Origin: Candidatus Aquidulcis sp. | Lineage (GTDB): Bacteria; Chloroflexota; Anaerolineae; Anaerolineales; UBA4823 | Direction: 5' to 3' | Length of the DNA stretch: 45,874 bases | Assembly (NCBI GenBank): GCA_020723385.1 | Contig: DYIZ01000036.1 | Coordinates: forward strand, 1 to 45,874 | In this document: positions 1-45,874 of the stretch, piece after piece | Layout: the number at the start of each line of letters is the position of its first letter | Numbering within the stretch: position 1 is the stretch's first letter | Notes under the pieces: generated by a model | The model's input: only the letters and a program-made list of their open reading frames with translations | Told to the model about the DNA's origin: nothing | The model's database searches: none | Position numbers and translations under genes: made by a program

Positions 1-2
1 AC

Positions 3-269
3 GCCGCCTTCGGAACGGGCGAAAGCGACACCACAATCAGCATGGTGGACGCCGACGGTGTGGCGCTGGCGGCAATCCAGGGGCTGAATGAGATCGTCGA
101 GGAGAAGGATGCCCAGATCGCATCTTTGGAGGCGCGCGTCGCCACGTTAGAACATCAGTCAGGGGCGACCTCGCCTCTATCAACCCCCTGGCCGTGGCTT
201 GCATTGAGCCTCACAATCGTTGGCCTGGCGTTCGTTCTGCGGCGGCCTGCAGGCCGCCAGAAAGGATAA
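3..269 (+). CDS. C-terminal end of a surface protein with an S74-type chaperone tail (partial)
   Basis: The gene enters from the left edge; only the last 88 codons are visible. The residues VALAAIQGLNEI followed by EKDAQIASLEARVATLE are typical of the end of the peptidase S74 / tail-fibre intramolecular chaperone domain, where a conserved helix runs into a trimeric coiled coil. After a short Ser/Thr/Pro linker there is a hydrophobic segment (WPWLALSLTIVGLAFVL) and a basic tail (RRPAGRQKG), so the protein probably stays anchored in the membrane by its C-terminus. It ends 2 nt before the next gene, which is also a secreted surface protein, so the two are likely co-transcribed. The N-terminal part and exact role cannot be seen. 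Confidence 0.7.
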   Translation, partial: AAFGTGESDTTISMVDADGVALAAIQGLNEIVEEKDAQIASLEARVATLEHQSGATSPLSTPWPWLALSLTIVGLAFVLRRPAGRQKG

Positions 270-271
270 CC

Positions 272-1981
272 ATGAATATCAAACGTAACCTGACTATCCT
301 GATCGTCCTCGCCGCACTGCTGGTGAGCGTGGCAGCCGCCTCCGCTCACCCGGCGGGACTCTCCGGCCTCACCGAGCCCGCCGGCCCCGTCGGCCCCGGA
401 TTTACTTATCAGGGCCAGCTCAAAGACGACGCTGGCAGCCCGGTGAATGATACCTGCGACTTTCGCTTCACCCTGTGGGACTCTACATCAGCCCTGACTC
501 CCATCGGCTCTGAAAGCCTGGCCACAGGGATCGTTGTGACCGATGGCTACTTCACCGCCCGGGTGAATGCTTCCAACGAGTTTGGGAGCACCGCTTTCGT
601 CGGCGAGCCGCGCTACCTGGGAATTGGCGTGCGCTGCCCCTCCGGGAGCGGCGATTACACGGTTCTTTCCCCCCGCCAACGGCTGGACATTGCCCCCATG
701 GCCGGCTACGCGGTCAGCGCCTCGTGGAAAGGTCTGACCGATGTTCCCGCCGGTTTCGCCGATAACGTGGATGACAACACCACGTACAGCGCCGGGGACG
801 GGCTGTCGTTGTCAGGCGGCCAGTTCAGCGTGAGCTTCAGCGGTTCGGGCAGCGCCGATACCGCCTCCCGCAGTGACCATAATCACTGGGGCGCAAGCTG
901 GAGCGGAACAGGCCCTGGTCTGACGCTGAGCGGTGACGGTAACGGCGTCTATGCCACCGTTTCTTCAGCGATGGGGGTCGGGTTCTATGGGGTCGCCAGT
1001 TCATCTACTGGTGGAGGCATTGGCGTTCTGGGCCGGACGGCTTCTACGGGCGGCTACGGCGTGTGGGGAGATGCGACCGCGACCAGCGGCACGAACTATG
1101 GCGTGCGGGGCACCACCAGCTCGTGGGAAGGTTCTGGTGTGTATGGCCTCAACACCGCCAGTGGCGGTTTTAGCGCCCATGGCGTTTACGGCGAAACGAA
1201 TTCAAATGTCGGGTCTGGAGTCTACGGCCATAACACCGCCGCTGACGCACAGGCCTACGGCGTGTACGGCAAATCCGAGTCTCAATATGGTTATGGGGTT
1301 ATGGGAGAGGGCGATATTGGCGTAGGAGGGAAATCCGGCACCGGAGTTGGAGTCTATGGCTTTAGCTATAACGAAGGTGATATCGGGGTGTTGGGTAGTA
1401 ACTTTGAAGATAATGGCATTGGCGTATTCGGGTCGGCATGGAGCGGGATCGGCATCGAAGCGAACAGTGTTGATGGGATTGCCCTCGCTGCCACTGGCAG
1501 CGGCGTCATCAGCTCCACCGCAGACACCGAGGTGTATCTAAGCCCCTTCACCGCCATGCGCCGCGACAGCTTCACCGACCTGACCTTCACCCCGCTTGAT
1601 AACGGCGGTGTGCGCATCGAAAAAGTTGGCGCTGGCACTGGAGAGCGGCTGGTTGTAGTTCCGATCTCCACCGCCGGGATTGCCTTTGGCACGCCGGTTT
1701 ACATCAAATCGCTGGAAATCTGCTACAAAACCAGCGCGACCGTCGGTTATATCACATCCACAGGAGCCTATAAAGGAAACAATGAAACCTATTCAACCTA
1801 TCTGAGCAGCGGCACCGACCATAGCAGTACAGCCCGAGAATGCTATACGATTGAGGCCACCACCCGCAGGATGATTGATAATTCAAGCTACGTGCAGATC
1901 CACCTGTATTTCACCAACACGACCGAGCCTGATATCACCATCTTCACTGTCAAAGTCATCCTGAGCGAGATGACGGAATAA
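272..1981 (+). CDS. Secreted GVYG-repeat surface protein
   Basis: A 569-aa protein starting at ATG 272, preceded by AAAGGA. Residues 1-25 are a signal peptide (basic MNIKR, hydrophobic core, cleavage likely after ASA). An N-terminal domain (about 35-150, beginning FTYQGQLKDD) is shared with the next gene. From about residue 223 to 400 runs a glycine-rich repeat built on (G)VYG or GVxG every 15-25 residues, the pattern of beta-solenoid or trimeric fibre stalks. The C-terminal domain from STADTEVYLSP to the end is again shared with the next gene. No enzyme motif is visible. I infer a secreted, repeat-extended fibre or adhesin-like protein; the partner genes on both sides are also exported. Confidence 0.72.
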   Translation: MNIKRNLTILIVLAALLVSVAAASAHPAGLSGLTEPAGPVGPGFTYQGQLKDDAGSPVNDTCDFRFTLWDSTSALTPIGSESLATGIVVTDGYFTARVNASNEFGSTAFVGEPRYLGIGVRCPSGSGDYTVLSPRQRLDIAPMAGYAVSASWKGLTDVPAGFADNVDDNTTYSAGDGLSLSGGQFSVSFSGSGSADTASRSDHNHWGASWSGTGPGLTLSGDGNGVYATVSSAMGVGFYGVASSSTGGGIGVLGRTASTGGYGVWGDATATSGTNYGVRGTTSSWEGSGVYGLNTASGGFSAHGVYGETNSNVGSGVYGHNTAADAQAYGVYGKSESQYGYGVMGEGDIGVGGKSGTGVGVYGFSYNEGDIGVLGSNFEDNGIGVFGSAWSGIGIEANSVDGIALAATGSGVISSTADTEVYLSPFTAMRRDSFTDLTFTPLDNGGVRIEKVGAGTGERLVVVPISTAGIAFGTPVYIKSLEICYKTSATVGYITSTGAYKGNNETYSTYLSSGTDHSSTARECYTIEATTRRMIDNSSYVQIHLYFTNTTEPDITIFTVKVILSEMTE

Positions 1982-2044
1982 ATCCTCCACAATCTTCTAC
2001 AAGAACCAACCACTCTTCACATCAGACACAGAAAGGGAAAAATC

Positions 2045-3109
2045 ATGAACCACAAAAAATTGCTCGTAACCATCATCGTTCTGGCGACGCTCGTTCTGGG
2101 GGTTGCCGGAGCCGCCGCTCAATCTGGCGGTTTACCAGCCGCGCCGCAGGCTGCACTGGACAACAGCTTTACCTACCAGGGCTACCTCACCGACGATACC
2201 GGCACACCCATCCACGATAGCTGCGATCTGCGATTCCTCTTGCTCGACGCAGCCTCCGGCGGCAATGTGATTGGCGCATCAGACGATCACAACAACGTTC
2301 AGGTGGAGCATGGCTACTTTACCGTCAGGCTCAACGACGGCAACGAGTATGGCGCCAATGCATTCAACGGAGAAGAGCGCTACATACAAATCGAAGTGTG
2401 GTGCGGAACAGCCACCGGGGTCACGCTCACCCCGCAGCGCCTCAGCGCTGTGCCGTATGCCGTGTACGCGCTCAACATCCCCGACCACAATCACTACGGT
2501 GAAACCTGGACAGGCTCAACCCTTCCTTATGCACTGTACTTGGACAGTTCAGCAGCAGTGGGCGGCGTTGGCCTGCTCGTTGTAGCTCCCGGCGGCGCAA
2601 CTGGCCGCGCAGTTTCCGCAAACGGCGGCATCTACAGCACCGCCGATACCGAGCTGTTCCTCAGCCCAGTCAGCATGGTGGCGCGCGAAGGCGCGGACGG
2701 TGTGACCTTGGGGGTGCAAGGCAACGGCAGTATGAAGGTCTCTCTAGCTGCATCGGCTGCGAACCAGTACGTTTCAGTCCCCGTTTCGGCTTATGGAACG
2801 CTGTTTGGCGAAACGATGTACGTCAAGTCGCTGGAGGTGTGCTATAAGGCTGCCGCCAACACCAGAATTGACAACACATACGCGGCGAAACACGATGGCG
2901 CAGGCGGAGCATCAGCGGTTCAGTATGTCGGTAGCACCGACGATCAAACAGCCACTGCCTTCACTTGCTACACCATGACTGCCGCCACACCGCGCGTAGC
3001 ATTCGACGATTCGAGCTGGGTCCATTTCACTTTTGACAATGATAATGCAGCCACTGCTAATCTCTATATCTACACAATCAAACTGATCCTGACCGAAGTG
3101 CAGAATTAA
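2045..3109 (+). CDS. Secreted paralogue of the preceding surface protein, without the repeat stalk
   Basis: A 354-aa protein with a signal peptide (MNHKKLLVTIIVLATLVLG, cleavage near AAAQS) and an AAAGGGA ribosome site 8 nt before the ATG. It has the same N-terminal domain as its neighbour (FTYQGYLTDDTGTPIHDSCDLRF, where the neighbour has FTYQGQLKDDAGSPVNDTCDFRF), the same transition YSTADTELFLSP, and the same C-terminal domain with MYVKSLEVCYK, but lacks the GVYG repeat between them. The two genes look like a duplication followed by gain or loss of the stalk. Conserved Cys pairs in the terminal domains suggest disulfides outside the cell. Function unknown. Confidence 0.7.
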   Translation: MNHKKLLVTIIVLATLVLGVAGAAAQSGGLPAAPQAALDNSFTYQGYLTDDTGTPIHDSCDLRFLLLDAASGGNVIGASDDHNNVQVEHGYFTVRLNDGNEYGANAFNGEERYIQIEVWCGTATGVTLTPQRLSAVPYAVYALNIPDHNHYGETWTGSTLPYALYLDSSAAVGGVGLLVVAPGGATGRAVSANGGIYSTADTELFLSPVSMVAREGADGVTLGVQGNGSMKVSLAASAANQYVSVPVSAYGTLFGETMYVKSLEVCYKAAANTRIDNTYAAKHDGAGGASAVQYVGSTDDQTATAFTCYTMTAATPRVAFDDSSWVHFTFDNDNAATANLYIYTIKLILTEVQN

Positions 3110-3126
3110 CCCCGCGGAGGTTTGTG

Positions 3127-3408
3127 ATGAAGATAAAAATAATGCTCATCTGCTTACTGGCTATTGCCGTGCTGCTGTGGAGCGGCGTGGCTTATGCCCA
3201 GCCCACGGGATATTCGCTCACCTGGTGGACCGTTGACGGCGGGGGCGGCGACATCAGCGGGACGGGATATACCCTGAGCAGCACGATCGGCCAGCCCGAT
3301 GCCGGGACGCTCACTGGCAGCGGCTACATCCTGACCGGCGGCTACTGGGGCGGCGGTCAGATCCAGGCCGGGCAGAATACCGTCTACCTGCCCATCGTTC
3401 GGCGCTGA
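3127..3408 (+). CDS. Small secreted protein ending in YLPIVRR
   Basis: A 93-aa protein with a clear signal peptide (MKIKIMLICLLAIAVLLWSG, cleavage near AYA). I chose ATG 3127 because GGAGG lies 6 nt before it; a GTG at 3124 is also in frame. The mature part has two alternating motifs, GTGYTLSSTIGQPDAG and GSGYILTGGYWGGG, and ends NTVYLPIVRR. A similar YLP-V ending occurs in the subtilase at 13976-15637, so it may be a sorting or anchoring tail. The gene follows the two surface-protein genes by 17 nt and probably belongs to their operon. Confidence 0.7.
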   Translation: MKIKIMLICLLAIAVLLWSGVAYAQPTGYSLTWWTVDGGGGDISGTGYTLSSTIGQPDAGTLTGSGYILTGGYWGGGQIQAGQNTVYLPIVRR

Positions 3409-3424
3409 TCGTCCAGAAAAAAAA

Positions 3425-3480
3425 CGTAAAGCGTAAAACGTAATGCGTAAAGGCTTACGTTTTACGCTTTACGTTTTACG
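3425..3480. repeat. Palindromic heptamer repeat, copy A
   Basis: Exactly eight 7-bp units: four CGTAAAG-like units followed by four units in reverse complement (GCTTACG, TTTTACG, CTTTACG, TTTTACG), so the whole 56 bp folds into one long hairpin. An almost identical copy lies at 4214-4269; the two flank the chromate transporter gene. Short shared sequence (ctcattt-aggga) also follows both copies. The hairpin could end transcription from either side. Confidence 0.85.
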
Positions 3481-3537
3481 CAGCTCATTTCAAGGGAAAC
3501 GAATCACCGGGGGAAGTCTGCGCCCCCTTGGGGGTAA

Positions 3538-4146
3538 TTAAAAGAGCATCGGGATTAGATAATACACCGTGAATCCCAGCCCCGAAGCTCCCAGAATGAT
3601 GAAGACGGGGTTGATCTTGGTAAACGTCAGCAGCGCAAAAGCTGCCAGGACGAACAGGATTTTATCCCATCCCTGCAATAAGGCTGGCCCCCAGCCCAGT
3701 TTCTTGGCGCTGAACACGGTATTGGCCATATCATAAGCCGTCCACAGCAGCAGCCCGACCACGACCGGGCGCACGGCCTTCAACATACTCTGGATCGCCA
3801 CGTTATCTTTGACGCCGAAGAAATATACGATGCCGATGAGCATCAACAACGTGGTCGGCACAACGGTACCGGCAGCGGCTGAGACCGCGCCCCAAAAACC
3901 GGCCAGTTTGTAGCCCACATAAGCCGAAACCTGCGGAGCGACCGGGCCAGGTAGGGCATTGCCCAATGCCACCGCATCGGCAAATTCTTCGGGACCGATC
4001 CAGGGAACCGGCGTTGTCTGGCCGGGAGGCGTCCACAATGCGGAGGTGGACTCGCGCTGCATCAGCGCCAGCGAGGCCGGGCCGCCGCCCCACGAGAACA
4101 GCGCGACACGCGTGAAAAGTACAAAGATACGCCAAAGGATTACCAT
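3538..4146 (-). CDS. Chromate transporter-family membrane protein, single CHR domain
   Basis: A 202-aa hydrophobic protein with the CHR-family signatures FSWGGGPASLALMQRE near residue 20, then W-x-EFADAVALGNALPGPVAPQ and YVGYKLAGFWG. CHR proteins move chromate or other anions by proton symport; short-chain members carry one domain and usually occur as adjacent pairs. Here only one domain is visible, so it either forms homodimers or its partner is elsewhere. Start ATG at 4146 is preceded by AAGGAGA. The gene is isolated between two near-identical heptamer palindromes. The substrate cannot be read from the sequence. Confidence 0.82.
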   Translation of the reverse strand: MVILWRIFVLFTRVALFSWGGGPASLALMQRESTSALWTPPGQTTPVPWIGPEEFADAVALGNALPGPVAPQVSAYVGYKLAGFWGAVSAAAGTVVPTTLLMLIGIVYFFGVKDNVAIQSMLKAVRPVVVGLLLWTAYDMANTVFSAKKLGWGPALLQGWDKILFVLAAFALLTFTKINPVFIILGASGLGFTVYYLIPMLF

Positions 4147-4213
4147 AAAATCTCCTTCGATACGGGTAAGGTTGGTTGTGCGGCAGGGGAAGTGTAAGCC
4201 GTAAGAAAGAAAA

Positions 4214-4269
4214 CGTAAAGCGTAAAACGTAATGCGTAAAGCCTTACGTTTTACGCTTTACGTTTTACT
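4214..4269. repeat. Palindromic heptamer repeat, copy B
   Basis: Eight 7-bp units arranged as in the copy at 3425-3480 (four CGTAAAG-like units, then four reverse-complement units), differing at only a few positions. It abuts the stop codon of the M3 peptidase gene and lies upstream of the chromate transporter, so it may serve as the peptidase terminator. Confidence 0.85.
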
Positions 4270-5972
4270 CAACTCATTTCGAGGGATGCGATTGTTTGCT
4301 CGATAACCTCGACCGCAGTCTGCATCGTCTCCTCATCGAAGGCAAACTTGGCCCCGGCGGCGGCGTAGAGCTGCGGCAGCGGCACGGTTCCCCCGAGCGA
4401 GAGCGCCCTGCGGTAGGCTGCCACTGCACCGGCCTGGTCTCGCAAGGCGTTGCGCCATACCTGCACCGCGCCAAGCTGCGCCAGCCCGTACTCGATGTAA
4501 TAGAACGGCGTCTGGGGGATGTGCTGCTTGCGCTGCCAGCCGGTCATCATCGAATCTTCCAGCCCGCTCCAATCCACACCGGGGATGAAGCGATGCCACA
4601 GGTCGGCCCAGCAGTCGTCGCAATTGAATGGGTCGCTGGCGGCGTCGTGATTCTCGTAGGCCCAATGTTGGAACGCATCCACGACGGCCATGTACGGCCA
4701 GAAGAGCAGCATCCCTTCGAGATGCTCGATGCGGGCGCGGGCGGCATCAGCCTCGGTGTAAAAACCACCCCGGCTGGCGGGCAGGTACGGCGAGGCCAGC
4801 AATTCCATCGCCATCGAGGCCACTTCATTGAACTCCATCCCGATTTGAAGGTGCTGAATGTACGGCAGATGCGCCGTCTCGAAAACATGAAAAGCGTGCC
4901 CGCCCTCGTGCAGCAGGGTCTGCACATCGTCGTGAACGCCCACCGAGTTCATGAAAATAAACGGGCGCTGGGCGACCATAAATTCGGTGCAGTAGCCGCC
5001 GGGGGCCTTGCCTTTGCGGTTGTCCAGGTCGAGCAGGGATTCACGGCGCATTACAGCGAAGTGCGCGCCCAACTCCGGGTCGAGACGATCGAACATGGCG
5101 GCGACGCCCGCCTCCAATTCGCGGACATCCTTGAACGGGTGCAGCGGCTCCCGACCGAGGGCATCCACATCTACGTCCCAGGGTCGCAGTGTTTGCAACC
5201 CCAATTGCCTGCGGCGCTTCTCGTAAATCCGGCTGGCGACCGGCACGACCACAGCCTCGATAGCCCGGTGGAAATGCTTGCAATCCTCGGGGGTGTAGTC
5301 GAAGCGCAGCAGTTGCTGCCAGCGGTAGGCGCGGTAGTCGGGACGCCCGGCGTTAGCGGCCAGTTGGCGCCGCAGGGTCATATTCTTTACCCACAGATCG
5401 TTGATGCGCTCCCGGTCGGCCAGTTGGCGCTCTGCCGCCAGCCGCCAGGCGCGTTCGCGCCGTTCCCGGTCGGGCTGCATGAAGACCGGGCGAAGCTGGG
5501 TGGGGGTCAGTTCTGCGCCCTCCCATACCACCGTCTGCGCGCCGATGATCTGATCGTATTCGATCCAATATTTCAGTTCTTCGGAGAGCAGCGGCAGATT
5601 GGCCTCCCGGTACAAATCGGCCTCGGCGCGCAGATTCTTCAACGGGATGTCGAATCCTGCCGGTTCCAGCCCGCTCGCCAACAACTTCTGTTTGAGCGTC
5701 TGTTCGGCCGCCTGCGCCTGGGGGTAGATATCATCCACGAAGGCATTGAATCGCTGTTGGGCGAGAGTATCTGTCGTATTGACCGTCGTCGCCACGTAGA
5801 GGCGCTGATAGGTCTCACTCAACAGTTTGCCGAGGCGCGTCCAATCGGCCAGCCAGCCGGCAACATTGCCCTCATCGAGCGGGCAGGCGGCAAGATCATT
5901 GAAATATGGCTCGATTTGTGGCCAGGGCCAGGTTTTGAAATCGTCGGTGGTGAGGGGGAGGGAGGGAAGCAT
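4269..5972 (-). CDS. M3 family oligoendopeptidase
   Basis: A 567-aa zinc metallopeptidase of the M3 (thimet/PepF-like) family, which cuts short peptides in the cytoplasm. The zinc site HEGGH is at residues 355-359 within TLLHEGGHAFHVFE; the downstream glutamate helix is around FNEVASMAMELLASPYL. Length fits the family. I chose ATG 5972, which has CAAGGA 5-6 nt upstream, over an in-frame TTG at 5996 that would overlap the previous gene. No signal peptide is present. The gene lies 20 nt behind the PIN-like gene and may be read through from that cassette, but its function looks independent housekeeping peptide turnover. Confidence 0.9.
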   Translation of the reverse strand: MLPSLPLTTDDFKTWPWPQIEPYFNDLAACPLDEGNVAGWLADWTRLGKLLSETYQRLYVATTVNTTDTLAQQRFNAFVDDIYPQAQAAEQTLKQKLLASGLEPAGFDIPLKNLRAEADLYREANLPLLSEELKYWIEYDQIIGAQTVVWEGAELTPTQLRPVFMQPDRERRERAWRLAAERQLADRERINDLWVKNMTLRRQLAANAGRPDYRAYRWQQLLRFDYTPEDCKHFHRAIEAVVVPVASRIYEKRRRQLGLQTLRPWDVDVDALGREPLHPFKDVRELEAGVAAMFDRLDPELGAHFAVMRRESLLDLDNRKGKAPGGYCTEFMVAQRPFIFMNSVGVHDDVQTLLHEGGHAFHVFETAHLPYIQHLQIGMEFNEVASMAMELLASPYLPASRGGFYTEADAARARIEHLEGMLLFWPYMAVVDAFQHWAYENHDAASDPFNCDDCWADLWHRFIPGVDWSGLEDSMMTGWQRKQHIPQTPFYYIEYGLAQLGAVQVWRNALRDQAGAVAAYRRALSLGGTVPLPQLYAAAGAKFAFDEETMQTAVEVIEQTIASLEMS

Positions 5973-5992
5973 AAGTATCCTTGTTGCAAAGA

Positions 5993-6547
5993 TCAATCGG
6001 CAGACGCTTTATTGACGAGTCTTCGCTGTTTATCTGGTTTAGCCCCGCTTTCCAGCCATCGAACAGGGGATTCTTCGGGAGCAGCAGGATTAACCCAAAC
6101 GATATTTCTGAGTTCGCCGACCCGATGGACGCACTTATGAAAAAGGTCCCTGGCCTCATTATCCAATGAGACCACAGTGAGATCGGTTTCGATAGCCGCT
6201 TCGATCAGGCGCATATCTTTGAGCATGGCATTTTGGGCATATTCTGATGGGGAAGCGCTTTCCACCCGATTTCTCAATGTCTCGTTCTCGATGTCAGGTA
6301 GATTCACAATTTTCTTGCGAGCTACCATCGAAACTCGCCACGTGCGGGCGAAATAGGATTGGTGACGGTTCCATTCATCGGAGATGGAAGGGGTCACAAC
6401 CATGCGGTGGCAAATCGAAAGCACAGCCAGGAGGAACTCGCGGCAATACTTGGAAGTGGGGAATATTGCCTCCTTCCCGCCGGCTGCGTGAGCGACCGAG
6501 GCATCAATGACGAGGCGTTTAGAACGGAGAGATCGTTTGGCGGTCAT
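5993..6547 (-). CDS. PIN-like nuclease domain protein of the ATPase cassette
   Basis: A 184-aa protein with the four acidic positions of PIN ribonucleases: D15 (RLVIDASVAHAAGG), E58 (SISDEWNRH), D111 (MLKDMRLIEAA) and D129 (VVSLDNEARD). PIN domains bind Mg/Mn and cleave RNA. Its ATG overlaps the ATPase stop codon by one base (TAATG), so translation is coupled. The pairing with a DUF3696 ATPase, not with a small VapB-type antitoxin, suggests the ATPase controls the nuclease. The basic C-terminal tail (KPDKQRRLVNK) could contact RNA. Family assignment is from motif spacing only; it could also be a PIN-like toxin subfamily not yet named. Confidence 0.72.
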   Translation of the reverse strand: MTAKRSLRSKRLVIDASVAHAAGGKEAIFPTSKYCREFLLAVLSICHRMVVTPSISDEWNRHQSYFARTWRVSMVARKKIVNLPDIENETLRNRVESASPSEYAQNAMLKDMRLIEAAIETDLTVVSLDNEARDLFHKCVHRVGELRNIVWVNPAAPEESPVRWLESGAKPDKQRRLVNKASAD

Positions 6548-7863
6548 TATTTCGTCTGTTGACGCGACTCGGCGGCATTCAGATAGCGACTTTGAATAGC
6601 CAGGTCAACTTCTGCAAAATCTTCAGGCCAATCTCCAAACGATCCTGCTCGATCCAAGTCGGTGCTGGAAACTTCCGTTACGCCATCATCACGGCGTTTG
6701 AACCAGTGCAATTTAACTTTATCCGGTGAAATGTAACCTTCAGCCACTAAAGACTGAACGCCTAATAATAATAAACTGCTATGCGTTTCGGCCACCACAC
6801 GCACGCCGCGATTGGCGGCGTCAGCGAGGATTTGAGCCAGGGCCACTTGTGCGCGCGGGTGCAGATGCAACTCTGGCTGTTCCAGATATACGAGTTGGCC
6901 TGGCTCGGCGACCAGCAATCCAACGAGTACGGGTAAAACCTGAGAAACTCCAAAACCAACGTCGGCAACGCTGACCATATCTTGTTTGCCTTTTTTTGTT
7001 CCATAAGGCAAACGACCTACTTGAAGCTCTACTTGAGTATCGTCAATTTGGTGAGCCGTTACTCGCCAGGTCAGGCAAAGAGTTGCCAATGCTTGACCTA
7101 GAATATCAATTCGGTAATCTTGTTTAGTCCGCCAATTTTTGACAACGCTGGCGACATAGTTCTCAAAAGTGCCTGGAAATTCAGCGCTGACAGCGGTGGT
7201 TTTATAAGTGCGTTGTGGGTTGCCCCGTAATCCAGGGACATGAATTATGTGGCGAATGCAGTATTTGAATGGACTTGCTATATCTAATGTCTGTAGCGTT
7301 TCCTCACCTAGGGTCAGATCGAGGTTGAAAAAACACCTCTCTCGGCGTAATTTCCAATGCATATTTTTGCCTTCCCACCTCATCCCTTTAGCAATTTCGT
7401 TGACGACAGGAACTATTTCATCGTGAGCCATGGGAAAAGTGAGCATCGCTTTTGTATCTTTAGAGCCAAAGGACATAGTGGACAGTTCGATACCATGCTG
7501 ACGCTGTTTCTCGAATGTATTGGAAAGAAACATATCGCCATCTATTTCAACTCCGATTTCAAAAGAAATATCAGGCGGTAATTCAGCAAGGAGGGAAAGA
7601 AATTGTTCAGCGGAAGTGAATCTCACATTTGGCCCATCGAGCAGCAATGAGCCTGGATCATAAACGGCTTCTAAAGTTTGCTTCATGAGCAGCAATGGCT
7701 GCATAATGCTAGATTTGCCGGAGCTATTTGCTCCTGCGAGAATCGTCAAAGGGCGGATTTCAATGGTTGTTTCTTCCGAAATGGATTTAAAACCGTGTAC
7801 GATGATATTCGTGATGCCTCTTTGATTTACATCACGTTCAATTGTTGCTGAATCCTGTCTCAT
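6547..7863 (-). CDS. DUF3696 / AAA15-type SMC-like ATPase
   Basis: A 438-aa ABC/SMC-superfamily ATPase of the OLD/RecF-like kind. Walker A GANSSGKSS is at 44-52, the signature-like VADVGFGVSQVLPV at 299-312, Walker B LVYLEQPELHLHP at 324-336, the switch histidine in ETHSS at 359-363, and the C-terminal GSFGDWPEDF (407-416) is the hallmark of DUF3696. It lacks a Toprim domain. It starts at ATG 7863, overlapping the stop of a 45-codon ORF (ATGA), and ends in TAATG with the PIN gene. The segment is visibly AT-richer than gatA upstream and the peptidase downstream, suggesting transfer. Such ATPases are common sensors in phage-defence modules; that role is inferred here. Confidence 0.85.
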   Translation of the reverse strand: MRQDSATIERDVNQRGITNIIVHGFKSISEETTIEIRPLTILAGANSSGKSSIMQPLLLMKQTLEAVYDPGSLLLDGPNVRFTSAEQFLSLLAELPPDISFEIGVEIDGDMFLSNTFEKQRQHGIELSTMSFGSKDTKAMLTFPMAHDEIVPVVNEIAKGMRWEGKNMHWKLRRERCFFNLDLTLGEETLQTLDIASPFKYCIRHIIHVPGLRGNPQRTYKTTAVSAEFPGTFENYVASVVKNWRTKQDYRIDILGQALATLCLTWRVTAHQIDDTQVELQVGRLPYGTKKGKQDMVSVADVGFGVSQVLPVLVGLLVAEPGQLVYLEQPELHLHPRAQVALAQILADAANRGVRVVAETHSSLLLLGVQSLVAEGYISPDKVKLHWFKRRDDGVTEVSSTDLDRAGSFGDWPEDFAEVDLAIQSRYLNAAESRQQTK

Positions 7864-7997
7864 CGCTCTACCTCCAAACGCGGTCTACTCGATTCATCAT
7901 CTGGCTCAATGAGAATCAGATAAATTGACGAAGCGAAAACCACATCTTCCAAATCCTGCCTGGACCATTCATCGTCAAATTCAATATGCGCATCCAT
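7860..7997 (-). CDS. Small acidic protein, first gene of the ATPase/PIN cassette
   Basis: A 45-aa ORF starting MDAHIEFDDEWSRQDLEDVV and ending RPRLEVER. Its TGA overlaps the ATPase start as ATGA, the arrangement of a translationally coupled gene, and its ATG follows the gatA stop by 1 nt. It is rich in Asp and Glu with one hydrophobic stretch (VVFASSIYLILI). No family recognised. It may be a small regulator, antitoxin or adaptor of the cassette; the tight overlap is the main evidence that it is real. No clear ribosome site is visible, so it may depend on translation of gatA. Confidence 0.5.
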   Translation of the reverse strand: MDAHIEFDDEWSRQDLEDVVFASSIYLILIEPDDESSRPRLEVER

Positions 7998-7998
7998 T

Positions 7999-9501
7999 TT
8001 ACACCATTGGGCTTGATTTATGCCACTCCGTCGCCTGCTGGAATACGTGCGCGGCTTGCAGCAACATATCCTCACGGAAATGCGGTCCCATCAACTGCAT
8101 CCCCACCGGCAGCCCCCGGCTGTCGAACCCGACCGGGAAGGCCAGCGCGGGCACGCCGGCCAGGTTGGCGGGCAGGGTAAAAATGTCCTCGAGGTACATC
8201 GCCAGCGGGTCGTCGCCGTGCGCGCCGATGGAAAAGGCCGTCGTTGGCGTGACCGGCGCGGCGATCACGTCCACCCGAGCCAGGGCTTGCTCGAAATCCT
8301 GCCGGATGAGCGCCCGCACCCGCTGCGCCTGCCCATACCAGGCATCGTAATATCCCGTCGAGAGGGCATACGTCCCCAGCATGATGCGGCGCTTGACCTC
8401 CGCGCCGAAGCGCTCGCCGCGCGTATTGCGGAACACGTCCCACAGCCCGTCGGCGGGCTGGCGCGGGCCGTAGCGCAGCCCATCGAAACGCGCCAGGTTG
8501 GCGGAGGCTTCCGCCGGGGCAATAATGTAATATACCGGCAGGGCATCTTGCGTGTGCGGCAGGCTAATTGGCTCGACGACCGCACCGAGCGCTTCGAGAG
8601 TTTGGATGGCTGCCCGCACGGCGGATTCGACCTCCGGCTGCATCCCGGCGACGAAGTATTCCTGCGGGATACCGACACGCAAATCGGCAAGAGGCGTTGA
8701 ATCCCGGATGGTGATCGTCTCGACCGGGACATCCAGTGTGGTTGCATCTTGCGGGTCGCGGCCAGCCATCGAAGTGAATACGATTGCCGCATCCTCCGCC
8801 GAACGGGCCAGCGCCCCCACGCAGTCCAGCGACGAGCCGTAGGCGATCAAACCATAACGAGAGACGCGCCCGTAGGTGGGTTTCAGCCCGGTGAGGCCGC
8901 AGAACGCCGCCGGCTGGCGCACGCTGCCGCCCGTGTCGGTGCCGAGCGCCGCCGGAGCCAGCCGCGCCGCCACTGCCGCTGCGCTCCCACCCGAAGACCC
9001 GCCCGGCACACGCGACATATCCCACGGATTGTGCGTCACCCCATAGGCTGAATTCTCGGTGGAGGAACCCATGGCAAATTCGTCAGTGTTGGTTTTGCCG
9101 AGAATGACCACGCCTGCCGCCAGCAGCCGTTCGACAGCCGTGGCGGTGTACGGCGCGATAAAATTTTCCAGAATGCGCGATCCCGCCGTGCATCGTACAT
9201 CTTTCAGGCACAGCACATCTTTCACGGCGATGGGGATTCCAAGCAACCCCCACCCCGGCCCTCCCCCATTTGCAAAAGATGAAAATGGGGGAGAGAGTCG
9301 CCGCCATTCGGCCAGCCGGTGATCGGCGGCATCGGCCTGGGCCAGCGCCAGCTCGGGGGTGACGGTGATGAAGGCGTGCAGGGCTGGCTCCAACCGGGCG
9401 ATGCGCGCCAGGCAAGCCTGGGTCAGCTCGCGGCTGGAAAAGTCGCCGCGGCGCAGAGCGGCGGCGGTTTGGGCGAGGGAGAGGGTGGTGAGGGCAGTCA
9501 T
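7999..9501 (-). CDS. gatA: Glutamyl-tRNA(Gln)/aspartyl-tRNA(Asn) amidotransferase subunit A
   Basis: A 500-aa amidase-signature enzyme. It supplies ammonia from glutamine to convert Glu-tRNA(Gln) (or Asp-tRNA(Asn)) within the GatCAB complex. The Ser-cisSer-Lys triad region is visible: Lys94 in GIPIAVKDVL, then GGSSGGSAAAVAA and TDTGGSVRQPAAFCG. Between HRLAE and LLGIPIAVKD residues about 67-85 (RRLSPPFSSFANGGGPGWG) form an insertion not expected in the family, encoded by a C/G-rich hairpin repeat. gatC lies upstream, separated by a heptamer repeat that touches the gatA start, so no normal ribosome site is visible before ATG 9501. gatB is not in the window. Confidence 0.95.
   Translation of the reverse strand: MTALTTLSLAQTAAALRRGDFSSRELTQACLARIARLEPALHAFITVTPELALAQADAADHRLAEWRRLSPPFSSFANGGGPGWGLLGIPIAVKDVLCLKDVRCTAGSRILENFIAPYTATAVERLLAAGVVILGKTNTDEFAMGSSTENSAYGVTHNPWDMSRVPGGSSGGSAAAVAARLAPAALGTDTGGSVRQPAAFCGLTGLKPTYGRVSRYGLIAYGSSLDCVGALARSAEDAAIVFTSMAGRDPQDATTLDVPVETITIRDSTPLADLRVGIPQEYFVAGMQPEVESAVRAAIQTLEALGAVVEPISLPHTQDALPVYYIIAPAEASANLARFDGLRYGPRQPADGLWDVFRNTRGERFGAEVKRRIMLGTYALSTGYYDAWYGQAQRVRALIRQDFEQALARVDVIAAPVTPTTAFSIGAHGDDPLAMYLEDIFTLPANLAGVPALAFPVGFDSRGLPVGMQLMGPHFREDMLLQAAHVFQQATEWHKSSPMV
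9243..9290. repeat. Hairpin repeat inserted in frame in gatA
   Basis: A C-rich stretch followed by the inverted arms CTCCCCCATTT (9261-9271) and AAATGGGGGAG (9282-9292) around a short loop. It resembles in style the intergenic cccc-ttctccc/gggagaagg repeats at 35030-35272. It is translated as part of GatA (about residues 67-85) without breaking the frame. Confidence 0.65.
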
Positions 9502-9600
9502 CAGTGACCAGTTATCAGTGATCAGTGATCAGTGATCAGTGCCAGGCACCAGTTATCCACCATATTACTGCTTACTGATGACTGATTACTGGTCACTGCT
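9501..9600. repeat. Heptamer repeat with inverted arm between gatC and gatA
   Basis: Six units of TCAGTGA or close variants at 9501-9542, then four reverse-type units (TGCTTAC, TGATGAC, TGATTAC, TGGTCAC) from 9569 to 9596. The two arms can pair. The repeat occupies the whole 91-bp gap between gatC and gatA and replaces the expected gatA ribosome-binding region. Confidence 0.85.
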
Positions 9601-9886
9601 CTTCTAACACCGGCGGCACGCGGAACTGATCGTGGACCACATCCGGCGCGGTACGAAGAAGGATGTCCCGTTCCAGCCCGGGGCGCGGCTCGTCGGAACG
9701 CAGATTGCTCCCGGCGGGCGATCCGCTCGCGGCGGGCGGCAGGCTGGATGTGTCCACCGCCTGCAAGCGGGTAAAATGCTCCAAAATCGCCGACAGTTGG
9801 GCGCAGTATTGCTGTGTTTCATCTTCCGTCAGCGCCAGCCGGGCGAGATGGGCGATGTGCTCGACTTGAGATAGGGTGAGAGACAT
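9593..9886 (-). CDS. gatC: Glutamyl-tRNA(Gln)/aspartyl-tRNA(Asn) amidotransferase subunit C
   Basis: A 97-aa protein starting MSLTLSQVEHIAHLARLALT, the classic GatC N-terminus, and ending with the LRxDEPRPGLERDILLRTAPD region that wraps around GatA. It stabilises the GatAB core. Start chosen at ATG 9886; the longer upstream codons would be read from a repeat. A TATAAT box ends 6 nt before this ATG, with no ribosome site between, which suggests a leaderless mRNA. gatA follows after a 91-bp repeat-filled gap. Confidence 0.93.
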   Translation of the reverse strand: MSLTLSQVEHIAHLARLALTEDETQQYCAQLSAILEHFTRLQAVDTSSLPPAASGSPAGSNLRSDEPRPGLERDILLRTAPDVVHDQFRVPPVLEEQ

Positions 9887-9892
9887 GAGGAG

Positions 9893-9898
9893 ATTATA
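9893..9898 (-). promoter_or_regulatory. -10 box of a leaderless gatC promoter
   Basis: TATAAT on the minus strand, 6 nt before ATG 9886, which puts the transcription start at or next to the A of the start codon. A weak -35 (TTTGGA, 16-bp spacer) lies upstream. Confidence 0.55.
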
Positions 9899-9904
9899 CT
9901 CTAC

Positions 9905-9992
9905 GGTTGAAAGTTCCAAAGTTCGAAGGTTGAAGGTTCAAAACCAGAAGGTTTTCGCTCGAACTTTCAACCTTCAACCTGCCACCCGCCAC
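9905..9992. repeat. Degenerate heptamer palindrome (GGTTGAA type)
   Basis: Tandem units related to GGTTGAA / AAGTTCG, with outer arms GGTTGAAAGTTC (9905-9916) and GAACTTTCAACC (9961-9972) that are exact reverse complements. It fills the gap between gatC and the esterase gene. Confidence 0.75.
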
Positions 9993-9999
9993 CTGCAAT

Positions 10000-11064
10000 C
10001 TACCATTCCGCTGCGTACCAGCGTAGATAATCTTCCACGTGGGCTTGCCAATAAGCCTCCTCGTGGTAACCGTGGAACATGTGCCATTCATGGGGAATAT
10101 CCTTCTGCGCCAGCAATTTTTCGAGCCAGACGGCCGATTCGGCGATGTCGGGGTGGTCGTTGTCGCCGATGTCGAGGTAGATGCGCGGCATTTGCCCGGC
10201 GGGAATATCGGCCAGCCAGGTCTTGACATTGGGCACATCGGTATTGAAAACGAACCCGCTGTGAGCGCCGAATGCGCCGAACAGTTCCCAATATGCCAGG
10301 CCAAAATGCACTGCCCATCCCCCGCCGCGCGACAACCCTCCAACGGCGCGGTATTGGCGGTCGGGGATGGTGCGATATTGGCTGTCTACCCACGGCAGCA
10401 GCATCCCCACTACCGCCTCGCCGAAACGGTCTTTGGTCGGCTCTGTCCACACCCGGTCGCGTGGCATGACGATGAGAAACGGCGCGACCTCGCCGGAAGC
10501 GATCAGTGTATCGGCGGTGGTATCTGCGCCCAGGCGGTCCCACTGGTCATCGGTGAAGCTTTGCCCGTGAATGAGATACAACACCGGGTAATACGCGCCC
10601 GGCTGCTCATCGTAACACGGGGGCAGGTAAACGCGGTAATCGAGTGGGGCATTCAGCAGCGAGGTGGTCAGTTGGCCGGTCTCGATGCGCCCGCCGGTCG
10701 CCCAGCAGGCGAGCGGCGATGCGGTGGCGGATGGCGAGGGTGCGGCGGTCAGAATGGAAGTTGGCGTATGGGCAGCCGGTTGGGTGGGAGGCTGGGGAGT
10801 ATCGGAGGCTGGAATCGTCGGGGTGGGGGTCAGCGGGAGTGGAGTCGCTGCCGGGGTAGACGAATCCTGCACGGCCGCGATTGGCGTTGTCCCCGGGGTG
10901 CAGGCGCTCACTCCCAGGATCAGTGCAATCGCCGCGAGCAGGGCGATCCAAAACTGTCCCCGCGCGATATCGGTCGCTGTCGCGACGTAGCTGTTTCGCC
11001 CGCATCCGCCCCTTCGACTTCGCCCAGGCCGCTCACTGATTACTGATAACTGATAACCATTCAC
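10000..11064 (-). CDS. Lipoprotein esterase (esterase D / PF00756-like alpha/beta hydrolase)
   Basis: A 354-aa protein with a hydrophobic segment and lipobox LGVSAC (Cys55), a Thr/Pro-rich linker (about 60-115), then an alpha/beta hydrolase domain. The nucleophile is S245 in GGLSRGGGW, the oxyanion region is LYLIHGQSF, and the C-terminal His is probably in FHGYHEEAYW. It would be an exported, lipid-anchored esterase of unknown substrate. The only ATG upstream of the hydrophobic segment is at 11064 and the first residues (YQLSVISE) are read from a heptamer repeat, so the N-terminus is unusually long and uncertain. Confidence 0.82.
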   Translation of the reverse strand: MNGYQLSVISERPGRSRRGGCGRNSYVATATDIARGQFWIALLAAIALILGVSACTPGTTPIAAVQDSSTPAATPLPLTPTPTIPASDTPQPPTQPAAHTPTSILTAAPSPSATASPLACWATGGRIETGQLTTSLLNAPLDYRVYLPPCYDEQPGAYYPVLYLIHGQSFTDDQWDRLGADTTADTLIASGEVAPFLIVMPRDRVWTEPTKDRFGEAVVGMLLPWVDSQYRTIPDRQYRAVGGLSRGGGWAVHFGLAYWELFGAFGAHSGFVFNTDVPNVKTWLADIPAGQMPRIYLDIGDNDHPDIAESAVWLEKLLAQKDIPHEWHMFHGYHEEAYWQAHVEDYLRWYAAEW

Positions 11065-11096
11065 TGTTCACCGCCAACCGCCAACTGATAACCAGT
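11034..11096. repeat. Heptamer repeat upstream of the esterase
   Basis: Nine consecutive 7-bp units (CACTGAT, TACTGAT, AACTGAT, AACCATT, CACTGTT, CACCGCC, AACCGCC, AACTGAT, AACCAGT). The first four units overlap the esterase start region on the minus strand and provide its first codons. The repeat separates the divergent esterase and selenoprotein genes. Confidence 0.8.
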
Positions 11097-11144
11097 GTAC
11101 TATAAACTGGTACAATTGGGCAAATCCTGGTTTTGGAGTGTGCT

Positions 11145-12548
11145 ATGTCGCAACGTAATCCGAAGAAAACACGGGCCGCACCGCCAAAGGCAACCGAGCC
11201 AAAGGCAGAGGCCTCGACGGCAGAGCAAATCGAGTCGCCGCAATCGCCTGGCGAAACACCCCCCGCCGGCGGCGACTGGCTGGGGACGCTCGTTCGCAAC
11301 CCGGTGGCCTGGATCGTGGCGGTAGTGCTCCTATTGCTGGCCGGAATCGGCATCCCGACCATACTGGATGGAGCCAAACCCACCCCCACCGCCACTGCAA
11401 CGCGTTTGCCCGATCCGACTGCGACGCCAGCCCCGGTAGCGGGATGCACCGTGGTCAGCCTGCTGCCCACCCCCGGCCCAACCGAGCAATCGCTCTTCCC
11501 GGATGTCACCGAGAAAGATTGGTCGCGCGGCCCACTCACCGCCTCGGTGACCATCATCGAGTACAGCGATTTTCAATGACCCTACTGCGCGCGCATTGCG
11601 CCCGTGTTGGCGCAGCTCGAAGAAAAATATCCGAATGATTTGCGTGTCGTTTTCCGCCATTTCCCGTTGATGAGCATCCATGACAAAGCCGCGCTCTCGG
11701 TGCAAGCTGCCGAAGCCGCCGGGTCACAGGGCAAATTCTGGGAGATGCACGATTTACTGTTCGCCCGCCAGGCGCAATGGTCTGGCCTGACACCGGATGA
11801 GTTCAAAACCTGGGCGATTGCGGCCGCGGCTGAGATCGGTTTGAACCAATCCCGCTTCACATCTGACTTCAACAGCCCAGCGGCCGCGGCGTTTGCTCAA
11901 AAAGCCTGGGAGGATGGGCAGAAAAGTCTCCTGCCGGGCACGCCTTTTCTGCTGGTCAACCGCAATATCTGGCCCGAAGCTCTCCCGATGGATGTAACCA
12001 ACATCTCGATGATCATCGAGTTGACACTGTTCGAGGGTAAGCAGTTCACCTACTGCCCGCCGATGACGATTGATCCGTTGAAGCAGTATGTGGCGACGAT
12101 CCGCACCGCCAAGGGCGACATCGTGTTAGAGTTGTTTGCCGATAAAGCTCCCATGGCGGTAAATAATTTCATCTTCCTTGCCCAACAAGGCTGGTACGAC
12201 GGCGTGACTTTTCATCGGGTCATCCCAGGTTTTATGGCGCAGGGAGGCGATCCCACGGGCACCGGTTTTGGCATGCCGGGCTACGCCTTCGCCAACGAAA
12301 CATCGCCTGACCTGGTCTTCGACCGCGAGGGCTTGCTGGCGATGGCGAATGCCGGCCCCGACTCGAACGGCAGCCAGTTTTTCATCACTTATGCCCCCGC
12401 GACGAACTTGAACGGCGGCTACACCATCTTCGGGCAGGTTATTTCCGGGATGGATGTGGTGAAGGCTTTGACCCCGCGTGATCCCTCTCAGAACGCCGAT
12501 TTGCCGCCGGGGGATGTGATCGAGACGATCACGATCGAGGAGAAATAG
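11145..12548 (+). CDS. Selenocysteine-containing DsbA-like thioredoxin / cyclophilin fusion
   Basis: Read through one in-frame TGA (11577-11579), this is a 467-residue membrane-anchored protein. ATG 11145 follows GGAG by 6 nt. Residues 1-45 are a charged cytoplasmic tail, then a transmembrane helix (NPVAWIVAVVLLLLAGIG), a Thr/Pro linker, and a thioredoxin_4/DsbA-type domain. In it TVTIIEYSDFQ is followed by the TGA and then PYCARIAPVLAQLEEKY, so the TGA (codon 145) sits exactly at the first Cys of the CPYC redox site. From about 308 there is a cyclophilin peptidyl-prolyl isomerase (IRTAKGDIVLELF, FHRVIPGFMAQGGDP, GSQFFITYAP, IFGQVISGMDVV). An extracytoplasmic disulfide/proline folding factor is inferred. 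The hairpin after the TGA supports Sec insertion; a nonsense mutation is the alternative. Confidence 0.85.
11577..11579 (+). other. In-frame UGA, predicted selenocysteine codon (U145)
   Basis: The codon replaces the first cysteine of the DsbA-type CxxC motif (FQ-U-PYC). Both sides of it are in the same frame and both are needed to build one thioredoxin fold. A suitable hairpin starts 16 nt downstream. Confidence 0.85.
11596..11615 (+). promoter_or_regulatory. Candidate bacterial SECIS hairpin
   Basis: TGCGCC (11597-11602) pairs perfectly with GGCGCA (11609-11614), extended by a U-G pair, around the six-base loop CGUGUU. The loop begins 23 nt after the UGA and has a G in its first two positions, both of which match published rules for bSECIS elements. 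An alternative overlapping stem (CTGCGC 11585-11590 with GCGCAG 11610-11615) exists. Confidence 0.7.
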
Positions 12549-13979
12549 TTGCAAACCACCAGCTCGAAATCGAGTTTTCACTGGCCTTCACTTTTGCAGG
12601 CTTCGTTGACCGGCGTGGCAGCGCTGCTGGCCTTTGGGCTGACAGGGCTGCTGCTGATCGGTGTAGCGCCCCAACTGTTTGGAAGCGGTTTCTCACCGGT
12701 TGTGGCCGCTTCCAGCACGTTGATGGCCGCCGGTGTGGCTTTCGCAGGCGTACTTACACTGCCCTCCATCGGGTTTGCCGTGATGCGGCTGATGGGGAAA
12801 CCCATCCCCGATTTTGGCCGCCCGCTTGGGCTGCCGGTGAGAACCTGGGTGATCGGCCTGTCCATTGTGGCGCTGCCCTCTCTTTGGGCAGTTGGCGCAG
12901 CCATTGCGTCAATTGATGCTCTGTCCCGGGCGGCGTGGCTGCTGTTACCGGTATTGCACGTATTCGTCATCGGAATCCCCGTCCTGCTGATGATCCAACT
13001 CGGGCGGGGCGGCCTTCCGGGTGGGTCGCCTCAAAGAGCGTGGGGGGCGTTCACCAGCGGGTTGATCATTGCCCCGGCAGCGATCATCATCCTGGAAATC
13101 CTGGTCGCGGCGGTGATGATTGTTGCGGCCATTATCTATCTCGCCACGCAGCCTGAGTTATTGGAGCAGTTACAGCGTTTCTCGTTCGATTATCGCTACG
13201 GGGCCATTTCGCCGGAAGAGGCGTTGGATAGGGTGATGCCTTACCTGGTCAAACCGGCGGTGGCGTTCTCTGGCTTGTTGTACATCGCGGTGTTCGTGCC
13301 GCTCATCGAAGAGGTGCTCAAACCGATTGGGGTCTGGCTGCTCATCGGGCGAAAACTGACTCCCATCGAAGGCTTTGCCGCCGGGGCTTTGAGCGGCGCG
13401 GGCTACGCGCTGGTCGAGAACCTGGGCGCGTCGGCCAACCTCGAAGGCTGGGCGGCGCTGGTCGTTGTGCGGGCGGGCACAGCCGCCCTGCACATTTACA
13501 CCGCCGGGCTGATGGGCTGGGCGCTGGCTTCGGCCTGGGGCCAGCGGCGCTACATCCGATTGGGAGTGGCTTACCTGTTGGCAGTGACCATCCACGGGTT
13601 GTGGAATGCGCTTTCGATCTTCGGCGGGGTGGTGACACTGCCGCTTGCAGACCAATATCTGCCGCCAGCCGTCACCAGTCGAGGGCTGCCCGCCCTCGGA
13701 GGTGTGGTGGTGTTGGCGATAGCGATCTTCGTGCTGCTGATCTGGTCGAATTTCGCCTTACGGCGGTCTTTGCGCCTGGAAGGAATCGACGATCTATCGT
13801 CCGGCGGACTATCAACCACCGCCAGCATAACCGATATTGCCTCCTTCGGATCGCCGGAGGAGCCGTTAGCTGGCGCAACCCTGCCCGTCGAAACAGAATC
13901 AACCGCGCCGGAAACATCGGCGGATGCCGAACCGCCTGTTTCGACCGGCGACGATGCCGCTGCTCAGGGGGGTGCGTGA
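12549..13979 (+). CDS. PrsW-family intramembrane protease
   Basis: A 476-aa polytopic protein with eight or more hydrophobic segments and the PrsW signatures: FVPLIEEVLKPIG (the EEVxK pair), EGFAAGALSGAGYALVENL, LHIYTAGLMGWALA and HGLWNALS. These Glu/His residues form the membrane metal or glutamic site of the CPBP/PrsW clan. PrsW cleaves anti-sigma factors in Bacillus; the target here is unknown. Start is TTG 12549, directly after the selenoprotein stop, with GAGGAGAA upstream. Its TGA overlaps the GTG of the subtilase gene, so the three form one operon of envelope folding and proteolysis. The last 60 residues are a Ser/Thr/Glu-rich tail. Confidence 0.87.
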   Translation: MQTTSSKSSFHWPSLLQASLTGVAALLAFGLTGLLLIGVAPQLFGSGFSPVVAASSTLMAAGVAFAGVLTLPSIGFAVMRLMGKPIPDFGRPLGLPVRTWVIGLSIVALPSLWAVGAAIASIDALSRAAWLLLPVLHVFVIGIPVLLMIQLGRGGLPGGSPQRAWGAFTSGLIIAPAAIIILEILVAAVMIVAAIIYLATQPELLEQLQRFSFDYRYGAISPEEALDRVMPYLVKPAVAFSGLLYIAVFVPLIEEVLKPIGVWLLIGRKLTPIEGFAAGALSGAGYALVENLGASANLEGWAALVVVRAGTAALHIYTAGLMGWALASAWGQRRYIRLGVAYLLAVTIHGLWNALSIFGGVVTLPLADQYLPPAVTSRGLPALGGVVVLAIAIFVLLIWSNFALRRSLRLEGIDDLSSGGLSTTASITDIASFGSPEEPLAGATLPVETESTAPETSADAEPPVSTGDDAAAQGGA

Positions 13980-15637
13980 GGCGAACCGGCTGGCTTTTCC
14001 TGGCCGGGCTGGGCGCGTTGATCGTTGCGGCCGGGTGGCTGTGGCTTCCGGCGGGGCGGGCCGCGCAGGCCTCATCCTGGCTTCACAACGCCCACTCGAA
14101 CGGTATCCCCTTCGCAGCCCCGGATCGTCTGCTCATCGGGTTGAAAGATGACCCGCTCGAAGCGATCACCCCCCGGTCTATCGGCGCCCCTTCGCTCGAT
14201 CAATTAATGGCGCGTTTCGACGTGCAATCGGCTGTCCCGTTGTTCCATCTCGACCGGGGAGATATTGTCCTGAAGCAGCAGTTGGGGATGGGGCGGATGT
14301 TCGTGCTCACGCTGCCCGCGGGGAGCGATCTGCCCGCGGCGCAAGCCGCCTTCGCCGCCGATCCGGCGGTGGCTTTTGCCGAGCCAGATTTTGTGGGCTA
14401 CGGTGGGTTAATCCCCTCCGACGACAGTTTCAACCAGCAGTGGGCGCTGAACAACACCGGGCAGGCGGGCGGTACGCCTGGCGCCGATATTGACGCCCCC
14501 GGCGCGTGGGATGTGACGACCGGCATCAGCGCCGTCGTACTGGCGGTGATTGACACCGGTGTGGATTTAGATCATCCCGATCTGGCGGGCAAGCTGGTTC
14601 CCGGTTACGATTTCGTCAACAACGATGGCGATGCGCAGGATGATTATGGGCACGGCACGCACGTGGCTGGGATCATTGCCGCCGCATCCGATAACCCCAT
14701 CGGCGTGGCGGGCGTGTGCTGGGCGTGCCGCATCATGCCGCTCAAAGCGCTCAACAACGGCAACTGGGGGTACTACTCGTGGTGGATTTCGGCTATCGAA
14801 TATGCCGTAGACAACGGGGCGTACGCCATTAACATGAGCATGGGCGGGACGAGCGAGTCGAGCGCACTGCACAATGCGGTGCGCTACGCCTATTACGCCG
14901 GGAGGCCGATTGCCGCGGCGATGATGAACGACGGAACTTCGGTCCTGTATTACCCGGCGGCTTACGATGAAGTGATCGCGGTCGGTTCGACCGACGCGTG
15001 GGATTTCCGGTCGAGCTTCTCCAATGTTGGAGGGCACGTTGACCTGGTCGCGCCCGGCTCGGACATCCTGAGCACAATGTGGGACGATACCTACGCTGCA
15101 TGGTTCGGCACTTCGATGGCGACCCCCCAGGTGGTCGGCGTGATGGGGCTGCTGTACTCGCTTCATCCGAGTTACTCTGTCGCTGAGATTCGCACGATCC
15201 TGCTGACCACTGCCGAAGACCAGGTTGGTCCTTCGTATGAAGACATGCCCGGCTTCGATATCTACTTTGGGAACGGGCGATTGAACGCCGCCCGGGCGGT
15301 TTCCCTGGCGGCCGGGAGGTTCCTGGAAACAGTGACCCTCACGGGGCCGGAGAGGGGCATCACGCAAACGGTGTACACCTTCACCGCGGGGATTGCCCCG
15401 CTGACCGCCAGTCAACCCGTCACTTACACCTGGCAAGCCGACCACCAGCTACCAGTGACTCACACCGGCGGGCTGACGGATGCCGTTTCCTTCGTGTGGG
15501 ATGTGGCCGGCCCACAGACGGTCACACTCTCTGCGGCCAATATATTTGGCGCGGTGAATGGCAGACCGCAAGTTATCGTCATCCGGCCGGCCAATTTGAA
15601 GATGATATACTTGCCGGTTGTCGAACATGGCTCGTAG
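13976..15637 (+). CDS. Secreted subtilisin-like serine protease (S8)
   Basis: A 553-aa protein starting at GTG 13976, which overlaps the previous stop (GTGA) and follows a G-rich ribosome site. Signal peptide about residues 1-33 (RRTGWLFLAGLGALIVAAG). A propeptide-like region ends near FAEPDFVGYGG. The catalytic triad is D193 (VIDTGVDLDHPDL), H226 (YGHGTHVAG) and S380 (FGTSMATPQVVG), with the oxyanion region NMSMGG. After the protease domain comes a PKD-like beta domain (TLTGPERGITQTVYTFTAG) and the terminal motif MIYLPVVEHGS, similar to the tail of the 3127-3408 protein. The stop codon lies inside a palindromic repeat. Confidence 0.93.
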   Translation: MRRTGWLFLAGLGALIVAAGWLWLPAGRAAQASSWLHNAHSNGIPFAAPDRLLIGLKDDPLEAITPRSIGAPSLDQLMARFDVQSAVPLFHLDRGDIVLKQQLGMGRMFVLTLPAGSDLPAAQAAFAADPAVAFAEPDFVGYGGLIPSDDSFNQQWALNNTGQAGGTPGADIDAPGAWDVTTGISAVVLAVIDTGVDLDHPDLAGKLVPGYDFVNNDGDAQDDYGHGTHVAGIIAAASDNPIGVAGVCWACRIMPLKALNNGNWGYYSWWISAIEYAVDNGAYAINMSMGGTSESSALHNAVRYAYYAGRPIAAAMMNDGTSVLYYPAAYDEVIAVGSTDAWDFRSSFSNVGGHVDLVAPGSDILSTMWDDTYAAWFGTSMATPQVVGVMGLLYSLHPSYSVAEIRTILLTTAEDQVGPSYEDMPGFDIYFGNGRLNAARAVSLAAGRFLETVTLTGPERGITQTVYTFTAGIAPLTASQPVTYTWQADHQLPVTHTGGLTDAVSFVWDVAGPQTVTLSAANIFGAVNGRPQVIVIRPANLKMIYLPVVEHGS

Positions 15638-15699
15638 TATGCGCTTCAGCGCACTGAAGTGCGCACTACGAACGGCTCGGCTCGTAGTATGCGCTTCGG
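15632..15699. repeat. Palindromic repeat (TCGTAGTATGCGCTTCAG type), 1.5 copies
   Basis: Arms at 15632-15649 and 15654-15671 pair around the loop CGCA with a few mismatches; a further left arm (15680-15699, ctcgtagtatgcgcttcggc) follows. The TAG of the subtilase lies in the left arm. It may terminate the operon before the DedA gene. Confidence 0.7.
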
Positions 15700-15726
15700 C
15701 GTAATCTTATAAACGAGGTATACCCA

Positions 15727-16404
15727 ATGGATTTCATCATGTCCCTGATCAACCTGTTCCTCCACCTGGACGAAGTGCTGGGAGAGGTTATCAAGCAATA
15801 TCACAGTTGGACCTACCTGCTCCTGTTTTTGGTCATTTTCATGGAGACTGGCTTCGTGGTAACGCCTGTCCTGCCCGGCGACTCGCTGCTCTTCGCGGCG
15901 GGGACGTTTGCCTCGCCGGCGCTTGGCTCGCCGCTCAACATCTGGGTGCTGTATATCTTGCTGTGCGCGGCGGCTATCGGCGGCGACACGGTCAACTATT
16001 GGATTGGGCATTACATTGGCCCGCGCGCCTTCAGCGGCAATGTGCGTTTCCTCAAAAAGGAATACCTCGACCGCACCCACGCCTTCTACGAAAAACATGG
16101 CGGTATCACGATCATCATCGCGCGCTTCATACCCATCATTCGCACCTTCGCGCCATTCGTGGCGGGGGTCGGGGCGATGACGTACCCAAAATTCATCGCC
16201 TACAATGTGATCGGCGGAATAGCCTGGGTGACGCTGTTCCTGTTCGGCGGGTACTTGTTTGGCAACCTGCCTTTCGTGCGCGATAATTTCTCGTTCGTCG
16301 TCATCGCCATCGTTCTCATTTCTGTTTTGCCGATGGTTTACGAATTCATCAAGGGACGACTGCAATCGAAATCCGGCGGGAATAATGCCGGCGCGGAGGG
16401 CTAA
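15727..16404 (+). CDS. DedA/SNARE-associated family membrane protein
   Basis: A 225-aa polytopic protein with the DedA signatures ETGFVVTPVLPGDSLLFAAG, GGDTVNYWIGHYIG and ARFIPIIRTFAPFVAG-GAM, the last containing the conserved arginines. DedA proteins act as lipid scramblases or undecaprenyl-phosphate/phosphatidylethanolamine flippases and need the proton motive force. Start ATG 15727 follows a GAGGTATACCC stretch. The C-terminal tail (KGRLQSKSGGNNAGAEG) is polar. The gene stands alone between the subtilase and the biotin ligase gene. Confidence 0.92.
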   Translation: MDFIMSLINLFLHLDEVLGEVIKQYHSWTYLLLFLVIFMETGFVVTPVLPGDSLLFAAGTFASPALGSPLNIWVLYILLCAAAIGGDTVNYWIGHYIGPRAFSGNVRFLKKEYLDRTHAFYEKHGGITIIIARFIPIIRTFAPFVAGVGAMTYPKFIAYNVIGGIAWVTLFLFGGYLFGNLPFVRDNFSFVVIAIVLISVLPMVYEFIKGRLQSKSGGNNAGAEG

Positions 16405-16446
16405 TTGCCCAGCCTGACTCTGCCACCCTCACCGCCCCAACTGAGG

Positions 16447-16452
16447 TAAAAT
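16447..16452 (+). promoter_or_regulatory. -10 box of a leaderless birA promoter
   Basis: TAAAAT ends 6 nt before ATG 16459 with no ribosome site between; same spacing as at gatC, the nucleotidyltransferase gene and tnpB. Confidence 0.45.
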
Positions 16453-16458
16453 GTAGCT

Positions 16459-17259
16459 ATGGATCAGACCACCCTACAAACCCGACTCGCAGATCTACAT
16501 CTGGGGGCTGTGCGCTATCTCCCCCAGGCCGGTTCCACCAACGATGAAGCCTCACGCTGGATTGTGCAGGGCGCGCCCGACCTGGCGCTGGTCGTCGCCG
16601 ACGAACAGACTTCCGGGCGGGGCCGCAGAGGCCGCCAATGGTTCACGCCCCCCGGCGCGGCGCTGGCGTTCAGTCTGGTGGTGCAGCCCACGCTCGAAGA
16701 CGCCTTCGCCCTCACTCGTATGACCGCTCTGGGTGCGATGGCAGTCGCCGATGCGCTGCGCAACCGCTTCAAACTGCCCGCAAAAATCAAATGGCCCAAC
16801 GATGTGCTCATCGAGCGGCGCAAAGTGTGCGGCGTGCTGACCGAGGCGCAGTGGACCGGCGACCGGTTGTCGTCGCTGGTGATGGGAGTTGGCATCAACG
16901 TTGCATCCCCCTCCGTACCGCCGGATAGCGTAGCCAGCTTCCCTTCGACTTGCATCGAGACGGCGCTGGGCAAACCCGTTGACCGGGAAGAGCTGCTGCA
17001 CGCGGTGCTGGTCGAGTTTTTGCGCTGGCGGCCGCGCTTGTCGTCCGCTGATTTTCTGCGAGCCTGGGAGTCGAACCTGGCTTTCCGCAATGAATGGGTG
17101 CAAATTTCCGCCTCTGACGGGCAGGATGATAAAGCTCCTTCAGTGGAAGAAGGCCAGGTAATCGGGTTGGCGGTGGATGGCGCGCTGAAACTGCGCAATC
17201 GGTTTGGAGATGTATTTACGGTCGCGTTTGGGGAAGTACGGCTGCGCCCGGCGAGTTAA
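16459..17259 (+). CDS. birA: Biotin--[acetyl-CoA carboxylase] ligase (catalytic form)
   Basis: A 266-aa biotin protein ligase. It activates biotin with ATP and transfers it to the lysine of biotin carboxyl carrier proteins. Motifs: GSTNDEASRW, the biotinyl-adenylate loop TSGRGRRGRQWFTPPGAAL, KIKWPNDVLIERRKVCGVLTEA and VMGVGINVA, then the C-terminal SH3-like domain ending FGDVFTVAFGEVRLRP. There is no N-terminal DNA-binding domain, so it is not a repressor. The ATG is preceded by a -10 box at leaderless distance and not by a Shine-Dalgarno. Confidence 0.94.
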   Translation: MDQTTLQTRLADLHLGAVRYLPQAGSTNDEASRWIVQGAPDLALVVADEQTSGRGRRGRQWFTPPGAALAFSLVVQPTLEDAFALTRMTALGAMAVADALRNRFKLPAKIKWPNDVLIERRKVCGVLTEAQWTGDRLSSLVMGVGINVASPSVPPDSVASFPSTCIETALGKPVDREELLHAVLVEFLRWRPRLSSADFLRAWESNLAFRNEWVQISASDGQDDKAPSVEEGQVIGLAVDGALKLRNRFGDVFTVAFGEVRLRPAS

Positions 17260-17267
17260 CTGAAAAG

Positions 17268-17339
17268 CTGTAGCTTAGCCCCTTGTGGGCGGCGGCGCTA
17301 GAGTGTAGCGCACCACGGGCACAAGGCCCTAAACTACAG
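17268..17339. repeat. Nested inverted repeat after birA
   Basis: Outer arms CTGTAGCTTAGCCCCTTGTG and gcacaaggccctaaactacag pair imperfectly; inside, GGCGCTA and TAGCGC form a second stem. Looks like a REP-type element, placed between birA and the small membrane-protein gene. Confidence 0.6.
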
Positions 17340-17396
17340 GTAATTCGAATAGGCCAGCCGGCAGTTTCCCCATCGCGAGCGATCGGAGGAGATGCT

Positions 17397-17633
17397 ATGT
17401 TCGACGATTTACGCCAGGCCAGTGAGTCTTCTTTCGAGGATGAAACCCCCGCGGAAGAAGAGGATTCTTACCCGACCGATGAAGTCAGGCCGCGCCGCAG
17501 GCGGGGCAACTTCCTGGGGATGACACCCTTCCAGCGGTTCTTCATCACCGTCATGCTGCTGATGATGGCTTGCCTTTTTGCCCCGGTTGTTCTGTTGATC
17601 ACCGAAAAAATCTACCCGTCGTTCTTGTTTTGA
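17397..17633 (+). CDS. Small single-pass membrane protein
   Basis: A 78-aa ORF with a strong ribosome site (GGAGGAG, 5 nt spacing) at ATG 17397. The first 45 residues are acidic and then basic (EDETPAEEEDSYPTDEVRPRRRR), followed by one transmembrane segment (FFITVMLLMMACLFAPVVLLI). No known family recognised. It lies convergent to gyrA, with only 11 nt between the stop codons. Real by ribosome site and composition; function unknown. Confidence 0.6.
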   Translation: MFDDLRQASESSFEDETPAEEEDSYPTDEVRPRRRRGNFLGMTPFQRFFITVMLLMMACLFAPVVLLITEKIYPSFLF

Positions 17634-17644
17634 AACGGGCCTTT

Positions 17645-20092
17645 TTAAACGGTTTTGATCTCTTGCATTCGCGCCAGCGAAGCCACTTTATCCCCTGATT
17701 GCATATCCATCAACCGCACCCCACGCGCCGCCCGTCCCATCGAGCGCACATCCGCCACACGGGCGCGCAGCACCACGCCATTTGAGGAAATGATGGTCAG
17801 TTCGTCCGATGTTTGGACGACACGCGCCGCGGCGATGGCGCCAGTCTTCGAGATCGAATCCTTATCCATAGCGACGACTCCCCCGGTGGCGCGCCCTTTG
17901 ATGGGGAAATCTTTGAGCGGCGTGCGTTTCCCGAAGCCGCCGGTCGTCACCAATATCAGCTCTCCCCCCTCTTCGACCACTTCCATACTGGCAACCTGAT
18001 CCTTCCCGCTCAGGCGGATTCCGGTCACGCCTCCTGCCGAGCGTCCCATCGGGCGGACTTCGTCTTCGTAAATACACAGCGCCTGGCCTAACTCGGTGAC
18101 AAGGATGATTTCGTCGTCCCCGTGGGTGAGCCGCGCCCAGCCGAGGGCGTCGCCTGCGTCGAGTGTGATGGCGATAATGCCGGAGGGCCGCACCGTGGCA
18201 AACTCGGTCAGTTGCAGGCGTTTGATGCGGCCCTTGACGGTGGCCAAAGTGATGTATTCTACCGAGCCAAAATTGGGTACGGAAACTGCGGCGGTGATCG
18301 CCTCGCCGGAGTCGAGCGCCAGCACGTTGGCGATGGCGATGCCTTTGGCGGTGCGGTCGGCGTCGGGCACTTGATAGACCTTTTCGGAATAGACTTTGCC
18401 CTTGTTGGAGAAGAACAACATCGTGTCGAGGGTGCGCGCCGGGATGATGGTGATCACCTCATCTTCTTCTTTGGTGGCATGACCCGCCACCCCGCGCCCG
18501 CCGCGGCTCTGCGCCCGGAAGGCTTTGGCGGCAACGCGCTTGATGTAACCGCGCAGCGTAATGCTGATGAGCACCGCTTCATCGGAGATCAGCTCGTGCT
18601 CTTCGAAATCTTCTTTGGCCTCTACGGCGATGTGGGTGCGCCGCTCGTCGCCGTATTTTTCGGCCAGCGCGGACAGGTCGGTTTGAATCACGCCCAGGAT
18701 TTTCTGCGGGTTGGCGAGCAGTTCTTCCAGGAAGGCGATGCGCTCCAGCACCTGGCGATGCTCATCTTCGATCTTTTGCCGTTCCAACGCGGCCAGGCGG
18801 CGAAGCTGCATGTCGAGAATCGCCTGGGCTTGCAGCTCACTCAACTTGAAACGTGTCATCAGCCGGTCTTTGGCGGTATCGGCGTCGGGCGAGCGGCGGA
18901 TGGTCTCGATCACATCGTCCAGGTTGGCGAGGGCGATGAGCAGCCCTTCGAGGATATGGGCACGGGCGCGGGCTTTTTCCAGCTCGAACTGCGTGCGGCG
19001 GGTGATGACCTCGCGGCGGTGCTCGATGTAAGCTTGCAGGGCACGCTTGAGCGAGAGCAGGCGCGGGACGCCATCTACCAGCGCCAGCAATTGCACGCCG
19101 AAGGTAGATTGCAGCGGGGTGTATTTGTAGAGCTGGTTGAGCACTTTCTTCGGTTGTGCGCTGCGTTTTAGCTCGATGATGATGGACATGCCGCGCCGGT
19201 CGGATTCGTCGCGCAGGTCGGAAATGTCGGGGATTTTCTCTTCGCGGGCCAGCTCGGCGATGCGCTCGATGAGGCTGGTTTTGTTGAGCTGGTAGGGAAT
19301 CTCGGTGATGACGATGCGGTAGCGCCCGCTGGTCATCTCTTCGATATGGGCCAGCCCCCGCACGACGACGCGCCCCCGCCCGGTGGAGTATGCCTGGCGG
19401 ATGCCCTCTGTGCCGACAATCAGCCCGCCGGTGGGGAAATCCGGCCCAGGGATGAAGCGCAGCAGATCCTCGGAGGGGATATCTTCGATCCGGTCGTACT
19501 CGTCAATCAGGAAGCTCACCGCGGCGGCGACCTCCCGCAAGTTGTGGGGCGGGATATTGGTCGCCATGCCAACGGCGATGCCGGACGCGCCGTTGAGCAG
19601 CAGGCTGGGCAGGGCAGAAGGCAGCACAAGCGGTTCTTGCAGCGAACCGTCGAAGTTGTCGGTGAAATCCACCGTGTTCATCTCGATGTCGGCCAGGATT
19701 TCGCCAGCCATGCGCGAGAGGCGCGCCTCGGTATAGCGCATAGCTGCCGGTGCGTCGCCGTCAATCGAGCCAAAGTTGCCCTGCCCGTCTACCAGCAGGT
19801 AGCGCATAGAGAAATCCTGCGCCATGCGGGCCATAGCATCGTAGACGGCGGCATCGCCGTGCGGGTGGTACTTGCCAAGCACCTCGCCGACGATACGGGC
19901 AGATTTCTTGTAGGCGGTGTTGGCGCGGATGCCCATGTCGTGCATAGCGAAGAGGATGCGCCGGTGGACGGGCTTGAGGCCGTCGCGGGCATCGGGCAGG
20001 GCGCGGGCGACGATCACGCTCATGGCATAATCGAGATACGCCGAGCGCATTTGTTGGTCAATGTCTACTGATTGGACGGTGCCGATTTCCAT
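17645..20092 (-). CDS. gyrA: DNA gyrase subunit A
   Basis: An 815-aa type IIA topoisomerase subunit. It breaks and rejoins DNA and, with GyrB, introduces negative supercoils. The catalytic Tyr is Y120 in [17 protein letters not shown], with [14 protein letters not shown] further on. The C-terminal pinwheel starts with the GyrA box QSRGGRG, which separates it from ParC. The quinolone pocket reads [12 protein letters not shown]: Ala81 where E. coli has Ser83, and Asp85 equal to Asp87; Ala here occurs naturally in some lineages with lower quinolone sensitivity. gyrB is not adjacent. Start ATG 20092 is followed upstream by an octamer repeat. Confidence 0.95.
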
Positions 20093-20106
20093 GAGAACGT
20101 GCTCCA

Positions 20107-20162
20107 GTGATTCGGTGTTACGGTGTTACAGTGATTCGGTATTACGGTGATTCGGTGGTATG
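20107..20162. repeat. Octamer tandem repeat upstream of gyrA
   Basis: Seven consecutive 8-bp units: GTGATTCG, GTGTTACG, GTGTTACA, GTGATTCG, GTATTACG, GTGATTCG, GTGGTATG. It lies 15 nt before the gyrA start codon and would be part of its leader or promoter region. Confidence 0.85.
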
Positions 20163-20278
20163 AGGCAGGTATCAAGCGCCACGTGATACTGAAACACAGA
20201 AACACTGTACCAGCGAACGAAAGCCCGTGCGCATCCTCGATGCACACGGGCAGGAATTATACCCCAGACTGGGGAGCA

Positions 20279-20962
20279 TCAGGTTTCCGGCGGGATCTCG
20301 CGTTCTTTTTGCCCGATGAAGATGAGCGATTCGATGTCGCCGATATCTTCTGGGCTATAACGCGCTACAATCTCCCTCACTTTGTTCAAAGTTTCTTCTT
20401 CTGCCCACCCAAGCATGGTTGTCATGTCACCGAGATCACGACCGCGATTGGCTTCCATTTTCATGATAATCAAGTATGGCAACCCTAAAACCGGATAGCC
20501 CGCCGGGTCTTTTTCAGGATGAGCCAGGGCTTCCTTGATCCAATGGTATTTCCCAAAGATCACATCCAGATCAACCCCTTCGGGGGAGCGCGTCAAGAAC
20601 CCTGGTACCGCCAGTTTCGAAACCACCGTGTAGCCAGCTCGTTTCAATCTCTCGATGGCATCCGATCCATCTTCTTGATGGACTAGAATATCCATATCTT
20701 TGGTAACCCGCTCCGGCATGTAAGCTCGCGTGGCGACGCCGCCGACTATTGCCCACGGGACACCCAGCAAAATCTCCCGTAAATCGGGCCAGTGGATGTC
20801 AGCGGTGCGGCGGCGCATGAAATCGTGGCCGCTGCCAGTCCCCGGTTTCTGGCGACGCAGACTCATCTCGATGAGAAACCGGCGCTTTTGGCGCGGGGTC
20901 AGGTTGCCATCGGGGGCGATCCGGGCGATAGCAGGGGGAATTTGCGAGTGCAGGCTGCTCAT
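20279..20962 (-). CDS. Nucleotidyltransferase-fold protein (AbiEii/DUF6036-like)
   Basis: A 227-aa protein from ATG 20962. After about 65 polar residues it has a minimal nucleotidyltransferase core: IVGGVATRAYMPERVTKDMDILV, then a second acidic strand VDLDVIF. The conserved GG, R-x-T-x-D-x-D and third Asp fit the MNT/AbiEii superfamily, whose members transfer nucleotides to proteins or tRNA, often as toxins. The end (ARYSPEDIGDIESLIFIGQ) resembles the helical tail of that group. It follows a P-loop gene by 42 nt and has its own TATAAT 6 nt before the ATG. Whether the two form a pair is unknown. Confidence 0.68.
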   Translation of the reverse strand: MSSLHSQIPPAIARIAPDGNLTPRQKRRFLIEMSLRRQKPGTGSGHDFMRRRTADIHWPDLREILLGVPWAIVGGVATRAYMPERVTKDMDILVHQEDGSDAIERLKRAGYTVVSKLAVPGFLTRSPEGVDLDVIFGKYHWIKEALAHPEKDPAGYPVLGLPYLIIMKMEANRGRDLGDMTTMLGWAEEETLNKVREIVARYSPEDIGDIESLIFIGQKEREIPPET

Positions 20963-20968
20963 AATTGA

Positions 20969-20974
20969 ATTATA
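20969..20974 (-). promoter_or_regulatory. -10 box of a leaderless promoter for the nucleotidyltransferase gene
   Basis: TATAAT on the minus strand, 6 nt before ATG 20962; no Shine-Dalgarno fits between. Confidence 0.55.
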
Positions 20975-21004
20975 CAACGGAATGATCTTCAGAGCGGGCA
21001 CGGG

Positions 21005-21730
21005 CTAACGCCGATAGACTTCCCACAGCCTACCCAAAACCTCTTCCAGCCGCGCCGCCAGCAGGTCGGGTTTGCCAGTAGTCACATCGTCTTCGTTTTC
21101 GAAAACGACATAAGGCACGCGACTCGAACGGATGGTGACAAATTCCGGGTCGCTGGCGGTAAATGAAAACCAATCATCGTGACGATACAGTCGTTCCAGC
21201 TTGTCATCGGGCAGCGAGTGCTCCAGGATGCTATCCGGGCGGTCGGGATTGAACCGGCGGCGGTTCTTGCGCAGCGATTCCTCGAACGAAACGCTCACGT
21301 AGACAATGGCCGCCCGGCGCAGGATGTCATCTGACAGGTGCTGGAAGGCCTCAGCATAGCCGCCATGCTCGATGCCGCGCGAGAATTCGACGATCAGCGT
21401 CGCCCGCTCGTGAAAGGCCGCATCATCGCGCAGGCGTTTCTCATATTCGATGTTGAAACGCTCGATGAGCAGGTGCCAGAGATGGGCGTACTTGAAATAG
21501 CCATCCTCATCGGAGTGCAGACGCGGCTTGCCCAGGATTTTACCCAGAATATAATCTTCTTCGAACCAGGTCCACAGCATCGGAAAATCGTCGAGGATAT
21601 CCAGGTCGTTGATGTGATACTGCCGCCGCCGGTCGTCAGGCGGCGTGCGCTTGAGCGCATCAATAATTTCGCTCTTGCCCGAGGCGGGGCGGCCCAACAG
21701 AATGATAGTGGAAAAAGTGTCGGTGGTCAT
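21005..21730 (-). CDS. P-loop NTPase / kinase-like protein
   Basis: A 241-aa protein from ATG 21730. The Walker A motif GRPASGKSE is near the N-terminus (about residues 12-20) after a single strand (TIILLG), as in small-molecule or nucleotide kinases. IVEFSRGIEHGG may be the Walker B-like strand and RRRFNPDRPDSILEH a lid with arginines. No closer family recognised. The chain has no membrane segment. It lies just upstream of the nucleotidyltransferase gene on the same strand; a TATAAT is found 7 nt before the ATG. Confidence 0.65.
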   Translation of the reverse strand: MTTDTFSTIILLGRPASGKSEIIDALKRTPPDDRRRQYHINDLDILDDFPMLWTWFEEDYILGKILGKPRLHSDEDGYFKYAHLWHLLIERFNIEYEKRLRDDAAFHERATLIVEFSRGIEHGGYAEAFQHLSDDILRRAAIVYVSVSFEESLRKNRRRFNPDRPDSILEHSLPDDKLERLYRHDDWFSFTASDPEFVTIRSSRVPYVVFENEDDVTTGKPDLLAARLEEVLGRLWEVYRR

Positions 21731-21737
21731 AGGCGCA

Positions 21738-21743
21738 ATTATA
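21738..21743 (-). promoter_or_regulatory. -10 box of a leaderless promoter for the P-loop gene
   Basis: TATAAT on the minus strand, 7 nt before ATG 21730, with no ribosome site between. Confidence 0.5.
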
Positions 21744-21792
21744 CGCTGATTGTGAATCAATGGACGGTCCCGATTACGAGGTTTACAACATC

Positions 21793-21829
21793 AAAGACTC
21801 CCGGAGTTTTGGAAACTCTGGGAGTCTTT
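21793..21829 (-). terminator. Hairpin terminator after the GltD-like gene
   Basis: A 17-bp stem (21793-21809 with 21813-21829, one G-U pair) around the loop TGG, flanked by short A and T runs. It lies 60 nt behind the stop of the minus-strand GltD-like gene and before the P-loop gene promoter. Confidence 0.65.
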
Positions 21830-21888
21830 CCCAATTGCATGATTGCCCATCCATATAACTGATTTGGCGAGATCGAAAATTGCCCCGG

Positions 21889-23343
21889 TTACTTTTTCTC
21901 CTTGAGATAATTATCAATCCCCGCCGCGGCTTTACGCCCGGCGACCATCGCCGTCACGACCATGTCGGGGCCGGTGACATCGTCGCCGCCGGCGAAGACA
22001 CCCGGGCGGGTGGTGGCTCCGGTGGTTTTATCCTTCACCGTGATCAGACCCCAATCGTGGGTTTCCAAGCCGGGGGTGGTTTTACCAATGATGGGATCGG
22101 GCCAGTACCCCAGGGCCTTGACCACCGTATCCACCTCGACGATGAAATTCGAGCCTTCGACCGGCACCGGCTTGCGCCGGCCTTTGGCGTCTGGCTCGCC
22201 GAGCACCATACGGATGCATTCGGCCTGAGCCACGCGGCCATCCTCGCCAGGGTGGAATTTCACTGGCTGGGTGAGGAACTGGTATTGCGCCCCCTCTTCC
22301 TTGGCCAACTCACGGTCGTGCCGCCCGCCGGGCATTTCTCGCTCCGTGCGGCGATAGAGACAAATCACCTGTTCAGCGCCCATGCGCGGCGCCGTGCGCA
22401 GGCAGTCGGAAGCCGTGTCGCCGCCGCCGATAACGGCGATCTTTTTACCAACCTGGGGGCGAGAACGCAGCTCAGGAGGAAGCTGCTCCAGCGGGGTGTT
22501 GGCCCGCATCAGGAATTCGGTCGCCTTGTAGACGCCGGGCAGCTCTTCGCCGGGTACATCCATGGGGGAGTCAATCAGCGTGCCCACGCCGACGAAAACC
22601 GCTTCGAAACCATCGTTGAAAAGGTCGTCAATCGTCCTGGTTTGGCCGATATAAGCATTGTAGACGAACTCGACGCCCACTCGCTCCAGATCGGAAATTT
22701 TAGCAGAGACGATCTCCTTGGGCAGCTTGAAATTGGGGATGCCATACACGAGCAGGCCGCCCCCCGTGGGCTTGGATTCAAACACGACGACCTGGTGACC
22801 CATCTGAACGAGCTGATCGGCGCACGACAGCCCGGCGGGGCCAGCGCCGACGATGGCGACTCGCTTCCCGGTGGGTTCGCCCACAGGGATGGTTGTCCCG
22901 GCGAGTTCGCGGGCGTAGCTGGTCACGAACGCTTCCAGCGCGCCAGTCTGGATCGTAGCGAGCGATTTCTGGAGCGTACAAGATCCCTGGCACAACTGCT
23001 CATGCGGGCAAACGCGCGAGCAGATCTCGGGCAGGGAGGAGGTCTCGCGATAGAGCTGGGCGGCTTCCACGTAGCGGCCTTGCTCGATCAGCCACATGGC
23101 AGAGGGAATATCGTTGTGCGCCGGGCATGCGACCACACACGGCGCCGGGTCGGGACAGTGGACGCAGCGCGCGGCTTCCAGCATGGCATCTTCCGGCTCC
23201 ATGGGGATGACCACATCGTTAAAATCGAGAATACGCACAGAAACTGGACGGGTATTCTGTATGCTCGCTGGCACATTCGCCCGAGCTTTCCGGTCAATTG
23301 CTAAGGACGCGCCGGGGATCGTTTGGACAGTAGAGGTAGGCAT
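21889..23343 (-). CDS. NAD(P)H-dependent glutamate synthase beta subunit-like oxidoreductase (GltD family)
   Basis: A 484-aa flavoprotein from ATG 23343, preceded by AGGAGGAA. The N-terminal part carries the two cysteine clusters that hold [4Fe-4S] centres (CVHCPDPAPCVVACP and CSRVCPHEQLCQGSC), then the FAD-binding GAGPAGLSCADQL, the NAD(P)-binding AVIGGGDTASDC, and the C-terminal GVFAGGDDVTGPDMVVTAM. It passes electrons from NAD(P)H to a partner; no GltB large subunit is nearby, so it may serve another partner such as a dihydropyrimidine dehydrogenase- or NfnB-like complex. The residues PEDAMLEAARCVHC are typical of the stand-alone members. Confidence 0.88.
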   Translation of the reverse strand: MPTSTVQTIPGASLAIDRKARANVPASIQNTRPVSVRILDFNDVVIPMEPEDAMLEAARCVHCPDPAPCVVACPAHNDIPSAMWLIEQGRYVEAAQLYRETSSLPEICSRVCPHEQLCQGSCTLQKSLATIQTGALEAFVTSYARELAGTTIPVGEPTGKRVAIVGAGPAGLSCADQLVQMGHQVVVFESKPTGGGLLVYGIPNFKLPKEIVSAKISDLERVGVEFVYNAYIGQTRTIDDLFNDGFEAVFVGVGTLIDSPMDVPGEELPGVYKATEFLMRANTPLEQLPPELRSRPQVGKKIAVIGGGDTASDCLRTAPRMGAEQVICLYRRTEREMPGGRHDRELAKEEGAQYQFLTQPVKFHPGEDGRVAQAECIRMVLGEPDAKGRRKPVPVEGSNFIVEVDTVVKALGYWPDPIIGKTTPGLETHDWGLITVKDKTTGATTRPGVFAGGDDVTGPDMVVTAMVAGRKAAAGIDNYLKEKK

Positions 23344-23502
23344 CGCAAAGTTCCTCCTTGTAAAAATCATAGCGAGGAAAGAGAATTTGACTCAGTCGCG
23401 GATGTCACTTATTTGTGCGACGGTTGTCACGGAGCGGTTGAGGGGCAAAAAGAAGAAATCAGCATGGCGATTCGTTGTCATAAATCGGGATGATGTTCTA
23501 CA

Positions 23503-23514
23503 TGATTTAAATCA
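23503..23514. promoter_or_regulatory. FNR/CRP-family binding site
   Basis: TGATTTAAATCA is a perfect palindrome matching the FNR core TGAT-N4-ATCA. Its centre is about 42 bp before the predicted start at 23551, the position of class II activators. Confidence 0.55.
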
Positions 23515-23538
23515 CATGACAGATGCCCTTAATTGTGA

Positions 23539-23544
23539 CATAAT
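23539..23544 (+). promoter_or_regulatory. -10 box (CATAAT) of the lipoprotein gene
   Basis: CATAAT on the plus strand with a predicted start near 23551. There is no good -35, consistent with a promoter needing the activator at 23503-23514. Confidence 0.45.
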
Positions 23545-23583
23545 CAACCTATCTATTCACACTTTCTCACCATGGAGGGAGAA

Positions 23584-24552
23584 ATGCCACGCAACAAAAT
23601 CGTTACCACACTGTTCACCGTTATCGCCATCGTCGCCATCACCGCATGCAGCTTTGCTGCTCCCGAGCCAACCGCTACGCCCACCGCGACGATTGATACC
23701 GCCGCGACGCAGGCGGCTCAATCTGCCACGCAAGAGGCCATTGCCAAGTCAACCGCCGATGCCCAGGCGACTGCCGACGCACAGGCTACTCTTGATGCGC
23801 AGGCCACCGCCGACGCGCAGGCAACACTTGACGCTCAGGCCACCGCCGACGCCCAAGCCACCGCTGATGCGATCCTCGTTGCCCAGAAGACTGCCAACGC
23901 GCAAGCTACCGCTGACGCCAAAGCCACCCAGGCGGCGCTCAAAACTGCTACTGCAATTGCTGAAAAAACCGCCATTGTCGCCCAGGCGACCACTCAAGCC
24001 AACTCGATGTTCGAGCAAATCCAGGCGCTGAATGAGCAAGGGATTATTAGCACTACCGATGGCTCGTACTTTAGCATACCTGATTTCGATGAAAGTTGGG
24101 CGCAGTTGGGTTGGTACAATCGGTGGCCGACCTTTTATTCACCAACCAATTTCGTGTTACGTGCAGATGCAGTCTGGGAATCGGCCTATGAGAAACCTGA
24201 TCTTTGGTTCACTGGATGCGGTTTTGTATTCCACGGTGGCGAAAAAGGCCACTATTTTGCCTGGCTAGGCATGGATGGATATGTATACATCATCCGAATG
24301 CTCAATGGTAATGCAACCTTGCTCGCTAATAAATTCTATGCCACGATGGGTATACCTTCTGCCGAAGCAGAAATCATGCTCGTTGTCGAGAACGATGTAT
24401 TTACCTTTTTCGTAAACGGCGATAAGGCTTTACGCGCATCTGACTCCGGTTTTAAAAATGGCGACCTCTTCCTTTCACTCGTCTCTGGAACCAATAAAGA
24501 TTGGGGAACTCACTGCCAGATGACCAACATCGAATTGTGGGAATTGCCGTAA
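23584..24552 (+). CDS. Lipoprotein with ADAQAT repeat stalk and LamG-like C-terminal domain
   Basis: A 322-aa protein from ATG 23584, with GGAGGGAG 4 nt upstream. The lipobox ITACS ends the hydrophobic N-terminus. A Thr/Pro stretch leads into about 90 residues of alanine-rich hexamers (TADAQA, LDAQAT), probably a long helix that spaces the domain from the membrane. The C-terminal domain (from about 150, with GCGFVFHGG, YFAWLGMDGYVYIIRM and TFFVNGD) looks like a concanavalin/LamG or DUF1080-type sandwich that could bind sugars. An FNR/CRP-like site upstream suggests control by oxygen or a related signal. Confidence 0.78.
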   Translation: MPRNKIVTTLFTVIAIVAITACSFAAPEPTATPTATIDTAATQAAQSATQEAIAKSTADAQATADAQATLDAQATADAQATLDAQATADAQATADAILVAQKTANAQATADAKATQAALKTATAIAEKTAIVAQATTQANSMFEQIQALNEQGIISTTDGSYFSIPDFDESWAQLGWYNRWPTFYSPTNFVLRADAVWESAYEKPDLWFTGCGFVFHGGEKGHYFAWLGMDGYVYIIRMLNGNATLLANKFYATMGIPSAEAEIMLVVENDVFTFFVNGDKALRASDSGFKNGDLFLSLVSGTNKDWGTHCQMTNIELWELP

Positions 24553-24570
24553 TCGCCCGCTGCCTGTATA

Positions 24571-24605
24571 AAAAAATAGACCGCCTCACGGCGGCCTATT
24601 TTTTT
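24571..24605. terminator. Bidirectional terminator between the lipoprotein and cold-shock genes
   Basis: Stem CCGCC/GGCGG with loop TCAC, extended by TAG/CTA and by runs of A on the left and seven T on the right, so it works in both directions between convergent genes. Confidence 0.88.
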
Positions 24606-24619
24606 GTCAGTCCCCGGTA

Positions 24620-24829
24620 TTACACCGGAATGACGTTGACGGCTTGCAAGCCCTTGGGGCTTTCTTCGATGGAGAACTCCACCTGCTGGCCTTTTTCGAG
24701 GCGAGGAAAGCCTCTGCTAGGGATGGCAGAAAAATGCACGAAAACATCCTCGCCGCCATCATGGCCTATGAAGCCGTAGCCTTTCGATGCGTTGAACCAT
24801 TTGACGGTTCCTGGTATACGTTCAGTCAT
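24620..24829 (-). CDS. Cold-shock domain protein
   Basis: A 69-aa CspA-family protein with RNP1 KGYGFIGHD and RNP2 VFVHFSAI, preceded by the usual GTVKWFNAS. It binds single-stranded RNA and DNA and melts secondary structure. ATG 24829 is preceded by AAGGAG. A sigma70-type promoter 83 nt further up gives a moderately long leader, as often found for csp genes. Converges on the lipoprotein gene across a shared terminator. Confidence 0.95.
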
Positions 24830-24918
24830 AGTCTCTCCTTCTCTCCTATTGCGACGCAGGGCCCTATAACCAATCCCCTCTATGGCGGAGGGAAAGTCTG
24901 CGCCAGACAACGCAGGCA

Positions 24919-24947
24919 AGTGTATTACGCTCACCGCCAGCCGTCAA
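24919..24947 (-). promoter_or_regulatory. Sigma70-type promoter of the cold-shock gene
   Basis: Minus strand TTGACG (24942-24947), 17-bp spacer, TACACT (24919-24924). Predicted start near 24912, leader about 83 nt. Confidence 0.65.
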
Positions 24948-25020
24948 GGCCGAAATCCTCACAGTTTTGGCAGTATTTTTTCCGATTCCGACAAACCACT
25001 TATCCGAACCGCAAAGCCTC

Positions 25021-25050
25021 TTGCCTGTGCGCGGGCCTGTGAAGTACAAT
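25021..25050 (+). promoter_or_regulatory. Candidate promoter of the CrtI-like/UbiD/AcnX operon
   Basis: TTGCCT (25021-25026), 18-bp spacer, TACAAT (25045-25050), start near 25057, giving a 36-nt leader to GTG 25093. Confidence 0.45.
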
Positions 25051-25092
25051 GCCTTGCACACTCTGACTGGAAAAGGCGGCTGACGAACCACC

Positions 25093-26613
25093 GTGACAAA
25101 ATCAGAATCCCAAAAATCCGTCATCATCATCGGCGCGGGCATCGCCGGGCTGGCTGCCGGTTGTTACGCCCAAATGAACGGCTACCGCAGCCAAATCTTC
25201 GAGCTGCACAACCTGCCCGGCGGGCTGTGTACCGCCTGGGATCGCAAGGGCTTTACCATTGATGGCTGTATTCACTATGTTTTCGGTTCAGCCCCGGGCC
25301 AGCCGTTCAACCAAATCTGGCAGGAATTAGGCGCTGTGCAGGGGCGGACAATGATCAACCACTCGGAGATGATGCGCATTCGGGATACGGACGGCAAGAC
25401 CCTCGTTGTTCATGCGGACCCCGACCAGCTCGAACAGCACATGCAATCGCTCTCGCCGGCCGATTCTCGGTTGATCAGTGCGTTCACGCGGGGGATTCGC
25501 AAGTTCACCCGTTTCGATATGTCGCTGATGCAGCAAAAACCAAAAGGGCTGATGACTCCCCTCGATTGGGCTTCCCTGGCAGGGAAGATGCTGCCCTACC
25601 TGGGATCGCTGGCCCGCTGGGGGCTGGTTTCAGCGAGAGAGTTTGGCAACCAGTTCAATGATCCCTTCCTGCGCCGCGCCGTCCCGCTGATGTTCGCCTG
25701 GGATGAGATTCCCGTCATGGTCGGTATGTCGCTGCTGGCCTACATGCACACCGGCAACGCCAGTTTCCCCGCCGGGGCGTCATTGGAGTTTGCGCGGGCC
25801 ATCGAGAAGCGCTATCTCGACCTCGGCGGCGAGATCCATTACCGCTCCCAGGTCGAGAAAATCCTGGTCGAAGACGACCGCGCCGTCGGCGTCCGGCTGT
25901 ATAACGACGAAATCTACAAAGCCGATTGGGTCGTCTCCGCCGCTGACGGCCACGCCACGATTTTCGATATGCTGGGCGGGCCATTCGCCACCCGCGCCCT
26001 CAAACGCCTGTACGATGGCCGCCTGCCAATCTATAACCAGTTCCAGGTCTCGCTGGGCGTCAACCGCGACCTGTCGCACGAACCGCATTGGATGACTTAC
26101 CTGCTCGACGAGCCGGTGCTCATCGCTGGCGAGGAACGCCGCGATTTCAACGTCAAGAATTACTGCTTCGACCCCAGCCTGTCGCCGGCGGGCAAATCTA
26201 TCGTCATCGTCATGCTGCGCACCAATTACCCCTACTGGCAGCATATTTACGGACACCGCCTGTACGACAGCGAGCAATTGCAAGTCTCTGACATCGTCAT
26301 CGAGCAGCTCGAAAAGGTTTATCCTGGCATTCGCCAGGATATCGAGGTGGTGGATGAGGCTACCCCGCTCAGCTTCGAGCGTTACACCGGCAACTGGCAG
26401 GGATCATCCACCGGCTGGCTGCTGACCAAGCAAACCATGATGATGATGGTTTTGGGCATGAAGAAAACCATCCCCGGCCTCAAGAATTTCTACGTCTGCG
26501 GGCAGTGGGTGGAGCCGGGCGGCAGCGTGCCGGTGGTGGCGATGTCGGGCCGCAACGTGATCCAGATGATCTGCGCCAGCGATCACAAACCTTTCAAAAC
26601 AATAACCCCTTGA
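25093..26613 (+). CDS. CrtI/CrtISO-like FAD-dependent oxidoreductase
   Basis: A 506-aa flavoprotein of the phytoene desaturase/carotenoid isomerase superfamily. The dinucleotide fold VIIIGAGIAGLAAGCYAQMN is at 10-29, followed by PGGLCTAWDRKGFTIDGCIHYVFG, and the C-terminal FAD-contact region reads NFYVCGQWVEPGGSVP. These enzymes saturate, desaturate or isomerise prenyl chains. Start is GTG 25093. UbiD follows after 5 nt, so it is the first gene of an operon with the aconitase-X subunits; this points to isoprenoid or membrane lipid metabolism. The exact substrate is not readable, and no phytoene synthase is in the window. Confidence 0.84.
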   Translation: MTKSESQKSVIIIGAGIAGLAAGCYAQMNGYRSQIFELHNLPGGLCTAWDRKGFTIDGCIHYVFGSAPGQPFNQIWQELGAVQGRTMINHSEMMRIRDTDGKTLVVHADPDQLEQHMQSLSPADSRLISAFTRGIRKFTRFDMSLMQQKPKGLMTPLDWASLAGKMLPYLGSLARWGLVSAREFGNQFNDPFLRRAVPLMFAWDEIPVMVGMSLLAYMHTGNASFPAGASLEFARAIEKRYLDLGGEIHYRSQVEKILVEDDRAVGVRLYNDEIYKADWVVSAADGHATIFDMLGGPFATRALKRLYDGRLPIYNQFQVSLGVNRDLSHEPHWMTYLLDEPVLIAGEERRDFNVKNYCFDPSLSPAGKSIVIVMLRTNYPYWQHIYGHRLYDSEQLQVSDIVIEQLEKVYPGIRQDIEVVDEATPLSFERYTGNWQGSSTGWLLTKQTMMMMVLGMKKTIPGLKNFYVCGQWVEPGGSVPVVAMSGRNVIQMICASDHKPFKTITP

Positions 26614-26618
26614 TCCCC

Positions 26619-27977
26619 ATGTCTCTCCGATCTTACCTCCAAACCCTCGACCAACGCGGCGAACTGATTCACATCACCGCACCCATTTCCAAAACTTACG
26701 AGATCGCCGGTGTTCTCAAACAGCTCGAGCCGCGCCCGGTGCTGTTCGAGAATGTGAAAGAATCGCCTTTCCGGGTGGCGGGCAACCTGTTTTGCAGCAA
26801 AGCCGCCTTCGCCGATTATTTCGGCATATCGGTCGCGCAGATCATCCCCACGCTGTCGAACGCCATCCAGCACCCGATCTCCCCTACCCCCCATCCCCTT
26901 TCCCCTGATCCTGCCCCCTGCCAGGAAGTCGTCACCCACTCTCCCAACCTCGATCTCCTGCCCATCCTGCGCCACTGCGCCCTCGACGGCGGCAACTTCA
27001 TCAGCTCGGGCGTCTTTGTCGCCCACCATCCGGTTCACGGGCAAAACGTGGATTTCCACCGCGCCATGCAGTTCTCGCCCACCGAGATGGCGGTGCGAGT
27101 GGTGAAAGGCCGCCATTTCGACGCTTTCCTGCAAGACTTGGGAGCGGTGGACGTGGCAGTGTGCATCGGCGTCCCGCCCAACGTGCTGGCTGCCGCGGCG
27201 ACCTCGGTGGCGCTGGGCGTCAACGAGCTGGAGATCGCCAATGCCCTCGTAAAGACGTGCTGCGGCACATCTCTACAAGTGGTTCGCGCCCGCACGGTGG
27301 ATGTGCTCATCCCGGCGGAAGCTGAATTCGTCATCGAGGGTACCGTCTACCGGGACCGCCGCCACGCCGAGGGGCCGTTCGTGGATCTCACCGAGACCTA
27401 CGATGTGATCCGAGACGAACCAGTGTTCGTGGTCAAAGCCATCACCCACCGCCGCGACGCCGTCTGGCACGCCCTGCTGCCGGGGGCGCTCGAACACAAG
27501 CTGCTGATGGGCATGCCGCGTGAGCCGACCATCTTCCGCAAAGTCAACGAAGTCGTGCGCTGCCTGGATGTGAACGTCAATCCCGGCGGCTGCTCGTGGC
27601 TGCACGCCATCGTGCAAATTGACAAACAGGCTGAAGACGACGGCAAAAAAGCCATCGCTGCGGCCTTCGCCGGGCACACCTCCTGCAAGCATGTGTTCGT
27701 AGTGGACAAGGATATTGACATCTACAACCCGCTGGAAGTCGAGTGGGCTATGGCGACCCGCTTCCAGGGGGATACTGATCTGATCGTGAAAGATCGTGAA
27801 CCCGGTTCGAGCCTCGACCCTTCGTCGGAACCTGGCACGCACCTCACCACCAAAGTCGGCTTCGATTTGACCAAACCGTTGGAAACGAAGGGCAAGACGT
27901 TCGAGAAAGCCGCTTTTCCAGAAGTGGATTTAAGTCAATTTCTAAACACAAAGGATACAAAGGATGACACAAAGTAA
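26619..27977 (+). CDS. UbiD-family prenylated-FMN decarboxylase, candidate anhydromevalonate phosphate decarboxylase
   Basis: A 452-aa UbiD-family protein (start MSLRSYLQTLDQRGELIHI). Family marks: NLFCSKAAFADYFG, DLLPILRHCALDGGNFISSGV, EFVIEGTV, HAEGPFVDLTETYD and CSWLHAIVQIDKQ. UbiD enzymes decarboxylate unsaturated acids using prenylated FMN. Followed by both aconitase-X subunits, the pair known in archaea to act with a UbiD homologue to turn mevalonate 5-phosphate into isopentenyl phosphate, so that role is the best guess. Residues about 86-101 (HPISPTPHPLSPDPAP) are a Pro-rich insertion from a C-rich repeat, and the last residues (NTKDTKDDTK) are read from a cacaaagg repeat. Confidence 0.85.
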   Translation: MSLRSYLQTLDQRGELIHITAPISKTYEIAGVLKQLEPRPVLFENVKESPFRVAGNLFCSKAAFADYFGISVAQIIPTLSNAIQHPISPTPHPLSPDPAPCQEVVTHSPNLDLLPILRHCALDGGNFISSGVFVAHHPVHGQNVDFHRAMQFSPTEMAVRVVKGRHFDAFLQDLGAVDVAVCIGVPPNVLAAAATSVALGVNELEIANALVKTCCGTSLQVVRARTVDVLIPAEAEFVIEGTVYRDRRHAEGPFVDLTETYDVIRDEPVFVVKAITHRRDAVWHALLPGALEHKLLMGMPREPTIFRKVNEVVRCLDVNVNPGGCSWLHAIVQIDKQAEDDGKKAIAAAFAGHTSCKHVFVVDKDIDIYNPLEVEWAMATRFQGDTDLIVKDREPGSSLDPSSEPGTHLTTKVGFDLTKPLETKGKTFEKAAFPEVDLSQFLNTKDTKDDTK

Positions 27978-28036
27978 CACAAAGTTATTTAAACTTTGTG
28001 TCCTTCGTGATTTGCCTTTGCGCCCTTTGTGTTTCA
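27944..28036. repeat. ACACAAAGG tandem repeat with inverted arm
   Basis: About four 9-10-bp units of (a)acacaaagg-type sequence, then reverse units (ctttgtgtcc, cctttg, ccctttgtgttt). It encodes the last ten residues of the UbiD protein and fills the gap to the aconitase-X gene. A relative lies at 33869-33946. Confidence 0.8.
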
Positions 28037-28052
28037 ACTCCCTCGGAATACC

Positions 28053-29273
28053 ATGAAATTATCCCTCGAAGAACGCTCTATGCTCGCCGGCGAGCAGGGC
28101 AAAGCAACCCAAAAAGCTATGCAAATCCTGGCTGCGCTGGGCACGATCTATGGCGCGGCGCGCATGATCCCGGTCGCATCGGTGCAGATCGCTGGCGTCA
28201 GCTACGACAACCTGGGCGAAGCCGGGCTGGATTGGCTCTCTGAGATGGCTGACGGTGGTGGAAAATCCCGCGTGCTCGCCACCCTCAACCCGGCCGGGAT
28301 GGACATCGAGAACTGGCAGGCGCTGGGTATCCCCGCCGATTTCGCCGCCCAGCAAATCCGCGTGATCGAGGCTTTTGCCCGCATGGGTGTGACCACCACC
28401 TGTACCTGCACGCCGTATCTCTCGGGTAACCTGCCGCATTTTGGCGAGCATCTCGCCTGGGCCGAGAGCAGCGCGGTGTGCTTTGCCAATTCCGTCATCG
28501 GGGCGCGCACCAACCGGGAGGGCGGGCCGAGCGCGCTGGCTGCCGCGCTCACCGGGCGCACGCCGGCTTACGGCCTCCATCTCGACGAGAACCGGCGGCC
28601 GGGTGTGACGGTGGAAGTGCAGGGGAGAGGGGATAGGGGGGTAAGGGGAACGTGGTTTTTCGGGGCGCTGGGCAAGGCCATTGGCATCAAGCTGGAAGCG
28701 CTGGAAACAAAACCAGTGCCGTATATTCGAGGGATCGAGGCGGCCTCGCTGGAGGAACTCAAAGCCTTCTGCGCCAGCATCGCCACTTACGGCGGTGCGG
28801 CGCTGTTCCATATTCCGGGTATCACTCCCGAAGCGGCGCAATATGCTCCGCCCGCGGAGACGATTCTCGTCACGCAAGCCGATCTCGACGCGGCGCTCGC
28901 CTCGATGAATGATGCTTCGCCCGAAGAGGTGGATTTCGTCTCGCTGGGCTGCCCGCACCTCTCGATTGCCGAGATCGCCCGCATCGCCGAATTGCTGGCG
29001 GGTAAAACGATCGCCAAAGAATTCTGGATCACTACCTCCCGTCCGGTGAAGCACATCGCCGACCGGATGGGATACACGGCCATTATCGAGGCCAGCGGGG
29101 CCAAGTTCGCCGTGGACACCTGCTGCGTGGTTGCGCCGATCAGGGGCCGCTTCCACGCTCTCGCCACCGACAGCGGCAAGGCATGTTATTATGCCTACGC
29201 CAAGAACAAGCTCAAGACACGCCTGCTGCCGTTCGATGACGTGGTGAGGGAGGCGGTGAGCAGTGAGCAGTAA
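28053..29273 (+). CDS. Aconitase X large subunit (DUF521), candidate phosphomevalonate dehydratase
   Basis: A 406-aa aconitase-superfamily protein. Signatures: MLAGEQGKATQKAMQIL, TCTPYLSGNLPHFGEHLAWAESSAV, SVIGARTNREGGPSALAAALTG and KFAVDTCCVVAP, with cysteines fit to bind an iron-sulfur cluster. Archaeal AcnX dehydrates mevalonate 5-phosphate; some bacterial AcnX enzymes dehydrate cis-3-hydroxyproline. Here the large and small subunits are separate genes, and UbiD is directly upstream, favouring the mevalonate role. Residues about 190-199 (QGRGDRGVRGT) come from a purine-rich repeat inside the gene. The gene overlaps the small-subunit start by 11 nt. Confidence 0.88.
   Translation: MKLSLEERSMLAGEQGKATQKAMQILAALGTIYGAARMIPVASVQIAGVSYDNLGEAGLDWLSEMADGGGKSRVLATLNPAGMDIENWQALGIPADFAAQQIRVIEAFARMGVTTTCTCTPYLSGNLPHFGEHLAWAESSAVCFANSVIGARTNREGGPSALAAALTGRTPAYGLHLDENRRPGVTVEVQGRGDRGVRGTWFFGALGKAIGIKLEALETKPVPYIRGIEAASLEELKAFCASIATYGGAALFHIPGITPEAAQYAPPAETILVTQADLDAALASMNDASPEEVDFVSLGCPHLSIAEIARIAELLAGKTIAKEFWITTSRPVKHIADRMGYTAIIEASGAKFAVDTCCVVAPIRGRFHALATDSGKACYYAYAKNKLKTRLLPFDDVVREAVSSEQ
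28620..28652. repeat. Purine-rich repeat inside the aconitase-X gene
   Basis: A run of gggga/ggggg units with short spacers in an otherwise mixed coding sequence; translated in frame as a Gly/Arg-rich loop. Same style as the insertions in gatA and ubiD. Confidence 0.5.
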
Positions 29274-29359
29274 TCAGTCATCAGTGAGCAGGGATCAGTT
29301 ATCAGCCGAAGGTCAACGGTCAGCGGTCAGCGGTCAACCGTCAACCGCCAACCGTCAAC
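29259..29359. repeat. Double heptamer repeat at the start of the aconitase-X small subunit
   Basis: Seven units of AGCAGTG/ATCAGTC type (29259-29307), three bases, then seven units of GGTCAAC/GGTCAGC/CGTCAAC type (29311-29359). The whole array is translated as the first ~32 residues of the small subunit; the first units also hold the stop of the large subunit. Confidence 0.85.
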
Positions 29360-29757
29360 ATTTCACCGGTCGCACCATTTGTCCCGGATTGGCAAGCGGC
29401 GAGGCGCTGATCACTTCGATGGGTATTTCTTTTTTCGGCGGGGTGGATGCGGAGACGGGGATGATCGTCGAAAAAGGGCACGAATTGGAGGGGCAGTGCG
29501 TGGCCGGAAAGGTGTTGGTGTTCCCAACCGGAAAGGGATCCACCGTCGGGTCGTATACCCTTTACCGGCTGAGTCGGGCGGGAAAATCCCCGGCAGCCAT
29601 CATCAACTCAGAGTGCGAGACTATCACCGCGGTGGGCTGCATCATCTCCGAAATCCCCTGCATAGACCAAATCCCCATCCAGCAGTTGTCCAGCGGGATG
29701 AAATTGATCGTAGATGGCGAGCAAGGGACGGTTGAAATCGTCAAAGCCGATGTATAA
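29263..29757 (+). CDS. Aconitase X small subunit (DUF126)
   Basis: A 164-aa protein whose domain starts at residue 34 with FTGRTICPGLASGEALITSMGISFFGGVD and continues with GKVLVFPTGKGSTVGSYTLYRL and AAIINSECETITAVGCIISEIP, the usual DUF126 order. It forms the swivelling domain that completes the AcnX active site with the large subunit. The first 32 residues are Ser/Gln-rich and are entirely read from heptamer repeats; GTG 29263 is the only normal start upstream of the domain, so the true start is uncertain. Confidence 0.88.
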   Translation: MSSNQSSVSRDQLSAEGQRSAVSGQPSTANRQHFTGRTICPGLASGEALITSMGISFFGGVDAETGMIVEKGHELEGQCVAGKVLVFPTGKGSTVGSYTLYRLSRAGKSPAAIINSECETITAVGCIISEIPCIDQIPIQQLSSGMKLIVDGEQGTVEIVKADV

Positions 29758-29818
29758 TTAATCCAATGGTCGGACGCGAGTCCACAATCCAGTTAAATTC
29801 ACGTAACCGGAGGGCACG

Positions 29819-30283
29819 ATGGCAGACGAAAAGGATGAGAAATTCGACGAGAAAGAAATGGAAAAGCAGGAAGAGAAAAGCACCGAGGAGAAATCCTGGG
29901 ACGAGAAGTGGCGGCGCGACCCGCTTGGCTCGCTGGTTTGGGCCGCGATTTTCATCTGGGCCGGGCTGGTGCTGCTTGCCAACAACCTGGGTTATCTCGA
30001 CCGGCTGCTGACCCGCTTCGAGGATATGCCGGGCTGGCTGCAGCAGTTCAATCCAGGCGTATGGGGATTGATTGTTCTGGGAGCGGGTGTGCTTCTGATC
30101 CTGGAGGTGGTTGTGCGCCTGCTCATCCCAGCCTATCGCCGCCCCATAACCGGTACACTGATCCTGGCGGTCATCTTTATCGGGATCGGGCTGGGCAACC
30201 TGTGGAACTGGAACCTGCTCTGGCCGCTGATTCTCATCATCCTGGGCGTGTCGGTGCTGATGCGCGGCCTGCGGCGGCGATAG
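29819..30283 (+). CDS. Small membrane protein with charged N-terminus (LiaI/DUF5668-like)
   Basis: A 154-aa protein; the first 40 residues are almost all Lys, Glu and Asp (ADEKDEKFDEKEMEKQEEK), then WRRDPLGSLVWAAIFIWAGLVLLANNL and two to three more hydrophobic segments with the pattern NLWNWNLLWPLILIILGV typical of the LiaI/LiaF transmembrane region. CGGAGGG precedes ATG 29819 and a TATAAT overlaps the end of the previous gene (about 29753), so it may have its own promoter. Role unknown, perhaps envelope stress. Confidence 0.68.
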   Translation: MADEKDEKFDEKEMEKQEEKSTEEKSWDEKWRRDPLGSLVWAAIFIWAGLVLLANNLGYLDRLLTRFEDMPGWLQQFNPGVWGLIVLGAGVLLILEVVVRLLIPAYRRPITGTLILAVIFIGIGLGNLWNWNLLWPLILIILGVSVLMRGLRRR

Positions 30284-30288
30284 ATGAC

Positions 30289-30367
30289 TCGCCCCCTTCG
30301 GGGGCCGAAAGGACCGATTTTGAGTGGTTTCGCCGCGCGAACGTGCGGCGAAACCACTCAAAATCGG
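30289..30367. terminator. Composite hairpin element, copy 1
   Basis: A small stem GCCCCC-TTC-GGGGGC (30291-30305) is followed by a 23-bp perfect hairpin (30314-30336 with 30345-30367, 8-nt loop). It separates the convergent membrane-protein and GH3 genes. The same architecture occurs in opposite orientation at 31673-31748. Confidence 0.8.
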
Positions 30368-30393
30368 CTTTGGACTCTTGTGTTTCTGGGAGC

Positions 30394-31539
30394 TTACAAC
30401 TGCCCTAAGTTGAACGTCGAGAACTCATCCCAGGCGTAGCGCAGCGGCGTCAGCCAGCCTTCCCGTCCGATGCAGCGAAAATAAGGCGGCTCGAAGGCCA
30501 GGATGAGATCGCCGATGCGGTAGCGCGGCAGGATCGGCGTGGAAACCACCAGCCCGCCCATCTCGCCGGGCTTCATTTCGTGTAACATCTTCACCCCCGA
30601 ATTGGTTGCCACTTCAAAAAAGAATAGATCGTAGTTCGGCGTCCAGGCGCGTTTGTCGTCGCGCTGCTGGCCGAACATGCCCTCCGTCGCACCGTAGATC
30701 TCGCGGATCGCCGCCGGGCCGTACAGGGCGTTGAGCGAGGCCTGATATTTCGTATTGATGCCGGCCACGCTGCCCAGCGTCATCACCTGGGTTTTCCATA
30801 GGTTTTTGGGGTAGACTTTTCGGGTTTGGTGGAGATATTTTGCGAAGCGAATCGCCGTGGGGCAGACGCCACCCACCAGGGTAACGTTGGCCGATTGGCA
30901 TTTCTCGTAAGCCAGGTCGAAACGACGCTCCCAATCTTTGACGGATTTCCCGCCCCCCAGGGCGTCAATCTCCTCCTGGGTGGGCATAGATTGAACGGGT
31001 GTGGATGTCGAGACGTGTTTGGTGTAAATCCCGGAGGAGTAGCCATACTCGATCTCCCGCTCACCGGCCTTGACCGTCCCGACCACCGAGGGAAAATTGA
31101 GATTCAGGTTGACCCCCTCGAAAATATCGTATTTCTGGGTCGCCGCCACGAAATTCATGACAGCCCGCCCAGCCGAGACGCGCAGCTTCAAATCCGTGGG
31201 GGTCATCGGGATGAACTTGGATTCGCCTTTGGTGGTGCCGCGCGTGATCGCCCATCCGATGGTTTCCTCGCACAGCAGCAAGCCGGTATCGCCTGCCATA
31301 ACTTTGTCTATCGTGGGCTTGATGGTTTCATAGGTAATGACGGGAAAGGCGCGGCGGTAATCGGATAGCGTCTCGATTTGCTCAGCGCCGTGCTGGCGGC
31401 CGTATTCGGTTTTAGCGTAATCGGTCAGGTTGCGGTGCAGCACGTCTTCCTGTGCTTTGGCCGGGTTGGCGATGGCGTCGTACCAGGGTTGGAGCAGGAA
31501 CGAGAGCAGTTGTGCGGCTGCCTGGGGATCAATGGTCAT
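30394..31539 (-). CDS. GH3 auxin-responsive promoter family protein (acyl-adenylating)
   Basis: A 381-aa protein from ATG 31539, with CGGAGG upstream. It resembles the bacterial GH3 branch of the adenylate-forming superfamily: the phosphate loop is AITRGTTKGESKFIPMT, the adenine motif IREIYGATEGMFG, and the hinge Asp is in PRYRIGDLILAFEPP. GH3 enzymes activate a carboxylate with ATP and couple it to an amine or thiol; bacterial members' substrates are mostly unknown. It is shorter than plant GH3 and seems to lack a full C-terminal lid. A structured region with a candidate RNA lies between it and the upstream NYN gene. Confidence 0.83.
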   Translation of the reverse strand: MTIDPQAAAQLLSFLLQPWYDAIANPAKAQEDVLHRNLTDYAKTEYGRQHGAEQIETLSDYRRAFPVITYETIKPTIDKVMAGDTGLLLCEETIGWAITRGTTKGESKFIPMTPTDLKLRVSAGRAVMNFVAATQKYDIFEGVNLNLNFPSVVGTVKAGEREIEYGYSSGIYTKHVSTSTPVQSMPTQEEIDALGGGKSVKDWERRFDLAYEKCQSANVTLVGGVCPTAIRFAKYLHQTRKVYPKNLWKTQVMTLGSVAGINTKYQASLNALYGPAAIREIYGATEGMFGQQRDDKRAWTPNYDLFFFEVATNSGVKMLHEMKPGEMGGLVVSTPILPRYRIGDLILAFEPPYFRCIGREGWLTPLRYAWDEFSTFNLGQL

Positions 31540-31672
31540 CACGGTGCCTCCGAAAAAGGATGTGATGATGATTCTACAGGTAATTACCCCGCCGGGCAAG
31601 CGTATGTTTTACTTTCGTCATCTCATTGTCGTGGAAGATTTGAAAAGCGGGCTTTGCCCGCCTGAAAAGAAA

Positions 31673-31748
31673 AATTTGGGGTGTTTTGGCGGCGCTTCGC
31701 GCCGCCAAAACACCCCAAATTCCTTTTTCTGGCCCCGAAGGGGGCGAT
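31673..31748. terminator. Composite hairpin element, copy 2 (inverted)
   Basis: A 23-bp perfect hairpin (31673-31695 with 31699-31721, loop TTC) followed by a small stem GCCCC-GAAG-GGGGC near 31731-31744. On the minus strand it reads small stem, then long stem, as in copy 1, and ends in a T-rich stretch. Confidence 0.8.
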
Positions 31749-31804
31749 TCACTATTTTATGGTTTTGTGAGCGCTACCCCGCTGCATGATCTGATGGTTC
31801 TGCA

Positions 31805-31958
31805 GGGGGCTATTAAAAAAGTTCGCCGGGCGTGGGGGGGGCACGCCCGGCTATCTAAGGAGGGCCACCGAATGCCACCAACATGGGGGGGACATGCTGA
31901 GAGCCTCTTTCGGCGGTAGAACCTGCTTACCAGTAAAGGAATTGCAGGTGTCTACGCC
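31805..31958 (-). ncRNA. Candidate structured small RNA of about 150 nt
   Basis: On the minus strand a TATATT box (31963-31968) in an AT-rich setting is followed by three stems: ACCTGC/GCAGGT (31944-31949 with 31921-31926), TTCGGCGG/CCACCGAA (31909-31916 with 31865-31872, enclosing), and CAACATG/CATGCTG (31879-31885 with 31893-31899). It ends with a Rho-independent terminator: GCCGGGCGTG/CACGCCCGGC (31825-31834, 31842-31851), C7 loop, then T6 at 31815-31820. There is no convincing ORF. I do not recognise the family; 6S-like or a leader of the GH3 gene are possible. Confidence 0.5.
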
Positions 31959-32024
31959 CTTTAATATACCCTATTTTTACCTAAATTGCATTAATTCTTG
32001 ATTAGAATTATCCGAAATTCTTGT

Positions 32025-32519
32025 TCATCTTCCGCCCTTGCGTGAGCGAAAAACATCCAGCCAGGCGTCCACTTCTGCGGCGTCGAGCAGCTTGTCGGGC
32101 GGCTTTTCGGTTTCTGGCGCGCCCGCCGCCAAAACCGCCATCAGCTCTCTGGCGAACACCTCGGATGACAGCACCTGGGCATGGGACTCTCGGGCTGAGG
32201 CCAGCACACTGCGGTCAGAAGTGACCACGATCCAGTTCTTCCCGCTGCGACCCAGGCGCGCCAGCCGGGCGCGGATGGCGTCGTCGGCAGTGCTGCCGCG
32301 CGGGGTGAAGTGTGCGGTCACCGCGCCATACCGGCGGGTGCGCGGCTGGCCCGGCGGGGCATTGTCGAAGTACACATCCACCTGTCTGCGGCGCAGGCGG
32401 CAATATTCCTGCAACACCACCAGCAGGTGCTGTTCATCGTCCAGCGCGGCCAGGCTGAGGCCGGGCAGCTTGGGAATGAGGTTGTGACCGTCAATGAGGT
32501 AAGGCATGATCGGGTTCAT
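32025..32519 (-). CDS. NYN-domain (YacP-like) RNA-binding/nuclease protein
   Basis: A 164-aa PIN-like NYN protein: MPYLIDGHNLIP holds the first Asp, VDVYFDNAP the second, TADDAIRARLARL the third and IVVTSDRSVL the fourth acidic position. NYN/YacP proteins are metal-dependent ribonucleases (Rae1-type) linked to ribosomes. Start is either ATG 32519 (MNPIMPYL) or ATG 32507; neither has a clear ribosome site. Lies on the opposite strand to the LysM protein, sharing an intergenic promoter region. Confidence 0.82.
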   Translation of the reverse strand: MNPIMPYLIDGHNLIPKLPGLSLAALDDEQHLLVVLQEYCRLRRRQVDVYFDNAPPGQPRTRRYGAVTAHFTPRGSTADDAIRARLARLGRSGKNWIVVTSDRSVLASARESHAQVLSSEVFARELMAVLAAGAPETEKPPDKLLDAAEVDAWLDVFRSRKGGR

Positions 32520-32604
32520 TCTAAGGTTGCCGGGGGCTGCTGTCAATGAAAATATTGCTCCAATGCGACGACTGTGCTATGATTTCGAAGAGAGGACACT
32601 GACT

Positions 32605-33426
32605 ATGAAGTGGAAACGGCTGTTTTACTACTTGATCATCAACATCATCATATCGGCCTGCACCGTCTTGGTTGTGCTCCAGCTTTGGGATCGTTACCGC
32701 CCTCCGAGCGTCGCGACGACCGAAGCGGCAGCAAACCTCACCAGCCCAACCCCTGTACTCTTCACCGTCACCCCCAGGGGAGATACCACCCTCCCGGCTC
32801 CGGCAATCATCACGGTCACGGTTCCGGTTGTTGTGCAGCCATCGCCCGAGCCGCCACGGGGTGTCATCACCTATACGGTGCAGTCTGGCGATACACTAGG
32901 CGCAATTGCCATTCGTTTCGAGATCAGCCTGGATGCGCTGATGGCGGCTAACGAGTTGGACAACCCCGACATCGTCTCCGAAGGCCAGGTGCTGCTCATT
33001 CCAACCCCGGAGGGCCGCGAACCCACCGCGACTTCTACCCCGCTGCCTCCCACGCCAACCGCCACCGGAACGCCGACTCCCCTCGTTTCGGAGACCCCCT
33101 CCGGTCCGACACCTATCCCACAGGTCAGCATCATCGCCGTCATCGGCGCGGGCGATCTGCCCACCGAGCACGTCCAAATCCAATTGTCCGGCGGCGCAGA
33201 GTTGTCGCTGCTGGGGTGGCAAATCAAGGATGGGGATGGCAACGTTTACACCTTCCCCGAACTGACGCTGTTCGCCAACGGGGCGATTGCGGTTTATACA
33301 AAGGCGGGCCAATCTACGGTCAATTTCCTGTACTGGGGGCTGGATCACCCCATCTGGGCTTCCGGCGAGACGGTGACGCTGGTAGACGCCCAGGGTGTGA
33401 TTCAGGCGACGTTCGTCATCCCGTGA
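32605..33426 (+). CDS. Membrane-anchored LysM and lamin-tail (LTD) domain protein
   Basis: A 273-aa protein from ATG 32605 with GAGAGGA upstream. An N-terminal membrane segment (FYYLIINIIISACTVLVVLQL) acts as signal anchor. A Pro/Thr linker leads to a LysM domain (YTVQSGDTLGAIAIRFEISLDALMAANELDNPDIVSEGQ, peptidoglycan binding), another Thr/Pro linker, then a lamin-tail-type domain (VQIQLSGGAELSLLGWQIKDGDGNVYTFP). LTDs in bacteria sit on exported proteins. It lies 7 nt before the DUF1992 gene. Confidence 0.88.
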   Translation: MKWKRLFYYLIINIIISACTVLVVLQLWDRYRPPSVATTEAAANLTSPTPVLFTVTPRGDTTLPAPAIITVTVPVVVQPSPEPPRGVITYTVQSGDTLGAIAIRFEISLDALMAANELDNPDIVSEGQVLLIPTPEGREPTATSTPLPPTPTATGTPTPLVSETPSGPTPIPQVSIIAVIGAGDLPTEHVQIQLSGGAELSLLGWQIKDGDGNVYTFPELTLFANGAIAVYTKAGQSTVNFLYWGLDHPIWASGETVTLVDAQGVIQATFVIP

Positions 33427-33433
33427 GGTCAAA

Positions 33434-33892
33434 ATGCCGCGCAGCGCCGATGAAGCTATTCGCAAAGCCATAGAAGAGGGGAAGTTCGACAATTTGCCCG
33501 GCAAGGGCAAGCCGTTGAAGTTGGACGAAGACCCCTTCGAGGATCCCGAATGGCGGCTGGCGAACAAGATGCTGAAAGACAATGGTTTCACGCTGCCGTG
33601 GATCGAAGCGCGGCGGGAGATCGAGCTGGCATTGCAAGGGGCGCGTGAAACCCTGGGGCGGTCGTGGGCCGGGAGGCAGTCGGCGCTGGTGCAAAACCAA
33701 CCCTTCGATTTCGTGGACGCCGAATGGCGGCGGTCGGTCGAGACGTTTCGCGAGTCTGTCGTAGGGCTGAACAAGCGCATTCGATCGTACAACCTGCAAA
33801 CGCCCTCAGCGCATTTCCAACTGCCGCCGGTGAACGTCGAAAAGGAAATCGCCGATGTGAAAGAATTGAACACAAAGGACATGAGGGATTAA
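33434..33892 (+). CDS. DUF1992 (DnaJC28-like) protein
   Basis: A 152-aa protein with the DUF1992 core EAIRKAIEEGKFDNLPGKGKPL, then EDPEWRLANKMLKDNGFTLPWIEARREIE. The domain occurs in eukaryotic DNAJC28 and many bacteria; its function is not known. The last residues (NTKDMRD) are read from a cacaaagg repeat, as in the UbiD protein. Probably co-transcribed with the LysM gene. Confidence 0.87.
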   Translation: MPRSADEAIRKAIEEGKFDNLPGKGKPLKLDEDPFEDPEWRLANKMLKDNGFTLPWIEARREIELALQGARETLGRSWAGRQSALVQNQPFDFVDAEWRRSVETFRESVVGLNKRIRSYNLQTPSAHFQLPPVNVEKEIADVKELNTKDMRD

Positions 33893-33946
33893 GAATTGGT
33901 TTTCCTTGTTCACCTTTGTGTTGCCCTTTGTAGCCTTTGTGTTTCA
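33869..33946. repeat. ACACAAAGG repeat with inverted arm, second locus
   Basis: Starts gaacacaaaggacatgaggg and ends with reverse units (cctttgtg, ccctttgt, cctttgtgtttc). It overlaps the 3' end of the DUF1992 gene and shows the same arrangement as 27944-28036. Confidence 0.75.
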
Positions 33947-33987
33947 AATTCCTTGCCCAGAAGACAAGAACTCAAATCGTGGTTACT

Positions 33988-34635
33988 ATGGAACTTCACC
34001 TTTTTTCCGTCCCCGGCGAGCCGATGCTGCGCGACATCGTCGCCGCGGCTCGGGAGATTTTAGCGGGGCTGGCGAACCCATTGATCGCCTACCTGCCCGC
34101 CGCGGCGACTGATCGCCACTACGTGCGGGAGACGAAAGCCGTTTTTCGTGAGCTGGCGCGGGTGGAGACGATGAAAGCGGAATCCCACCCGCTCACGCGC
34201 CTGCGCTCGACGCTGGCCCGCGCCGACCTGTTGTACATTCCCGGCGGCAACACCTATCTCATGGCGCAGCGGCTGCACGCCGCCGGGCTGATGGATGACC
34301 TGCGAGAGCGATTGCGCGGCGGGCTGCCGCTGGTGGCTTTCAGCGCGGGGGCGGTTCTGTGCGGGCCGGACATCCGCACCAGCAACGACGACAACGACTG
34401 CGGCTGCACGACTTTCGACGGGTTGGGGCTGGTTCCGTTCAGCATCAACGTCCATTTCCCTGCTGAACCCGGCGAGGAAAGGGAGACGCGGTTGGCCCGA
34501 TTAAGAGCCTACACCGCACAACATCAGCGCCGCGTACTGGCGATGGAGGATAGTGCGTATGTTAAGGTGACGGAGGCTGGGGTGGAGGTGGTGAGGGGTG
34601 ATGTGTGGTGGATGGATGAGGGCTTGATAGGATGA
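33988..34635 (+). CDS. Peptidase S51 (dipeptidase E-like)
   Basis: A 215-aa class I glutamine-amidotransferase-fold peptidase. LLYIPGGNTYLMAQRL precedes the nucleophile elbow LVAFSAGAVLCGP with Ser as nucleophile; INVHFPAEPGE has the expected His. S51 enzymes cleave aspartyl dipeptides or cyanophycin breakdown products. It lies near an asparaginase gene, so aspartate/asparagine-containing peptides are a plausible substrate. It overlaps the start of the DUF559 pseudogene by 4 nt. Confidence 0.85.
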   Translation: MELHLFSVPGEPMLRDIVAAAREILAGLANPLIAYLPAAATDRHYVRETKAVFRELARVETMKAESHPLTRLRSTLARADLLYIPGGNTYLMAQRLHAAGLMDDLRERLRGGLPLVAFSAGAVLCGPDIRTSNDDNDCGCTTFDGLGLVPFSINVHFPAEPGEERETRLARLRAYTAQHQRRVLAMEDSAYVKVTEAGVEVVRGDVWWMDEGLIG

Positions 34636-35074
34636 TTGCGACGAAACCCATTCGAGGCACACCGCCCAATGTCCGGCGCATGGCGATCGAGCTACGCCAT
34701 AACATGACTCACGCTGAAAAGATCCTTTGGGAACAGCTCCGAAACCGGAATCTGAGCGGCTTCAAATTCCGCCGTCAGGCCCGATCGGGCCATTTATCGC
34801 CGATTTTTACTGTCCTCAAGTCCGGTTGGTGGTCGAATTGGATGGCAGTATCCACGCTGAACAAGTAGAACAAGACATTGCCCGTACCCGGCAGTTCGAG
34901 GAATTTGGATACTCTGTTTTACGTTTCAAGAATGATGAGATTGAGCAATAATTCGAAGCGGTGTTGGAAAGAATTCCCCAGATGGGCAAACTACGTGTCG
35001 AAGACGCTTCCCTTTACCCCTCATCCATCCCCCGGCCCCTTCCTTCTCCCGATTCCGGGAGAAGGAAGGGGTGA
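34632..35074 (+). pseudogene. DUF559 endonuclease-like gene, frameshifted and with an in-frame stop
   Basis: The first part (ATG 34632) reads RHNMTHAEKILWEQLRNRNLSGFKFRRQ, the start of a DUF559/VSR-like fold. The rest continues in another frame: GPIGPFIADFYCPQVRLVVELDGSIH, then RQFEEFGYSVLRFKNDEIEQ. The shift falls at about 34780, fitting loss of one base. A TAA at 34949-34951 then interrupts before FEAVLERIPQ, the usual end. DUF559 proteins resemble very-short-patch repair nucleases and are often mobile. Two separate lesions argue for a decayed gene. Confidence 0.78.
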
Positions 35075-35272
35075 GTGCTCCCCTTCTCCCAAAGTTGGGA
35101 GAAGGCCCGTGAAGAACACCGGGGTTGGGGATGAGGGCGCTGTATGCGAGAATGCTCTGATTGCCTCTCATCATCTCATCCCTCGGCACCGCCGTGGGGC
35201 TCCCCTTCTCCCGGAATCGGGAGAAAGCCGGTGAAGAACACCGGGGCCGGGGGATGAGGGCGCTCGCATGAA
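35030..35272. repeat. Long direct repeat with ccccttctccc hairpins
   Basis: Two ~77-bp copies (about 35070-35150 and 35195-35272) share ctccccttctccc, a gggagaa arm, then gtgaagaacaccgggg and ggatgagggcgct. An extra hairpin of the same type precedes them (35042-35072). They fill the gap between the DUF559 pseudogene and the next gene. I see no ORF in them. Confidence 0.8.
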
Positions 35273-35284
35273 AGGACAAATCCT

Positions 35285-35752
35285 ATGACCGATTCTCTCC
35301 CCATCCTCACCCGCCGCGAGATCGAGGCGCGCATTGTCGCCCCGCTGATCGAGGCCATGTCGGCCGAGTTTGGCCGCCAGCGGGTGATCGAGATCGCCCG
35401 GCAGACTATCCTGCGCATCGCACGCGAGCAAGGCGCGGCGCTGGCGCAGACGGCCGGCGGCTGCTCGCTGGCGCACTTCGCCGCCTCGCTCGATGCCTGG
35501 AAGAAGGGCGATGCCATGCAGATGGAAGTGCTCGAACAATCCGGCGAGCGGTTCAGTTTCAACGTCACGCGCTGCCGCTACGCGGAGATGTACCGCGAGC
35601 TGGGCATCCCGGAGCTGGGTGCGGTTCTCTCCTGCAACCGGGACGAGGCCCTCATCGAGGGTTTCAATCCTGCCATCCATCTCACCCGCACCCAGACGAT
35701 CATGGAAGGAGCGCCATTCTGCGACTTTCGGTATGAGGTGAAATCCGAATGA
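35285..35752 (+). CDS. L-2-amino-thiazoline-4-carboxylate hydrolase-like protein (ATC hydrolase family)
   Basis: A 155-aa protein. The C-terminal half has the family pattern [40 protein letters not shown] and ends [11 protein letters not shown], with conserved Cys at the two strand ends. Characterised members open thiazoline rings in cysteine synthesis in Pseudomonas, but most are of unknown substrate. Its stop overlaps the asparaginase start (ATGA), so the two are translated together. Confidence 0.8.
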
Positions 35753-36792
35753 CAAAACCTCCCCGCGTTTGTATCCTCTACACCGGCGGCACCATCGGGA
35801 TGAAGCGCACCCCCAATGGGTACGCGCCCGCCCCCGGTTTCCTCGGCGAACAGATGGCAACCCTCACGGAGTTCGTCAGCCCGGCTTTGCCGCCCTACGA
35901 GATCATCGAGTTCGACCCGCTGCTCGACTCGTCCAACATGACTCCCGCCGACTGGCTCAAAATCGCCCACGCGGTCGCCGCACATGATGACGAGTACACC
36001 GGTTTCGTTGTCATTCACGGCACCGACACGATGGCCTACACCGCCTCAGCGCTGGCTTTTCTGCTCGGAGGGCTGAGCAAGCCGGTCATCCTCACCGGCT
36101 CGCAGATCCCGCTGTGCGAGGTGCGCAACGACGCCGTCGAAAACCTGATCACCGCGCTGCTGATCGCCGGGAACGACCCCGTGCCGGAGGTATGCCTGTA
36201 CTTTGGGGGCAAGCTGCTGCGCGGCTGCCGGGCGGTGAAGGTCAACGCCAGCGGGTTGAGCGCCTTCGACTCGCCCAATTACCCGCCCCTGGGCATCGCC
36301 GGGATTGATGTGGTGATGAATTGGAGCGCCATTTCGCCGCCTCCAGCCATAGAGGGGCGGGTGACCGTGGAGAATGCCGCATCCCCGTTGGTGGGCGTGC
36401 TCAAACTGTTCCCCGGTATCGCACCCTGGATGGCCGAGAATTTCCTGCGCCCCCCGCTGCGGGGCGCTGTGCTGGAAGCCTACGGCGTAGGCTCCGGCCC
36501 CGACCACGATGACCGGCTCATCCAGGCTTTCGCTGACGCCAGCCGGCAGGGTATCGTCATCGTCAGCATCACCCAGTGCCGCCAGGGGATGGTCAAGCTC
36601 GACAGTTATGCCACGGGATCGAATCTCGCCAAAGCGGGAGTGATCAGCGGGATGGATATGACCACCGAGGCGGCGTTGACCAAGTTGTTCTATCTGTTTG
36701 GGATGGGGTTCTCCACCGAGAAAGTCAAAGAACAGATAGCAGCCAACCTGCGGGGGGAGCTGACCCCGGCGCGCCCGGCATGGGTGAAATGA
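35749..36792 (+). CDS. Type I L-asparaginase
   Basis: A 347-aa asparaginase. The first catalytic threonine is in [10 protein letters not shown] (about T13), the second in [16 protein letters not shown]. It hydrolyses asparagine to aspartate and ammonia; without a signal peptide it acts in the cytoplasm. Type I is favoured by the PANNEDVENLI-like region [16 protein letters not shown] and the C-terminal domain with [20 protein letters not shown]. Coupled to the preceding gene by a 4-nt overlap. Confidence 0.93.
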
Positions 36793-36877
36793 AACCAGCC
36801 TCGAACGTTCAGTATTTACAAAACATTCGTAACGATGTATACTCACGCCACTCACCGGTTCAGAAAGGAAAACAGCT

Positions 36878-37954
36878 ATGAAAATTCTTGTTTTTGGCGC
36901 GGGTGTTTTGGGCAGCCTGTTTGCTGCCCGTCTCCAGGAGACTGGTCACGATGTGACGCTCCTGGCGCGCGGCCAGCGTCTGGCTGACTTGCGTGAGCAT
37001 GGCATTATCCTCGAAGACGATGCCACTTCCGTGCGAACCACTACCCAAGTAAAAGTTATAGAACGGCTCGACCCCGAGGCAACTTTCGATTGGGTGATCG
37101 TTGTCGTTCGCAAGAACCAGATCCCGTCGGTTCTGCCATCGCTGGCGGCCAACCATCACACGCCCAACGTGTTGTTCATGCTCAACAACGCCGCCGGGCC
37201 GCAGATGCTGGCAAACGCTATCGGCGCGGAACGGGTGGTTTTGAGCTTCCCGCTGGCAGGCGGCGGGCGCGAAGGTGCGGTGATCCATTACACTTTTGCT
37301 CGCAGTAAGATGTCGTGCCTGCCGTTGGGCGATCTGAGCGGGCAGGTGACGCCGCGTTTGCAGAAGATCGGCGCAGCCTTCGACGCCGCCGGATTCCCGG
37401 TGACCTTTATCTCGAACATGGATGCCTGGCTGAAGACGCACGTGGCGGTGGTCAGCCCGATTGCCAACGCGCTCTACCTGGCGGGCGGCGACAATTACCG
37501 GCTGGCGCGCACGCGAGATGGGATCGTGCTGATGGTACGCGCCGTCCGCGAAGGATTTCGCGTCCTGCGGGCGCTCGGTATCCCGGTGACGCCGCCTTTC
37601 TACCGGGTGCTGGAATGGATCCCGGAGCCGCTGCTGGTGGTGCTGCTCCAGCGCAGGCTGCCGTCGCGAACCGCTGAGTTGGCGCTGGCGCGCCACGCCA
37701 ATGCCGCCCGCGATGAGATGACGCAGCTTGCCGCTGAATTTCGCGAGCTGGCCCGCCGCGCGGCGATTCCCACCCCGGCGATGGTTGAATTGTACGATTA
37801 TCTCGACCCGGCGGCTCCAACCGTGGCCGATGGGGCCAGCGGTATCCCGATGGATTGGCGCGGGGTCTGGGCGGGGGCGGGCATCCTCGCCGGGTTAGGA
37901 TTAACCCTGGGTTGGCTGATCGCCCGCAATCGGCGCAAGTGTTCCCACGAGTGA
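36878..37954 (+). CDS. Ketopantoate reductase-like dehydrogenase with C-terminal membrane segment
   Basis: A 358-aa ApbA/PanE-type protein. The Rossmann motif is ILVFGAGVLGSLFAARL; WVIVVVRKNQIPSVLP and MLNNAAGP follow, then the helical C-terminal domain with the lysine in AWLKTHVAVVSPIANALY. Unlike PanE it ends with a hydrophobic segment (VWAGAGILAGLGLTLGWLI) and a basic tail, so it may be membrane-tethered and act on another 2-oxo acid. Ribosome site AAAGGAAA before ATG 36878, and TATACT about 40 nt upstream. Confidence 0.82.
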   Translation: MKILVFGAGVLGSLFAARLQETGHDVTLLARGQRLADLREHGIILEDDATSVRTTTQVKVIERLDPEATFDWVIVVVRKNQIPSVLPSLAANHHTPNVLFMLNNAAGPQMLANAIGAERVVLSFPLAGGGREGAVIHYTFARSKMSCLPLGDLSGQVTPRLQKIGAAFDAAGFPVTFISNMDAWLKTHVAVVSPIANALYLAGGDNYRLARTRDGIVLMVRAVREGFRVLRALGIPVTPPFYRVLEWIPEPLLVVLLQRRLPSRTAELALARHANAARDEMTQLAAEFRELARRAAIPTPAMVELYDYLDPAAPTVADGASGIPMDWRGVWAGAGILAGLGLTLGWLIARNRRKCSHE

Positions 37955-37967
37955 GGAGAGACTTTCG

Positions 37968-38441
37968 ATGGTTGTCAATCAATCTCTCGAAGCAATGCAC
38001 TTCGTTGAGGATATCGGCTTGTTTTTCGAACAAATGGGGCTGCCGCGCATGGCAGGGCGCATCCTGGGGGTGCTGCTCATCTCCGATCCGCCGGCGCAGT
38101 CTATCACTGAGATCTGCGAAAAACTCCAGGCCAGCAAATCGTCCATCAGTATCATGGCCCGCCTGCTGGTCGAGCGCGGGCTGATTGAACAGGTGGCCTC
38201 GTCAGTGCCGCGTCGTGATTTCTACCGTTTCAAGCCCGGCGGCTGGATCGTTTATATGCGCCAGTGGCTGGGGCTGATCTCGGCGTTACACGAGATTACT
38301 GAACGCGGCATCTCATTGATGGACTCCAAACCTGTTGAGCTGCGCGGGCGTCTGCAAGAAGCGCACGATATGTTTTCATACGTCGAGCAGGAATTTCCAG
38401 CGCTGTTGGATCAACTGGAAAACCAGCGCCAAAACAAATAA
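37968..38441 (+). CDS. GbsR/MarR-type transcriptional regulator
   Basis: A 157-aa winged-helix protein. MAGRILGVLLISDPPAQSITEICEKLQASKSSISIMARLL is the DNA-binding domain of the GbsR branch; a long helical C-terminus (ISALHEITERGISLMD) would dimerise. It follows the reductase gene by 13 nt and precedes a cation efflux gene by 15 nt, and may control this operon. Confidence 0.82.
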   Translation: MVVNQSLEAMHFVEDIGLFFEQMGLPRMAGRILGVLLISDPPAQSITEICEKLQASKSSISIMARLLVERGLIEQVASSVPRRDFYRFKPGGWIVYMRQWLGLISALHEITERGISLMDSKPVELRGRLQEAHDMFSYVEQEFPALLDQLENQRQNK

Positions 38442-38456
38442 TAAAGACCGATAATA

Positions 38457-39440
38457 ATGACACCCCATACTACCAACCCTATCGCACAAAAAGAAAAAAA
38501 CAGCGCCGCGCTCACGTCAGTGATTGCAGCGGTCGGGCTGACAATCTTCAAACTCATCGTTGGTATCCTTACGAATAGTTTGGGAATTTTGGCTGAAGCA
38601 GCGCACTCCGCACTCGACCTGATAGCTGCGCTGGTGACGCTGATCGCTGTGCGCCTTTCAGGTAAGGCCCCTGACGCCGATCATCACTACGGGCACGGTA
38701 AAATCGAGAATTTGTCGGCTTTGTTCGAGACGTTTTTACTGCTGGTCACTTGCGTTTGGATTATTTACGAGTCGATTCAGCGACTATTTTTCAAGAGTGT
38801 GGAGGTTGACGCCTCGATTTGGGCATTCCTGGTGATGGCGACCTCGATTGGCATTGATTATTCGCGCTCGCGGGTGTTATACCGGGCGGCGCGCAAGTAC
38901 AACAGCCAGGCGCTCGAAGCCGATGCGCTGCACTTCAGCACAGACATTTGGAGCTCGTCGGTGGTTATCGCCGGGCTGATCGGCGTCAAGCTGGCTGGCG
39001 CAAGTCCCCGGCTGGCTTTTCTGGGCAAGGCAGATGCCGTCGCGGCGTTGGGAGTGGCGGTGATCGTGATTTATGTCAGCGTCGAGTTGGGGATACGAAC
39101 CATCAAGGGGCTGCTCGACACGGCTCCCAAAGGGCTGGATGAACAAATCCAGCAAGCGGTGGATGCCATCCCCGGAATATCGAACTGCCATCAAGTGCGC
39201 ATTCGCCCCTCGGGGGCAGAGATGTTCATTGATGCCCATATCCTGGTTGATCCGTCGCTGTCCCTCGAGGAAGCTCATACTTTGACTGAGAAAGCTGAAG
39301 CGGCGATCCAAAAATTAGCGCCCAACGCAGATGTGACCATTCATCCTGAGCCAGTGGCCAAGCTGGAAGAGAAGCCTGAAGCCGCGGCCATTCCCAGCCA
39401 AAATGCTGGCAGTGACGAACAGCCAAAGGAGATGCAATGA
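38457..39440 (+). CDS. Cation diffusion facilitator (CDF) metal efflux protein
   Basis: A 327-aa CDF transporter. Six transmembrane segments, with the metal site in AHSALDLIAAL and HFSTDIWSSS (HxxxD in helices 2 and 5), the loop DADHHYGHGKIENL, and the C-terminal cytoplasmic domain EMFIDAHILVDPSLS. It exports Zn, Fe, Mn or similar cations against protons. The tail (about 300-327) is polar and Gln/Glu-rich. It overlaps the SDR start (ATGA). Confidence 0.92.
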   Translation: MTPHTTNPIAQKEKNSAALTSVIAAVGLTIFKLIVGILTNSLGILAEAAHSALDLIAALVTLIAVRLSGKAPDADHHYGHGKIENLSALFETFLLLVTCVWIIYESIQRLFFKSVEVDASIWAFLVMATSIGIDYSRSRVLYRAARKYNSQALEADALHFSTDIWSSSVVIAGLIGVKLAGASPRLAFLGKADAVAALGVAVIVIYVSVELGIRTIKGLLDTAPKGLDEQIQQAVDAIPGISNCHQVRIRPSGAEMFIDAHILVDPSLSLEEAHTLTEKAEAAIQKLAPNADVTIHPEPVAKLEEKPEAAAIPSQNAGSDEQPKEMQ

Positions 39441-40357
39441 AAAAGAAAACATTGTTGCTCTATGCTGGTATTGCAGCGACAGGCGCAGCGATTGCCGCGT
39501 TTGTCAAATATCTCAGAAAAGAACGGTCGGATGCCTGGTTTACCCAGATTGGACGGCACCACCCATTGACCGCTCTTATTACCGGCGCATCCAGCGGGAT
39601 TGGCGAGGCGTACGCTCGCAAGCTGGCTTCCATCGGTCACAATGTGGTGCTCGTCGCCCGGCGGGAGACGCGCCTGCAGAGCCTGGCATCCGAATTTCGG
39701 CAACAGTACGGTGTCACCGCCGAAGCGCTGGCCGCAGATTTGTCCACCGAAGCGGGGATCGCCCGCGTCGAGAAACGTATCGTTGAAGGCGGGGATATTG
39801 ATTTCCTGGTCAATAACGCCGGCTATGCAGTCTTTGGCAACTTTGCCGAAGTCCCGATCGAGCGGATGCTGGAGATGATCAACTGCCACACACTGGCAGC
39901 GGTGCGTTTCTGCCGCGCGGCGCTGCCGGGGATGATCACCCGTAATCGCGGGGCCATCGTCAATGTATCGTCTATCGGCGCATTTGCGCCCAGGCCAAAA
40001 GACTCGACTTACGTCGCCGTCAAAGCCTATCTTGCCATCTTTTCAGAATCGCTGGCTATCGAGCTGCGCGACACATCCATCCGCATCCAGGCATTGTGCC
40101 CGGGATTTACGCACACCGAGTTCCACGACAGCCCCCAATATACCCACTCCAACGTCAAAGAACGCATCCCGAGCTGGCTGTGGATGAACACCGGGGAAGT
40201 CATCGCCGCATCGCTGCGAGCGCTTGGCGAGAACGTGGTGGTTTGCATCCCCGGCATTCAAAACCAGATCATCGTTGCGGGCGGACGGGTTGGATTGAGC
40301 ACGCTCCTCCTGGCAGCTTTGCGGCGTTTCTTCCCGAAAGCTGCCCAGGGGTTGTGA
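39437..40357 (+). CDS. Short-chain dehydrogenase/reductase with N-terminal membrane segment
   Basis: A 306-aa SDR. TGASSGIGEAYARKL binds the cofactor, NNAGYAVFG follows, the catalytic Ser is in VNVSSIGAF and the YxxxK pair in YVAVKAYL. The first 25 residues (TLLLYAGIAATGAAIAAFV) form a membrane anchor. Such SDRs reduce lipid or ketone substrates; exact substrate unknown. Last gene of the operon, followed by a 20-bp terminator hairpin. Confidence 0.9.
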   Translation: MKKKTLLLYAGIAATGAAIAAFVKYLRKERSDAWFTQIGRHHPLTALITGASSGIGEAYARKLASIGHNVVLVARRETRLQSLASEFRQQYGVTAEALAADLSTEAGIARVEKRIVEGGDIDFLVNNAGYAVFGNFAEVPIERMLEMINCHTLAAVRFCRAALPGMITRNRGAIVNVSSIGAFAPRPKDSTYVAVKAYLAIFSESLAIELRDTSIRIQALCPGFTHTEFHDSPQYTHSNVKERIPSWLWMNTGEVIAASLRALGENVVVCIPGIQNQIIVAGGRVGLSTLLLAALRRFFPKAAQGL

Positions 40358-40381
40358 TGTAAAGGAATAAACCGAAAAATT

Positions 40382-40426
40382 AAAAAAGATGATAGTTCGT
40401 GCGATACACGAACTATCATCTTTTTT
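40382..40426. terminator. 20-bp perfect bidirectional terminator
   Basis: Arms 40382-40401 and 40407-40426 pair perfectly; the left arm begins with A6 and the right ends with T7, so it serves both the SDR operon and the convergent RNHCP gene. Confidence 0.9.
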
Positions 40427-40444
40427 TCGGCCCCCTATGATAAT

Positions 40445-40960
40445 CTATTCGACGATAGAAGTACGGCGGCCAAAGAGCTGCGCCCGCACAGAGTCGAGGT
40501 CACTTGCCTCGAGCAAGTGGACTCCACTCTCGACGATGCGCTGTCTGGCGGCCGGTTGCAGCGACAGGGAACTTTCGTAGATTTCCAGCATCCGCTGGGC
40601 ATCGTCATCCGCAGCGATGCGGTTGATCGAAAGCTTACCGCAATCCCGGCACTGGTGGATCAACATCATTTCACCAAACTGTGAGCCGTATTTCTTGTGG
40701 ATTTTCTTGAACGTCAAACCGATCGGCTGCATGATCGCCATACAGGCTGCGAGCCGATCGCCAGGCTGGAACAAATCCAGGTGACGAGACCACAGGCAGT
40801 ACGGACAGTGGTTACGATTCACGACGCCGGATATTATTTGATTGGTGTACACATAACTGTGACAGTGTGCACACCGAAAACCATCATCTGCGATGCGGTT
40901 TGAGCGATCGGTATGGTTACGAGTGAAATTGGTTTTTTGTTGGTACAAACGAGTATTCAC
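40445..40960 (-). CDS. RNHCP-domain zinc-ribbon protein
   Basis: A 171-aa protein with the RNHCP motif: FRCAHCHSYVY (first Cys pair) and NRNHCPYCLWSRHLD (second pair), which would bind one zinc; a later pair CRDCGKLSINRIAADD is also typical. Function of the domain is unknown; it resembles RNA-binding zinc ribbons. Start GTG 40960 is preceded by AAGGAA. Upstream on the same strand lie two GGCCACGGG-type terminator hairpins and a 22-codon ORF, so expression may be controlled by attenuation. Confidence 0.82.
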   Translation of the reverse strand: MNTRLYQQKTNFTRNHTDRSNRIADDGFRCAHCHSYVYTNQIISGVVNRNHCPYCLWSRHLDLFQPGDRLAACMAIMQPIGLTFKKIHKKYGSQFGEMMLIHQCRDCGKLSINRIAADDDAQRMLEIYESSLSLQPAARQRIVESGVHLLEASDLDSVRAQLFGRRTSIVE

Positions 40961-40980
40961 GGCTGCGATTCCTTGCAGTT

Positions 40981-41014
40981 AAACAAAAACGGCCACGGGA
41001 ATAATCCCGTGGCC
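40981..41014 (-). terminator. Terminator hairpin just before the RNHCP gene
   Basis: GGCCACGGGA (40991-41000) and TCCCGTGGCC (41005-41014) pair around ATAA; on the minus strand the stem is followed by GTTTTTGTTT. It lies 30 nt upstream of the RNHCP start, where termination would block the gene. Confidence 0.78.
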
Positions 41015-41111
41015 GGCATGATGTTCTATTCGTTCAGGAGGCAATGCACGTAGCAGCCTCCCTGGTGGGGTGCAGTGCTTCGAAGAAGCCCGAGGCGATC
41101 CCTGGCGAGTT

Positions 41112-41147
41112 AAAACAAAAGCCACGGGGCATAGCCGCGCCCGTGGC
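41112..41147 (-). terminator. Terminator hairpin after the 22-codon ORF
   Basis: GCCACGGG (41121-41128) and CCCGTGGC (41140-41147) pair; the minus strand continues TTTTGTTTT. The stem resembles that of the next hairpin at 40991-41014. Confidence 0.8.
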
Positions 41148-41175
41148 AAAGACACTCGTCAGTTTGGAATTGACG

Positions 41176-41244
41176 TTATCCCGCGTTCAACCGGCGCGCC
41201 CATGCGGCTCGATTTTCGAACAACACCGATGCTAAATTCGACAT
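41176..41244 (-). CDS. 22-codon ORF (leader peptide or micro-protein)
   Basis: Starts MSNLASVLFENRAAW and ends ARRLNAG. ATG 41244 has a strong ribosome site (AAAGGAG, 8 nt) and a consensus promoter (TTGACA-17-TATATT) starting transcription near 41277; a terminator follows the stop by about 30 nt. Together they make a compact unit of about 165 nt. No family recognised. It could be a leader peptide controlling the RNHCP gene through the terminators, or an independent micro-protein. Confidence 0.6.
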   Translation of the reverse strand: MSNLASVLFENRAAWARRLNAG

Positions 41245-41283
41245 GAAACGCGCTCCTTTCTTGGAATAGTTGATGCGGGGCGG

Positions 41284-41312
41284 AATATATCATGCACAGC
41301 GGGGGTTGTCAA
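41284..41312 (-). promoter_or_regulatory. Consensus promoter of the 22-codon ORF
   Basis: Minus strand TTGACA (41307-41312), 17-bp spacer, TATATT (41284-41289). It faces away from the palindrome array, whose first site begins 24 bp upstream of the -35. Confidence 0.78.
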
Positions 41313-41336
41313 GAAATCAATTTCTGTCTATGTCCT

Positions 41337-41621
41337 GTCTCAAAGATAATGAGACTGTAGGGGCTAAAAAGGGCATTTGTCTCAAAGATATTGAGACTGG
41401 GTCTCACAGATATTGAGACTACCCTACATTTGTCTCGAATATATTGAGACTGTCCTAACCCTATCTCAAAGTTGTTGAGACTGGCCTACTGGCGAAAAGC
41501 GTAGTGGGAGTGCATGTCCTTCATAGTCAACTGTGCTCTCAGCAAGATCATGAAGCCAGTCTCACTATATCTGAGATGCGAGTCTCATTATCTTTGAGAT
41601 GAGTCTCACTATCTTTGAGAT
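41337..41621. promoter_or_regulatory. Array of eight 19-bp palindromic operators
   Basis: Sites related to GTCTCAAAGATATTGAGAC start at 41337, 41379, 41401, 41432, 41463 (one orientation) and 41559, 41582, 41603 (inverted). Start-to-start distances are 42, 22, 31, 31, 96, 23 and 21 bp, all close to whole multiples of 10.5, so all sites face the same side of the helix. The array lies between two divergent consensus promoters. It is probably bound by the adjacent GntR-type regulator or another dimeric repressor. Confidence 0.8.
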
Positions 41622-41642
41622 CCGACAGTCTAATTGCTTACC

Positions 41643-41670
41643 TTGACATGGCACTAGAATGGTGTACAAT
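41643..41670 (+). promoter_or_regulatory. Consensus promoter of the GntR operon
   Basis: TTGACA (41643-41648), 16-bp spacer, TACAAT (41665-41670); start near 41677. The last operator ends 21 bp upstream. The 48-nt leader contains tandem acaat-type octamers (agacaatg, agacaatt, acacaatg, cgacaatc). Confidence 0.78.
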
Positions 41671-41724
41671 TATAACAATAAGACAATGAGACAATTACAC
41701 AATGCGACAATCTCGAGGTGCTGA

Positions 41725-42153
41725 TTGGGAGCGAAAGAAATACAAATCAAACTCGATTTCCGCTCAGGCTTGCCCATCTACGTCCAGATCATGGATCAAA
41801 TTCGCCAAATGGTAGGCAGCGGTGAGTTGGAACAAGGGGATCAACTCCCCACAGTCCGTCAGCTCGCCACGGATCTCCGCATTAATTGGAATACGGTTGC
41901 GCGAGCCTACAAACTGCTGGACGAGGCCGGGCTGATTTCGACTCAACAGGGTCGTGGCACGTACATATGGGAATCTCCCCCCGAAGCAGCCACCTTGATC
42001 CTGCGCCACGAAGCCCTGGAAGGGCTGACCCGCCGTTACCTGGCTGAGGTCATCCGGCTCGGCTGCTCGCCTGAAGAAGTGACCGTTGCCCTGGAGCAGC
42101 AACTGGATTTGTGGAAAGCCGGCGACCCGCCGGATGAAACCGATCAAAATTGA
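41725..42153 (+). CDS. GntR-family (YtrA-type) transcriptional regulator
   Basis: A 142-aa protein. An N-terminal winged helix (LDFRSGLPIYVQIMDQIRQMVGSGELEQGDQLPTVRQLA, then NTVARAYKLLDEAGLISTQQGRGTYI) is followed by a short helical dimer domain, the layout of the YtrA subfamily, which usually represses its own ABC transporter operon. Start is TTG 41725 with GAGGTG upstream. A slipin and ABC genes follow. The eight-site array upstream is the likely operator. Confidence 0.88.
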   Translation: MGAKEIQIKLDFRSGLPIYVQIMDQIRQMVGSGELEQGDQLPTVRQLATDLRINWNTVARAYKLLDEAGLISTQQGRGTYIWESPPEAATLILRHEALEGLTRRYLAEVIRLGCSPEEVTVALEQQLDLWKAGDPPDETDQN

Positions 42154-42174
42154 AATCACAAAAGTGAGGTTATT

Positions 42175-43134
42175 ATGTTGAACAAATCTGGAATCCCCAC
42201 CATTCGCACGCAGAGTAAATCCGCCGAGATCAGCGATCCCTTTCACATCAACGGGCTGGCCTTAACCGTAGCTCTCGTCATATTCCTGGCCGGCGTCATT
42301 GCCGCAGCTTTCCTGGATACAGCCGGCGTTCCCGATGGCTGGATCGCTCTGGAGGTTATTGCCGTGACATTGGTAGCGATGTTCCCCTTGTTTTCCCTGA
42401 AGATCGCCCGCCAATGGGAAAAAGCCGTGGTGCTGCGTCTGGGAAAGTTCTACCGGCTATCCGGGCCTGGCATGTTTTGGATACTCCCCATTATAGACAC
42501 ATTGGCGAACTGGATTGACCACCGCGTCATGGTGACGCCATTCAGCGCCGAAAAGACTCTTACCAAAGATACTGTTCCAGTGGATGTTGATGCCGTGCTG
42601 TTTTGGGTCGTGTGGGATGCCGAAAAAGCGGCTTTAGAGGTCAACGATTACAAGGCAGCCATCTCCTGGGCCGCACAAACCGCGCTGCGGGAAATCATCG
42701 GGCAGATGAATCTAGCGGATATCCTGATCGGGCGCGCCAAGATGGATGCCGACTTGCAGAAAATCATTGACGAGCGCACAACTCCTTGGGGCGTCTCGGT
42801 GCAATCCGTCGAGATCCGTGACGTGGTCATCCCCCAAGATCTCGAAGATGCCATGTCCCGCCAGGCCCAGGCCGAACGGGAACGCCAGGCCCGTGTGATT
42901 CTCGGCGAGAGTGAGAAACAAATAGCTCAATCATTCGCTGATGCATCAAAGGCTTACATTAACAATCCGACCGCACTACATCTGCGGGCAATGAACATGC
43001 TTTTCGAAGGCCTGAAAGAAAAAGGCGCCCTGGTTATCGTGCCATCCAGCGCGGTGGATACGATGAATCTGGGCGGGTTGAGCGGTATCGTCGGCATGGC
43101 TCGAACTACCCTACCCAAAACCGAAGCGGAGTAA
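42175..43134 (+). CDS. SPFH/band 7 protein (slipin type)
   Basis: A 319-aa protein with two N-terminal hydrophobic segments, then the band-7 domain: QWEKAVVLRLGKFYRLSGPGMFWILPIIDT, VDVDAVLFWVVWDAEKA and WGVSVQSVEIRDVVIPQDLEDAMSRQAQAERERQARVI. Slipins form membrane rafts and often neighbour transporters or NfeD proteases; no NfeD is seen. It may scaffold the ABC transporter encoded downstream. Confidence 0.92.
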   Translation: MLNKSGIPTIRTQSKSAEISDPFHINGLALTVALVIFLAGVIAAAFLDTAGVPDGWIALEVIAVTLVAMFPLFSLKIARQWEKAVVLRLGKFYRLSGPGMFWILPIIDTLANWIDHRVMVTPFSAEKTLTKDTVPVDVDAVLFWVVWDAEKAALEVNDYKAAISWAAQTALREIIGQMNLADILIGRAKMDADLQKIIDERTTPWGVSVQSVEIRDVVIPQDLEDAMSRQAQAERERQARVILGESEKQIAQSFADASKAYINNPTALHLRAMNMLFEGLKEKGALVIVPSSAVDTMNLGGLSGIVGMARTTLPKTEAE

Positions 43135-43138
43135 CCTC

Positions 43139-43366
43139 ATGGCCGAAGTTGAAACCTGGGACTATTGTGTGTTCACCGTGGGGGGCGTGATACGTGAAGT
43201 GAAAGACGATGAATTCGAAGCCTTGCTCAATTCACTCGGCGAGCAGGGATGGGAAATCATCAGCGTCACGCCGCTCCAGAATACAAACCGGCTCAAAATC
43301 GTCGGCAAACGCCCCCTCACCGCGGCTGTTCGTCGTCACCGCACACGACCAGAGAGTTTCACGTGA
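43139..43366 (+). CDS. DUF4177-like small protein
   Basis: A 75-aa protein reading TWDYCVFTVGG, then LLNSLGEQGWEIISVTPLQN, close to the DUF4177 pattern (W-x-Y, then LN-LG-GWE). Function unknown. Its stop codon TGA is embedded in the first parS site, so the last codons (ESFT) are shared with that site. Confidence 0.75.
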   Translation: MAEVETWDYCVFTVGGVIREVKDDEFEALLNSLGEQGWEIISVTPLQNTNRLKIVGKRPLTAAVRRHRTRPESFT

Positions 43367-43369
43367 AAC
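43356..43369. promoter_or_regulatory. parS-like ParB binding site 1
   Basis: GTTTCACGTGAAAC is the 14-base core of the bacterial parS consensus TGTTTCACGTGAAACA. It overlaps the stop codon of the DUF4177 gene. A second copy lies at 45337-45350. Confidence 0.75.
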
Positions 43370-43428
43370 GGCGTTTCGTAAAATTCATTCCTTCTTGAGA
43401 AGAATATCCCAACTAAGAGAGGCATACT

Positions 43429-43653
43429 ATGGATCTGCAAGACATTAAAACCCTGGCTTTACTTCTTTCCCCTATTGTTCTTATCCAACTCGGGCTGATA
43501 GTCTACTCGATTGTAGATTTGATCCGCAGGCCGAAGACGCGTGGCCCGCGCTGGGTTTGGGGTTTGATTTTGGTTCTATTTGGCTTTACCATTCCTTCCG
43601 GGCTAATTGTTGCCGGAATATATCTAGCATGGGGACGCCACGGCGAGGTGTGA
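43429..43653 (+). CDS. PLDc_N-type small membrane protein
   Basis: A 74-aa protein with two transmembrane segments flanking VDLIRRPKTRGPRWVWGLILVLFG, the pattern of the phospholipase D nuclease N-terminal (PLDc_N) domain found alone beside ABC exporters. It ends 1 nt before the ABC ATPase start, so the genes are coupled. Probably a subunit or regulator of the transporter. Confidence 0.8.
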   Translation: MDLQDIKTLALLLSPIVLIQLGLIVYSIVDLIRRPKTRGPRWVWGLILVLFGFTIPSGLIVAGIYLAWGRHGEV

Positions 43654-43654
43654 C

Positions 43655-44575
43655 GTGATCCGCATCGAAAATTTCGTAAAGGCCTATGGGCGTGTGCATG
43701 CCCTCGACGGCTTGAGCTTGAATGTCGAGCCGGGTGTCGTTTATGGTTTTCTGGGACCGAATGGGGCCGGAAAAACCACCACGATGCGCATCCTCTCCGG
43801 GTTAGCTCGCCCCGACAATGGGAGAGCGTGGGTTTTGAATCAAGAGATAACCCAATCGGGTTCCGATATCCGCTCGCTGATCGGCGTTCTTCCCGAAGAA
43901 CCGGCTTTCTATCCCTGGATGACGGCTCGTGAGTACTTGCGCGATTTTATTGCCCCCTTGTATGGGATCACCGGACAAACCGCCAAGAAACGGTCTGCAG
44001 AAATGCTCGAAAAGGCGGGCTTGACGGAAGCGGCTGATCGCCGTCTCGCTGGATTTTCGCGAGGCATGCGCCAGCGAATGGGTTTGGCCCAGGCGTTGAT
44101 CCACAATCCCCAGGTACTCCTGCTGGACGAGCCAGTCAGCGCACTCGATCCGGCCGGCCGTAAAGAAGTGCTCGACCTGATCGAAGCCCTGCGCGGCAGC
44201 ACGACGATCTTGCTTTCCACCCACATCCTTGCAGATGTGGAACGGGTCTGCGATGTGGTCGGTATCATCAACAAAGGCCGCCTGATTTTACAAGACCATC
44301 GTGAAACCCTTATGGCTCGTTACGCCTCCCCGCTCTTCGAGGTCGAAGCCGATAATGGGTTAGACAATTGGCCAGACCGAGTCAAGTTATTGCCGGTTGT
44401 CGAAAATGTTTCCGTCTCGAACCACACTGCTCGCATTCTGGTGAAGAACATCAAAGAGGCGCAAAAAGCGCTCTTGGCTTTCTTTGTCGCAGAAGGAATT
44501 GCCGTTCGCCGGTTCGAGATCATCCACCCGTCGTTGGAAGATATCTTCCTGCGCCTCATCGAGAAAGAGAGCTGA
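43655..44575 (+). CDS. ABC transporter ATP-binding protein
   Basis: A 306-aa ATPase, start GTG 43655. Walker A GPNGAGKTTTMRIL, Q-loop region GVLPEEPAFYPWMT, signature FSRGMRQRMGLAQAL, Walker B VLLLDEPVSALDP, switch STHILADVERV. The extra C-terminal domain (from about 220) is typical of ABC-2/YtrB- or Nat-type exporters. It pairs with the next gene, whose ATG follows its stop by 1 nt. Confidence 0.94.
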   Translation: MIRIENFVKAYGRVHALDGLSLNVEPGVVYGFLGPNGAGKTTTMRILSGLARPDNGRAWVLNQEITQSGSDIRSLIGVLPEEPAFYPWMTAREYLRDFIAPLYGITGQTAKKRSAEMLEKAGLTEAADRRLAGFSRGMRQRMGLAQALIHNPQVLLLDEPVSALDPAGRKEVLDLIEALRGSTTILLSTHILADVERVCDVVGIINKGRLILQDHRETLMARYASPLFEVEADNGLDNWPDRVKLLPVVENVSVSNHTARILVKNIKEAQKALLAFFVAEGIAVRRFEIIHPSLEDIFLRLIEKES

Positions 44576-44576
44576 C

Positions 44577-45335
44577 ATGTTTCGGACATTACTTGCCAAA
44601 GAATTTCGCGAGCAGTGGCGCACGTGGAAAGCCGTCATTCTACTATCAATTTTCCTGATTTCCGGGCTGATATCGCCTGTCCTGGCGAAATACACTCCCG
44701 TGCTCCTACGCAGCATCCCGGGCATCCCCGAGGCGCTAATGGCTGCCATCCCTGAGCCGACTATCAGCGACGCGATCGCCCAATACATCAAAAACACCAG
44801 CCAGTTCGGCATTCTGCTCATCATATTGCTGACAATGGGAGTCATCGCTCAGGAGAAAGAACGCGGGACAGCTGCTATGTTGTTCACCAAACCGGTACGC
44901 CGCAGCGCCGTTGTACTTGCCAAGTGGATCACTGGCGTCAGCGTTATTCTGGTTGGGCTGGCTATCGGTGGATTCGGCTGCCTGGCTTACACCGCCATGC
45001 TCTTTGAAGGGCTGCCGCTTGGCACTTTTATCGCGCTCAACCTGCTGATGGCGGTGTACTTCACGGTATATCTGTCTATCACCTTGCTCGCCAGTGCGGT
45101 CGCCCGTTCCCAATCAATGGCAGCGGTCGGAGCCTTCGGTGGGCTGGTGGTTCTGCTTGTTCTCGATTCGCTGCCCCGCATCGGCGACTACACGCCCGGA
45201 AAACTGCCAGGATGGGGAGCGACGCTGGTTTTGGGAGGGCATACCACTGCCTGGGCAGCCTTAGGGGTTTCAGCAGTCATCATCGTTGCCGCGGTTGCCC
45301 TGGCCTGCTGGCAACTCGAACGAGAAGAAATCTAG
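44577..45335 (+). CDS. ABC-2 type transporter permease
   Basis: A 252-aa membrane protein from ATG 44577. MFRTLLAKEFREQWRTWKAVI is the typical start of ABC-2 permeases; about six membrane segments follow, with the conserved EKERGTAAMLFTKPVRRSAVVLAKW loop between segments 2 and 3. Together with the ATPase it would export a drug, peptide or lipid. A parS-like site follows directly after its stop. Confidence 0.9.
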   Translation: MFRTLLAKEFREQWRTWKAVILLSIFLISGLISPVLAKYTPVLLRSIPGIPEALMAAIPEPTISDAIAQYIKNTSQFGILLIILLTMGVIAQEKERGTAAMLFTKPVRRSAVVLAKWITGVSVILVGLAIGGFGCLAYTAMLFEGLPLGTFIALNLLMAVYFTVYLSITLLASAVARSQSMAAVGAFGGLVVLLVLDSLPRIGDYTPGKLPGWGATLVLGGHTTAWAALGVSAVIIVAAVALACWQLEREEI

Positions 45336-45336
45336 C

Positions 45337-45350
45337 GTTTCACGTGAAAC
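45337..45350. promoter_or_regulatory. parS-like ParB binding site 2
   Basis: GTTTCACGTGAAAC again, extended by C/G to a 16-bp palindrome, 1 nt after the permease stop codon and about 1.98 kb from the first copy. Confidence 0.78.
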
Positions 45351-45396
45351 GCCTGCCTGTTTTGTCTGTGTAAAGTCACAAAGCGACTCCTAAGAA

Positions 45397-45437
45397 GAAT
45401 TCTGGCTCTCCCGATAGTAACGGGGGAGCCAGAATTC
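45397..45437. terminator. 17-bp hairpin after the ABC operon
   Basis: Arms 45397-45413 and 45421-45437 (GAATTCTGGCTC and its complement, one G-U pair) around ATAGTAA. Confidence 0.75.
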
Positions 45438-45438
45438 G

Positions 45439-45481
45439 AAAATGATGTTGGTGCTTGCATAGCAAGCACCAACATCATTTT
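45439..45481. terminator. 20-bp perfect hairpin before tnpB
   Basis: Arms 45439-45458 and 45462-45481 pair perfectly around ATA, with A4 at the left and T at the right edge; it follows the previous hairpin by one base. Confidence 0.8.
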
Positions 45482-45582
45482 TCGCCTATCCTTACAAAGA
45501 GGGTAGTCTCTGAAGACGAAATCTACACAAACATAGATAATGCTGCACAAATCTCGTCAAACGATCGGGCTGGTATTGATGA

Positions 45583-45588
45583 TACAAT
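45583..45588 (+). promoter_or_regulatory. -10 box of a leaderless tnpB promoter
   Basis: TACAAT ends 6 nt before ATG 45595, the same spacing as at gatC, birA and the nucleotidyltransferase gene. Confidence 0.4.
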
Positions 45589-45594
45589 TGTTCT

Positions 45595-45874
45595 ATGATT
45601 GTGCTGCGCGCCTTCAAAACCGAGTTGGATTTGAATAACACCCAAAGAACAGCATGCGCCCGTCATGCCGGGGCGGCACGGTGCTCATACAACTGGGGGC
45701 TGGCGCACAAGATCGAAGCGTACCGGCTGGGGCAGAAACCGCCGACCGCGATAGATTTGCACCGGGAACTGAATACCCTCAAGAAAACAGAGTTGTCCTG
45801 GATGTACGAAGTCTCCAAATGTGCGCCGCAGGAAGCGCTGCGCAACCTGGATCAGGCGTTTGCTCACTTCTTCC
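45595..45874 (+). CDS. tnpB: TnpB (IS200/IS605 family OrfB), N-terminal part, cut by the window edge
   Basis: The first 93 codons (MIVLRAFKTELDLNNTQ, then RHAGAARCSYNWGLAHKIE and WMYEVSKCAPQEALRNLDQAF) match the N-terminal helix-turn-helix/OrfB region of TnpB, an RNA-guided nuclease carried by IS200/IS605-type elements. The catalytic RuvC part, the reRNA and the right end are outside the window. No tnpA is seen upstream, so this may be a stand-alone tnpB element. Confidence 0.85.
   Translation, partial: MIVLRAFKTELDLNNTQRTACARHAGAARCSYNWGLAHKIEAYRLGQKPPTAIDLHRELNTLKKTELSWMYEVSKCAPQEALRNLDQAFAHFF

Follow-up and report, generated by a model that had tools for sequence, protein, structure and literature searches.

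A predicted selenocysteine-containing DsbA-like protein fused to cyclophilin, recurrent in Chloroflexota

DsbA-like and DsbG-like proteins with a UxxC site are established selenoproteins: they were listed by 2005 and are included in a 2026 review (PMC1088965, PMC1794560, PMC13188914). In the DsbA-like form 1 proteins (PF01323), present in the 2005 Sargasso Sea survey (PMC1088965) and in the table of the review (PMC13188914), selenocysteine (Sec) occupies the first position of the CxxC motif of a DsbA domain and a bSECIS lies downstream; no C-terminal PPIase was seen in the sections consulted, and the words "cyclophilin" and "prolyl" do not occur in the review. The nearest named selenoprotein family is the DsbG-like Rcas_1661 family of thioredoxin-like (seleno)lipoproteins (NCBIfam NF041057, listed as DsbG-like in PMC13188914), which has a Trx fold with a UxxC or CxxC site. 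Fusions of Sec-containing Trx-fold domains to a second domain are known from the Global Ocean Sampling survey (PMC2398784), where those named in the sections consulted are Prx-PP2C phosphatase, Prx-like and UGSC fusions and Ndh-SelD, with no DsbA-cyclophilin among them. Sections of PMC12013277 and PMC5029168 likewise show no cyclophilin fusion. Bacterial cyclophilins (PF00160) share the whole cyclophilin fold with the protein described here, in which, however, the cyclophilin is the C-terminal domain of a redox protein with an inferred membrane anchor. No report of a Sec-DsbA fused to cyclophilin was found, in a literature search limited to titles, beginnings of abstracts and excerpts of a few papers.

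The gene was examined in a window of 45,874 nucleotides from Candidatus Aquidulcis sp. (assembly GCA_020723385.1, contig DYIZ01000036.1). On the forward strand, the frame 11145-12548 is open from ATG to a TAG stop at 12546-12548 except for a single TGA at 11577-11579 (codon 145), which almost certainly codes for Sec. This codon replaces the first Cys of a CPYC site (FQ-U-PYC), while Cys148 (11586-11588) is the second residue of the redox pair. Read through, the frame encodes 467 residues, of which 322 follow the TGA (323 codons with the stop, so that the count of 323 further codons in the original prediction is right to within one); reading with table 11 splits the gene at the UGA.

The domain composition was defined by Pfam searches. 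A charged N-terminus is followed by a hydrophobic segment at about residues 48-71 (11286-11357, helix 53-65 in the structural model), inferred to be a membrane anchor, and by a Pro/Thr-rich linker; the consensus of 67 relatives has a lipobox-like LxAC. The DsbA-like thioredoxin domain (11511-11981) matches Thioredoxin_4 (PF13462, residues 123-279) and DSBA (PF01323, residues 136-283), and Pro267 within a GTP loop (11943-11945), invariant in 67 of 67 aligned rows, is taken as the cis-Pro of the Trx fold. The cyclophilin domain (12096-12497, residues 318-451) matches Pro_isomerase (PF00160) with 157 bits and retains Arg358, Phe363 and Gln366, presumably the catalytic positions, which are kept in 56, 50 and 59 of 67 aligned rows, respectively. 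An AlphaFold2 model based on an alignment of the 67 relatives has a mean pLDDT of 87 and a pTM of 0.74, with block means of 91 or more from residue 121 on. Solved cyclophilins match the C-terminal part (e.g., PDB ID: 1w74, 55% identity over 152 aligned residues), while DsbA, BdbD and a 27 kDa outer membrane protein (PDB ID: 3gyk) match the middle part by sequence. The Foldseek and VIA matches cover almost only the cyclophilin half; the assignment of the DsbA half rests on Pfam, the PDB sequence search and the model rather than on a fold search of its own. The match to NF041057 is well below its curated cut-off of 190 bits: the 247-position model scores 69.7 bits and covers only residues 79-252 of the fusion, not the cyclophilin.

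The genome (6.4 Mb, 239 contigs, 95.6% complete) encodes the machinery for Sec insertion. It contains selB (323.6 bits with its neighbour stretch, over the curated cut-off), selA (E 4e-164), a tRNA-Sec of 72 bits called tRNA-SeC with anticodon tca by ARAGORN, and selD (326 bits; contig C221, 12200-14300), which itself has one in-frame TGA, read as CAGUASK, with two hairpins predicted downstream of its UGA. A second, stand-alone DsbA-like gene of the same genome (contig C149, 30230-30778; 136 bits with NF041057, also below the cut-off) has TGA at the same site (FSDYQ-U-PYC), as do nine stand-alone loci from eight family genomes; a tenth locus, selected for its TGA, has Cys there and the TGA further on. 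The presence of tRNA-Sec does not predict Sec at codon 145. A match over the cut-off was found in 31 of 38 family genomes and in 295 of 396 genomes drawn from the class, and in 12 of 15 and 40 of 55, respectively, of those with a Sec fusion, the latter the same as the background. A laxer search of the 18 negative genomes gave at best 50.1 bits; 8 of 18 exceeded the cut-off of 47, yet the second-best match in the genome of the window, clearly below its true one, already has 46.6 bits. Most of these assemblies are incomplete; however, one 95% complete genome carries TGA in the fusion and in a paralog, as well as selA and selB, but no tRNA-Sec was found in it in two searches.

The same codon carries TGA in many relatives from little-studied Chloroflexota, which makes chance very unlikely. 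Of 135 loci examined first, 93 had both domains with codon 145 aligned, giving 82 distinct rows (21 Sec, 43 Cys and 18 other). The draw of 396 class genomes gave 121 fusion matches in 119 genomes at E 1e-75 or better. Of the 56 hits with a TGA other than the window, 55 have it at exactly codon 145, while one has it far upstream and Asp at 145; the 64 hits without TGA comprise 46 Cys, 9 Ser, 3 Ala, 3 Asp, 2 Thr and 1 Glu. With the window, the class draw thus contains 56 Sec, 46 Cys and 19 other. Altogether, 202 rows gave 196 distinct ones, with 74 Sec (from 76 rows, the window included), 86 Cys and 36 other. Two distant Thermoflexales-type fusions have about 300 residues of open frame upstream of the CxxC. 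On a quick tree of the 196 rows, the Sec/Cys/other state needs 26 changes; a more careful tree of 82 rows gives 14 changes for Sec (11-15 in bootstraps), 5 of them forced by starred branches.

A hairpin at 11596-11615 agrees with all four rules of the bSECIS model as printed in PMC13188914 (an apical loop of 3-9 nt with an upper stem of 4-16 bp, G in the first two loop positions, 16-37 nt between UGA and loop, and an energy of -7.5 kcal/mol or lower). It starts 16 nt after the UGA and consists of a 7-bp stem (11596-11602/11609-11615) and a 6-nt loop CGUGUU (11603-11608) with G in second place, 23 nt from the UGA; the hairpin taken alone has -10.7 kcal/mol. The support is comparative, as folding of the window sequence alone gives none: the hairpin is not the minimum-energy fold of 11577-11622, a competing fold having -14.1 kcal/mol (no better than shuffles, z 0.23). 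The competing 5' arm is formed by nucleotides 6-11 after the UGA, where a ribosome standing on the UGA would presumably cover it. Against synonymous-codon shuffles, a hairpin search tuned to the bSECIS rules gave a mean z of -1.42 for 21 Sec rows, -0.37 for 43 Cys rows and -0.22 for other rows (Mann-Whitney p 5e-5 for Sec against Cys), although only 5 of 21 Sec rows reach p 0.05 singly and the window has p 0.13.

In the 21 Sec rows first obtained, stem columns 20-26/33-39 are paired in 90.5% of cells against 82.9% in shuffles, with changes on both sides in 10 cells and a covariation score of 0.245 against 0.132, reached by 0 of 500 shuffles. Two of five measures, however, do not exceed shuffles (pairs with change on both sides, 288 of 500; further pair types, 495 of 500), and the relatedness of the rows inflates one of the controls. 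The same columns in 21 of the 43 Cys rows plus the window row, from which the rows that looked most distant were left out, are paired in 53.9% of cells against 50.8% in shuffles, with a covariation score reached by 94 of 500 and somewhat high pair types (24 of 500). RNAalifold finds exactly this hairpin in the Sec rows and no pair in the other alignment. The loop codons CCC GTG occur in 18 of 21 Sec rows and 1 of 43 Cys rows; this single Cys (TGC) relative (row L060, 396-455) keeps the near-type hairpin and looks like a fossil SECIS, likely reflecting a recent Sec-to-Cys change.

Among the 74 distinct Sec rows, the hairpin occupies one of two exclusive positions. The near type, found in the window, is present in 31 rows (loop 23 nt away, CGUGNU), while 39 rows have a far type at columns 35-41/45-51 with a 3-nt loop (GGU in 30 of 39), 37 or 38 nt from the UGA depending on how the closing U-A is counted; four rows have neither by the criterion used (two of them are the near form with a mismatch) and none has both. 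Far-type stems are paired in 96.9% of cells, with 39 cells changed on both sides and a covariation score of 0.433 against 0.133, and near-type stems of all 31 rows in 94.0%, with 31 cells and 0.411 against 0.134 (for the near type, pairs with change on both sides do not exceed shuffles, 134 of 500). As the two classes were defined after seeing the data and by pairing, these percentages are flattered, unlike those of the initial 21 rows; the compensating changes are not created by that choice alone, since the shuffles keep the same letters. Against synonymous shuffles, near-type rows have a mean z of -2.05 at nt 17-42, compared with -0.23 in 89 Cys rows. In far-type rows, the stretch between UGA and hairpin (nt 4-34) is also more structured than shuffles (mean z -1.69), which is not the case in near-type (0.20) and Cys rows (-0.24).

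On the quick tree, near/far needs four changes, and one near-type row (L235) inside a mostly far-type clade still carries the CTGGTA letters of the far loop. It is about as likely as not that the recoding hairpin changed place within one orthologous gene while the UGA stayed at one codon, the extra structure of the far type perhaps shortening the effective distance to SelB, although gain, relocation and transfer cannot be told apart here. The same reading extends to the redox pair. Cys148 is present and Cys141 absent in 74 of 74 Sec rows and 84 of 86 Cys rows (two lack Cys148), whereas of the 36 rows with another residue at 145, 26 have both Cys141 and Cys148 and 10 have neither. Cys141 never occurs with Sec or Cys at 145. 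This correlation, in rows that share ancestry, looks like a move of the first thiol by four residues in some lineages and loss of the redox site in others.

The genomic neighborhood was compared in 60 loci of 5 kb or more, including a few near-copies and some with under 2.5 kb of downstream flank. A PrsW-family intramembrane protease (PF13367; 12549-13979, forward strand) follows on the same strand in 41 of 60 loci, and a VTT-domain membrane protein (PF09335; 15727-16404, forward strand) lies near in 28, 27 of them on the same strand. The original prediction placed the gene in an operon with PrsW and a subtilase; the subtilase next door is real, but it was found in 0 of 60 related loci at E 1e-5, so that PrsW, often followed by the VTT-domain protein, is the recurrent neighbor. 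The prediction of a Sec oxidoreductase fused to a proline isomerase is otherwise supported.

Taken together, the gene very probably encodes a selenoprotein, in which SelB carrying Sec-tRNA(Sec) would bind the hairpin at 11596-11615 while the ribosome stands on UGA 11577, inserting Sec as the nucleophilic first residue of the U145-P-Y-C148 site. The product is inferred to be anchored by its N-terminal helix with both domains outside the cytoplasmic membrane, where the Sec/Cys pair would make, break or reshuffle disulfides of exported proteins while the cyclophilin speeds proline isomerization. Another protein of the genome, with a Trx-like domain (CGHC) fused to VKOR (contig C98, 944-1330), is a candidate oxidase that could reoxidize a DsbA-type partner.

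Whether the site acts as an oxidant or an isomerase is open, and a role as a disulfide reductase/isomerase or peroxidase remains a real, though somewhat less favored, possibility: Sec tends to be favored for reductive or peroxidatic catalysis, and the nearest named family is listed as DsbG-like. The best PDB sequence relatives include DsbA and BdbD proteins and a Trx-VKOR oxidase candidate exists, but neither decides the direction. It is improbable that the UGA acts mainly as a stop, giving a membrane peptide of 144 residues and a cyclophilin half made separately by re-initiation, with the hairpin regulating the ratio, perhaps by selenium supply. A 314-aa frame from GTG 11604 does exist, and Sec UGA codons may compete with termination; however, the hairpin goes with the TGA and not with the downstream frame, and Cys and other relatives read straight through as one frame. 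Reading of the UGA by something other than Sec-tRNA, through genome-wide reassignment (Trp, Gly) or near-cognate read-through, is very unlikely: although the frame is open on both sides, TGA ends other genes of the window, such as PrsW, and 19 of 76 Sec fusion rows (5 of 21 and 14 of 55), it falls inside the conserved part on the catalytic Cys codon only, and selA, selB, selD and tRNA-Sec are present. A point mutation, assembly error or decaying Cys-type gene, conceivable given the Cys codon in 86 of 196 rows and a draft genome of 239 contigs, can be all but dismissed in view of the 74 distinct rows sharing the TGA, the absence of any other stop in the frame, the covarying hairpin in TGA rows but not in the Cys alignment, and the Sec machinery.

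The fusion of a Sec-DsbA to cyclophilin adds a selenoprotein architecture found in 55 of 396 sampled genomes of the class, and suggests that selenium is used in extracytoplasmic protein folding in Chloroflexota. With Sec, Cys, no-redox and shifted-Cys versions of one gene, and two SECIS layouts, the family is a natural experiment on how Sec is gained and lost and how far a bacterial recoding hairpin may sit from its UGA.
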